Positions 1 through 64,000 of a DNA stretch of 64,000 bases are shown here, piece by piece. Position 1 is the stretch's first letter; the number at the start of each line of letters is the position of its first letter. The stretch is from Pelagomonas calceolata (lineage: Eukaryota; Sar; Pelagophyceae; Pelagomonadales; Pelagomonadaceae): positions 3,128,501 through 3,192,500 of the forward strand of contig CAKKNE010000002.1 of the NCBI GenBank assembly GCA_918797485.1. The letters run 5' to 3'. The notes below the pieces were generated by a model. The model was not told the DNA's origin. It saw nothing but the letters and a program-made list of their open reading frames with translations, and did not search any database. Position numbers and translations under genes: made by a program.

Positions 1-111
1 GCCGACGCCGGGGATCGCCGTGATGGCGTACATGACCTTGCGCCGCCCATCAATATTCGTGTTGAGCACGCGCAAAATGTGCTGGAAGTCGGGGCTGATG
101 ACGAGCGACAT
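1..111 (-). CDS. RPS18: Ribosomal protein uS13 (eukaryotic S18), 5' part only
   Basis: The gene runs off the left edge, so only the first 37 codons are present, read leftward from an ATG at 111-109. The translation begins [20 protein letters not shown] and continues [17 protein letters not shown]. This is the conserved start of eukaryotic ribosomal protein S18 (uS13), a component of the 40S head that contacts tRNA and the 60S subunit across bridge B1b. The match to the family is strong in every segment ([24 protein letters not shown]). The gene is divergent from the sterol cyclase at 670, with 558 bases between the two start codons. Identification is by recognition of the conserved N-terminus; the rest lies outside the window. 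Confidence 0.93.
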
Positions 112-669
112 CGTCTCGGGGGATTTAACCTGCGGGCGCCGCGAAAGTGAGCGTGCTGGCCGCGGTGGGAGCTATGCCGGTGTGTGTGGTGACCTCTGCG
201 GCCGCGTCTAGCGGCGCGGTCGCCCCGCGGCGGCCTATCTCGGCCTTGCCACAATATGGCGATTCAGCGGCGCGTCCACGTCGCGCGGAGCTGTAAGCTG
301 TCCGACACTGTAACGCACGGCTCCGAACAGCCCTACAACCACAGCTAGAGGCGACAGCGGCTTTGCGCTGCGCAGTAAATTACAATCGCTGTCCGCGACT
401 TTGACAATCACCAAGTCTTTGCGCCTCTGCGAACACAGGCTGTGGGGACGTCCAGCGGCGACATGGGAGTGGCTCTGACACCCCAGGGCTTTTTGGAGCT
501 ATCTTTTTTCGTTCTAGTACGTCTACGACACTAGTAAACATCGACGCCGGCCGCAAAGCGTAGGACACGTAGGCGGCCGACGGACGCCACGATTCATATC
601 TGCAGCCGAGACGAGTCATATCTGCAGCCGCGCTATATATCTCAACAAAAAACAGCAAAGCTCTGTGTG
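112..669. promoter_or_regulatory. Intergenic region between RPS18 and the sterol cyclase
   Basis: 558 bases separating two divergent genes and presumably holding both promoters. I see no gene here. There is an exact 15-base direct repeat, TCATATCTGCAGCCG, at 594-608 and 616-630, followed by a TATA-like run (TATATAT) at 634-640, about 30 bases before the cyclase ATG. A small CTAG-containing stretch lies near 525. Function is inferred from position only. Confidence 0.4.
594..630. repeat. 15-bp direct repeat upstream of the sterol cyclase
   Basis: TCATATCTGCAGCCG occurs at 594-608 and again at 616-630, a 22-base period with a 7-base spacer. It lies 40-76 bases upstream of the cyclase start codon. 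This could be a paired protein-binding site or a chance short duplication; the sequence alone does not decide. Confidence 0.5.
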
Positions 670-3539
670 ATGGCCTGCACCCCCGCCGTCGACGCGACCT
701 CCTCTTTGATAGGAGCGGCTCTATCGGCAAGTAGCTGCAAGAGCAGATCTGTACCCATCTTCTACCTGCGCCGGGCTGGAATAGTCGTGTGCGGCTCGCT
801 CACCTTTGTCGCGCTCTCAACGAATGACACGAGTACAGTAGCAAAAGCATCAATCGGCTCATTAGCAGCTCTACTAACATTAGGACGGTGGGACAACGCG
901 CGCGCCGAACTCGCGCCGCGCTGGGAGCCCCACGGCCGCGGCGCGTCCGACGCGAAGGGTGAAATTTGGGCAACTTTAACTGTCTATGTTACTGGCGCCG
1001 CCTACGCCTGCTTGCTGAAAAAGCTTACGTTCTATTCACCTCTAGCGGGCGTCGCCGTGGCCTTGGGCGTGGCCTACGTCGCGTCGCGGCCGGGCGTGTC
1101 GAAACCGGGCGGGCCGCGGCCGCAGCCGATTGGAAGGAAACCGCAATTCGACGCGGCGCCGCGGCCGCCGGTCCGCGGCTGGCGCTGCGCTACGGGGAGC
1201 GAGAGTCATGAAGTCACGGCGTTGGCCGCGCAGAAGCACGGTCTGAACGCGTCCTTGAGCGGAGAAAGTTCAGGACGACAGATCTGGCACTTTGTTGGAG
1301 AAGAAAACGACGGCGCCGGAGGTTGCGAAGCTTTTGATCCCGCGAAGAACCCGAATTCGTCAGATCAGTTATACAGGAGGGAGCGGTTGCGGACTTGGCG
1401 GCAGAAACACGGCGACGACGTACCCGTAAAAGATCCATTAGAACGCGCTTTAAAGTTCTACCGCAAGCTCCAAGTCGACGACGGCCACTGGGCCGGCGAC
1501 TACGGCGGGCCCCACTTTCTCTCACCTGGACTTGTAGTTATGTGGTATGTTACTGGTAGAAGAGATAGCGTCCTAGATGCCAACCAAAGAAACGCCATGA
1601 AGCGGTACTACGAGAACCACCAGCAGAGTGACGGCGGCTGGGGCACGCATATTGAGTCTCCTTCGACCATGTTTGGCACTACTCTGACCTATGTGGCTCT
1701 ACGACTGCTCGGAGAGCCCGCGGAAGCACCACGCCTAAGGAAAGCCAGGACCTTCATCCATTATCACGGCGGCGCGACGTACACGGCGTCCTGGGCCAAG
1801 TTCGCGCTGTGTCTGCTGGGTTGTATGGATTGGGAGGGCCACGAGTCCGTCCCGCCGGAGATGTGGTTACTACCAAGGTGGTGCCCCTTCCACCCGTGTC
1901 GGATGTGGTGCCACGCGCGCATGGTCTATTTGCCCATGGGTTATTTATGGGGTAGTCGGTGGGTCTACGCCGACGCGGAAACTGATGAGACGGTGTTATC
2001 ACTGAGGAGGGAGCTGTACCCCGAGTCTTATGAGAAGATAGATTGGCGCGCTTCTAGAAGTTTGGTCGCGCCCATCGACGACTACTCGCCCGTCGGCGTC
2101 CCGATGAAACTCGCGCAGCTGGTGTTGCGGTGCTACGAGTCTTCTTTTATCTTGAAACCGTTCCGGGCCTTCGTAAGGAGGAGAGGATTGGCCTTCTCCG
2201 CGGACTACTGCAAGGCGGAGGATTTACAAACGAATTTCGTGGACATAGGGCCGGTCAACAAAGTGTACAATATGTTGGTAGCTTATGATAGGAACGACGG
2301 GACCTTCGACGCGCATTGTTTGCGCGTGCCCGACTATCTGTGGGTCGCCGAGGACGGCCTGAAGATGCAGGTTCGTTGTTCCGTGTCCTCTTTCAATCGC
2401 GTACGCCATCGCCGCTCACCTTACAACGCGCGCAGGGCTACAACGGCTCGCAGTGCTGGGACTTGAGTTTCGCGACGCAAGCCATCGCCGAGGCGCGATT
2501 GGGCGACGCGGCCTACCTCGAGGATTGTGTGGTGAAAGCTTGGAACTACCTGGAACGGACCCAGATCCTCTCGACGGAGGTCAGCCAGGCGTCGCCCGCT
2601 TTTAGGTATGAGGACGCCATCAACCGCGAAAAGTACTTCCGCCACGTCAGCAAGGGCGGCTGGCCCTTCTCCACGTCGGCGCACGGCTGGCCCATCAGCG
2701 ACTGCACGGCCGAGGGCCTGAAAAGTGTTTTAGCATTGCGGAATTTGCAGTGTGTTATGAAGAAGGGCACGTCCATCTCCGACGAGAGGTTGTGCGACGC
2801 GGTGGACGTCATCCTAGCGTTACAAAATGCTGATGGGGGGTTCGCGACGTACGAAAATAACAGGGGCTACGGCTGGTACGAGTGGCTGAACCCGTCGGAA
2901 GTGTTTGGGGATATCATGATCGATTATTCGTACGTCGAGTGCTCCATGGCGTCGAACGGCGCTTTAGCGAGATTTCGGGAGGCCTTTCCTACCCATAGAC
3001 AGAGGGAAGTGGATAGAGCGTTAGCTAGGGGCAACGCCTTCCTCAAGTCCATCCAGCGGGAAGATGGAAGTTGGTACGGCTCCTGGGGCTGCTGCTTTAC
3101 GTACGCGGGCTGGTTCGGGATTGAGGGCCTCGTTGATTCAGGCGAGGACCCGTCTACGAGTGAACCGGTACAGAGGGCTTGTGCTTTCCTACTAAAACAT
3201 CAACGGGCGAACGGGGGCTGGGGCGAGGACTTCACGTCGTGCTTCGACAAGGCCTACGCGGCCGACGGCATGCGGGACTACGGCGACGACGGATCGGGCG
3301 TCGTTCCGACGGCCTGGGCGCTACTGGGCTTGATGGCCGGGCGCTGTGCGGACCAAGCGGCGGTCCGAAAGGGCGTCGCTTACTTGGAGCGGCGGCAGCT
3401 CGAGTCGGGCGACTGGCCCCAGGAGGGCATCGCGGGCGTCTTCAACCGCGCGTGCGGGATCACGTACACGGCGTACCGGAACGTGTTCCCGATCTGGGCC
3501 CTGGCGCGCTACCGCGAGGAGTATTTGCTGCATTCGTAA
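670..3539 (+). CDS. CAS1: Cycloartenol-type oxidosqualene cyclase, two exons, N-terminally extended
   Basis: Cyclises 2,3-oxidosqualene to the first sterol. Exon 1 is 670-2370 (567 codons), exon 2 is 2436-3539; splicing the 65-base GT-AG intron joins KMQ to GYNGSQCWD, the uninterrupted family sequence. The acid motif DCTAE has its catalytic Asp at residue 656. The three positions that separate cycloartenol from lanosterol synthases (Tyr410, His477, Ile481 of the Arabidopsis enzyme) are all of the cycloartenol type: Tyr569 in GYNGSQ, and His650 and Ile654 in HGWPISD. Several QW-type repeats are visible (DGSWYGSW, NGGWGEDF, ESGDWPQE). The protein is 934 aa against about 750 for the family; the extra 200 N-terminal residues include two hydrophobic stretches (around 100-140), suggesting an added membrane anchor. 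The ATG at 670 is the first in frame. Confidence 0.93.
2371..2435 (+). other. Spliceosomal intron in the sterol cyclase gene
   Basis: 65 bases, starting GTTCGT and ending GCGCAG, phase 0. Without it the reading frame is broken; with it the conserved KMQ-GYNGSQ sequence is restored. A CTCAC branch-point-like sequence lies about 20 bases from the acceptor. It has no terminal inverted repeats and no duplicated flanks, so it looks like an ordinary short intron, unlike those at 18250 and 30690. Confidence 0.9.
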
Positions 3540-3579
3540 GTATGTCGTTTTATCGAGAACTTACACAGTACATTGAATC

Positions 3580-3837
3580 TCACTCCTCCATCGCGTCGGC
3601 GCCGGCGTTTTTGGCGCCGCGCGAGGGCTTCTTCGCGCTCCGCTCGCGCGCCTTCGCGGCGCACTCGATGGCGATGGCCCTCCGGTCGCCCTTGTCTTTG
3701 CTCACGAGGACGGCGAGGTTTTTGACGTGCGGCGCCGATTTCTTATGCTTGCCCGTCCGCTGGAGCGGTCGCTTCGTCTGGCGCTTGCGCTTCGCGAAGC
3801 CGGCGGACTTTTTGCTCTTTTTGTTCGTGGCTCCCAT
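3580..3837 (-). CDS. Small highly basic protein, unrecognised
   Basis: 85 codons from an ATG at 3837. The protein is strongly lysine/arginine-rich at the N-terminus (MGATNKKSKKSAGFAKRKRQ) and carries a moderately hydrophobic helix-like stretch (HVKNLAVLVSKDKGDRRAIA) followed by another basic segment. The composition suggests a nucleolar or ribosome-associated protein, but I cannot assign a family. It is tail-to-tail with the sterol cyclase (40 bases between stop codons). An in-frame extension upstream of the ATG is cysteine-rich, low in sense and starts at a non-ATG codon, so it was not used. A chance frame cannot be fully excluded, but the biased composition and the position in a compact convergent pair favour a real gene. 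Confidence 0.6.
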   Translation of the reverse strand: MGATNKKSKKSAGFAKRKRQTKRPLQRTGKHKKSAPHVKNLAVLVSKDKGDRRAIAIECAAKARERSAKKPSRGAKNAGADAMEE

Positions 3838-4177
3838 CGTCTGTATGATCGATGTGCGCACCGATTGGAATGCTGGCGGCGTTTCAGCTGTGGTGCAGTG
3901 TCGCAGAGCGCTGGCTATGGTGCTGCAGCAGCGAGTTGAGCTTGAAGCACAGCGGTGCAAGGCCGGCAGGTCTTAAGCACTTGTGCTGCTGGATGCCCTG
4001 AAACGCACAACTAAGCGCGCGCGGCACACGTAGACGCGTACGACAAGTTCGCCTGCTCTCGGTAATCCTAGCATATGTGTACGCTAGGTCTGCCATTTAT
4101 CCTGCGTGCATCGTGAGCTCGCGGGTTTCTACGTCGACAGCGTTTGCGTGCATCGTGCTGGCAGCGTGCAAGCCACC
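3838..4177. promoter_or_regulatory. Intergenic region between divergent small basic protein and FAD monooxygenase
   Basis: 340 bases between two start codons on opposite strands. No gene seen. An inverted repeat CCTAGC...GCTAGG lies at about 4068-4089, roughly 90 bases upstream of the monooxygenase ATG. It resembles the CTAG-bounded repeats found in other intergenic regions of this window. Confidence 0.35.
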
Positions 4178-5884
4178 ATGCGTGTAACTGTAGCATTGGG
4201 CTGCGCTGCAAGCCATGCCTTCCGACCACCGCTCCCACGCAAACTGCCGACCACGACACGCACTGCCATCGACGACCTCTACACGTCCAAGGGCGTGACG
4301 ACCACTACCACGCGCGCTGCCGTCGCGCCGCCGCCAGGCAAGAGCTGGCGCACGAAGGAAGGCCCACAATCAACACTCATCGCCGGCGGCGGCCCGGCCG
4401 GGTTATTAACGGCAATAGCCTTCGCGAAGCGCGGCTGGACGAACATAAGGGTCGTGGACAGATTAAGGGAGCCCTACGATCCGGGGGATGAGCTCATCTG
4501 GTCCGACGCCGCGCGCTTCTACCTCGTCGGTCTTGGACTAAGGGGCCAGACGGCGCTGACGGAGCTCGGCGCCTGGGACACCGTACAAAGCTACTGCGCC
4601 GAAGTTGTAGGGAGGAAGGACTGGGCGCCGGGCGCCGGCCCCGACGAAGGCGTCGAGCGCATTTTTACGGACCGGCCCGTGTCGACGCAGGTCATTGCCA
4701 GGGACCGCATGCAAGGTGCTTTGTATAAAGTCGCGAAAGAGAAATACGGATCTCAAATTAACTTCGACTGGGAGACCGAGGTCGACGTCGAGGACGACGA
4801 CGTGACATTAACGAAAGGTGCGACGGAGGAGGTCCTGCGGCCCTCATTAATAGTGGGCGCCGACGGCACGGCGCGGACCGTGGCCATGGCGCTCGAGGAA
4901 AATGATCGACGAGTCAGGATAAAGCGCTACGACGACGACAACTGCCGGGTCTTCAAGACCGTTCCCTTAGATTTACCAGAAGGTTGGCGCGGCGACGTGA
5001 ACTACTCCACGCGCTCGAAGGGCGGTCGCATGAATTTTGATGCCTTGCCGTCCGACGCCGAGAACCGGCGCTACTGCGGCGTGCTGTTGTTGCGGGAAGG
5101 CGACGCCCTCGCCCAGGAGGACTCCTCTCCCGACGAATTAAGAGCGCTCATGAAGGAGTGCCTGCCGCAGTTCGAGCCGTTCGTGAATGACGAGAATTTG
5201 AATAACATCGCGAAGAAGCCCGCTAGTCGTTTACCTGGGTTCCGGTATGTGGGCCCCAGGATCCACAAGGCCGATAGAGTTGTGCTGTTGGGGGATGCGA
5301 TCCATACCGTGAAGCCCTACTTCGGGCTGGGCGCGAACAGCGCCTTCGAGGACGTCACGTCACTTGACAAGTGTCTTGATGAGCATGACAACGGTGCCGA
5401 CGCTCTCAAGGCATTTTCAAGGGCAAGAGCCCCGGAGGCGAAAGCGCTGGTCCAGATCTCGCGCGGCTTCGACCGGCCGGGGTTCCGAGGCTTCGTGTCG
5501 TTCATCTTACCTATCATCCTGGACTCGATCTTCCACGCGAAGTTCCCGAAGGTCTTCGGTCCGAACACGATCGCGTCCTTGCAGCGGCGGGACACTTTTG
5601 TTAGAGTGCGCTGGAACAAGCGGCGGGACCGCTTGCTACAAGTCGCGGTGCTGGGCAGCGGGCTGTACCTCGCGGCGTCCTCTGTGCGTTTGTTGGCGCG
5701 CCTCGCTTTGTCGACGCCGGCGGCGCGGCGCACATCCTTAATCGGCGCGGCGGCCGTCGCGGTAGCTGGCCTTGCTGCGAAGGCCCTCTCGTTTTTTGAA
5801 CGAGGTATGGCTCCAGCGGATGTATTGACGAAGACGAACTCCTCGCCGGTGGCGAACTCGAACGAGGACTTCGTGACGAACTAA
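4178..5884 (+). CDS. FAD-dependent monooxygenase, kynurenine 3-monooxygenase-like, probably plastid-targeted
   Basis: 568 aa. The dinucleotide-binding motif GGGPAGLLTA is at about 69-78, the family DG motif (GADG) at about 227, and the second FAD motif (VVLLGDAIHTVKPYFGLGAN) near 368. These mark a class A flavoprotein hydroxylase of the KMO/UbiH type; substrate is unknown. The C-terminus has a hydrophobic region (LLQVAVLGSGLYLAAS and a second stretch after it) consistent with a membrane tail, as KMO proteins have. The chosen ATG at 4178 sits in a good context (GCCACCATG) and opens with MRVTVALGCAASHAFRPP, a short signal-like segment followed by an ASAF-like motif with Phe at the expected +1 position. 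That is the hallmark of bipartite plastid leaders in algae with secondary plastids. Convergent with the next gene, 11 bases between stop codons. Confidence 0.83.
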   Translation: MRVTVALGCAASHAFRPPLPRKLPTTTRTAIDDLYTSKGVTTTTTRAAVAPPPGKSWRTKEGPQSTLIAGGGPAGLLTAIAFAKRGWTNIRVVDRLREPYDPGDELIWSDAARFYLVGLGLRGQTALTELGAWDTVQSYCAEVVGRKDWAPGAGPDEGVERIFTDRPVSTQVIARDRMQGALYKVAKEKYGSQINFDWETEVDVEDDDVTLTKGATEEVLRPSLIVGADGTARTVAMALEENDRRVRIKRYDDDNCRVFKTVPLDLPEGWRGDVNYSTRSKGGRMNFDALPSDAENRRYCGVLLLREGDALAQEDSSPDELRALMKECLPQFEPFVNDENLNNIAKKPASRLPGFRYVGPRIHKADRVVLLGDAIHTVKPYFGLGANSAFEDVTSLDKCLDEHDNGADALKAFSRARAPEAKALVQISRGFDRPGFRGFVSFILPIILDSIFHAKFPKVFGPNTIASLQRRDTFVRVRWNKRRDRLLQVAVLGSGLYLAASSVRLLARLALSTPAARRTSLIGAAAVAVAGLAAKALSFFERGMAPADVLTKTNSSPVANSNEDFVTN

Positions 5885-5895
5885 GACTTAATTAA

Positions 5896-6684
5896 TTAGA
5901 GCTCGACCTTCCCGCTGCCGCGAAAGAGCGCCGCCGTGCGGAGCTCCGCATTCCTAAAGTTCGTCGCCAGCGCCGGGTCGGCCGCGTGCGCCGTGAACAT
6001 GTGCTTCAGGAAGACCCAGTGCGCGACGACGGCGATATTCCGTTCGGGCCGGTTCTTCAGCCAATTCAGGAACTCGTCCGCTCTCTCATAACAAAGCGTC
6101 GCCGCCATCTCCGAGGGCTCGTTCTCCTTGCGCGCCGTCCACAGGACGTCGTCCTCGTCCTTCACGAGGGCGAAGTCGACGAAGGGGAAATCCTTCCTCA
6201 GGTCAGTCAGGGTCCGCCGGTGGTCGCACTCGTGGACGGAGATGCGCTCGCGGCAGAGTTCGGTGCCGACGAAGGTCGTGGGCCAGCCTGGCAGATCTTT
6301 AAAACCGGTTTGAGCCGTCTGGATCGTGCGCGACAGCGTGCTCACGACGACTAACTCTGGCGGCGGCACGGACCTTTTGCGGAGGTCTGCGTTCAGCTGT
6401 TGCGACTGCGCGACGCCGGCCGGCGTCAGGCGCGCGTCGCGGTACTTGGGGTCGAGCCCCAGGTTGTCGGACTTCCAGTTCGGCAGCTCGCGCTCGCCCT
6501 TGTTGTGGTAGCCCTCGGCGTGCCTCACGAAATAGATCGTCTTCTCGTCGTCGCTCGTCGCCTCGCCGGGCCGCAGCTGGAGCTGCGGCGAGGTCGTCGC
6601 GAGCGCGCGCGAGGCGAGGGTGGTCGCGAGCAAGAAGTTGCGGCGCTCCAGCAGCAAGCGCGTGGCGGCGAGGAGGCGCACCAT
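5896..6684 (-). CDS. Histidine phosphatase (phosphoglycerate mutase-like) family protein
   Basis: 262 aa from the ATG at 6684. The catalytic RHAE motif is in YFVRHAEGYHNKG; downstream are the conserved LTPAGVAQSQQL and LVVVSTLSRTIQTA segments, an acidic ERISVHECDHR segment, and the second histidine in VVAHWVFLKHM. Such proteins form a phosphohistidine intermediate and act on phosphoesters; the substrate here is not evident. The variant resembles the plant/fungal small phosphoglycerate mutase-like group more than glycolytic PGAM. A basic, alanine/leucine-rich N-terminus of about 45 residues before the domain could be an organelle transit peptide. A frame extension to 6822 begins with a non-ATG codon and was rejected. 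Confidence 0.85.
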   Translation of the reverse strand: MVRLLAATRLLLERRNFLLATTLASRALATTSPQLQLRPGEATSDDEKTIYFVRHAEGYHNKGERELPNWKSDNLGLDPKYRDARLTPAGVAQSQQLNADLRKRSVPPPELVVVSTLSRTIQTAQTGFKDLPGWPTTFVGTELCRERISVHECDHRRTLTDLRKDFPFVDFALVKDEDDVLWTARKENEPSEMAATLCYERADEFLNWLKNRPERNIAVVAHWVFLKHMFTAHAADPALATNFRNAELRTAALFRGSGKVEL

Positions 6685-7040
6685 ATTTGTGGACGCGGTG
6701 GCGCCACAGAATAGCGTCAAAACGCGGCGCCGGCGTGTGTGCAGTGTGCACACCCAGTGGTCAGTGAGAGCAGTGCAGCACAAGCTACGCGCGGATCTTG
6801 CACGAGGGCTCGAACAGCTCAACTAGCGAGCGATTCCCAGCAAATGCGCACGACGGCTGCACGTATACGTTGTTGTCACGCCGCGGACGCCAAAGGCGAT
6901 AATCACTAGCGACACAGAGGCACTAGCTTCAACGCGTCCAAAGCCGCTGTGCGCAGGAACTCGAGTGAGAGCAGCCGCCGAGCTGCCAAAACGCGCCCCC
7001 GCAACCGAGTTATAGGAGAGGGGCTGCCCCGCGCACGAGT
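6685..7040. promoter_or_regulatory. Intergenic region between divergent phosphatase and 206-aa protein genes
   Basis: 356 bases; no gene seen. Contains the imperfect direct repeat CACTAGCGACA...GCACTAGC near 6905-6930. Presumed bidirectional promoter from gene orientation. Confidence 0.3.
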
Positions 7041-7661
7041 ATGACGAGCATGTGGACCTACCCCGGCCTCCAGCCCGTCTCCTGCGACGACCGCACGCGC
7101 GTCCAGGAAATACCGTTGGCGACCGTCCGGATAACCATCTGCGGCGAGCCGCCGGTCGCCATGATCTGGAACCCTGATTTAGCGCCGACGCTCCACCCGG
7201 ATAAAGTGCGGCGGTGGTTTAACGGCGGCGGCATCGGAGGCACGGGCGGCTCGACGCAGGACTGGGACGACGACCAGGTCGCCGAGTTCGTCCGGCTTTT
7301 GTGCATCGTGCACCACGGGCCGAGCATTGATAAGGCGGGGCACCGCGTACGGTTGCGCGAGGACTGCGGCGAGTTTTTTGAATATATGAAGCGGCAGAAG
7401 CTGAGGTACGACCGGGAAGTACTATTGCACTGGTTCGCGCTGAAGTTCGTCAATGAACGGGCACAAACGAAACGCTGGGTCACGCCGTCGAACCTCGAGG
7501 CGCTCTGGGACGCGGCGGCCGAGGCGCTGGAACGGCCCGCGGCGCCGCCGAAGCTCAAGCCGCATCCCGACCCGCCCTGGGGGCCCGACCCCGACGCCGC
7601 CGCGCCCCCGGAGCCGCCGCTGCCCGACGAGGCGCCCGCCGAGGAGGCGGCGCCGGCGTAA
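7041..7661 (+). CDS. Unrecognised 206-aa protein with proline-rich tail
   Basis: Starts MTSMWTYPGLQPVSCDDRTR. A mixed, globular-looking central part contains WDDDQVAEFVRLLCIVHHG and EFFEYMKRQKLRYDREVLLH, then an abrupt low-complexity tail from about residue 165 rich in Pro, Asp and Ala. I recognise no family. The first 160 residues have balanced composition and GC-rich third positions like the neighbours, supporting real coding. It ends 395 bases before the giant membrane protein on the same strand. Confidence 0.6.
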   Translation: MTSMWTYPGLQPVSCDDRTRVQEIPLATVRITICGEPPVAMIWNPDLAPTLHPDKVRRWFNGGGIGGTGGSTQDWDDDQVAEFVRLLCIVHHGPSIDKAGHRVRLREDCGEFFEYMKRQKLRYDREVLLHWFALKFVNERAQTKRWVTPSNLEALWDAAAEALERPAAPPKLKPHPDPPWGPDPDAAAPPEPPLPDEAPAEEAAPA

Positions 7662-8056
7662 ATGAATGTGATTGGTTCTGGGTCGTAAGGGGGGGCACCG
7701 CGCGCCGATTTATCGGGCCGGGCGGCGGGCACGTGCCGCGTCATTCATAAGCAGAACCACCTCGGCACCCCCGAACCGGAGCGCGTTGGCCGCCGTTCAC
7801 GGAGTTCGCCGTTCGCTTCGATGTTACGGTGCTAGGACTTCGCCGTTCACAGCTAGTGTGTGTCGACACACTAGGTTTTCCTGGAGGGCAGAGCGCCGAC
7901 AATATGGCCATGTCCGCGCAGAGCGCCGCGCCGGTGGGTGGCTCCCATCCACGACACCGCAGGCGGTAACTGGTGCGAGTCTGACGGGCAGCCTCTGCCG
8001 ACAGCTAAACAAAAAACCACTGTAGCGCCGCAGCAGCGCATCGCAAGCGCGCGGTG
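7662..8056. promoter_or_regulatory. Intergenic region upstream of the giant membrane protein
   Basis: 395 bases without a gene. It holds a near-perfect palindrome at 7853-7874, arms CTAGTGTGT and ACACACTAG around GTCG, about 180 bases before the next ATG. It also has three short CGCCGTTC repeats between about 7790 and 7850. The palindrome resembles the CTAG-bounded intergenic repeat family described elsewhere. Confidence 0.4.
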
Positions 8057-11000
8057 ATGCGGCGGGCGGCGGTCCTCGCGGCGTGCGCGGTCGCGGCCAC
8101 CGCGCAGACCGACGACGGCGGCGGCTTCGCGTGCGTCGCCTGCGCGGCCGAGGAGAGCCTCACCGCCTGGTACGTCGCCGTCTCAAACACCGAGTACACC
8201 TGCGACCCGGCGACGTACCCTATCTATGTAAACAAGGACGGAGTCCCGACGACGGCGCACGTCTTCAAGCACCCGGCCTGCAGCTACGAGTACGGCACGC
8301 GCGCCGGGGCCACGGGCGGCGCCATCAGCTGGGTGACGCAGTGGTGCGCCGACGACGGGACCATCTGGGAGGCCTCGGACTGCGCGTGCGAGGCCGCGGG
8401 CGGCGGGGCGTGCGCCGCCCCGGGCTACGACGACGACGACGGCTACGACGACGACGACGACGCCCCCTGCGACTACGACCCCGGGTCCTGCGTCGACGAC
8501 CGGACAACCACGGATGCCTTCGGCGACGGCTGCGCGTGGTACGCTTGTAACCAAGGGGAATGCGGCGACTACGACGACGGCGACTTCGCGGCGCGGGACC
8601 AGTGCTGCGCCTGCGGCGGCGGCACGCTCGCCCCGTCCGCCTCCGACGACGACACGAATAAGCCGTCCGCCTCCGACGACGGCGGCGACGGCTGTGTGCT
8701 CCACGTCGCCGGTCCCGTCGTCACCTCCCCGAGCAACCAGGTCGCCACCGTCGACTCGCTCCAAAACTACGAGCTCGCGTTCACGATGGAGCTGGCGAGC
8801 GACTGGACGCCCAGCCTCGGTACGGGCCATTGGCAGTCCATCCTCCGCATCGGCAATTTGGATTACCAGCGGTTGCCTGGCATCTGGTTTCACGAGACTC
8901 AAAACGCCTTGTACGTGATGCAATCCTACAGCGGCTGCGTGGGGTCCCCGTGGTCTAATAACATCTGCGAGTGGGGCGTGACGACGACGGGCGTCACCTT
9001 TACGGCCGGCGTGACCTACGAGATCAGAGTTGTCGTCGAGAGCAACCAGATGACAGTGTACGTCGACGGCGTCTCCGTCGGCACTGCGTCGGGGCCTGCG
9101 GTCGACACAGTGACGGACGCGGCGGTCTACGTCGGGGATCCGTGGTGGGACTGGGACACCGCCAAAGTGACGCTCTCCGACGTCACGCTCTCCGACGCCG
9201 CGCTCGCCGGCGCCTGCGACGCAAAAAAGTCCTCCGATGGCGGCGGTCTGTGGGTCACGGCCGACGTGGGCACCTACGACGAGATGCAGGCGGCGTGCGA
9301 GCAGGGCGGCGGCCACCTCGTCGTGCCGGCCTCGGAGGACGAGCGCCTGGCCGCGCTCGATGCAGTAAAGGCGTCGGTCCACGGCGACGTCGAGATCTGG
9401 GTCGGCTACACGCTGCCGAGCGGCAGCGACCCCGGGACCATGGCGAACTACGACGGCGAGAGCGGCCTCACCATGGAGGAGGTCGGGTTCTACCTGTGGG
9501 ACTCGAACTGCGGCAAGTGCGGCACGAGCCAGTCGTGGGACCGCTGCGTGCACCACACCACCGTGGCGACGGGCGGCGGCACGCCGGGCTACTACATGGC
9601 CACGTGCTCCGGTCCGCGGCCCGGCGTCTGCCAGCCGGCCGGCCTGTGGGCCGGTTCGCTCGCGCCCGGCTACACGCATCTCCCCATGACCTGCGTGAAC
9701 CACCACAACATCGAGCTCCACGCGGGGAAGACCGTGGCCGAGTGCGCCGCGATTTGCGACGCCAACGCGCTGTGCCTGGCCTTCGAGTACGGCGTTGACT
9801 ACGGCGGGGACGGTGAGTACGAAGCGGGGGACTGCCAGGAGCAGAGCTCGGCGGTTCTGAACGGTTGCGACGGCGCGCACCACAACCTGGACTTGTACGT
9901 CAAGGACCAGTCGTCCTTCCCTCTGGACGATACCACGATCCGCGAGGCCGTCGCGGCGTGGCTCGCGGACGCGACCGCCGCCGAGGCGGCGTACGGCCAC
10001 ATTTCTACGTGGAAGACTGGGGGGGTGACGGACATGGCAGACTTGTTTTGCGCGTCCGAAACTAACGGTAATTGCGCCTCCAGCTCTTCTAGCGATCACG
10101 CGGCGGCCGCGGCGTCCTTCAACGAGGACATCAGCGCGTGGGATACCTCGGGCGTTACCACGATGATCAGGATGTTCTACGAAGCTTCGTCCTTCAACCA
10201 GCCGCTCAGCGGCTGGCAGGTCGACAAGGTCACGCATATGAACTACATGTTCGGCGAGGCTTCGGCCTTTAACCAGGACATCGGTGACTGGGCGGTCGAC
10301 AGTGCCATCAACATGAAGTACATGTTCTACAAAGCCTCGTCGTTTAACCAGGACCTTGGTGATTGGGCGGTCCACAGCGTTACGAGCATGAACAGGATGT
10401 TCCAATCCGCCACTGCATTTAACCAGGACCTCGGCTGGTGCGTGGTCAACAACGCGGACCTGTATAGCGCCTTCTACCTGTCCGCGTGCGAACCCAATTG
10501 GATTGGCGGGCGCACAAGCTGTGGCGTCGTGCGAAAGGACGAAAACGGCGAATGCTCCACCGAAATCCTTACAGACAACTCGATCCACGTGGCGGTCTGG
10601 CGGTGGTTCAGGGACGAATCTGCCACCGAGGCCACGTACGGCCACATTTCCACGTGGAAGACATCAGAAGTGACGGAAATGGATGATTTGTTCATAAACC
10701 AAGGATCCTTCAACGAGGACATCAGCGCATGGGATACCTCGGGCGTTACAATGATGGCCAGGATGTTCTACCAAGCTTCGTCCTTCAACCAGCCGCTCAG
10801 CGGCTGGCAAGTAGACAAGGTCATGAATATGAACCAGATGTTCGGCGGGGCTTCGGCCTTCGACCAGGACCTCGGCTGGTGCGTAGGCGACGACGTGCTC
10901 CAGGTAGGCGCGTTCGACAACGCCCCCTGCGAGGCGACGTCGTGCGGCGTCACGCAAGGCACCTGCAAACCGACGCCCGCGCCGACAGCCTTCGACGGTA

Positions 11001-14000
11001 AGTTCTACGACAGCAACATCAGAACGGCCGTCATCGCGTGGGCCTCAGACGCGACGGCCGCCGAGGCGACGTACGGCCCCATCTCGACGTGGGACACATC
11101 GGGGGTGACGGACATGGAAGGCTTGTTTTGCGCGGTAGATTTAGACGACGACGGCTGGAGCGATTGCCTGGGCTCGGCTGCAGCGTCCTTCAACGAGGAC
11201 ATCAGCGCGTGGGATACCTCGGGCGTTACAATGATGGCCAGGATGTTCTACAAAGCTTCGTCCTTCAACCAGCCGCTCAGCGGATGGCAAGTCGACAAGG
11301 TCACGAATATGAACTTCATGTTCAGCGAAGCCTCCGCCTTTAACCAGGACATCGGTGACTGGGCGCTCGACAGCGTCACGCACATCACGTCCATGTTCGA
11401 AGGCGCCTCGGCCTTTAACCAGGACCTCGGCTGGTGCGTGGGCGACGACGTGAACCTGGGCGACGCGTTCTCCGACACCCCCTGCGAGTCGACGTCGTGC
11501 GGCGTCGTTCAGAATGCTGCGGGCACGTGCGCGCCGACGCCCGCGCCGTCGCCCAGCGCCGCGGCGCCCGACCACCCGCACTGGCGCTGGGGCGCGGCGG
11601 GCCAGAGCTGCGACCAGGCCTGCGCGCCGACGGGCCTCGCGTGCAACGCGCAGCCCATGGCGACCGTCACGACGCTGACGCGGTTCCGGGCGCTCGCCGG
11701 CGCGATCAACTCGCCGACGACCCCCGACGGCATCACGGGCGTGGGCGGCCACACGGCGCCCGACCAGGCCCCGTTCTCCGACATTGGGTCGGGAAACGGC
11801 GAATACGATCAACTCGCCTTCCTGGCGACGGGCACGCCGACCTGCGCCGGCGCGCACAGCAACCGCGCCCGCCTCTGCTACTGCGGCGCCTTTGATGACA
11901 CGAGCATCGTCACGGCGCGCGACGCGTGGCTCGCGGACGCGACCGCCGCCGAGGCGGCCTACGGCCACATCGCGACGTGGGGCACCGGCGGCGTGACGCA
12001 CATGAAGGCATTGTTTTGTGCGAGCGCGGTGGGCGACTGCAACGCGGCCGCGGCGTCCTTCAACGAGGACATCAGCGCGTGGGATACCTCGAGCGTCACG
12101 ACGATGTGGAACATGTTCAGAGGAGCCTCGTCGTTCAACCAAACGCTGGGCGACTGGCAGGTCGACCAGGTCACGGACACGCGCTTCATGTTCGCCGACG
12201 CCGCGGCGTTCAACCGGCCGCTCGGCGACTGGAGCGTGGGCAACGTCGGGGATATGCGCCAGATGTTCAACGGAGCCACGTCGTTCAACCAGCCGCTGAG
12301 CGGCTGGAGCGTCGTCCAGGTCACGAATATGAGGGGCATGTTCCAGGACGCCGCGTCGTTCGACCAGGACCTCGGCGCCTGGAGCGTCGGCGGCGTCACG
12401 AACATGGCGAACATCTTCAACGGCGCCTCGGCCTTCGACCAGGACCTCGGGTGGTGCGTGGCCACGAGCGTGAACAAGAACAACGCCTTCGCCGGCAGCG
12501 CGTGCGCGGCGACGGCGTGCGACGTCGTGGCAAAGGACAATTGCGCTAGCGTCATGGACGACACCACGATCCGCGAGGCCGTCTCAACATATCTCGCCGA
12601 CCAGTCGGCCGCCGACGCGACGTACGGCCCCATCGAGAAGTGGGACACGTCCCGGGTCACGGACATGGCCGGGCTCTTCTGCCGGGACTGTGGAATGGAG
12701 ACGCAGCACTTCAACGCCGACATCCGGGACTGGGACACGTCCGCCGTCACGTCGCTGCGCCAGACGTTCAAGGGCGCCGCGTCGTTCGGCCAGCCGATCG
12801 GCGGCTGGGACGTCTCCCAGGTCACGGACCTGCACGAGACGTTTCGGGGAGCGACGAGCTTTAACACGCCGCTCAACGACTGGGACGTGGCTCAAGTCAC
12901 AACCTTCTACCACACGTTCGCCTGGGCCACGGCTTTTAACATGCAGCTGAACAAGTGGGCGATGGGGAGTGCCACGACGATCGAAGGCATGTTCCGCAAC
13001 ACGAACTACAACCAGAATTTGGGCTGGTGCCTCGAGATTGATCTTGTAGACGTCTTCAAGAACGCCGCGTGCAGTTTGACGGCGTGCGGCGTCGAGCAGG
13101 GCTTCGACGAGGGCGGCCGCTGCAAGCCCCTCGTCACGCCCGCGCCGACGCCGGCCCCGACGCCTTTGCCAACACTCGCGCCCACGGAGTGTTCGGTGCG
13201 GGCGCCGCCCCAGGTCCTCGAGGCGACCTTCAGCCCGGGCGTCGAGGTCATGATCAAGTTCGACGCGCCGACGGACATGTTCTCCAAAAGCGTCGAGGAG
13301 ACCTTCCAGTGCTACGAGGTCCTGGACTTCAATGATAACGACCGGGACTCGACGCCGATGGACTGCTCGTTCATCAGCAGCACGGCGGTGCTGATCGCGG
13401 CGAAGGACGAGGTGAACCGCGCGGGCTGGACCGTCGCGCTGCGGCCGTGCGTCGTCGGGCTCGAGGACGCGAAGGCGTGGGACTGCGACTGCGCGTCGAC
13501 CGAGGACGACATGACCGTCGTGACGATCGAGGTGCCGGACGAGCTCCAGAAGCCCGAGGCGCGGCTCGAGGGCCCGCAGCAGGCGGCGACCTGCGAAATT
13601 TTAAAAATTGACGCGTCGCCGTCGATCGGCGGGCTGGGCAGCGCCTTCACGTCCTACGCCTGGGCGGCGGCGGCGCCGGACGCGTCGGCGGACGCCCAGC
13701 AGGAGCTCGCGGACGAGATCGCGCGGGCGTCGGTGAAAAACTTTCACACCTTGAACTTCCCGACCGGGCTCCTTGCGCTGCTCGGCGGCGACACGCGCGT
13801 CGACGTCACCGTCACCGTGACGGACTGGATGGGCTACGAGGACACGTCCGACGTCTTCAGCGTCGAGCTCCTCGCCGGCGAGCCGCCGACGGTGTCGATC
13901 CCCGGCGATCCAACAAGAACGCTCACGCGCGCCGACGCGCTGGGCGTCGAGGCCGTGGCCATCGCGACGGGCTGCGACGGCCGCCCGGACGTCGACCGCG

Positions 14001-17000
14001 GCGTGGAGTACGCCTGGGATCTCACGACGACGGAGGGCGCGGCGACGGGGCTCGCGTCGGCGTCGCGGAGCCCGAAGAAGTTCAGCCTCGACCCGTACGC
14101 GCTAACCGTGGGAAACTACACCCTGGCGGTGACGGCGACCGACGCCGGCGACGCCGGATCAAAAGCAACCGCGACGGCGTCCACGTCCATTATTGTGGAG
14201 GCCGGCCCCCTCGTGGCCGAGGTCGTCGGCGGCGAGGCGCAGGTCGCCGTCGCGGGCGACACGGTGCGCCTCGACGCGTCGCCGAGCTACGACACGGACG
14301 TGGAGGGGGTTACGGGCGCCGCGGCGGGCCTCGAATTCTCGTGGAGCTTCAACAAAACTGTGTTAGCGGGCGAGGTCGTCGACCTCGCGCTGGTCGGCGA
14401 CGCCGGCTGTGTCAATGAAGAGGGCTGCGAGCTCGTCGTGACGCTGACGGTCACGAAGGACCGCCGCGCGGCGACGGCGGCGGTCGTCCTCGAGCTCCTC
14501 GTGCCGGAGGAGGTCGTGGTCCTGCCCAGGGTCGACGTCGACGCGTCGGCGCACGCGTCGCGCCGCGTCTCGGCCCAGGGCACGGTCAAGCTCCTCGGGA
14601 CGGTGTCGTCCGACGGCGGCGACGGGGCGCTGGCGTCGACCTGGGTCGTCGACGGCGCGCTGGTCGTGTCGGAGGGCTGCGACGACCTGGCTTGCTGGGC
14701 GAACACGGGCGTCGAGGAGGGCGGCGGCGGCGAGTACCGGCACGACCTGGTCGTGGCCCCGGGCGCCCTCGTGGGCGGCGCGACCTACGGCTTCCGGCTC
14801 CTGGCGGCCTTCGCGGGCGCGGACGTCTCGGTCTACGCCGGCGTGACGTTAACAGCGGTGACGCCGCCCGCCGCGGGCCAGTGCGCCGTCGCGCCGCAGG
14901 ACCCCGGCGTGTCGACCTACGTCGCGCTGTCCACCAAATTCGTCGTGTCGACGGCGTCGTGGGTCGCCGCCGCCGAGGACTACCCCCTGGAGTACTCGTT
15001 CCAGGCGACGGCAGGCGGCGTCACGACGACGCTCGCCGTCTTCGGCGACAAGACGACGGTCGCGGACGTCTACCTGTCCGCCGGCGACGTCCAAGTTGTC
15101 GCGATGGCGCGGGACGCGCTGGGGGGCGTGGGCGAGGCGAGCGCGCCCGACATTGTGGAAGTCGCGGAGACGGCGCTCGAGGGCGAGGCTCTGGAGGAGA
15201 AGACCGAGGAGCTGTTGGACGAGGCCTTCGCGCTGGATCGGACGGAGCAGGTGCTCCAGGTCGCCGTGGCCGTCAGCGAGGCGGACGTCGAGACGACGGC
15301 GGCGACGACGGAGATTCTGGTCGACGCCGTTGCGGCCGTCGTCGAGACGCTGGATGCGGACGAGTCGTCGGTCGAGGCCGCGGCCGTCGCCGCCGAGGTC
15401 ACGTCCTCGACGCACCTGACGGCCGCGGCGGCGAACACGTCCCTGAATTCGGTGGGGCAGCTCGCAGCTCTCTCCACCGAAGTGGGCATCACGGGCGTCG
15501 CCGCGGACGGATTGGTGGGGACGCTGTCAAACGTGTTAAGTGTGGAAAACCTCCCGCCGAACGCGACGGCGGCGCTCGGCGAGAGCATCGACGCCATCGG
15601 CGCGGCGTTGGTGTACGACGCGGTGCCGGGGGAGAAGTGGCGCGGCGTCGAGAAGGAGCACGTGGCGCTCGGCGCGCAGTCCGTCAAGGCGAACGCGACG
15701 AACGCGAGTCTGGCGGCGCCGGGCACGAACTCGAGCGTGGCGCTCCAATCAACTAGGAATATCGAGGTCGTCGTGGCGGAGCTCGCGCGCGACCCGCTGG
15801 GCGGCGACTTCGAGGCGACGTCTCGCGTCGTTCGGTTTGGCGCCTTCGCTAATATAGACGGCGAGCGGCGGCGGCTGTCGAGCGGACCAGTCTTCACGGC
15901 TTCTATCGTTGTGGACGCGGGCAACTCCTCTGAGGTCGCACGCGCGTTCGACGAGGGCCAGGTCCTTCACACAAATTTGACGTGCCCGTGCCACTTCGTG
16001 GGTCTCATAAATGCGACGTGCCCCGACGGGAGGAACGTGAGTTTGAGTTGCGACGGGCGGCCGCAGACCGTGGCCGCGGCCTGCGAGGCGGGCACGACGC
16101 AGTGTACCACATCCGAGAATGGTCGATGGGTCTACGACGCCAGTTGTAAGGCGACGCAGTTCGAGAAGCGTACTCTATGTGTATGCGAAGCGTCACCGGA
16201 CGACCCGAAGTACTACTCGACGGCGACGGCCGCGCGCACGCTGATCAGCGTGTACAGCGCCCATTTGACGGACCCGCCCGACTTCCGGAAGGCGAAGTGG
16301 GTGCTTACAACATTGATGGTGCTCTTCGGCTGCTGCGTCCTGATGACGTGTTACGGGCGGCGCCTCGACGCGCGGGACCGGCGCGAACACGAGTTCTCGC
16401 GGAGCCTGGATTCATTGTTTGACGGCCTGGACTCGAGGCTGGGCGGCAAGGGCGTCGGGCGCTTCGACGACCTCGCGCGGCCCTGGAAGAGCCGCGCCGC
16501 GACGGGTTTACGGGTCCAGCACCCCTTCGTCAACTACTACTGTATTTACTCAAAGACGATCCCGCGGGGCTGGCGCGCGTGGGTTTGTGGGTTTGAAGTC
16601 TTGGCGTTCTTATTTGTATTAGCCGTCCAGACGAACCTCGAGTACCCGGAGAGCGCCAAGGATGCGTGTGGCGCGCGCGACATAGAAGACGACTGTCTCC
16701 AACTGAAAAACGTCTTCCGGTTCCGCGTCACGGCCAACCTCAACCGGGGTTTAGAATTCGCTCCAAAGAACATGTGCGCCTGGGACCAGTGCTCCCAGAG
16801 CTGTTTTGCCGTGGAGCCGGGCGACGGCGCGACGTTCGACCCGTCTCATTTGTTACTTATACTGGCCGTCTTCTGGTGCACGATCCCGTTCATCCGCATC
16901 TGTCTGGTGCTCTTCGAGAAATATTTAGTGGCGCCCGTGCCCTACGCCCTGCAATGCTGTCGGAGCGGGACGCGGTCGGCGCGCTGGACGACGTGCATGA

Positions 17001-19688
17001 GTCCCGAAGGCGGACCGGCGCAGCCGGACGCCGAGAAGGGTCTCGCCGTTGATGATGACGACTTCTTGACAGCTTTAGATGACGTCGACGCCGAGTGGGA
17101 CAACGACGAGGACGACGAGTGGGGTAATGATGATGACGACGTGGCGACGCTCATGAATGTGGTGACGAAGGCGGATATAGAAGTGGCGCGGGCGCCGATA
17201 TTGAGACGGTCCCTGTCTCAACACGATAGGGATGTGTTGCGGGAGGAGCAGCGGACGTGGGCCGAGGGCGTCGCGCGTGATTTGAGGCAAGCGAACCTCG
17301 GCGTGATATCACCCGAAGACCTAGCTAAAATCTCGGTGCCGGCGGGCATGAAGGCCGTGCTGAAGAGCGACGTGCTGGCTGCCTTATCCTTCGGCACGGA
17401 CGAGATCGATCGGGCTACGGCGAAAATCCTGGGCGAGCCCGTCGCCGACGCGGTCGTCATGAGGGCGGCGGAGCTCGCCGCGCGCGCGCGCGAAGCTAAA
17501 CAACTGGACGTCAAGGGCGCCAGTGATGCCGCTACGGTATTGCAGTCGCTCTCTCGCGGCTTACTGCGCGACTGGCAGTACACCCCCACAAGAAAAGTCT
17601 TCGTCCAACGCGTCGAGGCGCGCGTCGCCAAACATTTATCAAGAGCAAGAGTGTGGAACGAGAAGCTCCAGTGCGGCCCCCGCCGGAAGACGGCGCGCTT
17701 CGACGCCATGGTGCGGCGCGAGCATCTGAGGCGGACGCGGTTCCACGTCGCCGCCGAGGCCTCGAAGCGCATGAACGAGAAGTTGGAAGCCCCCTTGCGG
17801 CCTCCTAGAGTCTGGCAGTACCTCGGCGCGTGGCTCTTTGTGCTGGGTACCCACGCCTTCTTCGCCTACTACCTCATTACGACGGGCGCGCAGTTCGGCC
17901 TCCAGAAGTCAAAAGTGTGGCTCATCGAGAGCTTTTTCGCGACGGTGACCATGTTCCTGATCGTGAAGCCGCTGTTCGTGGTCTTCTACTATTTGATGGT
18001 GCCGTCGCTCCTCGAGGAGAACATCGCCGAGGCCGCCGAGGCGCGGAAGAGGGGTAGGAGGGCAAGAGCGTTACCCTTCGCGACGGAGCTGCCCACCGGT
18101 GCCACGTATTATGTCTTGAAACGCCGTCCCGAACTCGCCGAAACGCCGGCCGGGAAGATCGTGGCCTCGGAGCAGGAGGCGTCGCAGGGCCCGCACGACG
18201 CCGAGGCCTTCGTGCGCTCTCTCGGAGAGGCTGCACCCGGGCGCCTCACGTCGATTGCTGTGTGGAAATCAACCAGTGCGTCGGGTGCACCCGATAATTC
18301 TTCACTAAGTCATTTCTCGGCGATGACGCTGCCGTGCTGGCTCCGTCGAGCGGTGAGGAACCGGCATCGTCACGCCATCGAGCACGTGTCGCGTCGATGG
18401 CGGTGAGGTCGACGCGGCGATTCAGGACGAACGCGCCGTAAAATTTTGATTTCCACACAGGTCGATTTTAGGCCACGCCCTCGTTTGCCTCGTGGGTACG
18501 TTCCTCCTCTTACACGAGGAGGTCCAGGAGACGATGCTCGAAGAGTTAGTTGCGGCCTTACCCGTCTTCGCGAGTGGCGTGCTGGGCCTCATCCCGACGT
18601 CGCTCATGGAGCGCGACGATGGGGTGGGCGAGATGATGTCGTTAATTGTAGTCGCGATCTGGGTTTTGATCGCCTACGGCCTATTCCTATTAATGCGGAA
18701 TATATACCACGTCTTCCTGGAGGCCGTGGACCCGGAGCAGAAGGCCCACGCGAGTTTGAGGAGGCGTGGGCCCAAGATCCTCGCCCGACTAAAAAGGGCG
18801 GCCTCGAGCTTCCGGCGCCCGAAGTCGCCGCAGGAACCGGACCTCGCCGCTACTGCCGAGGCGGCTAGGAACCAGCTCGCGCTCGTTCCGGTCAAGGCAC
18901 CCCCCGTCAGCGTCGACCGGCCGCTTGTTGAGCTTTCACCGGAGGGAGTTGCCGCGTGGCTGTTCCTGCAAGAGCTGCCCGGAGATCCCGCGGACGTGGA
19001 CGCGCTAGGCGAACGCGTGCGCGAGCGAGGCATTCCCGGTGCTGAGTTTGCGCGATTGGACGCGGATGAACTGAAGATCATGGGCGTCACGACGCTCGGT
19101 TTGCGCAAGGCGATCCTGCGGCGCACCCGTGAGGACGCTGCCGCCCAGCGCGCCGCTGCGCAAGCGCTCGTGCGCGTGGGTGCTTCAAGAGGAGCTGCCG
19201 TGACCTCGGAGAGCTCTGCCTCCAGGGCCGCAAGCACCGAGCCTGGACGGCAGCTCGTCACGCGCGACGCCCTCGCCCCGCGCACTGAGGAGGCGGAAGT
19301 CGATGCCTACGCCGAAGCCGTCAAGAAACGCAGGGCCGCTCTGCGGGCGATCTTCGACCGCGTCGACTACAACCACGACGGGCAAGTGTCTCGAATCGAG
19401 GCCATCAAGGCGCTGCGGAAGGACGACGAGTTCGCGCGGATGCTCGGCTTTGCGCACCATACGCGCGTCCGCCAGGAGGACGGCACGCGCGACAAGTTGA
19501 TGCTCGCCTTCGGCGCGCTCGACGAGAACGAGGACAAGATGCTGTCGTTCGAGGAGTTCCGGCACGCGTCCCTGGTCGCGTTGAGCTCGGTGATGCCGTC
19601 GCCTCCATCTGAGTCGGGCATGGCGCTTGGGGTGCCTCCGACCCCGCCGGTGCAGATGGGCTCGGGGGACGTGAATGCAAAATTGTAA
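8057..19688 (+). CDS. Giant secreted/membrane protein: lectin-like, DUF285 arrays, PKD/REJ-like, multi-TM, SAM, EF-hands
   Basis: Exons 8057-18249 and 18461-19688, 3806 aa. A signal peptide (MRRAAVLAACAVAATAQ) is followed by a LamG/concanavalin-like region (about 214-378), a C-type-lectin-like region (394-525), a PAN/apple-like module (540-614), five DUF285/BspA repeat blocks (623-1678), and a PKD/REJ-like stretch (1710-2570). Then comes a Cys-rich juxtamembrane segment with CPCHF and CVC motifs. Hydrophobic segments lie near 2745, 2840, 2931, 3253, 3288, 3399 and 3458, then a SAM domain (3554-3621, ending LGLRKAILRRTRE) and two EF-hands (DYNHDGQVSRIE and DENEDKMLSFEE). The architecture suggests a polycystin-1/REJ-like surface receptor or channel component; that is inference, and no PLAT domain was seen. 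Splicing out 18250-18460 joins GRLT to SILGHALVCLVGTF, making one further membrane segment. Confidence 0.82.
10115..12450 (+). repeat. DNA-level tandem repeats encoding DUF285/BspA modules
   Basis: Five blocks each begin with a sequence like DTTIREAVAAWLAD...TYGHISTW and end with DLGWCV. Inside them, a stretch encoding FNEDISAWDTSGVT recurs almost identically near 10115, 10706, 11186 and 12056. The first three copies continue with nearly the same DNA through SSFNQPLSGWQVDKV. Such nucleotide identity between repeats of one gene points to recent unequal crossing-over or conversion rather than selection on protein alone. Confidence 0.85.
18258..18460 (-). mobile_element. Introner-like element, copy A (acts as intron 18250-18460)
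   Basis: A 203-base element with 15-base terminal inverted repeats: left CTGTGTGGAAATCAA, right TTGATTTCCACACAG. It is flanked by a target duplication, GTCGATTG at 18250-18257 and GTCGATTT at 18461-18468 (7 of 8 identical). Removing 18250-18460 as a GT-AG intron (211 bases) restores the frame exactly. The donor GT comes from the left duplicate and the acceptor CACAG from the element. Internally it matches the copies at 30698 and 43303 in reverse complement, including a core with CGCCATCGACGCGA and TGCCGGTTCCTC. Annotated on the minus strand to show orientation relative to those copies. Confidence 0.92.
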
Positions 19689-19697
19689 CAAGTTAAC

Positions 19698-22145
19698 TTA
19701 ACAAATTGGGGGCAATAACTTTGGGGGACTAGAATGGCTTTCCCACGAGACCCTCGTGCCGTAGCTGGAACGCGAGAGTACGGAGCCCTCGTCGAAGCTA
19801 GAGCGCACGATGGCTCCTCGTGGGTCTCCCGGCCGCCACGGCGACGTGACCGACGACTCGTCGTCTCCCTTCTCGACCAGGACGATCGACAGCTCCTCCC
19901 GCTGCGGCTCCTCGTCGTAGAAGCCGAGGTCGAAGTCCACGCCGGCGGTGTCGTCCGCGCCGCCCGCCACGCCCTCCAAGCAACTGCGCCGGACGCCGTG
20001 GGCGACGAGCTCCTCGATCACGACCTCTGCGCGCCTTTTGGCCAGAGCCTCTGCCTGCGCCTGCTTCCGACTCGTGAGATCGCCACTCCTCCGCACGTAG
20101 ACGTTGACCGTCGCCCTCAGGGCCAGATTCCGGTGGGCGCACTCGGCGTCGGCCGCGCATAAAGCCGGCGCGACCTCGTCCCGCAGAATGGACTTGGCCT
20201 CGAGCTTGAGGTCAATGCCGTTCCGTACGAACTTGATGCGCGGCGCCCGGAACACATCGAGCAGTCTGGACGAAAACGACACTTCCGCCTCGACGCCGTG
20301 GCCCCGCTCGTCGCCAAAGTCATCAAGCCGGTCCTGGACGCAGTCGTCCAGCTCCTCCAGAAACGCGACGTCCGAGCGACAGCGCCTCACGTACTCGAGC
20401 CGTTTGCGCCGGAGCGCCTCCTGTAGCGATTCATTGTCCACAATTTCTTGAATGGCGGGTATCTCGATCAATTCCTCTTCCGACTCGGAAGACCACCCAT
20501 CTCCGAGCGGCGCCGGCTCCGGCGGCGGCACATCCTCAGAATAGGCCTTGACTTTGGCTTCGTTGGCGCGGGCTTGCATCGTCAGCGCGGCGAGGTCATC
20601 TCTCCTCCCATAGTCGAAGGCGAACTTATCTTTGTGCGCCCGTTCCAAGTCGTCTAATCTTTCTTGCGCTTCCGCGGCGTAGCGCGCAGCCAGACAAGCT
20701 TCGGCTTCCACGCATTCGAAGGACGCGAAGCCCACCAAACCTAATCTTTCACCCTCTGCGAGCGCAGCGCGGATCGAGCGAAGACAGCCCGTTTGCGACG
20801 CGCTCAGCAAACACGCCTTGGCGTTGTCGAGCTCAAAGGATTTCCTCCTCCGCTCGGCAAGCCACTCGCCCTGGCGGCCCGCGCGGCCCGACGCTTGTTG
20901 AGACATCGGTTCCACGGCTAGTGCCACCTTCCAGACCGCATTGGGCTTGAGCCGCGCCAATAGGATGCGGTGCGCCGCGTCCGAGATGCCGAGCTGTTTT
21001 CTGAATTCCGCGGCGAAGGTTTTTGCATCCTCCGGTTCGCCCGCGTCGCCCGCGAGGCACATCTCGAGGACGGTTTGGTACGTTGAATTGTTCTCGACGC
21101 TCGGGCGGCGCCGCTCCATAGGCTTGCGCGTCACTTGCTCGAGGTGGTCGGCCGGCTTCTCCTCTTTGGCCAGTAGCTGAGCGAGCAGATCGGGCTCCTC
21201 CTTCTCTACGGGCTTGGGCTTATCGGCTTGCGTCACCAAGCCTTGGGACGTGGTCGTCTGCAGCGCCTTCAGGAGGCGGGCCTTGAGTTCGCCCTTGAGG
21301 CCTTGAGTGGACAGGCCGCGCTGCTTCAGAGCCGCCTTCAATTTGGGCGCCGTCATTTTTTCGACTTGCGATGGAGTGACCGGGTCGATTTTACCTGGTG
21401 ATGAGGGCGGCGGCCGCGCCGGCACGTCGGGAGCGTCACCGCCGAGCTCGGCCGCCATTTTCTGGACCCAGTAGTCGCCTTGCGTCGTCTGGCCGACCGC
21501 GGCTTCATTATATGCGGCCGTGTTCCGCTCCGCCTTCGACACGTATCTTACTGTCATGCTCTGCGCGAGGTCCTCCTCGGCCTCGAGGTAGGTCCGCGGC
21601 ACGTACCCGGAGTTCTGGTCGCTGACGGCGAAGACCCAGCCCGGCGTCGTCGGGCGGCTCCGCTGCCCCTCCGACAAGGGGCCCAGCTCCTCCCGCAACA
21701 CCAAGACTTCTTGGTTGTCTTCCACATTTAGCTCCGCGGGCTCCACAGCTTCAAAGGCTCGCCGCGCTCGGGCCTTGCAGAGGATACTGCCGCGGGGCGG
21801 GTCGTCGGGCACCGCCTCGCGTCTCGACCAGTAATTCCGCTCCTTATCTTGCGTGCGCTTTCTTCGTCGCGGCGTCGCTTCCGGCGTGTGAGTCGTAGAA
21901 TCAAAAAAGCCACGCGGTGATGTCGCCGGCGTCACCTCGCCGATCGTCACCGTGCCATCGTCGGAGCAGGACTCGTACTCGCCGTAGGTGCTGTCGAGGT
22001 GACTTTGCTGCTGGAGTTCGTCGTACCAGGCGTTCGGCGACGTTGGTTCTTCCGGTTGGCGGACCTCTGGCGTCTTCGGCGGCGTGCGCGCCGGCTTGAA
22101 TTGCTCCCTGGCTGGCTTCTTCTTGGCGCTGCCGAACCAGCCCAT
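19698..22145 (-). CDS. SH3 - SAP - OmpA-like multidomain protein
   Basis: 815 aa from ATG at 22145. Residues 123-190 read as an SH3 domain (ARRAFEAVEPAELNVEDNQE ... GWVFAV ... GYVPRTYLE). Residues 259-295 read as a SAP helix-extended-loop-helix (MTAPKLKAALKQRGLSTQGL then ELKARLLKAL), a DNA/RNA-binding motif. Around 635-735 the order beta strand, NVYV, SRKQAQAEALAKRRAEVVIE, ELVAHGV resembles an OmpA/MotB-like fold. The rest is charged and probably helical. A protein combining signalling-type SH3, nucleic-acid-type SAP and an OmpA-like end is unusual; function unknown. It is tail-to-tail with the giant membrane protein, only 9 bases between stop codons, so transcripts must overlap. Confidence 0.72.
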   Translation of the reverse strand: MGWFGSAKKKPAREQFKPARTPPKTPEVRQPEEPTSPNAWYDELQQQSHLDSTYGEYESCSDDGTVTIGEVTPATSPRGFFDSTTHTPEATPRRRKRTQDKERNYWSRREAVPDDPPRGSILCKARARRAFEAVEPAELNVEDNQEVLVLREELGPLSEGQRSRPTTPGWVFAVSDQNSGYVPRTYLEAEEDLAQSMTVRYVSKAERNTAAYNEAAVGQTTQGDYWVQKMAAELGGDAPDVPARPPPSSPGKIDPVTPSQVEKMTAPKLKAALKQRGLSTQGLKGELKARLLKALQTTTSQGLVTQADKPKPVEKEEPDLLAQLLAKEEKPADHLEQVTRKPMERRRPSVENNSTYQTVLEMCLAGDAGEPEDAKTFAAEFRKQLGISDAAHRILLARLKPNAVWKVALAVEPMSQQASGRAGRQGEWLAERRRKSFELDNAKACLLSASQTGCLRSIRAALAEGERLGLVGFASFECVEAEACLAARYAAEAQERLDDLERAHKDKFAFDYGRRDDLAALTMQARANEAKVKAYSEDVPPPEPAPLGDGWSSESEEELIEIPAIQEIVDNESLQEALRRKRLEYVRRCRSDVAFLEELDDCVQDRLDDFGDERGHGVEAEVSFSSRLLDVFRAPRIKFVRNGIDLKLEAKSILRDEVAPALCAADAECAHRNLALRATVNVYVRRSGDLTSRKQAQAEALAKRRAEVVIEELVAHGVRRSCLEGVAGGADDTAGVDFDLGFYDEEPQREELSIVLVEKGDDESSVTSPWRPGDPRGAIVRSSFDEGSVLSRSSYGTRVSWESHSSPPKLLPPIC

Positions 22146-22530
22146 GGTCTGGCAGCCCTTTCAGGGTCTCACTACTCCCAGCGCTGCGCACGGTCGAGCG
22201 GTTCTCGACGAGCGCGACGCCCTCCTTCAACGTGCTCGCCGCGGGCAGCCCAGACGCCGGCAGTGATCTGTTTTGTGAGAGGCGCTGCCAAGATGGCGCT
22301 GGCCTTCGCGAGCTGCTGCCGTCGCCCGCACCGGTCGGCGCCCGATAACGAGATGTCGGAAGCGTGCCGGAGAGCATGCATTGTGTCTGACCCACTTCGT
22401 GCGGGTTCGCTTGCTGCCGGCTCACAAGCGGACGGCGTTGGCAGGGCAGCGCTGCCCCAACAAGTCAATCAAGGCCCACGATGGCACACACCACAACTTA
22501 GATCAAAGCCCACGCTCGCAGCGCACAAAT
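22146..22530. promoter_or_regulatory. Divergent promoter region between SH3-SAP and LRR-IQ genes
   Basis: 385 bases between two start codons on opposite strands. No gene seen. The open frame of the LRR-IQ gene reaches back to 22381 but starts there with TTG; the ATG at 22531 is used. Confidence 0.35.
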
Positions 22531-25500
22531 ATGGCCTCGGCCTTCGGGGCCAAGCCCCTCCCCAAGCGCCTCCAGACGGCCACCAGACACGACGAGTGGG
22601 ACGACGTCGAGGTGCCGGCCTTCGTGACGCCGTCCTTCTACAAGCCGCCCCCGCCCCCGCTACCGAAGGAGAAGCCCGCCAAGCCCTTGACGAAGAGTCA
22701 AAGGGCGATGGCGAAGGCCCGAGCGGCGAACATGGGAGTAGCCTACGGCAAGCCCCGGAAGAAGGTCAAGAAGGCGCCCGTCGTCGCCTCACCTCCGCGC
22801 ACCGTCAACACGCCAGTGAAGTCCGTGACGCTCGAGGCGTCGTCGCCGGCCAAGTCAGCGGTCTCGTTCAACAGCAGCGCGCTCAAGTCCCAGGCCGTGA
22901 CGCGCGGCACGCTACCGGTTTCCGTGCACGAGGACATTGTGTTCGGCTGTCCGGAAGAATTGAGGAAGGGTTATTACCTGAAGGAGGACGGCTGGTTTCC
23001 CCGCGGACTGCTGTATAGGGACTGGGCGCGGCTGACGCCGTTGGACGGCGGTAGCATCGACCTTTCAGATAGGTGCTTGAACGACGGCGATCTAGCTTTG
23101 TTTGGGCAGCTCCAGTTGACCGTAGATCAGCGGAGGAAGTCCTTATCGGATCGAAGCGGCGGCGGCTACGTGCAATCATTGTGCCTCAAGAAGAACACCA
23201 ATATATCCTATAAAGGCATCGAGGCCTGGCCCGCTTTTGAACAACTCACAGCACTGGACGTGTCGGACTGCCCCCTTTTTTGTGATCGCGCGTGCGAGCA
23301 TCTACGACGGCATACGAAGTCTCTGACCTCGTTGGATGTATCTGGCACACAAGTAGGCGATGACGGCGTCCATTCCGTGCTCGCTGGTTTAAAGTATCTC
23401 AAAAAGTTGTACTTGAGAAGGCTGAAACATCTCAAAGACGCGGGCATAACAAACATAGCCGAGGTATTAAAAAGAAAGAAAACATTACGAGTGCTCGATT
23501 TCCGGGAGACGCCGAACTTCCGGAATGACGCTCTCTTACAATTATTGGCTGATGGTGGCGGGCATTTATCAGAGCTCTACTTGGGTAAATGCAAACAAGT
23601 CGACGCGTTGGCTTTGTTAGGATTAAGGCGAGAAATGGGCTCGTTGAATCTGCGGAAGCTCGACATCTCGTACTTATCGAAGCTGAGAGGTGGCACTACG
23701 CTACTAGCTGGCTTCGCATCAAGCTGTGCTTACTTGGTCGAGTTACGGTTATCCCATTTACATGAGTGTGTGGACGACGACGCTTTATTGGGCTTCGTCG
23801 AGGCGTGTACGGGTACGATACCGCCTCTCGAAATCGTGGACCTCGCCGCGAACTACAATGTTAGCTCGCGAGGATTAGGACCGTTCCTCGACAAAGTGAA
23901 AGAAACGATTAAGGTCCTAGACGTATCTTTATGCAATAAACTAGACGACAAGTTCGGCGAGGCACTCGCAAACTGCCTGCAGCTCGACGAAGTGGTCATG
24001 GTCGACTCTCCCTTGCTAGGTGACCGAGGATTGACGAGTTGGGCTAAAGGCCCACCACCGAAGATAGACAAATATGGGAAGGTCATCCCCGTCCTGGAGC
24101 GGACCTGGCGGCCCGGCGAGCCCGAGCCCAAGCGCATTCGGCTGAAACTGAAAGCGTTGACCATGCAAGCCGCCTTCAGCGGTACGGTAGATGTATCAGC
24201 GCGGTGTCGCGTGCCGCGGTACGCGGAACCGGGCTTACGAAACCTCTTCCGGAAGTGCGGCAAATTCTTAGAAAGATTAGATCTAGATGGCGCGCCTCGC
24301 GTCAACGACGACTGCATCAAAACGATAGCCAAGCTCTGCCCTGCCTTGAAACAGCTCGGATTGGACGGCTGCACTGCTGTCACCGATGAAGGCATGGTCG
24401 AGATCGGGCGAGGCTGCCATAAGCTTGAGAGGTTGAGAGCTGCAGGGTGTGGTGGGGACTACACGGGACTATCAGACAAAACGGCCCAGGCGTTGGGCCT
24501 CGGCTGCCCCTGTCTGAAATTCTTGGACGTTTCAAGGTGTGCGTTTACAAGAGAAGGTCTACGAGCCTTAGCCGCCGGTTGTCGGAAGTTGGAAGTGCTA
24601 AAATTCTATGGCTGCTACGACGTCGAGGATGAGGGAATAGATGCGATTCTTACTTTCTGTACTTGTCTGAAGGTGTTGAATGTCGGATCGTGCGACTTGG
24701 TAAGTGACGCGTGTCTGGCGCACGTGCAGAACGCGCGGGAATTGCGAACTTTGGATGCAAGACGAGTCAACAAGGGCAAAGGTTTCCGGGCGAAATCTTT
24801 AAAAAGATGCGCCGTATTACTCCCATACGCTAAAACAACATCAGACGGGTTAGCACCTGTCGAGAAAGGGGTTGAGAGATTAGTACAATACCAAGAACGA
24901 GCTAGAATAGCGTACGACAAGTGTCGGAAAATACAAGCAAGAGTAAGGAGAAACATCGCCGTGGCCGCAGCTCTCAAAGCCAAGAAGCGGCGCGAGAAGG
25001 AGCGGCTCTTCATGGCGGCCTTGATGTGCATCCAGCGATGTATAAGGCAAAGAAGGGCCGAGCTTAACTATCGGGCGATGCTCAAGGAAAAGTATCGCAA
25101 GGAAGCTTGGGACGCCGCGGAAGCGGCGAAAGAATTCTTATTAGAGCTAGAGATCGCGCGCCAGCTCCTGGAGCGGCAGCGAGTAGCACACCTTGAGGAC
25201 CTGGTCATCAAGTTTAAGAAGCGTGGACGAGCTTTGGCGTTCGTGCGGTTCCATCATAATAGGGACGAGGCGCGGTGGTTGGAGGAGTGCTGGGTCATAC
25301 TCCAATCATGCATAAGATGCGCTCTGGGGAAGATGCTGTGGCGAAGGCAACGTCGAGCCGCTATTATCATAGAGTCTTGCTGTAGAATCCCTCTAGCTCG
25401 CATAAAGTTCGCCAAGCGCCACCGCGAGTACCGCCAAGAGCAAGTACGAAAGGCAGCTCAGGCAAAAATGGCGGAGATCAAAGCCGTGAATGCCATGCGC

Positions 25501-27882
25501 CGCCAACAGGCCCGCGCGAAGAAAGAGAAAAAAATCAAGGAACAAAAGAAAATCGAACGGCGCAAGGAATTGGAGGACATCATGGCGTCCGTGGCGCGCA
25601 AGGACCTGACGCCCTATGAGCGGGAGAAGCGCCATCGGCGGGACATGGCGTGGCGGATCCAGACGTTCGCTGCTCGACCCTATATCGAGCGGCAACTCCT
25701 GAAGAGGAACAATGCTGCTACTTCCATTGAAAGGGGTTTCCGAGCTCACCTAGCTAGAGATATGGTCAAGCGATATCGCAGACGGCAGAAGAAGATTATA
25801 GAGGCGTGGGAGCGGTTCGGGCACCCCAATACGGTTGTTAAGATCACGGAGAAACGGCGAATCGCCGCGGAGTTATTAGCCGAACAGGCCGCCCAGGAGA
25901 TTCTTAGAAGGAGTATGGCTCAGCTCAAACTCAAACGATTTGTACGGACCAGATTAGCTCGGAACCGAGCTGCTAAATATTGGCTCAAACATCGCGAAAA
26001 CCGCCACGCGACGACGATACAGAGAAGGTTCCGGATGCGAGTTACACAGAAAGCTGTTGTTGCGATGAATAAAGCATACAACAGAGCATGTTTCAGGATC
26101 GCAATGTTGTGGTCGAAGAGGAAAGCTAGAATAAGGTACAAAGCGATCCAGCGAGATATGGAAGCCAGGAAGGAAGAAGAAGCTTTAAAACATAAACAAG
26201 AGCTCATGAGGAGGAAGAACTTCCGGACGGTGAAGAAGTGCTTCGAGAGTGGCCGAGAACGCGCGGCCATAAAAGTGCAAAAAAAATGGAGGGAAAATAG
26301 AATTGAAAGCAATAAGCGGGCTCGCCGATGCGCCGAGGCCGGCGAGGCCCTCCACCTCAAGAGACTCGAGTTCGCCATGGCCGAGAAGGCCAAAGAAGCG
26401 AAAGCTCTTCACGCTCGTGCCTTGTATCATGGTAAATTATTTGCGATGAAGGCGGCGAAACGAGCGGCCGACGGGGCTCGGAAAGCGGCTCGGGACATCT
26501 TCAATGCCGCTGCTGGTATCTCAGAAGAGGACATTATTCGGAGGGGCTACGAGTTACCAGAGGTCAAGAAGGATAGTGCGGTGGAGCGCATTTTCGACGC
26601 GGTGTGGAAGGGAGAAACGCAACCTAGACAAAAACGTAAAGAAGCGGACGAGCAGATGGAGTCGTCTATCTTGAATTTACAAAGTAGATCATTGGCCCCT
26701 CGGGGTATCGTGGACTTCCAGATAACTGTTGGTCGCACGGAGTTAACCACAATGAATGAAAAGATGGACCAAGCTAAAAATATGAGACAACCCGTCTGGG
26801 AACGCATCAAGAAGGACCTGTCGACGAACAAGTCGAAGATCTATATCTGGGTGCTCATGGGGTCGGGCCAGCGCGTGCTCACGTCGTTTACCGTAAGAAG
26901 GGCGCCGCCGAACCACAAGAACAAGGCGGCGAATGAGTCTCGCGTGTTCGGAGCGTTCATCTCCGGTACGGTCATCAGAGGTCATGAATCCTTGGGCATG
27001 GAGGTGCACGCTGATGCCGGGATCTTCCGAGGCGAATCGGCGCCGCCAATCGACGCCCTCAATGTCTCGAGGAATGACAAGGAAGCGGCATCCTACAAGA
27101 AGCTCGGCTGGGAAGAAGTCACACCGGCCATCAACAGTTGTGGGGATCAAAAATTAGGCAAGTTTCATATTGTCGTCCACCGCAAGAAGTTCCACAAGCG
27201 CGTCGTGCTGAACGTGCTGACGCTTGGGTTGCTGAAGCGCGAGAAGTGGTGGACGAACGAGCAGAAATTGATAGATATGATCGAGGTCTATGCCTTGCCG
27301 GTCGACGCGATCCATAAGCTGCGAGAAACGTTCGACAATTTGAATTATGGCGCTAATGATAGGATCGAGACGAGGGACTGGCTTGAAAGTCTAGGAGAGC
27401 AGAAGGAGCCCATGCCCTTGTATATGAAGTGGTTATTAGAGTTAGTGGAGACCGAGTCTTTATCTGGTGCGCACATCACGTTCGGCGAGTACGTCGGCTC
27501 CGTCTGTTATCTATGCATGTTCGACATGATTGGGATGTTGCGGTGGTTGTTCAAGTCCGTGACGGGTCGCGAGTCCTGCTTCCTCGAGAAGACGGATTAT
27601 GATTTATTGACCAAGGGCCTCATGATGACGAACCCACTTCCCTACAGGTCGGAGGACATCGACCAACTCTACAAGGCTTATTCCTCAGATAGGGGAGAGG
27701 TCTACTTCGAGGATTGGGTGAAGATCGCTGAGAGATTGCCGATGCTGCTCTTCGCGTTATTGCGATTCCAGGCGTCGGTCATGAAGGACAACCTGGGAGA
27801 GCCGTTCTGGTTCAAGAAGAAGGGCGACTTCGACAAGTTAAGGACGAAGCTCGGCGTCGAGCGGGCGAACCTGCTCGAGTAA
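22531..27882 (+). CDS. Leucine-rich repeat / IQ-motif protein of 1783 aa
   Basis: A basic, proline-rich N-terminus (to about 130) precedes a long array of cysteine-containing leucine-rich repeats of the AMN1/F-box type (about 225-740), for example LTALDVSDCPLF, LRVLDFRETPNF, LKQLGLDGCTAVTDEGM and LKVLNVGSCDLVSDACL. Residues about 785-1290 are very basic and helical, with repeated IQ-like units (CRKIQARVRRN, LMCIQRCIRQRRAE, ATTIQRRFRMR, AIKVQKKWRENR) that would bind calmodulin-like light chains. The C-terminal 400 residues are globular with EF-hand-like helices (IHKLRETFDNLNYGANDRIE). Such LRR-IQ proteins are common in cytoskeletal and ciliary settings in protists; that role here is inference. 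Continuous over 5.3 kb without introns. The start is the ATG at 22531 (AATATGG). Confidence 0.8.
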   Translation: MASAFGAKPLPKRLQTATRHDEWDDVEVPAFVTPSFYKPPPPPLPKEKPAKPLTKSQRAMAKARAANMGVAYGKPRKKVKKAPVVASPPRTVNTPVKSVTLEASSPAKSAVSFNSSALKSQAVTRGTLPVSVHEDIVFGCPEELRKGYYLKEDGWFPRGLLYRDWARLTPLDGGSIDLSDRCLNDGDLALFGQLQLTVDQRRKSLSDRSGGGYVQSLCLKKNTNISYKGIEAWPAFEQLTALDVSDCPLFCDRACEHLRRHTKSLTSLDVSGTQVGDDGVHSVLAGLKYLKKLYLRRLKHLKDAGITNIAEVLKRKKTLRVLDFRETPNFRNDALLQLLADGGGHLSELYLGKCKQVDALALLGLRREMGSLNLRKLDISYLSKLRGGTTLLAGFASSCAYLVELRLSHLHECVDDDALLGFVEACTGTIPPLEIVDLAANYNVSSRGLGPFLDKVKETIKVLDVSLCNKLDDKFGEALANCLQLDEVVMVDSPLLGDRGLTSWAKGPPPKIDKYGKVIPVLERTWRPGEPEPKRIRLKLKALTMQAAFSGTVDVSARCRVPRYAEPGLRNLFRKCGKFLERLDLDGAPRVNDDCIKTIAKLCPALKQLGLDGCTAVTDEGMVEIGRGCHKLERLRAAGCGGDYTGLSDKTAQALGLGCPCLKFLDVSRCAFTREGLRALAAGCRKLEVLKFYGCYDVEDEGIDAILTFCTCLKVLNVGSCDLVSDACLAHVQNARELRTLDARRVNKGKGFRAKSLKRCAVLLPYAKTTSDGLAPVEKGVERLVQYQERARIAYDKCRKIQARVRRNIAVAAALKAKKRREKERLFMAALMCIQRCIRQRRAELNYRAMLKEKYRKEAWDAAEAAKEFLLELEIARQLLERQRVAHLEDLVIKFKKRGRALAFVRFHHNRDEARWLEECWVILQSCIRCALGKMLWRRQRRAAIIIESCCRIPLARIKFAKRHREYRQEQVRKAAQAKMAEIKAVNAMRRQQARAKKEKKIKEQKKIERRKELEDIMASVARKDLTPYEREKRHRRDMAWRIQTFAARPYIERQLLKRNNAATSIERGFRAHLARDMVKRYRRRQKKIIEAWERFGHPNTVVKITEKRRIAAELLAEQAAQEILRRSMAQLKLKRFVRTRLARNRAAKYWLKHRENRHATTIQRRFRMRVTQKAVVAMNKAYNRACFRIAMLWSKRKARIRYKAIQRDMEARKEEEALKHKQELMRRKNFRTVKKCFESGRERAAIKVQKKWRENRIESNKRARRCAEAGEALHLKRLEFAMAEKAKEAKALHARALYHGKLFAMKAAKRAADGARKAARDIFNAAAGISEEDIIRRGYELPEVKKDSAVERIFDAVWKGETQPRQKRKEADEQMESSILNLQSRSLAPRGIVDFQITVGRTELTTMNEKMDQAKNMRQPVWERIKKDLSTNKSKIYIWVLMGSGQRVLTSFTVRRAPPNHKNKAANESRVFGAFISGTVIRGHESLGMEVHADAGIFRGESAPPIDALNVSRNDKEAASYKKLGWEEVTPAINSCGDQKLGKFHIVVHRKKFHKRVVLNVLTLGLLKREKWWTNEQKLIDMIEVYALPVDAIHKLRETFDNLNYGANDRIETRDWLESLGEQKEPMPLYMKWLLELVETESLSGAHITFGEYVGSVCYLCMFDMIGMLRWLFKSVTGRESCFLEKTDYDLLTKGLMMTNPLPYRSEDIDQLYKAYSSDRGEVYFEDWVKIAERLPMLLFALLRFQASVMKDNLGEPFWFKKKGDFDKLRTKLGVERANLLE

Positions 27883-28076
27883 GTACTGTTTTGTGTTTTA
27901 CTCGCCCGTCACTTCGCCCGTCCCGCCACTTCTCCCGCCCCCGGTCGGGCCGGTCCCGAGTGTCAGACCGGTGTGTTGAAGCACTGTTGCCAGTGCTTTC
28001 CTTAGAGGGACCGCACGCCTGTCCCGCCCCCATACGCCGTCGCCCCGAGTGTTCCTTCATACAATCACTTACAACA

Positions 28077-28778
28077 TCACAGCTCCCCCGCCGCGTACGG
28101 GTCGTCGTACATGTCCTCGGCGTCGTAAGGCGACTCGTAGGGGTCGTCGTAGTCGTCAAACTCGTCCAGCTCGCAGGCGGAGTCGTCAAAGTCGTCGAGC
28201 TCGCCCATAGCAGCAGCAGCACAGGACGCGCGCTCGAGCCGCTCCGCGAGGTCTCCGGCTCGATTGACCGCGGCGAGCGCGGCCGCCTCCGCCTTGACGA
28301 GGTCGGCGCGCAACTGTACAATGTCGTTGGGCACGCTATCCATTCCGAGCACGTCGCAGTCGACCGGCACGTCGAGCGTGGCCTCGTACGTGCAGGTCGC
28401 CGGCTCGCGCGCGTCGCGGAGCGCGTAGGCCTCCGCGCCGCATCGTATGCTCACCGTCGCGTTGCGCGGCGCGGCGCCGCACACGTCGCCGTCCGCATAC
28501 ACGAGGCTGCGGCCGCGCCACGCTGCGAAGACGCCGAGGACGAACTCCTGGCCCGCCAACGACGTCTGCGTCGCGTTTGCGAACGGACAAACTCTAAGTT
28601 CGTCGGCGCCGAGTTTTGTAGATACGCAGCGGCCTCGGAAGGGGAGCAGGGCCGCGGGGCCCGCGGGCGGTGCCGGCGGCCGTCTTTTTTCGGTGGTTGT
28701 GTGGTCTAGGCCCCGTGTGAGCCTGATTTCTTGCTGCTCGGAGGCTGCTGCAGCCGTAAGTAAGCTGATTAGCCACAT
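28077..28778 (-). CDS. MRH-domain ER lectin-like protein (glucosidase II beta / OS-9 / GNPTG type)
   Basis: 233 aa. The hydrophobic leader MWLISLLTAAAASEQQ is a likely signal peptide. Residues 51-141 form a mannose-6-phosphate receptor homology domain: VCPFANATQ, GVFAAW, LVYADGDVCG, ATVSIRCG and CTYEATLDVPVDC. The residues expected to bind mannose are present: Gln71, Arg112, Tyr131 and Glu132. A short coiled coil (about 154-190) and a very acidic tail (DDFDDSACELDEFDDYDDPY) follow. Glucosidase II beta subunits also carry N-terminal LDLa repeats, which are missing, so this is either a shortened relative or a separate ER/Golgi glycoprotein quality-control lectin. Convergent with the LRR-IQ gene; divergent from RPL7. 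Confidence 0.78.
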   Translation of the reverse strand: MWLISLLTAAAASEQQEIRLTRGLDHTTTEKRRPPAPPAGPAALLPFRGRCVSTKLGADELRVCPFANATQTSLAGQEFVLGVFAAWRGRSLVYADGDVCGAAPRNATVSIRCGAEAYALRDAREPATCTYEATLDVPVDCDVLGMDSVPNDIVQLRADLVKAEAAALAAVNRAGDLAERLERASCAAAAMGELDDFDDSACELDEFDDYDDPYESPYDAEDMYDDPYAAGEL

Positions 28779-29413
28779 GGCTATTCGAGTGCTGCTCGCA
28801 GCGTCGACTGAGCAGCTGTTTTTTTGTGTTCGGCTTGTGGCCTCGATAAATGAGTTCCAAAATCAATCTATGGACAGCGCTGGCCGCTGCGCGCTTTTGT
28901 GCCTAAAGTTTGCTAAAATCGAGGTGCTAAATAATCTCAATCGGGTTGTATGTACCCGCACGTTAAGCGAAAGCCTGGGAGAACGCCTTTCCAGCGCCTT
29001 TCCAGGCTTCTAGTGCTCCTCTGACACCACAGGCCTCTCTTAGTACGTCTTTTCGTCATCCCTCATTTTGCCATCGCTATCGCCTCGAGACGGACTTGGG
29101 CCGTATTGGACGAGGTAAGAGCCTAGAGACGAATCCAACCTTCAAGAGCGACTCAGAGGCACGTGTGTCAGCGCTGACGAGCAGCGCCTGCTTCAACGGG
29201 CGTCAGTGAGCGAGCTCCACTGCTTGCAAGGCAAGCTGCACCAGGAGCCGCCGCCGCGGCCCGCGCTGGCAGGAGTGCGGCTGCGAGGCTCGACACGACA
29301 CACCAGACGCTGTCGCTGCGCAGAAGCGGTGATAGGAGACGCCAGAGACACGCAGAGACGCGCCGGTCGCCCTCGGAGGCGAAACGCCCCGGCCCCCCCG
29401 CAGGCAGAACAAG
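28779..29413. promoter_or_regulatory. Intergenic region between MRH protein and RPL7
   Basis: 635 bases between divergent genes. No gene recognised; the overlapping open frames have shadow-like composition. A hairpin-capable pair, AAGCCTGG at 28971-28978 and CCAGGCTT at 29002-29009, brackets two copies of CGCCTTTCCAG. Likely contains the RPL7 promoter and 5' UTR. Confidence 0.35.
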
Positions 29414-30130
29414 ATGCCGTTCGTCCCCGAGAGCGTGCTCAAGAAGCGCCGCGCGCAAGCGGCCATCGCGGCCGACAAGGACGCCGCGTCGAAGAAGGCC
29501 GCCGCCGCCGCCAAGGCGAAGAAGGACGTCATCTTCAAGCGCGCGGAGAAGTACGCCGCCGAGTACAAGCAGCAGGAGAACGACGCCATCCGACTGCGGC
29601 GAGAAGCGAAGAAGGCCAATAGCATCTACGTGCCTCCGGAGGCGAAGCTGGCCTTTGTTATTAGAATTAGAGGTATCATCGGCATGTCGCCGAAGGTGAA
29701 GAAGATCCTCCAGTTACTGAGACTGAGGCAGCTCCACTCCGGCGTCTTCGTCAAGCTGAACGGCTCGACGATCAAGATGTTGAGACTCGTCGAGCCCTAC
29801 ATCGCGTATGGTACGCCCAACTTAAAAACGGTCAGAGAACTCGTCTACAAGCGCGGCTACGGCAAGGTCAACAAGCAGCGCGTGCCCATCGACAACAACG
29901 CCGTGGTGGAGCAAGTATTAGGCAAGTACGACATCGTCTGCGTCGAGGACGTGATCCACGAGCTGTACACGACGGGGCCCCACTTCAAGGAGGTCGCGAA
30001 CTTCCTCTGGCCCTGCAAGCTGTCCAGCCCGACGGGCGGCTTCAAGATGAAGCTCCTCCACTACAACGAGGGCGGCGACGCGGGCGACCGCGGGGAGAAG
30101 ATCCACGAGCTCGTGAAGAAGATGATCTAG
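29414..30130 (+). CDS. RPL7: Ribosomal protein uL30 (eukaryotic L7)
   Basis: 238 aa, the usual length. The basic N-terminal helix ([20 protein letters not shown]) is followed by conserved landmarks: VRIRG-type motif as [69 protein letters not shown] and the C-terminal EIHELVKKM-like end. A component of the cytosolic 60S subunit. Single exon, ATG in context AAGATGC. Confidence 0.96.
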
Positions 30131-30330
30131 GGTGGGGTATGGCGGTCTACTTATCTCGTGTCAACTTGGAGTTGGGGGGTCGTCAAAAAACCCGACTGGC
30201 AGACGTGTCTCATCAACTTTGGTCCCATAAGTTGGCTATAACTCGCCATTCGTGCACCGCTGTTGCACATCCGTGGCGCATTGATCAACTCTTTCAACAG
30301 CACAGCTCTTGCAACAGCAACCACGCAACA

Positions 30331-31312
30331 ATGATGCGAGCAGCATTAGCATTGCTGGCGCTCGTGCCGGCCACTGCATTAAGAGTGACGGTGCTGGGTG
30401 GCAACGGCTACGTCGGCCAGCGCGTCTGCGAGAAGCTGGTCGCGCGCGGCTGCGACGTGACCTCGATCTCGAAGAGCGGCAAGGCGCCGAGCGGCGGGGC
30501 GTGGACGCAATCGGTCAAGTGGGTCGCGAACGACCTGACGCGCGGCAGCCGCCAGGAGCTCGAGGCCGCGGTGGGCCAGCCGGACGTCGCCGTCTCCTGT
30601 GTCGGCACGGTAGGTTTCGACGGCCGGGGCCTGGAGCTGGGGAACGGGGTCGCTAACGTGCGCGCGGCGGAGGCGCTCAAGGGCGTCCAGCGCTTCGCAG
30701 TGCACGAATCAAATTTCGCGGCGCTTGTCATGGCCGAATCACGACCTGCACGCCATCGACGCGATGCCTGCTCGACGGCGTGGCGGTGCCGGTTCCTCGC
30801 CGCTCGACGGAACCATCACGGCCGCATGACTCACTGGTTGATTTGCGCACAGGCGCTTCGTATTGGTATCAGTAGCGTCCGAAGTGGCCGCCGCGAAGGG
30901 CTGGCTGCCCGGCTACTTTGAATTTTATTTCAAGGGCAAGGCCATGGCCGAGGCCGCGGCGGCCGAAGCGGCGGGCGACGCGAACGCGTACGTCGTCAAG
31001 CCCTCGTTCATCTACGGTGGCGACAGCTTCGAGCTCTTCCCGCCGCGCGTGGCGAGCGGCTACGGCGCCGCGATCGAGGAGATCCTCTCGAACGCGATCA
31101 TCACGAAAATCGCCGACGTGCTGCCGGGGCTACTGAAGGTGGCCCTGCGGCCGCCGAGCTCCGTCGACGCGGTCGCGGAGGCGTGCGTCCGGTGCGCGGT
31201 CGGCGACTGTTCGACGACTGTGCTCGACGGTACCGTCGCCATCAACGAAGCCGCGGGTGCGGACAAAGCAACGGGCTTCAGCGACTTCGTGGGTAGGCTG
31301 TCTACGAATTAA
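30331..31312 (+). CDS. Atypical short-chain dehydrogenase, COQ11/NDUFA9-like, two exons
   Basis: Exon 1 30331-30689, exon 2 30853-31312, 272 aa. The Rossmann NAD(P)-binding motif GGNGYVG is at residues 23-29, directly after a short hydrophobic leader (MMRAALALLALVPATALR). The segment SISKSGKAPSGGAW ... SVKWVANDL closely resembles yeast Coq11 and plant plastoglobule relatives. Later VASEV, KGKAMAEAAAAEAA and YVVKPSFIYGG fit the atypical SDR pattern in which the catalytic Tyr/Lys pair is modified. A role in quinone metabolism or lipid-droplet redox is plausible but inferred. The gene is interrupted by an introner-like element; exact removal gives KGVQRFVLVSVASEV with no extra or missing residue. 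Confidence 0.85.
30698..30852 (+). mobile_element. Introner-like element, copy B (acts as GC-AG intron 30690-30852)
   Basis: 155 bases, left end CAGTGCACGAATCAA, right end TTGATTTGCGCACAG (12 of 15 positions complementary). It is flanked by a perfect 8-base target duplication, GCGCTTCG at 30690-30697 and 30853-30860. Restoring the host codons exactly needs removal of 30690-30852 (163 bases), which begins with GC of the left duplicate and ends with the element's CACAG. No nearby GT donor gives the correct frame with this acceptor. The core (CGCCATCGACGCGA, TGCCGGTTCCTCGCCGCTCG) is shared with copies A and C. Confidence 0.9.
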
Positions 31313-31383
31313 GTAATGGTAATATATATATATGTCACCGTTTGGTGCCGCGCGCGTCGCCGCCGGTGTAATCGCCGCCGGAG

Positions 31384-31964
31384 TCATCGTAGCGGGGACT
31401 GGTCGCCGACGCGAAGCTTCAGGGACACGATCGTCGACACGGGCAGACTCGCGAGGGCCAGGTGGAAGACGCCCGCGCCGCGCTGCGGTATGTGGACGTC
31501 GAAGCTCGTCAACACGACCGCGCCGTCCGACACTCTACGGTCCATCGCTATCGAAATCGCGCCGTCCGCCGGCCGCAGGAACGGCACCTCGTTGCCCAGC
31601 CGCCCGACGTCGACGATCGACAGATCCCGGAACGCGAGCCTCCGCCGCACCGGCACAATGCCCTCCGCGACGGTTCGCGACACGATGCCCGTCCGGTCGA
31701 CGACGTTCGAGAGCCGCACGTCCTTGGCCGAAATCACGCGACAACCGCCGGTCCCCTTGGGCGCTCGATCGTGGGGTCGCCCAGCGACGTCGATCGTGTA
31801 GCTACCTGGTGGGCGAACATCGCCGCGCCCTCGTCGTAAGCGTCGTCGACGTCGTCGCCGCCGTCGCGCGTCGCCTCGCGGTGCATGCGCTTCCACTCGC
31901 GGAAGAATGCGGGCGGCCCGCGCGCGGACCCGCCGCCTGGATTATCGTCGCCGGCTGGTGGCAT
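31384..31964 (-). CDS. Unrecognised protein, possibly two exons with a 50-base intron
   Basis: An ATG at 31964 opens MPPAGDDNPGGGSARGPPAF. This frame must change near 31800 to continue into a beta-rich segment (CRVISAKDVRLSNVVDRTGI, AFRDLSIVDVGRLGNEVPF, VVLTSFDVHIPQRGAGVFHL). A GT-AG intron at 31805-31756 (donor CAG/GTAGCT, acceptor CCAAG) keeps phase and gives 176 aa. No family recognised. It is tail-to-tail with the SDR gene. The second exon looks protein-like, but without homology the model stays tentative; a frameshift or a non-coding stretch are the alternatives. Confidence 0.4.
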
Positions 31965-32184
31965 GAGCTCTCGTGTGGCGTAAGAGTATTAGTTCTCGTG
32001 TGGCGTGGCGTACGGATGCCGATAAATTAGTCTTCAATTGGCAATTGCTGCATTGAAGCCCTTTTTTTAGGCGTGCCTAATTATTTATAATACATATACG
32101 GATTCCTAGTGTGTCCATACGCTAGATCACCTCTTGCGGCTCGCCAAAATACACCAGCGATTGACGGTGCCTTCTACCGTCCAA

Positions 32185-32892
32185 ATGGTACATCATATCA
32201 ACTCCAGCTCAGTTTTCATACATATTCGACGGAACCGGAGCCGACGCCCCGCGCTCGGAGGGCGGGAAAAGAATTCTACTAGACAACTCCCGAGTTTATG
32301 TTCGTTTCCTTCCGTTTGGTAGTGGTAGAGTCCATCTAGGCCGTCTCAGCGCCCACTGAGCTATTTGAGGTGATCCGTATGAGCCGCGCGATTCGTCGAC
32401 TTTGGTACCACGCATTTATATATAAACGGGCAAATTTTCCAAACCTGCGAGTATCCGCGACGCCACCATCCAAATGGACCACAAGGCCGTTGTTCTATTC
32501 ACAATCGACCGACTTGCCCGTTCTCCGCGGGCGACGGTACGTTGACGGAGCACCAAAAAGGCCCCAGACCGGTGTTTTATATAATAAATTTGCGTTTCAG
32601 GCGATTTAGTTCTAGGACGGGCCATTTAACCGGCCTGACTGCTCACTACATTGCTCTGAGACCCAAAGATGCTCGGCGCGGGTCGGCCAACTCGCGAGCC
32701 CACGATCTCCTTAATTTTGGCGAATTGCTTGGGCCTGCGACCATCAGCGCGTGTACCATCACCATGGACCACGACGCGATCATTTGTTCCATGATCGACC
32801 GACTTACGCGAGGTCCAGATAAAGATGTTCACGTCCCGAGCGTGGGCAGCCCAAAGTACCCTTCTCGTTGTGTAGATGTCATATACTTGTAG
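32185..32892 (+). repeat. Diverged repeats, about 290-base spacing
   Basis: ATGGACCAC at 32474 and 32764 are each preceded by about 40 similar bases (CCTGCGA...CCATC) and followed by similar potential codons: MDHKAVV...TIDRLARS at 32474 and MDHDAII...MIDRLTRG at 32764. A weaker match begins at 32185 (CCAAATGGTACATCA). Spacings are 289 and 290 bases. Similarity is confined to roughly 100 bases around each ATG, so this may be a decayed tandem duplication or fragments of a repeated coding sequence. Confidence 0.4.
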
Positions 32893-33428
32893 TTGACTAT
32901 CGGTTGGGTAGTATAGGGTCCGACGAGACCGCTATTACGATTCCTGGGGGCCCTCGGGTAATTGCCGTTTTATACGGTACGGGCCACCATCGGGTCCAAA
33001 TTATTTACTTTTTTCGGATGCAGATCGGCTCTCGGACTCCCTCTCGGATAGGTCTGGGGTCGGGTAGTCGCCTAGACCGCATACGCCGGTGCTAGGGCTC
33101 TCCAGAGAGCTCTGGATCCAAAACTTTGGGGGCTTGGGCTCCGGCCCGATGTCTGGCTGAGGACCTGTACTGATATGTATCTACCGATGGAAGCGCCCAC
33201 GCATGCGGCGTAGGCGATTGCACGTGTATAGTACCGACCCTAGGTGACCTCCGAGAGACCTCAGGACCACGAATCGACAGGATTCCACCGACGCGGCCGT
33301 CATGGCGGGATCGTCAATATCGCGAATTAAAAAAAAAATTGTCGGCCCCCAGGAAGTGTCCCATTGATCTCTTTGGACCAGTAGCTAACGGAACGATCGT
33401 CAAACGGCTGCATGGGTCGAGTTTTCGT

Positions 33429-33452
33429 GCTAGTGTCTTACACGCCGCTAGG
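33429..33452 (+). repeat. 24-bp CTAG-bounded repeat, copy 1
   Basis: Begins GCTAGTGTCTTACA and ends GCCGCTAGG; two differences from the copy at 39590. It lies 156 bases upstream of the histone deacetylase ATG. Confidence 0.75.
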
Positions 33453-33607
33453 AACGATCACGCTGAACTGGGCAGCTCTCTGTGCGCACGCGCCTGTGGA
33501 CTGACAGCGACAACGTTAGGCAGAGCTGGGTAAAAACAGTGCAATCCTACTCCGCGCGCTGCGGCAAACAGCTCTACAGCACAAGAGCCGGCGTCGGCGG
33601 AGCAGCC

Positions 33608-35092
33608 ATGAAGCAATTCCAGCCGCTGGCTCCTTCCAGCACGAGACGCCCGCCGCTGCGGCCGCGGCAGTCGTCGGACGCCGGCACGAAGAAGTTCCGG
33701 CCGCTCGTCGCGCGGAGCTCGACGCCGCCGCGGCCGCCGGGCGCGCGCGTCGGCGCCGTCGCGGCGGTGACGTCCCGCTTCCTGACGGGCGGCGCGGTCG
33801 CGCGCGCGAAGTACCGCGCGCCGGTGCTGGCGCGAGCACCGGCGCCGGCGCCCGCGGCGCCACCGTCGCCCGAGACGCAAGAGCCGGACGCGCCACCACC
33901 CGCAACGACGCCCGCTACCGCCGCGGCGACCACGACGGCGCCGCCTGTAACCACGCCCGTCGTCGTCATGCACAACGCGTGCGTCGAGCGGCACCTCGTG
34001 CCCGCCGGCCACCAGGAGCGGCCCGAGCGCACGGCGTCGGCGCGGCGCGTCGCGCAGAATGTGGTGAGACGGCGCCCGGCCGCCGTCGGGGGCGCCTGGG
34101 CCGCCGGCGCGAGCGTGAGTGGCGGCGACGTCACCGAGGCGATCCTGCGCGCGCACTCGGCGCGCTACTACGCGTCGCTCGAGGCGGCGACGGCGCGCGC
34201 GACCTCGCCGGACGCGCGCGTCGAGCTCACGCCGGCGGGCGACACCATGGGCTGCGGCGACTCGCTGCTGGCCGCGCGCGCGGCCGTCGCTATTAGCATA
34301 GAGGCCGTACGCGCCGCGCGGCGGGTCCCGTGCGCCGCGTGTTTGGTAAGACCGCCGGGCCACCACGTCGCGCGCGACGGGAAGACGGCCGTCGCGCCGA
34401 GCCAGGGCTTCTGCCTGCTGAACTCCGTCGCCGTCGCGGCGCTCGAAGCATCAGCCAACGGCTTCGCCAAGGTGGCGGTCGTGGACTTCGACGTGCACCA
34501 CGGCAACGGCACCGAGGACATCTTAAGTGGAGACGACCGCTTCTTCTTCGCGTCGGTCCACGCGTTTGGTGGGGGGACCTACCCCGGCACCGGCGGCGCG
34601 CGGACCAAGAGCGCGGCGAACGTGCTCAACGTGCCGCTCCCGCCTCCAATAAAGAAGAGCGGCTTCCGGCGCGCCGTCGAGAAGATTGCCAGGAGGGTCA
34701 AGGCCTTCGGCCCGGATTTGTTGTTGCTGTCGGCGGGCTTCGACGGGCATAGGGACGATCTGGCGGACCTCGGGCGGTTGGACGAGGAGGATTATGGGAG
34801 GTGCACGAAGATATTGCTCGCGAGCTGCGGCTGCCCGTGCGTGTCGATCCTCGAAGGGGGCTACGGCCGCGACTGCGAGGGCGACGACGGCGTCGCGCGC
34901 GAGCCGGGCGCGGGGCTCGCGGCGGCGATCGACGACCAGCGCCTCCGGTCCTTCGACGCGTGCCTCGAGGCGCACCTCGACGCGTGCGCCGACCACTTCC
35001 ACGGCGCTGGGGCGACGCCGCCGACGCCCCCGGAGCCGGCGTCGCCGCTGGCCGTGGTGCGGCGGCTGTCGGAGGAACTGGAAGAAGAGTAA
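33608..35092 (+). CDS. Histone deacetylase, class II-like (arginase/deacetylase fold)
   Basis: 494 aa. The catalytic domain begins about residue 118 and carries all diagnostic segments: RPPGHHV near 248 (proton-relay histidines), DFDVHHGNGTEDI near 293 (zinc Asp and His), LLLLSAGFDGHRDD near 373 (second zinc Asp) and LEGGYG near 414 (catalytic Tyr). It therefore looks active as a zinc-dependent lysine deacetylase. The first 115 residues are a Pro/Ala/Arg-rich, probably disordered extension. Targets may be histones, tubulin or other proteins; sequence does not say. The ATG at 33608 (GCCATGA) was chosen over a longer frame that starts with GTG at 33482. Confidence 0.93.
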   Translation: MKQFQPLAPSSTRRPPLRPRQSSDAGTKKFRPLVARSSTPPRPPGARVGAVAAVTSRFLTGGAVARAKYRAPVLARAPAPAPAAPPSPETQEPDAPPPATTPATAAATTTAPPVTTPVVVMHNACVERHLVPAGHQERPERTASARRVAQNVVRRRPAAVGGAWAAGASVSGGDVTEAILRAHSARYYASLEAATARATSPDARVELTPAGDTMGCGDSLLAARAAVAISIEAVRAARRVPCAACLVRPPGHHVARDGKTAVAPSQGFCLLNSVAVAALEASANGFAKVAVVDFDVHHGNGTEDILSGDDRFFFASVHAFGGGTYPGTGGARTKSAANVLNVPLPPPIKKSGFRRAVEKIARRVKAFGPDLLLLSAGFDGHRDDLADLGRLDEEDYGRCTKILLASCGCPCVSILEGGYGRDCEGDDGVAREPGAGLAAAIDDQRLRSFDACLEAHLDACADHFHGAGATPPTPPEPASPLAVVRRLSEELEEE

Positions 35093-35597
35093 GTGTGTGA
35101 ACAAGTCACGGACGGTCGCGCGGTGGCGCCGCGTCGCGACTTTGAGTACCGGTCCGGGTCCAGGGCTGTCTTGGCGGTGTCGCGGATCGAAAAAAGGCGA
35201 ATTTCGGCGCGTGAGGTTGGCTTCAATTCCCAGGTCCGTTCAGATGAGCTCCAATTCCCCCAGGTAAAGGCACAAAGTGGCTTCGACATACGACGCGGCT
35301 CAAACGAGATAGAAACGCCGCGGCGCCCCGCCAAGCGTCGTAGCGAGGTCGTCGCGCTGCAGACAACGCGGAGAAAAAATAGTGCGCGGTCTGAGACGCT
35401 GCAGCCGAAGTTTAAGCTGCGGCAGAGCAGGCGAGGCATTCGTGGCACCTCCTCTCCCAAAAACCACAGAACGCGCCGCAAAACGCTGCGCAGCGGACGC
35501 CCACAGCCCAGCAATCAAGACCACAGCTGCGCGCCGCGCCACGTTCGAAAACAAGCGAGACACGCGCCTCACAACAAGCGTTCGAAGCAAAAAAACC
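35093..35597. promoter_or_regulatory. Intergenic region between deacetylase and Tudor/PARP-zf genes
   Basis: 505 bases. Open frames here are arginine-rich and overlap the next gene in another frame, so I see no real gene. A short direct repeat, CAATTCCC...CAGGT, occurs twice near 35225-35265. The last part is A-rich before the ATG at 35598. Confidence 0.35.
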
Positions 35598-37602
35598 ATG
35601 AAGCGCCCCGCCGCCGCCGCCGCCGTCGCGCCCAAGAAGCCGAAGAAGGACTACCCCACCGTCGGTACTATTATAGAGGCGAAGTGGTCGACGGAGTTCG
35701 GCCCCGGCAAGGAGTGGTACCGCGGGAAGATCGCCAAGGTCCACGCCGGCAAAACGTCCAGTAGAGATCCTAGTTTCGACGTGGCTTATGATGATGGCGA
35801 GCTCGAAGAGAAAGTACGGTGGGAGAACATAAGAGTTGTGGACCCGTCGACGCCCGCGCCGGTTTATGACTACGACGAGCCCGAGATCGTGGCTTCGAAG
35901 ACATCCCTCGAGCCCACGCGGCCGCGGTCGAAGCGCGAAATAAGAGCGCCGCAGAAGGGCCCCCTCGCCTCGGCCGCCCTCAGTCCTCCGCCTCAACCGA
36001 AGCCGCGACCTAGACAGCCCAAACAGAGGGCACCGCTGACCGTGAGACTCCCAAAACCGCCGCCGCCGAAGCCTCCCGTGCCCCAGAAGGAGTCCGCAAG
36101 GATGGTGCGGCAGTTGGTCAGGACCGATCGGGAAAAATTAGATCTGGAAACGGTCAGAGATGCCTTGAGGACGGACCCGATCAAGGACCAGGCGGATCAT
36201 GGGAGGGTGGGTGGCATGCTCGCTGGAAGAATAGGCGAGAACAAGTACGTCGTCGAGTACGCGACCGATTGCCGAGCGAAGTGCAAGCTCTTCTCCTGTA
36301 AAAGGTCGCTGTTCCTCGGCGAGCTGCGCATCGGCAAGGTGCCGCCCAGAGTGAACCCGTTGCAGAACAAAAGGGTGCACTGGTACCATCCCTCTTGTGT
36401 CTTCCAGTCGTTCCGGAGGGCGTCCAAAAAGACGAAACTCATAGACCACCCCGAGAAGGATTTGGAAGGATGGCACGCGCTGCAGCCCAACGACCGGGCG
36501 TTCATCGATTTATGTTTGCGGCGGTCGCGAGAAGCCCCCGGGGATTGGGCGCTCGACGAGGACACGTCTTCCAGTAATGCGCCGCCGGAGCCCGTCGACG
36601 GCGCCGCGGTCGATTTGTTACTGTCGTTACAGGCGCCGGGCGCGGCGGCGGCGGCGGCGCCGGCGGCGCCGCGACCGCCGACCTACGCGCCGCCCGTGCC
36701 GCGCTTCGAGCGGCCGGGGCAGAACGCCGCGCCGCGCTACGCGCCGCGCTACGGCGCCCCGCCGCCGCCGCTCTACGGCGCGCCGCCTCCGCCGCCCTTG
36801 GTGGCGCCGCAGCCAGCGTACGTCGGCCGCACGGGCGAGTACGCGTCGCCGGCCTCGCCGCTCCGCCAGCGGGCGCCGCCCCCGGCGCCGCCGCCGCAAC
36901 CACTACCCCAGTTTATGCCGCCGCCGCCGGCCTTCCCCGACGCGGCGGCCTACAACGCCGCCGTCTCCGCCGCGGCGGCCGCCGCGGACCCGCGCTACGC
37001 CGCGGCGGCGGCCGCGGCGGCCGCGGCGCACCACGCGCGGCGCCTCGCGCTCGAGACCGCGGGCGCGCCGCCCTACTACGTCCCCGGCGGCGCGCCGCCG
37101 TTCCTGCAGGGGCCGCCGCCGCCGATGGCGCCTCAGGTGCTGCAACAGATGCCGCCTCAGGCGGCGCCGCATCTGGCGCCTCAGGTGGCGCGTCAGACGC
37201 CGCCGGCTCCGGTTCAGGCGCCGCCTGCACAGGCGCCGGCTCTGGCGCCGGCCGCTCCGGTGGGACCAGGCGCACCCGCTACTGCGCCACCTGCCGCGCC
37301 ACCGGCCCCGCCGTCATCTGTGCCGCCGGCCGCGCCACCGGCCGGCCCTCCGCCGCAGCGACCGCCTCTGCTGGTGGCCGCCGCGGCACCGGCGCGGCCG
37401 CGGCCGCCGCTCGTGATGGTCGCGCCGCAAATCATGCGCCCGCCGCCGCAAATTCTCGCGCCCGCCGAGTTCGACGCGGCGCGGCGGCGCGGAGACCTCG
37501 CGGGCATGATGGCGGCGCCCCCGCCGCCGCGGCCCTACCCGTTCGTGCCGCCTCCGCCGCCCGCGATGGCGTTCCCGTTCGACGCCTCGGCGCGCGTGGG
37601 CG

Positions 37603-37633
<31 letters not shown>

Positions 37634-37676
37634 CGCTCCTGTGAAGCCGGAGCAACCCTCCCGCGTGATGATCTAG
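35598..37676 (+). CDS. Tudor-like plus PARP-type zinc-finger protein with long proline/alanine-rich tail
   Basis: 692 aa; ATG in ACCATGA context, followed by a lysine-rich start. Residues about 22-80 read as a Tudor/Agenet-like domain (GTIIEAKW ... EWYRGKIAKVHAG ... FDVAYDDGELEEKVRWENIR), a histone- or methyl-mark reader fold. Residues about 218-300 resemble a PARP-type zinc finger: EYATDCRAKCKLFSCKRSLF, LGELRIGKVPP and HWYHPSCVFQSF, with the H-x2-C pair intact and the first pair spaced C-x4-C rather than C-x2-C. From about 348 to the end it is almost entirely Pro and Ala, ending in a poly-proline run before VKPEQPSRVMI. Likely a nuclear chromatin/DNA-nick associated protein; there is no PARP catalytic domain. 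Confidence 0.72.
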
Positions 37677-38038
37677 TGATAAAGGAGCTTGTTTGCAAAT
37701 GCTTCGTGTGCATCTCTCGGGTTTTCCACAGCAGCCTGAGGAGATACCGTCCCCGGGGCACAGCTTCCAGGGCTCGCGGACAAAATCGTGGGCTAGCGGC
37801 CTGTACACTAGCAAGCAAGCATAACTAAACCGCGCGGCAAGCCCGTATCGGCCACTGATCGGGACAAAATTAGTCGCGGCACAATCACAAACGCTACGTA
37901 AACGGCTCATTGAGCCGAAATCGGCTGCATAGGAAATCCTAGTGGGAGTTACATTGGACGTTAGTGAAGAGCACAACAGCGGTTTTTGGACTCGCGCGCG
38001 GCGCAAAATTTCAGTTTCAGCGTCGAGAGGAGTAACAT
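37677..38038. promoter_or_regulatory. Intergenic region upstream of 38039 gene
   Basis: 362 bases, no gene seen. Carries a shortened CTAG-bounded repeat at 37792-37812. Confidence 0.35.
37792..37812 (-). repeat. CTAG-bounded repeat, copy 3 (21-bp deletion variant)
   Basis: GCTAGCGGCC then TGTACACTAGC: the same as the 24-bp repeat at 62881 but with three central bases missing. It lies about 230 bases before the next ATG. Confidence 0.7.
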
Positions 38039-38876
38039 ATGTCACCAGAAAACGTACAAGTCTCGCGCCGCGCCGGCGCCCTCGCCGCGGCCATGAACGC
38101 CCGCCGCGTCCAGCGGGCGCGACTCCGCGCGGCGTTCTTCAATCGGTGGCGCGCGACGACCCTCGCGGCCGCCGTCCACGCGACGCGACGCCTCTTGGAC
38201 CCGACGCCCCGACCGGAGCCGAGCCCCGAAGCGGCTATCGGTGCCTTACGCCGCGATCTCGCGCGAGTGCTCGTGAAGGACTCGGCGCTCGACGAGAGCT
38301 GCATCAAGGCGGCCGCGGCGCGAGCGAGCGCCAAGCGGCGGCGGCGCCCGCTCACGCCCATTTCGCCGCCGCCGCCGCCGCCTTCGGTTCAGAAGGAGAA
38401 CGTCTCGCCGGGCGCGCGGCGCGTCAAACAACTCGGCCGCGGCATCCGACGGCTCTACGACGCCTACGCGACAACGCACGCGAAGAAGCTCTTCCCCGAC
38501 GCGGCAGTGGACCTCTTCCGCGACTGCGGCGTCGTCCCGGCGCACGCCTCCGCGGATGATATCAAGGCGGTCGTAGGAACGGAGCCGATCGACTACGGCG
38601 GCTCGTCCGCGGCGTCGACGCGTCGTGACTTCGACGTGGATCGATCGCGGCGATGCCGTGCCGGCGGACGCTGGCAACGACTCGGTTCACACAGGCTTCT
38701 GCAGGGCCGTCGCCGAGCTCGGCCACGTGTGCTTCTGCCGCGCCGTCGACGTCGAGGGCGTCGGCCGCGTCTGGACGCCTGCCAGGGACGACGACCCGCT
38801 CCGCGCGCTCTTCCGCGTGATCTCGTCGTCGAAGGCGTTCTACGCGGCGCAGAAGCACTCCGCAGCGCTCTGGTAA
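38039..38876 (+). CDS. Unrecognised basic protein with apparent frameshift
   Basis: An ATG at 38039 opens MSPENVQVSRRAGALAAAMN and remains protein-like to about 38610 (ESCIKAAAARASAKRRRRPL, RRLYDAYATTHAKKLFPDAA, VDLFRDCGVVPAHASADDIK). After that the same frame becomes an arginine-rich shadow. A different frame, ending at 38876, reads sensibly (DSVHTGFCRAVAELGHVCFC, ALFRVISSSKAFYAAQKHSA). I infer one gene with a frame change between about 38600 and 38640; no good GT-AG pair is visible there, so a sequencing indel or real frameshift is likely. No family recognised. Confidence 0.45.
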
Positions 38877-38919
38877 ACATCAAAACTTAAACGAGGGGGC
38901 GGGGACAACTTCCACAACT

Positions 38920-39303
38920 TCAGTTCTTGCCGTTCTCGTCCTGGTACTTCTCGAGCGCCGACTTCCAGCCCTTGGGGTAGACCGACGCCTGCATGTGCCA
39001 GCCCTCCTTGAACCAGCGGCCGAAGATCGGCCCGAGCTTGCTCTCGTCGGGCCGGAAGTCGCCCGCGACGCGCAGGTTGATCTCGTCGGGCTCGTAGCCG
39101 AGCTGGGCCTGGATGATGTGCTTGAGGTCGAGGACGTCGTAGTCGTACTCGATGGGGATCTGGAAGGGCGCGAAGGACTGGTAGTTGCCGTCGCTGCCTT
39201 CCGGGCCGACGCCCATGATCATGATGTAGCGGTGGTCGTCGTCGAGGTGGTACATGGGCACCTGCTGCTCGAGCACCGCCGCGGGGTCGGCGCAGACGGG
39301 CAT
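38920..39303 (-). CDS. Unrecognised 127-aa acidic/aromatic protein
   Basis: Begins MPVCADPAAVLEQQVPMYHL and contains HRYIMIMGVGPEGSDGNYQS, EYDYDVLDLKHIIQAQLGYE and GPIFGRWFKEGWHMQASVYP. Composition is rich in Tyr, Trp, Asp and Glu, unlike chance frames in this GC-rich DNA, and conservation-like motif density is high, so I consider it a real small cytosolic protein. I cannot name a family. It may have an upstream exon; the ATG at 39303 is a reasonable start. It is divergent from the secreted propeller gene. Confidence 0.6.
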   Translation of the reverse strand: MPVCADPAAVLEQQVPMYHLDDDHRYIMIMGVGPEGSDGNYQSFAPFQIPIEYDYDVLDLKHIIQAQLGYEPDEINLRVAGDFRPDESKLGPIFGRWFKEGWHMQASVYPKGWKSALEKYQDENGKN

Positions 39304-39785
39304 CGTGCGATTTTATGCGCCTGCGCGCGGCGGTGGCGTTTTGGGCGGCGACGGCGGCTCGTCTCGCGGCCGCGTCGACGGCGCCTTCGCGGTGACGGCA
39401 CGCCATCGATGCGACAGTGGTGTGACCTTCAGACGGGGCGCGCGCAGCGCGTAGAGCGACGTTCGCGCTAAGAATTGCGTTGATTGCTCGCGCGTAAATG
39501 CAGCTTTGATTTGAACATGAACTCACCACGAATGCTTCGCGCACGAGCGAACAAAGAGCCCAAAACCAAGTCGCCTCGGCCTTGCTCTTGCTAGTGTCTT
39601 ACAGGCCGCTAGCAAAAACCCCAGCGCCACGACCTATCCGAGCGCGACGCACGCGCTCCGACGGCTCCTTCCGGCCCGCGCCACACAACCCACGGAGAGA
39701 CGAGGCTCGGCGCGGCCCAGCGGCAGTCTGTGCAAATCGAGCAGCCTCCAATTGATCGCCCGGGCAGCCCCCGCGGTGGCAAATC
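39304..39785. promoter_or_regulatory. Intergenic region between divergent genes at 39303 and 39786
   Basis: 482 bases, no gene seen. Holds a 24-bp CTAG-bounded repeat at 39590-39613 and a 17-base match (CACGCCATCGATGCGAC, 39399-39415) to the introner core sequence without the rest of the element. Confidence 0.4.
39590..39613 (+). repeat. 24-bp CTAG-bounded repeat, copy 2
   Basis: Begins GCTAGTGTCTTACAGG and ends CCGCTAGC. It is the exact reverse complement of the copy at 62881. It lies in a divergent intergenic region, 173 bases before the ATG at 39786. Confidence 0.8.
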
Positions 39786-41279
39786 ATGGGCCTCAGGCCA
39801 TGGCTCGCCGCCCTGCTCCCGCTGATCGGCGCCCAGACGCCGGCCCCGACGACTGGGCATGAGTGCCCCCCACCGACAACCTTGGACTGCGCCGCGGGTT
39901 TAAGGCCGTCGCGCTTCGTCGCCCCCTCGCCGACGGGCGGCCTGCGGCCGGACTGCCCCGGCGCGGCGCGCTTCCTGCGGCCGGACCCCTTGACAGGGGC
40001 CGTCGTCGAGGTGTGCGCGAGCCACCCGAACGGGACGCAGGTCGAGCCCCGGGCTTTGCCGGTGAGGGACTGCGGCGAGGCTAGGATTGGTGGCTTGGCT
40101 GCTTATTTGGAGCATGTGTACTACGCGTCCGGGAGCGGGGTGAGAAGGATTACTGGTAATCAAGATATCGAGATCGCCGGCGCCGTCGGCGAGATTGTTA
40201 TCAGGGGCGCGAATTTCGGTGAAGATTTGGAGTACCTCGAGATCCGCGCGAAGCACTGCAAATCGTTGATAAGGATATCGTCCGAGGAGCTGCGATGTCG
40301 CACCGGCGACCCTGGTTGGGTCGGGCCTAGAGCATCACCTTTGGACCGGAATTGTATCGTGGCGAAGACGACGAAGGGCGGCGTTGGTGGCAGCACGGAG
40401 CCCTGGGCGTCGCGGTATCGCGAGGCCGAACTTGGTGACCACGCGCCGCCGGCAATTTTTGATGTGGAGGTCTCATTATCTATGGCGTTGCGGACGCGCG
40501 CTGTTGCCGTTGATGGGGATGGTTCTGTGTTTGCGTCGTCATTGGGTTCTGAGGACGTCTTTGGTGGGATCATAAAAACGACCGAGACTGATGTACAAGT
40601 GTTCTTGAGAGACGCGCCGCGGATACTGGGGTTGCTATTTGTGGCGGATGAGAAGTGCGGTCTCTTGTACTACGCCGACGCGTCGCGACGGTTGATTGGT
40701 AGAAGGTCTGCTTGTAAGGCTGGACGCGCGGGCGACGCGCACGAAACAATTGTGATGAAAAATGTCGACGAGCCGCGCGGGTTGTCCCTGGACCCGTCTT
40801 CACCAAATCATCTGTACGCCGCTTCATCAAATGATATCATCCGGATAGACCTCGAGTCGGGCAAGACGGATATTGTTATTAGGGGGCAAGCGCACGACGC
40901 GCCGGACGGCGTCTTGGTGTTGCCGCTTCCCGACAATGCGCAATTGAGAGGAGACCGGAGCCTGCGGCTGCTTTGGTTGGATGCTAATAGAGTATCGGTA
41001 AGGGCCGCAACTACTGCGGGAACTCGCGCGCGCACGCTGAAAACACCACCAGAAGCTTTGCGCTTCCCGCGGGCCCTCTCACTGAATACGGATGGGAGGT
41101 TATTGGTCGGCGAGTGGCTCGGGCGCATCTGGTCATTATCTCAAAGCATGAGGGACGGCGAGCTGCTCCGGCCCGACGCGTCGACGGCGGCCGCGGCGGG
41201 CGTCCGCGCGGCGGTTGAAAATGAGGAGCTGAGGCGGTCGCGGCTCCAGCCGGCGCTGTATACGCTGCTGAAGGTGTAA
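39786..41279 (+). CDS. Secreted protein with IPT/TIG-like and beta-propeller (NHL/LDLR-B-like) regions
   Basis: 497 aa. The signal peptide is MGLRPWLAALLPLIGAQTPA. A cysteine-containing N-terminal part is followed near 135-180 by an IPT/TIG-like immunoglobulin fold (GEIVIRGANFGEDLEYLEIR ... CKSLIRISSEELRCRTGDPG). From about 225 there are repeated beta-propeller blades: RAVAVDGDGSVFASSLGSED, LGLLFVADEKCGLLYYADAS, PRGLSLDPSSPNHLYAASSN, PRALSLNTDGRLLVGEWLGR. This architecture suggests an extracellular or endomembrane recognition/adhesion protein; no catalytic motif was seen. Single exon with ATG in TCATGG context. Confidence 0.7.
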   Translation: MGLRPWLAALLPLIGAQTPAPTTGHECPPPTTLDCAAGLRPSRFVAPSPTGGLRPDCPGAARFLRPDPLTGAVVEVCASHPNGTQVEPRALPVRDCGEARIGGLAAYLEHVYYASGSGVRRITGNQDIEIAGAVGEIVIRGANFGEDLEYLEIRAKHCKSLIRISSEELRCRTGDPGWVGPRASPLDRNCIVAKTTKGGVGGSTEPWASRYREAELGDHAPPAIFDVEVSLSMALRTRAVAVDGDGSVFASSLGSEDVFGGIIKTTETDVQVFLRDAPRILGLLFVADEKCGLLYYADASRRLIGRRSACKAGRAGDAHETIVMKNVDEPRGLSLDPSSPNHLYAASSNDIIRIDLESGKTDIVIRGQAHDAPDGVLVLPLPDNAQLRGDRSLRLLWLDANRVSVRAATTAGTRARTLKTPPEALRFPRALSLNTDGRLLVGEWLGRIWSLSQSMRDGELLRPDASTAAAAGVRAAVENEELRRSRLQPALYTLLKV

Positions 41280-41460
41280 GGCATTTAACTGAAGCTTTCG
41301 CTGTTCGACACGGGTTTTTCAAGCTTTGTGCGCAGCTTTGTAGTTTTACGCGGCCGCGCTACTTTGTGGCTCTCCGCATTTCACGCTTCATCGGCAGATA
41401 ATACCGATAACAACCGCCGAGCGCTCTATATAGAGCCAAAACACAAGCCAAAAGCTTGAA

Positions 41461-42699
41461 GTAGGGGCACTTTAGGTCCGGGTTTTGGGGCCCTGGAGGA
41501 CGGCTAGCCGCGTTTTTCGCGCGGATTTTTGTACCGAGCCCTGCACCGGGTCGATTACGACCCCGCGGAGGTGGTTTGGGGCTGGGGGCGACCGCCTCTG
41601 ATTTAAGGGAATTTATTTCGTGACGAAAAATGGCCTCGGGATGGGCAACGGTACACTAAATCGACCCGAGGTGAGCCCTTAGCCCGCGGGATAGCTCCGA
41701 TGACACCCGGCGATAGCTGGTGCAACTCATACCCGCCCAGGTGGGGAGGGTGTGCGTGCGGCCCGGCAGTAGGCTTATCGGCTCGGGGGTTCGTACGGGA
41801 ACAAGAACTTGCACCATACAGCTCCACAGCTCAACAGAAGCACCCTCGGGGACCACATAGCTTCCCCGCTCCTCGGAGGCGTCGTAGGAGACCATTTCAA
41901 GAAATGTGAATTTTGGCCGCTTGTTCGATGGCTTTTGCGGCTCCAGCGCGGAGTCAAAACGCGAGAGGCCCGATCCGGGCACGATTCCGCCGGCTAGAGG
42001 GACACATTCGCTCGAGGGGGATGGCGGTCACCGACGGTGGGGAGCTCGTAACGGCGGATAACGGGGGCGACAATATTTTGGCTTTCCACGCCATCGCCGC
42101 GATTCCCATCAGGAAAGCCTCAACCAACTCGAAAGGTCACCACGCGGTGGTATGAATAGTATCGATGCCTCGGGTACCGCGTTTTCGACCAGGGTGCTGC
42201 TACGTGGCTTTCCAAAGCCTCGACAGAAGCGCCGCACAAACGGCTTCGCGCCGAGCCGTTATGACCTGCCCATCGTCGGTCGTGTCCATTTTCCTACAGC
42301 GCAGGTGTTGGCGTCATCGCTGAAACACCCCCTGAACACCCCATCTCGCGTCTCGAGATCGTAATCATGGTAATGCTAAGCTGCTGGTTTTGGCGTGCTG
42401 GTGGTCCGTGAGCGCTGCGGTTGGTTCTCTCTTTCTCGGCAGGGCTGCAGCGATGCAGGGTGAGCACTGCTATGTACTCACATCTCTCCTAATCGTCTAC
42501 GCTGGCCAGCACGCAGCGTTTAAAGACGAAATCGGGCCATCCAGAGCTCGTCTCGACGCGAGAGCCGATTCGCGCAAAGGAGCTATAACTTTGCGGAGGC
42601 GTCGCCGGAGCCCGTCCGACAGCCCTCGAGGCCTAGGGGGAGCTATAGTCTCGTTTTCCTTTTGTTTGCTAAACCTGTTTTGTCTTAAAGTGCCCCTAC
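41461..42699. mobile_element. 1.24-kb terminal-inverted-repeat element, apparently non-autonomous
   Basis: The left end GTAGGGGCACTTTA (41461-41474) is the exact reverse complement of the right end TAAAGTGCCCCTAC (42686-42699). It is flanked by TTGAA on both sides, a candidate 5-base target duplication. The interior has only small open frames with no recognisable transposase, so it would depend on proteins encoded elsewhere. It ends 46 bases upstream of the NCS2 start codon and so occupies that gene's promoter or 5' UTR. A 14-base palindrome with a TATA core (41423-41436) lies just outside the left end. Apart from this element, the 41280-42745 interval holds nothing I can identify. Confidence 0.75.
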
Positions 42700-42745
42700 T
42701 TGAAGAAGGTCTGGCCTCAAAGCGCCATACGCTAACGCGGCTAAG

Positions 42746-43855
42746 ATGGCGGCGGTCACAGTCGACGGGACGGTCGTCGAAGAAGAGAAGGTCGACCTGG
42801 AGATTCCTCAGGAGAAGGTCGACGTCAAGAAGGCGGACGAGGCGGAGCCCGAGAGCGCCGGCGGCTGCGACGTCTGCTTGCCGCCGAACGGGCTCATCGG
42901 ATGCGGCGCCTACGATTATAAATATCTCTGCCTGCCGTCGATGCCCTGGTCGCGCGGCGGCGTCGCGCCGCCCCAGTTCCTTGGGAAGGACGCCCGCTTA
43001 CCGCTACTCCTCGCGCTCGTGATGGGCTTCCAGCACGCGCTGGCCATGGTCGCGGGCATCGCCACGTCCGGCGGCATGCTCATCGCTGGCGACACGTGCT
43101 TCCCGTGGCAGTACGACAGCGCCATGTGCGAGGCCCAGAATTACCTCGTCAGCGCCGCCTGGATCACGTCCGGCATCCTCACGATCATCCAGGTCTTCCG
43201 CGCAAAGATACGGGGCACGCCCTACTATTTGGGTACGGGCCTGCTCTCGGTCATGGGTACCTCTTTTACCTTCCTACCGATCGCGAGAGAGATGGTCGCC
43301 CGCTGTGTGGAAATCAAAATTTTACGGCGCGTTCAATCGTCACGTCGTCCTCCACGCCATCGACGCGACGCCTGCTCGATGGCGTGGCGATGCCGGTTCC
43401 TCGCCGCTCGACCGAGCCAGGACGGCCGCGTCATCGCCAAGAATTGTCGGGTACGCGCCGGCGACGTGCGAGGTCAACGGCTACACGTGGTGCGGACCCA
43501 GCGTTGCGTCGAGCTCCACGCCATCGATGCGACCCGCTCCGCTCGCAGGCCGTCGGACGCCAACGACTTCGACACGACGTGTGCCGCTGTGTCGGGCGTC
43601 TTCACGCCGGCCGTGACCGAGTCCGAGACGACGCGCACATGCGCGAACGACAACGGCCGCTGCTGCAACCACTACAACAAGCGCGAGGACTCGCACCGCA
43701 CGACTCTGATCATCCTCCTCAAGACTCCGTATGCGATAGGCACGATCGCCGCGCTCTTCCTCCACCTGTTGCTGCCCGAGGACCGCGTCCTAGACGAGGA
43801 GAAGGAGCACTACCCGCGGGCCTTCTCGGACGGCGAGATCGCCTACGAGACCTGA
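42746..43855 (+). pseudogene. NCS2-type nucleobase (xanthine/uracil) transporter, internally deleted
   Basis: The N-terminal part (42746-43294, 183 codons) matches the start of NCS2 permeases: MGFQHALAMVAGIATSGG with the conserved TM1 His, then YLVSAAWITSGILTIIQVFR and GTGLLSVMGTSFTFLPIARE. At 43295 the frame runs into an introner-like element. Downstream, only the C-terminal end is present (RTTLIILLKTPYAIGTIAAL then LHLLLPED). The middle 300-350 residues, including the family signature in TM10 that binds substrate, are absent. The frame happens to stay open through the junction, giving a 369-aa reading with nonsense-like sequence between the two parts. With a transposon-like element 46 bases upstream of the ATG, this is most simply a deletion-inactivated gene; an assembly error is the main alternative. 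Confidence 0.7.
43303..43452 (+). mobile_element. Introner-like element, copy C, right end missing
   Basis: Begins with the intact left terminal repeat CTGTGTGGAAATCAA, followed by AATTTTACGGCGCGTTC, identical to copy A read in reverse complement. It then carries the shared core and hairpin (CACGCCATCGA at 43353 with TCGATGGCGTG at 43376). Similarity stops around 43452 and no TTGATTT...CACAG end follows. The 8 bases before it, GTCGCCCG, have the GY start seen in the other target duplications, but no second copy is found. This indicates that a deletion removed the right end together with neighbouring NCS2 sequence. Confidence 0.85.
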
Positions 43856-44013
43856 GCGCCACGTTCCACGGTCATGCTGCACACACGTCCGACGAGTCCT
43901 GATGCTGCACACATTCCATCTGTTCCCACCAAACACCCATCACATAGGAATAACATGTATAGTCGATCAAGGTCTCCTTCTTTCTTCGCTTCCTCAGGAG
44001 TACAACGAACAAG

Positions 44014-44274
44014 TTATTTTACCCTCGCGAAAAGCTGCTCCAGGAGCGCCGCGTGGTCGACGGGCGCCGCATGGTTGAGCGGCAGGGCCGAGTCGCCGCG
44101 CGTCAGCGGCGAGATCCAGGCGCGGGGCGGCGGCGGGCCGGCGCGCGCGTCGGTCGCGAAGCCTTGGCGCTGCTTGTGCCGCGGGTTCTTCGTGCACCGC
44201 ACGTAGAGCGTCTTGCCGCGGCGCACCATGTAGCAGTGCTCGCACAAGCGCTTGACGGCACTCTTGATCTTCAT
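44014..44274 (-). CDS. Organellar-type ribosomal protein bL36
   Basis: 86 aa. The first 40 residues, MKIKSAVKRLCEHCYMVRRG then KTLYVRCTKNPRHKQRQGF, are a textbook bL36 with the zinc-ribbon ligands Cys-x2-Cys, Cys and His. Bacterial bL36 is 37-38 aa; the extra 45 C-terminal residues are a proline-containing extension typical of nuclear-encoded mitochondrial forms. No presequence precedes the conserved Met, so either the mature N-terminus is self-targeting or an upstream exon was not detected. Works in the organelle 50S-type subunit. Divergent from the dynein-like gene. Confidence 0.92.
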   Translation of the reverse strand: MKIKSAVKRLCEHCYMVRRGKTLYVRCTKNPRHKQRQGFATDARAGPPPPRAWISPLTRGDSALPLNHAAPVDHAALLEQLFARVK

Positions 44275-44676
44275 CGCACGCGTCGCCGGGCGCGAGTGGC
44301 AGCAAGAGTGCTACACCACCTGGTGCTGCCGGTGTACGGCGCCCGCGCACGAGCGAGTTGCTGCGGCGGTTTCTGTGCTTCGCAGGCGTGCTGCTGCGAA
44401 AGTCGCACTTCCACGGGTACCCTCGCTCTCCCTAGCTAACCAATGCCGCGATAATCTGCGTGAAGCTAAAGTCTGCGTGTAGCTAGCGGTCTGTAAGACA
44501 CTAGCAATTTTAGCGCCCCGGCAGCCCGAGGCAACTGCGGGCCAGCCAAGCACCCAATTGAGCTGGTGGGCGCTGTAGCTCACGCAGGGTAGCCTCCGGG
44601 CAGCCTGCGCCCCCACTCGCACTCAGGCGGAAGGCCTGTGCGCCCACACAGAATCACTTGGGAGAGCTGCCCAGCA
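44275..44676. promoter_or_regulatory. Divergent promoter region between bL36 and dynein-like gene
   Basis: 402 bases between two start codons on opposite strands; no gene seen. Contains a 24-bp CTAG-bounded repeat at 44482-44505, about midway. Confidence 0.4.
44482..44505 (-). repeat. 24-bp CTAG-bounded repeat, copy 4
   Basis: Begins GCTAGCGGTCTG and ends AAGACACTAGC; one difference from the copy at 62881. It lies between divergent genes, 172 bases before the dynein-like ATG. Confidence 0.8.
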
Positions 44677-47600
44677 ATGGACACGACCATGCGGTCGCAG
44701 TCGGCCGACGGCCCGCGAAAACTGCCCAGACTCGAACCCGCGGACGTGCTCACGGCCACCTTCCCGCACCTGAAGCGCTCCGCGGCGGTCGAAGCACTAG
44801 CGAACTCACCTCCGTCCTCGCCCGTCACCAAGGGCGAGAAGAAAGTTTTTAGACCGACAGCAACCGCAGCGGCAGCCTTGACGAACGAGACGGGCACGGA
44901 CACGGTCAAGTTCTTCGCCAAGGCCGGTTCAAAACACCCTACAAAATTTGTCTGTTTAGTCGGCGAGGACGGCCTACGAAGGGAAGCGGCTGAAAGAGCA
45001 GCAATGTACGAGGCCATTGCCGCGAAGGCCGCGGAGTCACGTCTGTTCAAGGGCGAGAAGCCGTTACCTCCCAAGAAGCTGACACCTTTACCTGTTACTC
45101 AGAAAGACGTGAGAGATAGAGTAGTGCAGGACTTCCAGCCCTACAACCTGCGGAAGGTCAATTTGATCCAGTCCGAGGCCGCCGCCAAGAAACACCACAA
45201 AATTTATAGTATGACGGCGACCGCGTTGGTGCAACTCCAACCGGGACCCGGCCAAGCGTTAAAATTGCAAGATTGGGCCTGGGCCAAGTCCTGCTTTAAA
45301 GTACTTAGAGAGTCATTTAAGATCTTCCGGTACGCTCGCGAATTACGATTATTATATAGATGGAAGCTCTTTACCCGGAGAAGCATCCACGAACGACTGA
45401 AACAAAATTTCGAAAAGAAGTGTTTGTTAGCGCGCATGTCCTTCGTGGAGCCCATTTTGGAAATCATGGCGGCGGCGCGGGAAGCGCGGCAGGTGGAACT
45501 GTTGGATCTGACGGGTAAGCGAGCTCCATTGATAGACGCCCCACCACGATCACCATCACAAGACATCGAAGACCGGGATTTTGAACAAGAACCGGAGACG
45601 TATCGGGACAAGGACGCGGTCTTTGAACGAGGTGTCGACCGGCAGACCATGCACCTGTGCCCCGTCGCGCGCGCGCGGAAGAAAGCGCTTAGGTTAGAGG
45701 ATGAGGTAAAGACCATGAAAGAAGCCCCGCCTCTACAAATATCGGACCCGTCCGACGGCCAGCCTTTAGTCGGTCCGTCCATGGCGTCGCCTACGAAATC
45801 GAGGGATGCGGTGGCGTCCGAGGCCTATGTGGCCCGAGCCTTGGAATTGGATGTCTTTGAACGCGCCCAGGAGCTCGCTCGAGACGACGGGACCGCTATT
45901 CTGGAGAGGTGTGTGCATCGCGCGGCGGACGCCGTCCAGAAAGCGCGGGACAACGCGCATACACTTGTGGAGCGCGATGATGCCATAAAAATTAAGGCTG
46001 AGGAACAACGGCTCCTAGACCAGGCGGGCGGCGTCGACGCTACCGACGGCCAGCAGTTCCGGAAGGACTTGTCGATGGCCGAGGAGCGGCAGATTGTTGA
46101 TGAAAGAAAGGCACTTGTAAGAAGAGAACGCGAGGAGCGGGTGCTCGTTGGCACGTTGGCGGAACTCGCGGACTGCGTCTTGGTGGCTTCGTTATCTCAA
46201 GCTTGTTTAACAGCAACAAAAGCTTTCAGAGACCGTTTAGATATCGCGCGATCCACGAAGCAAGGTCTGTTCGAGGTGCACGTCTCGTTCACGACGACTA
46301 GTGTAGAGCCGCCACTACCGCCGGCGCGAGGATTGGCACAACCGACGTTGTTCCCTTCATTAGAATTATTAGCACCGGTCGACGAGGAGAAGAAACGTAA
46401 AGCGAAGGAGGAGCCGCTGCGGACGGAACTAGAATGGCGCGGCAAAGCAAACAACGTCACAGATTCACAAATTAGCGAGGCGAACGACGGCGCCGACATC
46501 CTGAAAGGCGTTTCTGATGTACAATCTGACCTAGAAGATGATCAAAAAGCAGCTATTCTATGTAGAGGTATGGGGGGTACAAAATACACGCCTGAACCTT
46601 CAGATGTGCAGCACGCGGCAGAACATGTCCTCCATCAAGCTATAGATGATGTTGACGCTTTATTAAGAATCACGGCGATGTGGCCCTTTTGTGACGACGT
46701 CGAAGCTTCAAAGGCGGGAGATGAAGAATGGCGCCGATCGCTCAAAGCGAACCACGCTGCTGACATTTGTCGGAATCGGTGGCTGCGCGCGGCCGAAGAC
46801 ATCCAGGAGGTCAAATCCCAAGAAGCGGAGGTGCGGAGCCAGATGAGCGCGGACTCGCCGACAGCCCCTTCGACGACGATGACCGACGTCACGCTGCCGC
46901 ACCACGGCTTGGTCAAGGCCATCGTGCTTGCCGATAGTGGGTTTCAAGATGATTCTCGCGTCATCCTCAAGGAGATCCTGCAATCGTTTGCTGAATGTGA
47001 CGAGTTTGTTATTTCATTGGATCCGGTGCGGTCGATCGTCGATACGATACCAGCTGTGGCGGCCCATACCCCATCGGAAGGTGCAATATTTGGTGAATCC
47101 TTACAACGGTACGGGAAGAACCCGAAGTGCTGGCGGTTGCTGGCCGTCGCGGCGTCCGTGGATGCGCGCGCGGTGTTCCGGGACGCGTCGCGCATGGAGC
47201 GGTGGCGTTTGGAATTATCTAAAATTGCGGCCAAGGGCTATTGTGGTGCGGTCGAGTGTAGCACAAGAGGTCTCCGGCGCGATCTCGCGACGCAAGCGCG
47301 CCTGAAAAGAGCAGCGGCTAGGGCATCGGCGAGACGTGTGTGTCGAGGCCACGCCGTCGCTGCATTAGCGGCGGCTCGAAGCTTCAGAAGTTTATTAGAG
47401 GACCAGCCCCATCCGTTGCGAGCGTACGCGAGGCACGCGGCCCACGTCACGTCCTGTCGAGCCTTTGGCCTGCCCGCGCTCGAGGTCCTCGAGAAAAGTG
47501 TGAGGCGGATCCACCAGGTCACGAGAAGGGCCTCACTCCTAGAAGACGGTTTTGATCTCGGCGTGCCCGGCGAGGACAAACCTATTAATAGGGAACGCAA

Positions 47601-50600
47601 AGCCGCGGCGCTCGAGCGGGTCCAGCACGTCCTCGGCGATGATGGTCATGACATCACCTTCGAGGCCGAGAAATGTCTGAGATTGCTCGACGAAGAATTG
47701 AACCTGAGACCGGGTGCCCAGAAGGCGCATGCTACTTGGTTAGTACAAAGACTGGAAAGTGCACATGACGAGGTCGACGAATTGGTGTCGAAGTGCCGGG
47801 GCCAGGCCCGAGCGGTAGCAAGAGCCTTGTCCGGACCGCGCTTCTGTGCCGCCGACGTCGAGAGGTACCAGCAGCCGATGCAGGTGCTGGACGACGTCGA
47901 CGGCCAGGGGCGGAAGCTCAATGCAGCTGAGGACGGCAGAAAAAAGCTTCAACATCTAAGGAGGCTGTTAGATTTCTTAAAGCTGAAGGATGGTATTGTT
48001 CCGGAGCCGCTACCTCGAGGTGTGGACCGGGAAATTGCGGGCGACGCGAGGGCTGCTCGGGCCTTCATGGGACGAAGTCAACTGCTCTGGACCATGGTCG
48101 CGCGCTGGGCCCAGGTCTATGATACGTGGGTGTCCTCACCTTTGACAGCGTTTGACGGCACGGAGATGGATGCTGAATCAAGGCTGTTCGCGTCCGAGTC
48201 CCAAGATCTGGAAGCGAGGCTGTTCGAGCCCCCTAGCATAGACGAGGACTACTATTTAACGATAGAACGGCGGAGCGTCCCGGGCGACGTTACGCAAATC
48301 GGACGGCCCGACAAGAAGGCCGACGAGGCCTTCCACGCGCGCGGCGGCGGCGCGGCCCAGCGACTGGTGAGGGAAACGCGCCAGTTTAGGGAATTAGCCC
48401 CGGTCATTCTAGATCTGAAGAACCCGAATTTCAAGCAAAGGCATTGGTCTCGTGTGGCGAAGTTGTTAGTACCATCAGCACAAGTTCCCATCAAGATCAA
48501 TCCGCACGAAACTTCATTGGGGGATTTGCTCGACATCGGCGTGGAGAAGCACGCCCAGCAGGTGTCGCAGATCGCCAGGGACGCGACGGCCGAAGCTCGC
48601 ATAGAAGCGTCAGTGAAGAACATGGCCGACGCTTGGAGATCTGCGGAGGTTCCGGTCATTGCCATCCCTCAAGGGGATGATTGCGATACGGATGATGAGG
48701 ATGAACATACCTACGAACTCGGGCCGTTAGATGAACTACACGCATTGTGTAGCGACCACCGGGCGGCGCTGCGGGCCGTAGCATTAGGTTCTCATGGTGA
48801 GTCGTTAGCACCATTGATCTCGGCGTGGAGAAGAAGACTCGATCGACTCGCGGAGGCCATGGGCGTCGCCGATAGTTTAGAGCGCAAGTTGAGGGTCCTG
48901 GGACCCACGCTGGCAGGCGAGAAAGACGGAGCTCTCAAACACGCCTACCACCGCTACCGAAGCGTCGATAAGCGGTGGCGATTGTTCTTAAAGTCGTTGT
49001 ACGCGAAACCGCTACCGGAACGCTTTATTACGGACGAAGGTGAGAGATCGGACACCTCCAAAAAAAGGGTTGAGGAACACGTCTCCAAAGAAGATAGACT
49101 AGCCTTCGAGATCCCGGACGAGCCGTCAGATGCAAAACTAAACCGGTGGCGCGACGACGCCGTCATTCTGGATGACTTGCGGGATGAGCTCAAAACACAT
49201 TTAGAAGAAAAACGAGAAGCGTTCCCTAGATTTTACTACTTGACGGATCTAGAGCTCGTCACGGCCTTAGGCAACTTACGTAATAGAGGCTCGGAAACGC
49301 TGAGGTATGTGGTCCTGGCCTTGCCGCAGTTGTTCGACGGCGTGCGGACCGTGGACCGAGCTGTCGAGAATGAAGATGACGACGCGTCGATCGGTTCCCT
49401 GGGGTCGCAGCCGCCACCCAAAGGTCGAAGGCCGCAACTCATCGGAAGTCTGGTGGACACGCACAAGGAGCGACTCGTATTATTGAAACCGGTTCGCGTC
49501 TGGCGCGGTGTGGAAGTGTGGTTGTCAAATCTAGAAAAAGAGATGCGCCACGCTCTCAGGGCGTCCTTCGCCGAAGCCAAGTCCTCCAAGCGAAGCAAGA
49601 AGGTGACGACCTGCGCCCAGGTCGCTTTGCTCGTTCAACGGGTCAAGTGGACGCGCGACGTTGAGTTCGCCATCGACGCGTCCCTGAAAAGAAATGACCT
49701 CAGCGCCTGGGACGACCTGGCTGCTACGTACAAGCAGGACGCCAAGGAGAAGGCTGAGATATTACGCAGTCCGCATGTGGCCGACGACGTCTCGAGGGCT
49801 GCGCGATCGAAGAACGAAGTTTTGTTACTCGTCGCGCTGCAGCACAGAGAGTGCATCACGTCCCTGAAAGAATACGCTCAACATATCAAGAGTGATCAAG
49901 ACTGGTGCTGGCAATCATTGTTAAGGTTCTACGCGACTGATAAAAAGAAGAAGAAGAAGGCTGATGATGAAGACGAGGACGACCCTCTGACGTTGGATGC
50001 ACATGCCAAGCAAACGGACTTCATCACGCCGATCAATTTGGAGTACGTCGGTTCTTGGCGACGGACCGTGTGGACGCCGCTCGCCGGGAGATGTGTCCTA
50101 GGCTTGACGGCCGCATTAAAAGCAATTAGGGGAGCGTGCGTCGTGGGCGGCCACGGCTGCGGGAAGCGGGAACTCGTGGCTAATTTAGCCACGGAGCTGT
50201 GGGCTAGATGTGTGGTGAGAGAACCTTCCCATTTCGGCGTGGCGTGCGACGGGGAAAGTCTCGCGCGGGCGGTAGGCCACCTCTTCGCCGGGACAGCCGC
50301 GACGGGCGCCTGGTTCGTCCTCGCTCTTGGTAGTTTGCAGCACCGGCCCGGTGGTTCTGACCTTGTTAGATCTTTACTGAAAGCTGTGGCAGCAAATCTC
50401 GAAGTGTTCGCAGGGGCGGTAGCGAAGAAAGCCGAGACCGTGTCGTTCGCCGGACGGGCCGTGCCGTTGCCTTCGATCAAGTTAAGGCCCGGACAACTAG
50501 CGCCTTTGCCGCCGTTAGTTTGCGTCACACTAGGAGACGGCGAGGCGTCGCGGGCCCTGGACCACGGGCTCGCGCTGTCCTTGCGACCCGTTCGATTAGC

Positions 50601-53600
50601 CTCACCGGACATTTCGAGAGTTGTTTGTGGTGGCTTGATCGCGCGGGGCTTCCACACTTCTGAAGCTTTACAAGCGGGCTCAGATATCTCAGTAGCATTA
50701 CAATTATGTCTAGATGCGGAGCTCGGAGAAAAGCCGGAAGACGGCCACCCGCGGCGGCACCATCTGCTGGCGCGGTGGGGCATGCGGAGCGCGTTGATGG
50801 TCGTGCGGGAGGCGGAGCGGTTACGGGAAACGGGCGAAGAGGAGCGCGTCTGCATTTGCCGAGCGGCTCGTAGACTATTACCGCGGGCGTTACGCGGATC
50901 TACTGATGACGAGACAGCCACCTTAGCTATTGTAGATAGTGTCATGGGTTCAAGTGATGACCGCGACGACGACGACGGCGACGCTACTTCCCAAACCTAC
51001 TCCTTCATCGAAAAGGCCTTTATGGAAGCGTGCGGCGGCCGCCCTTCATTTTTACAGTCGCAGTGCGCCGCTCGGTTGCTAGCCGCGACGCAGGTCGGCA
51101 TGGGCGTCGCGCTCGTCGGGCCGGCCGGCTGCGGCAAATCTCTATGTATCCACGCGGCGGCGAACGCGGACGCGACGAAGACTGTGGTAGCTTCGGTCGC
51201 GCCGGGGGCTTTACCGCTGGAGGACTGCTTCGGGACCGCCAGTGGTTCGCAAGGCTGCGTGCTTTCTCGATTGGTGAAGCTCGCCGAGCGGCGGCGGCGG
51301 AAAGTGGGCGGCGACGCCTGGATCGTCTGCGACGGGCCCCTCGAGGCGTGCTGGACGGAGGCGCTCGCCGCATCGATTAGTAGTCTGACGGCCAAGGCCG
51401 TGGCGGCGGAGTTGGCTGGTTCCAGTAAAGTTGCGGTGCGGATATTGATCGAGACGGACGCGTTGGGCCACGCGTCGCCGGCGACGGTGGGCCGCCTGGG
51501 CGTCGTTTGTTTGCCGTCGTTTCGGGAAGATGCGAATCAGGCGATCGAGCGGGCGCGCGCGTTCTGTTCCCGTAATTTACGAGGAACGATGAAGGACGCG
51601 GTCGATGCCTGCCTGCAACAATATTGTCCCCTCAATGCCGCACTCGCGGTCGCGTCGAAGGTCGACGCCTGGTTGGATAGAGGCGGCGCGTACCCCTTTT
51701 CAGACACGGCGACCAGCTCTCCTTCCGAAGATGACATGAGGCGCACGCAGGGTTTTGCTACACTGGTCTGCGCCTTACTCGAAAAGGACGTCGATTCCAC
51801 TGATCTCGTAGCAGTGCGCGTCGCCGTCGCCTGGGCCCTCGCCTGGGGCGTGTTGGGACGAGCTCTGGCTTGCGGCGAGACCGACGACGTCCAAGAGCCC
51901 ATCCACAAAGACTGTAGCGCGTGGTTACATGAACATGTCAATGCGGGCGACGACAAGCGCATCGAGGAGGCCTGTGCCGGCCCGGCGCCGCGGCCGGACC
52001 TCCAGATGTTCGCTCCCTGGTCGGCTCTAGCCGACCTCAGGAGAGAGGCGGCCGAGGCGAAGCGGCTGAAGGCGACGCACGTAGTCTCATCATACGTGGT
52101 CGCGCCGACGCCGCGTCTAGAACGGGCCGTGTTTGTGGGAAGGTGTTTTCTGCGAGGCATGCGCGGCGGCGTCTGTTGCATCGAAGGCGTTGCTGGCACT
52201 GGAAGGACCACCATAACGGAGGCGCTCTGTTCTAGAGAGAGGCACAACGTCAAGAAAGTGCACTGCCACGCCACGACAACGTCGACCGGGTCATTATTAA
52301 AAAGGATGCTGGCCCAGTTCACTCAAATAAGGAAGCAGCCCTACGCGGATGAAGATGACGATGGGTCATTGGAACGGGACGCTATCATTGGTCCCCAACA
52401 ACGGCAGAAACTTCTGTTGGTGGTTGATGATTGTTCCTTACCTCAACAAACGTCGGAGAGCGACTCCATCACCAGAGAACGGCACGGCGGTTTAGATGAG
52501 ACCTTACGGGCCTTGCTGGACCGGGGCGCGTGGCACGATAATATGAAAGACGAGCCGGCGGCGGCCGACGCGTCGCTATCCGGTGGTTTAGTGCCTCCTG
52601 TGTTACGTCATGTCAGTGATGTATTGGCATTGGTGGTAGCCAGGCCGAACGAGCTCAGTGCCCGACTGAGGCGCCATTTGCCCTCCATACCACTCATGCG
52701 GCCGGGGACCCAAGAATTAGCCACGGTCTTCACGGATTGCATACGCGCGGCGCATCCTGATTTTGAGAATAAGTCAGGCGACCTGGCCAAAGCATCTCTA
52801 GCGTGCGCGAGCGTCTACAAACGCTTGTCCGAGGACCCCGACGCGCCATCAAGCTTGCCTCCGGCCTTATGTCTCGCGGCTCGCATCGCACGAGGAGCTG
52901 TTTATCTAGAACCGAACCAAACCACTCTCAAATTGCGAAGAGGTTTGGCCCATGAGCTCCAACGAGAGCTGAGAGATGGATTACCCTTCGCGATGCGCGA
53001 CGATTATGATGAGGCTGTGAAACTAGAAGGCTTGCTCGCGAAGGAAGACAGGATTGTGGTCAATAACAATGGTTGGTCCTACGCGGACCGCGCCGACGGC
53101 CTGCCAAAATTAGAGTCAAGGTTAGCCCAGAAGAAGCTCGAGGCGGCCATGACCGACGACGCGAGAGCCTCGATGACGAAGAAGGGCATCTCGCACGCGC
53201 GGCACGCGCACGCCGCGGATGTTTTTGACGACGACGAGGACGAGCACGGCCCGCCGTCCATTGAACGCTTCGCGGCGCACTACCAGCGCAACTTTGACGA
53301 TGCTCGCGAAGTTAAAGGTTTACCTGCTTCTCCGCTAGCTCCTTTGGAGAAGGGCACGGGCCACGCCGTGCACATCACCCGAGCGTGCCGGGCTTTGGCG
53401 CGGGAAGGCGTGCCCCTGGTGCAGGCCGGGGTTCGCGGGGTTGGTCGACGTTCTGTTGCTGATGTGGCTTGCCATATTGTTGGAGTGGAGGAGATTGTGC
53501 ACGCCTCGCCGCCGCCGGTGCCGCATCACGTCGACGCGCGGCACCGCTCATCAGTAAGGGAGGGCTGCGGCCAGGTGGCCCCCCACGCCATGCACGAGGA

Positions 53601-56600
53601 CGAGGACGAGGACTTCAAGGACCCGGACCAGATCTGGAACGATTTGCTAAGGGAGGCTATCTTAGATGCTGGTCGAAATAGGAAAATATGCATCATTCTC
53701 AGTGACGGCCAGTGGGCCCACTCCGCCATCACCGCGCGGCGACTAGACGATGTCCTCTCAGCGCTGCAGACGGGCACGGTCGCGAACCCGTTGGTCGTGT
53801 GGCCAGAAGATGAGGCAAAAATTGTGAGTGATTACTTGAATTCGAAGCAGGAGGACAAGGATGATCATGGAGGCGACACGACGACGGCGGCCTTGACAGC
53901 GTTCCGGGACCGCGTCAAGCGATCTCTGAGAGTTGTGGTCAACGTCGCGCCGGACGACGCGTTCGGGCGCGGCGCGGCTCATGATGCCGCCACGCAAGCC
54001 TTGAAACGACTGCTGCCTCATGCTACACTGAATTTGTATCATAAAATAGAGGGTGAGAAAGCATTGGTAAGTCTCGCGGAACGATGCCTGGGTTGTGGTA
54101 GGGAATGGAGATTAGCAGCACCGGAATCGGAGCCGCTCGTGGCCTGGCTGGTGCGGCACGGCGACGACCCGCGCTACGCGTTGCGGGACGACGCGGATCC
54201 TGATTTAGCCCCTTCGTTAGAAGGCTACGCCCAGCGGTGCGCCAATGAATTGCGAACTCATCTTTCTTCCCTAAGGTGTGTGAGAGCCTTTGCGCGCAAG
54301 GACGGGTTCAAGGTCCGACGCATACAAAGGCACTGGAGGAGAGCCAAGGACCACTCCTTCCGCCACCTGAACCTCATGGGCAAACTTACGGAGATGCGGA
54401 AAGCCGCGGACCTTGTAAGAATGCGCGGCGCCGCCTCGCAGCGAAGCGAAGCGGCTTTGGTGTGTGTCAAGACGTTTTTGGCGCGGCAGGAGGCGCCGAA
54501 CGTGCCTCCACCCTCGTTAATTGCTCTTAGATCGCAACTCGCTTTAACTGCTAGGATCGCCATGATCCGCGGAACACGGCTGCGAGCTGTGGAGAATAGA
54601 GTCGCCACGGCTCTGGACAAACTCAAACAAAGCCGGATCCAGGCCGAATACTTGAGGCTCGAGAGCGTGGCATCGCAAGCCATTGCCGACGCTCGGTACG
54701 AGGAATCGCAAGTGATGCAGGTCTTACTAAATAAGTGCGCCGATGGGGTGGATGACGCCCTGGCGAAGATGAATCGACAAGAATCTATCAAGAAGCGGAC
54801 TTTAGACGCGCGCCAGCGCATGTTACGGGCCCACATGAAGACGCTCGGTACCGCGACGTTAGAACAGCTCGAGACGTCGACCGCTCAAATCATAAAACAC
54901 GCGCCCTGCGACCCGACGGTGAATGGGGGCGAGATGCCCCACGCCAAGGCCATCCAGCGCTGTTTGGAAGCTCTCTCGGCGTTTCTGCTGGACGAGGAAC
55001 CTAGGGCCCAAAAGGGCTGGGACTCGTTTACGTCGACCACGTTCCCAGCAACCATGCGGAGCTGGTTCAACCAGGCGTGCAAGGCCGCCGCGGGCCAGTT
55101 CGACGCTGGTGTTACCAAAAGACTAAAAGCGTGGAAGAAGGGTATCGGGTACGCTGAAAGAATCATGAACGACCCCGCGTTGGCCCCGTCACAAATCAGA
55201 AAAATGTCGACGGCGGGCCACCAGGTCGGCATCCCCGTCAGCGTGTTTGTCAGGGCGGGCTGCGCGTTCTTTCGAGCCGCTTCTTCTCCACCTTCGCTCG
55301 CGGCGTGGGCGACGGCGTGCGACGCGTGCAAGGCTGATGATGATGCCCAGCATGATTTAGATGTTTGTAGGGACGGTCATCATACGTCAGAAACAGCTCG
55401 AGACGCCGCGCAGTACTTATTAGATGAATCTAGGCGAGTGTCGTCAGAATGCTCGACGCACGCCACAGATTTAGTCAACAGGCACACGGCCGCTTTAGCG
55501 CGCTTCGGCGAATTGGAGTCCACAAGATGGCGCTGGGACGGGCGCAACGCCTGGCTCGCGGCGCACCACGCCCACCTGAACCACGAGGCCGCTTGTGCGG
55601 CCGCGGTCGCGTCGTTCGCGGGGGGGCTGCCTTCAGCGGAAAATGCGCGGAAGAATTTTGTCGATGAGGTCCGAAAGCTGTGTGCTGTCTTCCCGTCGTC
55701 GCTGGAAGTCCACGCCTCGCTCCACGTCCAAGTGCCGCGGAGCTCCATGAAGGCCCTTGCACCCTTGTCGGACGACGACGTCTGCGACATCGGGGGGCAG
55801 GGCGAGGGCGGGTCCGCTTTTAGGAGATGGGACAACCAAGGTTTATTACCAGGAGGCATCGAGGGGGCCGTGGCCTTTGGCGCCGCCGCCGTCGAGGCTG
55901 AAAGGAGCAGAGTGGTCGTCATGTGCGATTCCTTGGGAGACGGGGCGCGGTGGCTCTGTGCATCGTATTGTCGGGCCCGACCGAAACCTGGTCAGAGGTC
56001 CCTCTGCCGCGTCTTCGTGGATCGAGGGGGAGGTGCCTCGGTTATACCGTGCCATGCGACGGGCGAACAGTTGAGACGTCCGGTGTCGCCGACAAGAGCT
56101 GCAGCTCGCAAAGCGGAGGAAGCCCGAGAAACGGCGCCTCCCTTAGTATTGGCGCTGCGCGAGGCTGTGAAAGGCGACCCCGATGTTATTTTAGTAGACC
56201 TGCCGGACGCGTGTTTACAAAAGGGTTTGTTGAGAGAGCTCCTGGAGCCCCTCGAACCTCTACTAAGGGCGCGGCACGATTCGGTACGAGTGGCGACGGC
56301 GCGCGCGCCGCTGGCGCGTTGTTTGCGCATGGTCTACGGCCCCGCGTCCTCCGCGCCGGAGCCCGTCGCGCCGACGGGCGGGCCGCGCTTAGTTTTTAGA
56401 ATTGCGGCCCCGGCCGGCGCCGTGCAGTCTGCATTGGGGACGCCGGCGAACGACTGTCGACATGCGCTCTCATTGGTCGACTTCGCGCCGGAGCTTGAAG
56501 AAGCGGCTCAGCGCCTCGCGGCCTTTGGGTTGATCGGGGTGGATGACGGGCCGTTCGTGGGCGCCTACGATAAAGCTGCGGAATTCAGAGATAAGGCCTT

Positions 56601-59600
56601 CCTGGCCGCTTTGGCTGCGAGAGATGATGATGATGACGTCCTCGACATCGCGATCGACATGGACCCCAAGGCTTTATGTGCGGCCGCTCCGAAGCCTCCC
56701 AAGGGCAAGTCGGCGTCGTCGGCGCAATTTAAGTTGCAAGCCAAACAGAACGCGCCGAAGATCGTCGCCGCGGCGCGGCGCCGGAGCGGCGTTGAAAGAA
56801 GGGCGGTCCAGGCCGACGAGAAGTTCCAGAAAGCTAGGTTGCACGTCGAGGAGGGTGAAAAGGCGCTCTTACCGCTCGCTAGAACGTACGCGCAGGTCGT
56901 CGCGGCCTGCGACGGCGTCTGCGGGCCCGGGGCCTACAACGCCGCGGCGCAGCGCGCGCGGCGCGCGACGGCGCCCTTCGCCGACCACCTTCTCAGATTC
57001 GCGGCCGTGGCCAAGTTCTTGGAGACGGACGACGCGACCTGGTCGGAGACGGACGCCGCGGAGGCACGCCGCGCGGCGTTCGACCTCGAGCGGCCGCGGT
57101 TGCTGGCGGCGGACGTCGCGCCCGTGGCGCTTGCTTTGGCGCTGCGGGCGGCCGATGATAGTGACACGAAGCGCAAGCTTCTGGATCAAACGTTGGATGT
57201 ACAGGCGGTCGTCGACCGCTACCGGTCGCGCTCGAAAGATTCGCTGACGGTGCTGGCGTGGCTCGACGGTGAAGTGGTTGCCGAGGCGCCCGCGCCGGCC
57301 GCGTGCGCGCCCGCCTGCGCGCCGGCGTGCGCGCCGGCGCCCGCGCCGGCCTCGCTCGTCACGGAGGCGCCGGCGCCGGCGCGCGACCCCTGGCCCGACG
57401 CGGAGACGCGAAAGCGCCTCGCGACGACCGAGGCGGCGCTGCCCGAGCTGCGCGGGCTCTGCGAGACCATCCACGAGAATGAAGAAAAATGGCGATCCGA
57501 GACGCCGGAAGAGTATCTGGATACGGTCCCGGGCAACGCCGTGGCGAAGCTCCTCGTGCTCCGGTGCCTCCGGCCCGACCGCTTCGTCGCGGGCTGCAAG
57601 CTCCACGCGAAGCGTTGTTTAGGCGACGACGGCGCGCCGCACGTCGCCGTGCCGACGCCCGCGTCGCAGTGGCCCCCGTCGCCGAGCGAGGAGGCGGACC
57701 CGGGCACGGCCGCGGCCGTCGCGCTGCGGGTCGCGGGGGCCTGCAGGGCGGCGGCCTGCGACCGCCCCGTCCTCATCCTGCGGACGGCGGCCTGCGAGGA
57801 CGACGCCGTGGCGCTGCGGCCGGCGATCGCCGCCGCGGCGCGGCTGTGGGCCGCGCCCGAGGGGCCGCCGAACGTCGTCGAGCTGTCGCTGGGCTCGGCG
57901 TTCCGGTGCGACGCCGCCGCGACGAAGCTGGCCGAGAGCCGCGTGACGGGGTCCTGGATTTTACTAAGGCACGCGCAGCTCGCCGAGGACTGGCTGCCTT
58001 CCTTACTCGCGCAGTACGACCAGCTCGACGCCCAGGTGCTCGACCGCGCCGCGCGGTTCCGGGAGCAGGTCCAGGAATTCCTGGACGAGGGCAAGGGCGA
58101 GAAGCAGGCCGTCGCCCTGGCGACGGCGGCGGGGCCGCGCGAGGGCGTGCTGAGCGGGGGCATTACGTATGATGCGCCGGCGAAGGCGCCCCACGCGCGG
58201 CACCGGCTCATCCTGGAGATGGTCGTGCCGCCCGGTTATTCTACGGAGACGTGTCGCGCGCCGCGCGACCTCGCGAAGCGTTGTATTTGTGTCGCGACGG
58301 CGCCGCCCGCGTCGCTGCGGCAGCGACTGGTCTGGGGCGTTGCGGATGGAGGCGGCGCGCTGTCCTCGACGAAACTGTACCAGCGGTTATCGGATGAGCA
58401 GCAGCGCATGGGCTACGCCCAGGTCTTGCTGCACGCTTTGATAAGAACGCGGCGCGACTTTGGCGGCCGCGGGTTCAGCCATCGCGTGACGCCGGGGCAG
58501 GCGGCCTGGTGCGCGTGGGCTGCTTTAGCTGTGCGGCAGGCGCCGGGCGCGTCGTGCAATGCGTTAGGCGCCAAGGCCCACACGAAGGTGGACACGGAGG
58601 GCGGCCAGGACGCCTGGGGCCGGACCTTCGACGCGACGCGGGGCGAACGGCGCGGCGGCGGCAGGAAGGACGGCGACGAGCCCTGCTGGTCGCTCGGCGT
58701 CGGCGACCGGTTCCCTGCCACAAAAGACGCGCGCGCGCAATTGGCGCTGGGTGATATCAATGCGGCCTATGCGAACATCGACCACGCGCGCCTGAGCCGC
58801 GCCGAGCGCTGCGACTCCGCGGTGTCGGCCGCGCTCGGGCGTATTGCGTTAAAGTGCTCCGACGCGGCCGCTGCGTATCAAGTGCCCGACTGGGAGAAAG
58901 CACCAGATGCGCGCGGCCAGAAGAGCTGGGACGGCGTGCTGCAGTGGATCCGGTCCCTCGACGATCGAATAGATGCGCAGCTCGTGGGCTTCGGTGAAAG
59001 CGAGGCCCGGGCGGTAAATGAGTGCGAGGAACGCGCCGTGGCCGCAAGCGCCGCGCGGGCGGCGGCGACGCGCGGCGCCGTGAAGCGGTGGCGGCGCGTC
59101 CGCGCGGCCTTCGCCATCGGGCAAGACGCCAAGATGTCCGCGGCGATGGCGGCGGGGACCGTGGCCGCCGTGGCGCGCGCGTGCCGGGGCGATCCAAGCG
59201 ATACGGCCGAACCCGTGGACGAGGCGTGGGCCGCGGCGCGCCGGCGCGAGCGGACGTGCTTCGACGACCTGCTGGACCTCGTGTCGCGGACGCTCGCCGA
59301 CCGCGACGTGCGAGCGGCATTAGAAGTAGGGGAAACCCCAAAAGCGTGGGCCCGCGCGACGCGCCACGCCTCGGATGTTAGGGGAGACGCTTACTCGCGG
59401 CTCGACGGCGACGAACGGAGCGCGGCGGAGGCGGTCCCGAAGCTCAACGACTGGCTCGGCCACCTGCGCAAGGTCCGGGCCCAGTTCCGGGCCTGGCCCC
59501 GCGGCGGGCCGCCCGAGGTCGCGTGGGCGCCGGGCCTCTTCCGGCCGACCGCGTTCTTCGCCCAGATCCGGGGGCATAGCTCGGTCCTGGTCGCGTCGTC

Positions 59601-59853
59601 GGGGGCGGGCGGTGTCCGTGTCAGTGGTTTGGAGTTGAGCGGCGGCGAGTTCGACAATGACATGATGACTCTACGCGACGGCGCGCCCCAACCAGTCACG
59701 CTCTGGGTCCGCGGAGGCGACCAGGAAGACGGCTACGACCTTCCGCTGTATACGGCGGCAACACGCGGCGAGCTCTGCGCGACGCTCCGCGTCCGGACGG
59801 CCTGTCCCGACGACCTGGCGCTGCGGGGGTGTGCGCTCGTCGTTTCTCTCTAA
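44677..59853 (+). CDS. Divergent dynein heavy chain with degenerate AAA1 ATPase site
   Basis: 5058 aa in one uninterrupted exon. Dynein landmarks occur in order: linker (FPRFYYLTDLELVTALGNLR near 1516); AAA1 (WTPLAGRCVLGLTAALKAIR, then GGHGCGKREL near 1823); AAA2 (GPAGCGKSL near 2145, WIVCDGPLEACW); AAA3 (GVAGTGRTTI near 2502, LLLVVDDCSLPQ); AAA4 (GVRGVGRRSV near 2915, CIILSDGQW); an IQ-like helix (VRRIQRHWRRAK near 3210); stalk and microtubule-binding region (NDPALAPSQIRKMSTA, then VSVFVRAGCAFFRAA); AAA5 (LACASYAG-like ACAAAVASFAGGL, RRWDNQGLLPGG); and a long C-terminal domain. In AAA1, the essential site in all motors, the Walker A Thr is Arg and the Walker B CFDEFNR is replaced by FVLALGSL, lacking both acids. 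AAA3 has Arg for the Walker A Lys. Probably a structural or regulatory dynein; axonemal placement is inference. ATG at 44677 chosen over GTG at 44638. Confidence 0.85.
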   Translation: MDTTMRSQSADGPRKLPRLEPADVLTATFPHLKRSAAVEALANSPPSSPVTKGEKKVFRPTATAAAALTNETGTDTVKFFAKAGSKHPTKFVCLVGEDGLRREAAERAAMYEAIAAKAAESRLFKGEKPLPPKKLTPLPVTQKDVRDRVVQDFQPYNLRKVNLIQSEAAAKKHHKIYSMTATALVQLQPGPGQALKLQDWAWAKSCFKVLRESFKIFRYARELRLLYRWKLFTRRSIHERLKQNFEKKCLLARMSFVEPILEIMAAAREARQVELLDLTGKRAPLIDAPPRSPSQDIEDRDFEQEPETYRDKDAVFERGVDRQTMHLCPVARARKKALRLEDEVKTMKEAPPLQISDPSDGQPLVGPSMASPTKSRDAVASEAYVARALELDVFERAQELARDDGTAILERCVHRAADAVQKARDNAHTLVERDDAIKIKAEEQRLLDQAGGVDATDGQQFRKDLSMAEERQIVDERKALVRREREERVLVGTLAELADCVLVASLSQACLTATKAFRDRLDIARSTKQGLFEVHVSFTTTSVEPPLPPARGLAQPTLFPSLELLAPVDEEKKRKAKEEPLRTELEWRGKANNVTDSQISEANDGADILKGVSDVQSDLEDDQKAAILCRGMGGTKYTPEPSDVQHAAEHVLHQAIDDVDALLRITAMWPFCDDVEASKAGDEEWRRSLKANHAADICRNRWLRAAEDIQEVKSQEAEVRSQMSADSPTAPSTTMTDVTLPHHGLVKAIVLADSGFQDDSRVILKEILQSFAECDEFVISLDPVRSIVDTIPAVAAHTPSEGAIFGESLQRYGKNPKCWRLLAVAASVDARAVFRDASRMERWRLELSKIAAKGYCGAVECSTRGLRRDLATQARLKRAAARASARRVCRGHAVAALAAARSFRSLLEDQPHPLRAYARHAAHVTSCRAFGLPALEVLEKSVRRIHQVTRRASLLEDGFDLGVPGEDKPINRERKAAALERVQHVLGDDGHDITFEAEKCLRLLDEELNLRPGAQKAHATWLVQRLESAHDEVDELVSKCRGQARAVARALSGPRFCAADVERYQQPMQVLDDVDGQGRKLNAAEDGRKKLQHLRRLLDFLKLKDGIVPEPLPRGVDREIAGDARAARAFMGRSQLLWTMVARWAQVYDTWVSSPLTAFDGTEMDAESRLFASESQDLEARLFEPPSIDEDYYLTIERRSVPGDVTQIGRPDKKADEAFHARGGGAAQRLVRETRQFRELAPVILDLKNPNFKQRHWSRVAKLLVPSAQVPIKINPHETSLGDLLDIGVEKHAQQVSQIARDATAEARIEASVKNMADAWRSAEVPVIAIPQGDDCDTDDEDEHTYELGPLDELHALCSDHRAALRAVALGSHGESLAPLISAWRRRLDRLAEAMGVADSLERKLRVLGPTLAGEKDGALKHAYHRYRSVDKRWRLFLKSLYAKPLPERFITDEGERSDTSKKRVEEHVSKEDRLAFEIPDEPSDAKLNRWRDDAVILDDLRDELKTHLEEKREAFPRFYYLTDLELVTALGNLRNRGSETLRYVVLALPQLFDGVRTVDRAVENEDDDASIGSLGSQPPPKGRRPQLIGSLVDTHKERLVLLKPVRVWRGVEVWLSNLEKEMRHALRASFAEAKSSKRSKKVTTCAQVALLVQRVKWTRDVEFAIDASLKRNDLSAWDDLAATYKQDAKEKAEILRSPHVADDVSRAARSKNEVLLLVALQHRECITSLKEYAQHIKSDQDWCWQSLLRFYATDKKKKKKADDEDEDDPLTLDAHAKQTDFITPINLEYVGSWRRTVWTPLAGRCVLGLTAALKAIRGACVVGGHGCGKRELVANLATELWARCVVREPSHFGVACDGESLARAVGHLFAGTAATGAWFVLALGSLQHRPGGSDLVRSLLKAVAANLEVFAGAVAKKAETVSFAGRAVPLPSIKLRPGQLAPLPPLVCVTLGDGEASRALDHGLALSLRPVRLASPDISRVVCGGLIARGFHTSEALQAGSDISVALQLCLDAELGEKPEDGHPRRHHLLARWGMRSALMVVREAERLRETGEEERVCICRAARRLLPRALRGSTDDETATLAIVDSVMGSSDDRDDDDGDATSQTYSFIEKAFMEACGGRPSFLQSQCAARLLAATQVGMGVALVGPAGCGKSLCIHAAANADATKTVVASVAPGALPLEDCFGTASGSQGCVLSRLVKLAERRRRKVGGDAWIVCDGPLEACWTEALAASISSLTAKAVAAELAGSSKVAVRILIETDALGHASPATVGRLGVVCLPSFREDANQAIERARAFCSRNLRGTMKDAVDACLQQYCPLNAALAVASKVDAWLDRGGAYPFSDTATSSPSEDDMRRTQGFATLVCALLEKDVDSTDLVAVRVAVAWALAWGVLGRALACGETDDVQEPIHKDCSAWLHEHVNAGDDKRIEEACAGPAPRPDLQMFAPWSALADLRREAAEAKRLKATHVVSSYVVAPTPRLERAVFVGRCFLRGMRGGVCCIEGVAGTGRTTITEALCSRERHNVKKVHCHATTTSTGSLLKRMLAQFTQIRKQPYADEDDDGSLERDAIIGPQQRQKLLLVVDDCSLPQQTSESDSITRERHGGLDETLRALLDRGAWHDNMKDEPAAADASLSGGLVPPVLRHVSDVLALVVARPNELSARLRRHLPSIPLMRPGTQELATVFTDCIRAAHPDFENKSGDLAKASLACASVYKRLSEDPDAPSSLPPALCLAARIARGAVYLEPNQTTLKLRRGLAHELQRELRDGLPFAMRDDYDEAVKLEGLLAKEDRIVVNNNGWSYADRADGLPKLESRLAQKKLEAAMTDDARASMTKKGISHARHAHAADVFDDDEDEHGPPSIERFAAHYQRNFDDAREVKGLPASPLAPLEKGTGHAVHITRACRALAREGVPLVQAGVRGVGRRSVADVACHIVGVEEIVHASPPPVPHHVDARHRSSVREGCGQVAPHAMHEDEDEDFKDPDQIWNDLLREAILDAGRNRKICIILSDGQWAHSAITARRLDDVLSALQTGTVANPLVVWPEDEAKIVSDYLNSKQEDKDDHGGDTTTAALTAFRDRVKRSLRVVVNVAPDDAFGRGAAHDAATQALKRLLPHATLNLYHKIEGEKALVSLAERCLGCGREWRLAAPESEPLVAWLVRHGDDPRYALRDDADPDLAPSLEGYAQRCANELRTHLSSLRCVRAFARKDGFKVRRIQRHWRRAKDHSFRHLNLMGKLTEMRKAADLVRMRGAASQRSEAALVCVKTFLARQEAPNVPPPSLIALRSQLALTARIAMIRGTRLRAVENRVATALDKLKQSRIQAEYLRLESVASQAIADARYEESQVMQVLLNKCADGVDDALAKMNRQESIKKRTLDARQRMLRAHMKTLGTATLEQLETSTAQIIKHAPCDPTVNGGEMPHAKAIQRCLEALSAFLLDEEPRAQKGWDSFTSTTFPATMRSWFNQACKAAAGQFDAGVTKRLKAWKKGIGYAERIMNDPALAPSQIRKMSTAGHQVGIPVSVFVRAGCAFFRAASSPPSLAAWATACDACKADDDAQHDLDVCRDGHHTSETARDAAQYLLDESRRVSSECSTHATDLVNRHTAALARFGELESTRWRWDGRNAWLAAHHAHLNHEAACAAAVASFAGGLPSAENARKNFVDEVRKLCAVFPSSLEVHASLHVQVPRSSMKALAPLSDDDVCDIGGQGEGGSAFRRWDNQGLLPGGIEGAVAFGAAAVEAERSRVVVMCDSLGDGARWLCASYCRARPKPGQRSLCRVFVDRGGGASVIPCHATGEQLRRPVSPTRAAARKAEEARETAPPLVLALREAVKGDPDVILVDLPDACLQKGLLRELLEPLEPLLRARHDSVRVATARAPLARCLRMVYGPASSAPEPVAPTGGPRLVFRIAAPAGAVQSALGTPANDCRHALSLVDFAPELEEAAQRLAAFGLIGVDDGPFVGAYDKAAEFRDKAFLAALAARDDDDDVLDIAIDMDPKALCAAAPKPPKGKSASSAQFKLQAKQNAPKIVAAARRRSGVERRAVQADEKFQKARLHVEEGEKALLPLARTYAQVVAACDGVCGPGAYNAAAQRARRATAPFADHLLRFAAVAKFLETDDATWSETDAAEARRAAFDLERPRLLAADVAPVALALALRAADDSDTKRKLLDQTLDVQAVVDRYRSRSKDSLTVLAWLDGEVVAEAPAPAACAPACAPACAPAPAPASLVTEAPAPARDPWPDAETRKRLATTEAALPELRGLCETIHENEEKWRSETPEEYLDTVPGNAVAKLLVLRCLRPDRFVAGCKLHAKRCLGDDGAPHVAVPTPASQWPPSPSEEADPGTAAAVALRVAGACRAAACDRPVLILRTAACEDDAVALRPAIAAAARLWAAPEGPPNVVELSLGSAFRCDAAATKLAESRVTGSWILLRHAQLAEDWLPSLLAQYDQLDAQVLDRAARFREQVQEFLDEGKGEKQAVALATAAGPREGVLSGGITYDAPAKAPHARHRLILEMVVPPGYSTETCRAPRDLAKRCICVATAPPASLRQRLVWGVADGGGALSSTKLYQRLSDEQQRMGYAQVLLHALIRTRRDFGGRGFSHRVTPGQAAWCAWAALAVRQAPGASCNALGAKAHTKVDTEGGQDAWGRTFDATRGERRGGGRKDGDEPCWSLGVGDRFPATKDARAQLALGDINAAYANIDHARLSRAERCDSAVSAALGRIALKCSDAAAAYQVPDWEKAPDARGQKSWDGVLQWIRSLDDRIDAQLVGFGESEARAVNECEERAVAASAARAAATRGAVKRWRRVRAAFAIGQDAKMSAAMAAGTVAAVARACRGDPSDTAEPVDEAWAAARRRERTCFDDLLDLVSRTLADRDVRAALEVGETPKAWARATRHASDVRGDAYSRLDGDERSAAEAVPKLNDWLGHLRKVRAQFRAWPRGGPPEVAWAPGLFRPTAFFAQIRGHSSVLVASSGAGGVRVSGLELSGGEFDNDMMTLRDGAPQPVTLWVRGGDQEDGYDLPLYTAATRGELCATLRVRTACPDDLALRGCALVVSL

Positions 59854-60135
59854 CTTGAATGTGTAGTCTTATTCTAAGAGTCGCTCAAAAGAAAAAAGTA
59901 TAAAACTCGCGCGATAAAAATAAGTAATTATTCCGGGGCTGCCCCATCTAGCTCTATCGTCTGCTGCCACCTGGGTGGTGGCCCAGCTGCGATGGCCGAA
60001 CGGGAGACCGAGGTGATGGCCGAGGGCGTGGTCGTCGCGTCTAGTCCTGTCCACCTCCCGTGTTTTGCGCAAATTCGCACCCCGAGATCTCATTTCCTAG
60101 TATTCAGTATTCAGCTTTAGCGTAAGCGTTTCTTA

Positions 60136-62619
60136 CTAGCTCCTCCCGAACGTCGACAGCGACGACACGCCGAGCCGGAGCCGCTCGGACAGGTCGTTGG
60201 ACGACGCCGCGGCCGGCGGCGGGCTCTGCGATCGGACCTGCTCCTCGGCCGCAGATCTAGCAGTCGCCGCGTCGGCCCCAAACGTCTCGAGCGTGAACGC
60301 GATCTCGGCGCGCTTCATGCCTTTCACAGCGCACACGCGCGCCAGGTCTTTCTCGGAGCCGTCAGGCCACATAATCTTGAAGCGCTCCACCAACGCGTCC
60401 GTCGGCGTGCCCACGAGTTTTAGTAAAGTTTCGACCTTGGCGCTCTCTGATAGTATAAATTTGTTGTACGCGGCCGGCGCCGGAGGTGATGACTCGTCTC
60501 CCATGGTTGGCAGTGCCAACAGAGCGGGCTTCAGGGAATGCAGATCCAACAATAACTGATGCGTGCCCATCTCGTTGATGCGTTTTTGGGTTCTTATGAG
60601 ATCATAATATTTCGCGAAAAACGCGGAAGCAAACTTGTCGCAAAAGTTGCGGAAGTATAGAGGAGACAGCAACGCCCTAACCGCGGGCGCCACCCGCTTG
60701 ATCGCCTTCACGACGTCGCCCACGTACACGCTTTCTTCGTCGATCGTGTCGAGGACGCCCCATTTTGCGGTCTTAGCTTTGCGCAAGGCAGGCGCGATCG
60801 CGGTCTCCAACGCCCCGACCACTTTCGTGACCGCTCTGGCAACCACATCATGGAACGCGTCCTCCACTTGAGTGAGATCGACCCTTTCTCGGTACTGGTC
60901 GTCGATCTTACCTCGCACGATCTCGGCCAGCTGCCCCGCGGTCTCGGCGCAGTATTCCGCCGTGTTCAAACAGTAGCAGGCCGCCTCCGCATCATTAATC
61001 GCGAGGTCCTCGCCATCCGACTCGTTCTGCTCGGTTTGATGCCGCTTCATGGCATCTAACAAAACGCGCGCCCCTCGCGACGAGGACTTTTGTTGTTGCG
61101 GCGCGTCCACAACATCTAGCAAACCCCCAAGCCGCGCCGCATAACTCTTCAAACACTCACCAAAGGCTCGGTGGAGTTTAAAGAAGGTCTGGCCCGTCGT
61201 TAACGCGGTACACCGCCTCACGCTCGTCTTGATATAAGCAAACACATGCACGGAAGAAGCCAGCACCGGCAGAGCCCCGTCCCGGTCCACGGCGTCCTCG
61301 GACACGGTCCGTTGGAGCACATCCTCCAAATTCTGCTTCTCCAATGAAATATAACCGTCCATGAACGGGTCAAAAACACTACTCAGTGCACCTAAGATTT
61401 TTGTTCTCGCGAGCCCGTCTTCTTCCTCTTTGGCTCGCTTGTCCTCCTGCACCCGTTGTAACTGCGCATCGGTCAGGTGGTCCTCGTTGATTTCACTCTC
61501 CTCAGAAGGAGGCTCCCTTCTCAGTGCGGCTTCGTCATCTTCCACCGACTGCTGGGCCTCCTTCTCGAAGACCAAGGCTTTCTGGAGAGCTGTGAGCACG
61601 GGCGCGACGCCCTCGTTCTCTCCGGATGATAGGACATCGAGGAGCATTTCTCGTGATCTTGCTGCAAACGCTAATACTAATCGTTTCTCGACGCGCCATT
61701 TCGCGGGTAGTTTGACGGCGTAGGTCTCCCGGTACTTCTTGAGCACTCGCCGGATCCAGGCGAAGCGCCGATCCACATTTTCTAGTGTAGAATCTTCACC
61801 ACCCTTCGGGAACAGTTTTCGATAGGGCTGCAATTGCCTCGCCACAAAGGCCGAGACCTGCCTTTCTCGAGCCGCAGGACCCAGAGCATCGACAACGAGA
61901 CAGCAGTCCCGCAAGCCCCCATACGCATCAAAACCATCAATGGTGCTATTCTCGGACAATATCGAGGCCTTCTCAAAGGCCCCGAAGACCTCTTGTTTTA
62001 ACCTAGAACGCACCTGTTCCACGTCTTGCGACAAGGACGCCACCCGTGGCACGTTCCCGAAGGGCGCAAAATAAGTTTCCAAGTGGCCGATGGCATCTAA
62101 CAGGTTGGCCGCCTCGCCGTACCTCTTTTGTGCTACCGCGTCTTTGAGTTGCGCGGACGCCGCATGAAGCATGTGGAGCCGTTTTAAAGCTGTTATCGTT
62201 CTCTGTAGATTCCGTTTCGCGCGATCTAGATCTTTTATATCTGCACAAATTTCCCTGACCAAGTTCTCGCTCTCCGAGGCCTTGGTCTTGATGGACGCGA
62301 CCCGTGTGCAAAGTTCGGCCATGGCCTCGCGCGCCGTCGCGATGTCCTTCGTCGCTCGTGCGCCCGCTTCGGCCTGGGCGTGGACCGCTTTACTAATCTC
62401 CAGATCTAGTTGTGATACTTGTTCCGCGGCGTCCTCGATGCGTGGTTCGAGCGACGGCAAGGACCGCTCGTTCGGAAACAACACGTTTAGATACGCGACC
62501 GGGTCAAAATCAGTGGCATCTAGTGGATCTTCGCTCGGCAGCACGTCCGCCAAATTCTGTTGCTGCTGGTCGGACATCGAGGGCAGCTTGCGCGGCGGGT
62601 CCGTCGCGGGGGCGGCCAT
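60136..62619 (-). CDS. VPS53: VPS53, subunit of the GARP/EARP tethering complex
   Basis: 827 aa. The N-terminal third matches VPS53 closely: YLNVLFPNERSLPSLEPRIE, then a long coiled coil (AMAELCTRVASIKTKASESE ... REICADIKDLDRAKRNLQRT ITALKRLHML) and KRYGEAANLLDAIGHLETYF. VPS53 joins VPS51, VPS52 and VPS54 to tether endosome-derived vesicles at the trans-Golgi network, and VPS51/52/50 on recycling endosomes. The middle and C-terminal helical-rod part is present, with an acidic linker near 365-410, and the protein ends with a serine-rich tail (SNDLSERLRLGVSSLSTFGR). Length agrees with the family (about 700-830). Convergent with the dynein-like gene, 282 bases between stop codons with nothing recognisable in between. 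Confidence 0.92.
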   Translation of the reverse strand: MAAPATDPPRKLPSMSDQQQQNLADVLPSEDPLDATDFDPVAYLNVLFPNERSLPSLEPRIEDAAEQVSQLDLEISKAVHAQAEAGARATKDIATAREAMAELCTRVASIKTKASESENLVREICADIKDLDRAKRNLQRTITALKRLHMLHAASAQLKDAVAQKRYGEAANLLDAIGHLETYFAPFGNVPRVASLSQDVEQVRSRLKQEVFGAFEKASILSENSTIDGFDAYGGLRDCCLVVDALGPAARERQVSAFVARQLQPYRKLFPKGGEDSTLENVDRRFAWIRRVLKKYRETYAVKLPAKWRVEKRLVLAFAARSREMLLDVLSSGENEGVAPVLTALQKALVFEKEAQQSVEDDEAALRREPPSEESEINEDHLTDAQLQRVQEDKRAKEEEDGLARTKILGALSSVFDPFMDGYISLEKQNLEDVLQRTVSEDAVDRDGALPVLASSVHVFAYIKTSVRRCTALTTGQTFFKLHRAFGECLKSYAARLGGLLDVVDAPQQQKSSSRGARVLLDAMKRHQTEQNESDGEDLAINDAEAACYCLNTAEYCAETAGQLAEIVRGKIDDQYRERVDLTQVEDAFHDVVARAVTKVVGALETAIAPALRKAKTAKWGVLDTIDEESVYVGDVVKAIKRVAPAVRALLSPLYFRNFCDKFASAFFAKYYDLIRTQKRINEMGTHQLLLDLHSLKPALLALPTMGDESSPPAPAAYNKFILSESAKVETLLKLVGTPTDALVERFKIMWPDGSEKDLARVCAVKGMKRAEIAFTLETFGADAATARSAAEEQVRSQSPPPAAASSNDLSERLRLGVSSLSTFGRS

Positions 62620-63039
62620 GTTATGTTGTTTCTTCTACTATGTGCTGCCGCTGGTCTGCCGCGAGGTTGGCTTCTGTTGTAGCGCTCGTCTGCTGGTCGC
62701 GCACGGGTGCGTCGCGTCGCGCCAGGCGGTGGTCCAGCCGAGGTGAGGGTTACGAGCTGGCAGCTTGCACGGTTTGAGCGCGGTGTCAGCTGGCGATCTG
62801 TAGAGCAATAGAAATCGCATTCAGAGCCTATGAAACGGCAGGCGCGCGGAGGCCGCGAGCGCGACCTGGACCAAAATTGCGCTAGCGGCCTGTAAGACAC
62901 TAGCAATCAGGCGGGTTTTGAGCGTTTTTACGCGGTCAAGCGCTGACGCGCGGTCCCCCCGAGGCGAGGCTCCTCCGACGAGTCCTACTCCACCCGCCAC
63001 GCCGTCGCCGCGGCGCACTGGAATCGACATCGTAGCAAC
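62620..63039. promoter_or_regulatory. Intergenic region upstream of VPS53
   Basis: 420 bases between the VPS53 start codon and the 3' end of the next minus-strand gene. No gene seen. Carries a 24-bp CTAG-bounded repeat at 62881-62904, about 260 bases upstream of the VPS53 ATG. Confidence 0.35.
62881..62904 (-). repeat. 24-bp CTAG-bounded repeat, copy 5
   Basis: Begins GCTAGCGGCCTG and ends TAAGACACTAGC. It is the exact reverse complement of the copy at 39590 and is preceded by AAAATTGC. Confidence 0.8.
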
Positions 63040-64000
63040 TTAGCTCCCCCGCGTCGGCTCCCACGGCCGCTGCGGGATCTGCGCGCGCGCCCGATCTCTC
63101 AACACGCAGAGCATCTCGCGCTTGTATTTTTCTTGGGACGGCCGCTTGCTCAGACACGACCAGGGCCCCTCGCCGAGCTCCCTATCTTTGTCATCTTCCC
63201 TAATGAGCGCGACGTTCTGTGTGAGTTCCGGCGTGTTGTCGCCGATGTCGCAGATCTTGTACGCGCGCGTGCAGAGCATGCGGTTGATGCGCGTCGCGAC
63301 GTCGCTATTCCTTAAACCTTTGTCCTTCTGGAACATCGTGGGTGGCGCCACGGCCGGCGAGACCTTGGCCGTCGTCCTTCTAGAGCGTTTTGTCGAGGTC
63401 AGCGACTTGCGCGAAGCTGTTTGAGAACCGCCGAAGCCCACTCTAAGAGGCTTCCTCGCAACTAAGGGATACATGACGCGCATCTTTTTAATGCGGTCCT
63501 CGCGAAAGGCCAACACGCGCTGCTGCATCTCGTGGAAGCGCATGGTCCCGTCCGGCGACGTCTCCACCCCTTCAAAGATGTCCCTGACCTCATCTTTTGA
63601 CAACTGCGGCATGAGGCCCTTGCCCCGCTTCGACTTCATACGCGCGTCAGCTTGACTTATCAATTCGTTCTGCTGCTCCTCACTCAACGTGCATAGGGCC
63701 CTCCCTTCTGAGACGTAAACCTGCAGGCAGTCCTCCCTTTCAAACTGGTGGCACATCGCGTCTAATTCCCACCTCCCCAAAACATGCTGGCCCTTCGGGC
63801 CACTTCGTAACTGCTGCTGTCGGTCTAACGGTCCATAGAACCCAAATGCGTACAATCTTCCAGTGGACAGCGGGTGGTAGAGGTCCGCCGGGAAGACGAA
63901 GCTGATGAGGTCGTCGATCGACACTAAACTCTCTGGATTTTCACCCTCGAAGCCCGTTAACGCGAACCTTGTGCGCTGGGGCTCCGGCTCCTGGTCTAGG
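63040..64000 (-). CDS. Unrecognised EF-hand-like protein, 5' end outside the window
   Basis: The frame is open from the right edge to a stop at 63040, about 319 codons. It reads LDQEPEPQRTRFALTGFEGE, NPESLVSIDDLISFVFPADL, YHPLSTGRLYAFGFYGPLDR and so on. The segment LSKDEVRDIFEGVETSPDGT then MRFHEMQQRVLAFREDRIKK is an EF-hand-like helix-loop-helix, with Asp, Ser and Gly in loop positions but not a full calcium ligand set. A basic Ser/Thr-rich stretch (ASRKSLTSTKRSRRTTAK) follows. The style resembles EF-hand proteins of protist axonemes, but I cannot assign a family. No ATG is visible within the window that would clearly be the start; the sequence upstream of the first Met-like codon is already protein-like. 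Confidence 0.65.
   Translation of the reverse strand, partial: LDQEPEPQRTRFALTGFEGENPESLVSIDDLISFVFPADLYHPLSTGRLYAFGFYGPLDRQQQLRSGPKGQHVLGRWELDAMCHQFEREDCLQVYVSEGRALCTLSEEQQNELISQADARMKSKRGKGLMPQLSKDEVRDIFEGVETSPDGTMRFHEMQQRVLAFREDRIKKMRVMYPLVARKPLRVGFGGSQTASRKSLTSTKRSRRTTAKVSPAVAPPTMFQKDKGLRNSDVATRINRMLCTRAYKICDIGDNTPELTQNVALIREDDKDRELGEGPWSCLSKRPSQEKYKREMLCVLRDRARAQIPQRPWEPTRGS

Follow-up and report, generated by a model that had tools for sequence, protein, structure and literature searches.

The locus at positions 18250-18468 of the stretch of Pelagomonas calceolata DNA analysed here (64,000 nucleotides; hereafter, the window) raises the question of whether a short transposon inserted in a protein-coding gene can serve as an intron of that gene. 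The origin of new introns is an old question, to which introners are a leading answer, and judging from the DNA we consider it very probable that this feature is an introner, that is, a short transposase-less DNA transposon with an 8-bp target site duplication (TSD) that would be removed from the pre-mRNA as an intron. In some introner families one splice site is carried by the element and the other is derived from the TSD, as passages of PMC9860276 describe.

The copy at this locus (copy A) is a 203-bp non-autonomous element on the forward strand (18258-18460), bounded by terminal inverted repeats (TIRs), CTGTGTGGAAATCAA on the donor side (18258-18272) and TTGATTTCCACACAG on the acceptor side (18446-18460), which are complementary at 15/15 positions, as the original prediction had it. 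The left TSD GTCGATTG (18250-18257) and the right TSD GTCGATTT (18461-18468) agree at seven of eight positions, the degree of duplication originally claimed. The left TSD is the predicted source of a GT donor, the final CACAG of the acceptor-side TIR is the predicted 3' splice site, and the predicted intron is of the GT-AG type and 211 nt long (18250-18460), with the right TSD retained as the start of exon 2. Joining 18249 to 18461 gives a single open frame of 3,822 codons from stop to stop; with copy A retained, the host frame stops at 18404, inside the element. The claim that excision repairs the frame thus stands for copy A, but frame closure at a single copy is weak evidence, because 21 of the 105 nearby GY-AG pairs (GY being GT or GC) also leave the frame open.

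The host gene lies on the forward strand, and its predicted parts are defined by the reading frame and by Pfam matches. The first exon part (8057-18249) codes for Laminin_G_3, Lectin_C, DUF285 repeats (1.3e-74 and 6.9e-127), and a REJ domain (1.6e-27); the frame begins at 8009, and its first ATG, at 8057, is the putative start. The downstream exon part (18461-19688) codes for hydrophobic segments, EF-hands (EF-hand_7, 4.7e-9), and a weak SAM match (SAM_2, 0.0015, under its cut-off), and no Pfam family is matched at E 0.01 in the 598 residues immediately preceding the junction. The insertion had been placed within a predicted membrane segment, and this does not hold: the hydrophobic stretch ILGHALVCLVGTFLLL has the junction at its N-terminal edge and not in its interior.

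Copy A belongs to a large family. The genome searched comprises 32,445,274 bases in 8 contigs, with the window on contig 2; the P. calceolata RCC100 assembly is described in the genome paper, as far as its accessible text goes, as 32.4 Mb spread over six nuclear contigs, with a further contig each for the plastid and the mitochondrion, and its annotation drew on RNA-seq (PMC9481584). Exact matches to the 15-mer of the TIR number 1,562, of which 790 are forward and 772 are reverse, and the reversed TIR, used as a control, has none in either direction, so the abundance of these elements far exceeds chance. A similarity search with copy A returned 781 first-look candidates; all 40 that were scored are 91-100% identical, copy A among them, and the other 39 are 91-95% identical. 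Further genomic copies with the same ends, the absence of which would have counted against the original prediction, are thus plentiful. Among the matches listed (100 of the 1,562 ends), those up to C1:1,746,181 give 84 ends at 61 loci, 23 of which have two exact ends, and if the remainder are alike, the 1,562 ends correspond to about 1,100 loci, a rough estimate in which a few copies are counted twice because contig ends are duplicated. TIR-variant matches occur at near-equal offsets on the starts of C1 and C5 (e.g., 104385 and 104444), and duplicated ends of 393 kb, reported in the portion of the genome paper available to us (PMC9481584), are consistent with this recurrence.

The loci sampled for further analysis are the listed places up to C1:2.19 Mb, together with copy A and seven other loci from the similarity search. 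Ends 40-330 bp apart were paired by script where the flanking 8-mers agree at 5/8 positions or more (a threshold of our choosing), giving 61 elements, copy A included, and leaving 19 exact ends unpaired. These 61 elements are 60-206 bp long, most commonly 203 bp; some of the shorter ones resemble elements of the copy A type that have lost internal sequence, and no match to copy A reaches 25 bases in 17 of the other 60 copies. The TSDs of the 60 other copies match at 8/8 positions in 35, 7/8 in 19, 6/8 in 3, and 5/8 in 3, and a match of at least 7/8 is found in 54/60 true pairs versus 35/3,540 mismatched pairings; the family looks recent because 35 of these TSDs are still perfect. Both flanks score as coding in 43/60 copies, a raw count from which extragenic copies may have escaped as unrecognisable. 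We note three loci (L032, L034, and L065) with two exact TIRs but dissimilar flanking 8-mers and thus no matching TSD, whose donor side yet starts with GT; these are perhaps old or recombinant copies.

Two other copies lie in the window, both on the forward strand. Copy C (30690-30860) is more diverged than copy A and has a diverged 155-bp element (30698-30852), a TSD GCGCTTCG that matches at 8/8 positions (30690-30697 and 30853-30860), and a GC donor; the frames of its flanks agree after excision and not with retention. Copy B (43295-43446) consists of a GT donor-side 8-mer, GTCGCCCG, followed by the start of an element of inverse internal orientation, the right end of which has decayed. Four of the six AGs examined as candidate acceptors for copy B (43295-43550) would keep the frame, and a 383-aa frame is open across the whole copy.

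If the TSD supplies the donor, then its first two bases should be suitable on the coding strand in particular. The coding strand was called by a codon model for which long frames of the window, chosen mechanically by length, served as the training set, with splice signals unused; in leave-one-frame-out trials the model called the strand correctly in 151/151 pieces and the frame in 149/151. Copy A was dropped from this analysis because its gene sits in the training set. On the predicted coding strand the TSD starts with GY in 60/60 copies (45 GT and 15 GC), compared with 16/60 on the opposite strand (Fisher p 2e-19) and a coding-strand GY background of 0.168, and GT is favoured over GC, its share of 45/60 contrasting with a background share of 0.31. 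Nine of the 19 unpaired exact ends are called as donor-side, and eight of these adjoin GY, the exception being L064, where the strand is ambiguous.

Excision also restores the frame as a rule. The two flanks of each of the 60 loci were scored separately and have confident frames on both sides in 53, of which 48 are called on the same strand; flanks are called on different strands at 8/60 loci, five of them among the 53. Exact excision brings the flanks into frame at 46 of the 48 confident same-strand loci and leaves two out of frame, and retention of the element would keep the frame at only nine; the donor is GY in all 48. The exact frame repair originally proposed for copy A thus extends beyond it to the sampled copies.

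The decay of the two TIRs provides a way of showing selection for splicing from DNA alone. The TIRs of a copy were presumably identical at the outset, and under splicing the acceptor side would keep its AG as the donor side drifts. In the 61 paired copies, 31 of which have at least one TIR mismatch, all nine mismatches at positions 1-5 are donor-side, such that CACAG is intact on all 61 acceptor sides, whereas positions 6-15 carry 10 on the donor side and 27 on the acceptor side (p 8e-5 versus positions 1-5). We also sampled ends with changes at single positions. Variants at position 2, where AG would be lost, number 124 genome-wide, and among 40 of these, taken consecutively on contigs 2 and 3 and the start of contig 4, 37 are donor-side and three acceptor-side (p 2e-8); with a confident strand the numbers are 31 and one, and among paired copies they are 21 and none. 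The three ends called as acceptor-side are all unpaired, and the strand is decided in one of them. Variants at position 4, where AG is kept, number 141 genome-wide, and 20 taken from contig 2 (with one element's second end left out) are donor-side in 14 and acceptor-side in six, which is indistinguishable from an even split (p 0.115). The two samples differ from each other (37:3 versus 14:6, p 0.049; with a confident strand, 31:1 versus 12:6, p 0.006), indicating a constraint that acts on the acceptor AG, as splicing there would require. GY is lacking in one (L123) of the 16 paired position-4 copies and at four unpaired ends called as donor-side, L085 and L106 with position-2 changes and L119 and L120 with position-4 changes.

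Two further readings of the TIRs were considered and set aside. In the 61 copies, 7 of the 19 donor-side changes fall at position 2, an excess that hinted at selection that frees the AG from a hairpin, but genome-wide position 2 is not changed oftener than position 4, and plain constraint on the acceptor suffices. The TTGAT in the 3' TIR was examined as a branch site, but its A is not conserved; position 12 is the most often altered position on the acceptor side (6 of the 27 mismatches, some via indels), and we do not claim a branch point there because this A is altered in several copies.

The proposed mechanism has the TIR as its working part. On the coding strand the last bases of the 3' TIR are CACAG, which would form the 3' splice site, and since the TIRs are one sequence inverted, an acceptor would be supplied in either orientation. 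The upstream target copy would open with the donor GT or GC, and splicing, by removing one target copy along with the element, would restore the gene as it was before the insertion. Targets that do not start with GT or GC on the gene strand would break the gene, and such insertions are presumably lost. We infer that splicing takes place in the cell, that the elements move by cut-and-paste by a transposase encoded elsewhere, and that unspliceable insertions are lost. That the element carries CACAG and the target duplicate gives the GT, as was predicted for copy A, is borne out by the GY donors and the unchanged acceptor sides of the family. Passages of PMC10228655 describe introners as inserting in both orientations, and here, by matches of at least 25 bases to copy A, 29 copies are forward relative to the gene, 14 are reverse, and 17 have none (p 0.03); a looser cut on the internal part only gives 33, 22, and five (p 0.18). 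Both internal orientations thus occur, perhaps with an excess of the forward one.

Several other explanations would account for part of these observations. TIRs, a TSD, and small size fit any MITE, and copy A could be a plain MITE that disrupts its gene, with intron-like ends arising by coincidence, a reading with which the weak frame closure of a single copy accords. The coincidence would have to recur throughout the family, however, in the GY of the coding strand in all 60 copies versus 16 on the other, in the frames of 46/48 loci, and in the constraint on the acceptor AG, and we regard it as extremely improbable. Spread through RNA, by the reverse splicing that has been proposed for fungal introners (PMC9860276, in the passages available), likewise fits sequence-similar intron-like copies at many sites, but clear 8-bp TSDs and TIRs speak against it, and templates of spliced RNA do not predict that the internal sequence lies either way round relative to the gene; we give it just as little credence. 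A stronger contender, as the source of the GY at the TSD start, is a preference of the transposase for such targets in place of selection for splicing, and we judge it improbable rather than negligible. On the non-coding strand GY is slightly more frequent than its background (16/60 versus 0.171, p 0.058), and GY stands precisely at the start of the TSD in all 60 copies, none of which calls for a donor displaced by a whole number of codons. A transposase would not be expected to tell the coding strand from the other, however, and as the ends are symmetric and both internal orientations occur, GY on the coding strand in 60/60 copies is more than a preference by itself should yield, although it may act jointly with selection. 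The introner reading is thus supported at the DNA level, where same-ended copies, 8-bp TSDs, coding-strand GY, frame repair, and the acceptor constraint concur and the bounds of the predicted introns coincide with those of the element and its upstream target copy.

How the donor is recognized is a separate matter. It is conceivable, though we would not favor it, that what chiefly fixes the donor is its position, 8 nt upstream of the TIR, and not pairing with U1, as might happen if the paired TIRs formed a hairpin in the pre-mRNA. We detect no U1 complementarity beyond GY in the introner donors relative to background GY sites (mean matches of 1.42/7 versus 1.54, p 0.41), even though both candidate U1 snRNAs carry ATACTTACCTG, the usual start of the U1 5' end. 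These candidates (L132:1501-1672 and L133:1501-1678) score 64.3 and 58 bits, below the Rfam cut-off of 69.5, and are unlike one another by eye other than in having this motif near the 5' end. The TIRs of copy A fold as a 15-bp stem (z -2.8) that would bring donor and acceptor close together, and for the introners of Amoebophrya a model with a hairpin has been put forward (PMC7789003, in the sections available). TIR mismatches are common, however, the terminal pair is broken in the 21 paired position-2 copies, in which the acceptor side still has AG, and a preference for GT over GC is also predicted by ordinary donor recognition; a role for a hairpin is thus possible but not likely. A tentative and more specific suggestion, to which we attach a similarly low probability, is that the symmetric TIR forms a self-contained, orientation-free splicing cassette, such that the spliceosome would take any GY 8 nt upstream with no U1-matching consensus, perhaps with the TIR hairpin presenting that GY to it. 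If true, then about one in six coding sites would be open to intron formation by the transposon, and donors would be selected in a mode other than extended U1 pairing.

The source of mobility was sought within the same genome. No transposase was found between these TIRs among the 100 of 1,562 ends listed, nor by family profile searches, and a longer element with these TIRs may exist among the other ends. Two candidate autonomous partners were rejected: in L009 (C1:549074-552524) the left end is unpaired and the right one is part of a separate element of 71 bp, and in L130 (C1:5508130-5512840) both outer ends have inverted partners closer by (85 and 136 bp). L130 carries three short TIR elements inside 5 kb (431-515, 746-922, and 5006-5141), the first of them without a clear TSD, and the 668-aa frame that lies between the second and the third matches no Pfam family at E 0.1. 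Searches for MULE and DDE_Tnp_IS1595 gave no matches in the genome, and the absence of matches to the P-element-type family is uninformative in that the controls were silent too. The 8-bp TSD of the introner agrees with that of the hAT superfamily, and TSDs of this length are also found in other superfamilies. For hAT a search with one family model gives one match in the genome, at one place, a count that is a lower bound. The match lies in a hAT-like transposon, some 3.65 kb in length (L134:2550-6200, corresponding to C4:4499549-4503199), which has a frame of 714 aa, inverted 10-mers CAGGGCAGCA, and an 8/8 TSD TTGCTCGC; a frame with MYND-like cysteines, as read by eye, adjoins it. It was rejected as the autonomous partner of the introner, as its ends CAGGGCAGCA differ from the introner TIR, which in the 8.5 kb around the match is not found with three or fewer mismatches and is found once with four. 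No viral carrier emerged when viral contigs were scanned for exact matches to a 21-base end of the element.

A family that is large, regular, and recent-looking offers a clean test bed for intron gain, and with no donor consensus beyond GT or GC, the minimal sequence of a working 5' splice site becomes testable. The introner reading originally proposed for copy A was right in substance, but introner-length introns have been noted before in P. calceolata RCC100; the intron-length peak near 210 bp reported in the portion of that paper available to us (PMC9481584) compares with the 211 nt of the intron predicted here. The genome paper is the only literature on introners in Pelagomonas that we found, and we found none on GC-AG introns in pelagophytes. 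We describe here the TIR, TSD, and splice anatomy of these elements, on which Supplementary Note 3 of that paper may say more.

Among known systems, and as far as the accessible parts of the sources describe them, the introners of Amoebophrya also have inverted and direct repeats at the intron ends, but their ends are mostly non-canonical, in contrast to the GY-AG ends here, their direct repeats are 3-5 nt rather than 8 bp, and U1 was undetected in that host, whereas the U1 candidates here look canonical (PMC7789003). Those of Symbiodinium microadriaticum similarly carry the 3' site and take the 5' site from the TSD, which is 4 bp rather than 8 bp (PMC9860276, in the passages available). The introners of Aureococcus anophagefferens (Huff et al. 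2016) are alike in residing in a pelagophyte host and in having direct repeats and TIRs, as related in parts of PMC7789003, PMC9481584, and PMC10228655. By description they also share a length near 210 bp, co-opted splice sites, and insertion in both orientations; their splice motifs are called canonical in the relevant section of PMC7789003, in contrast to the GC donors in 15 of the 60 copies here.
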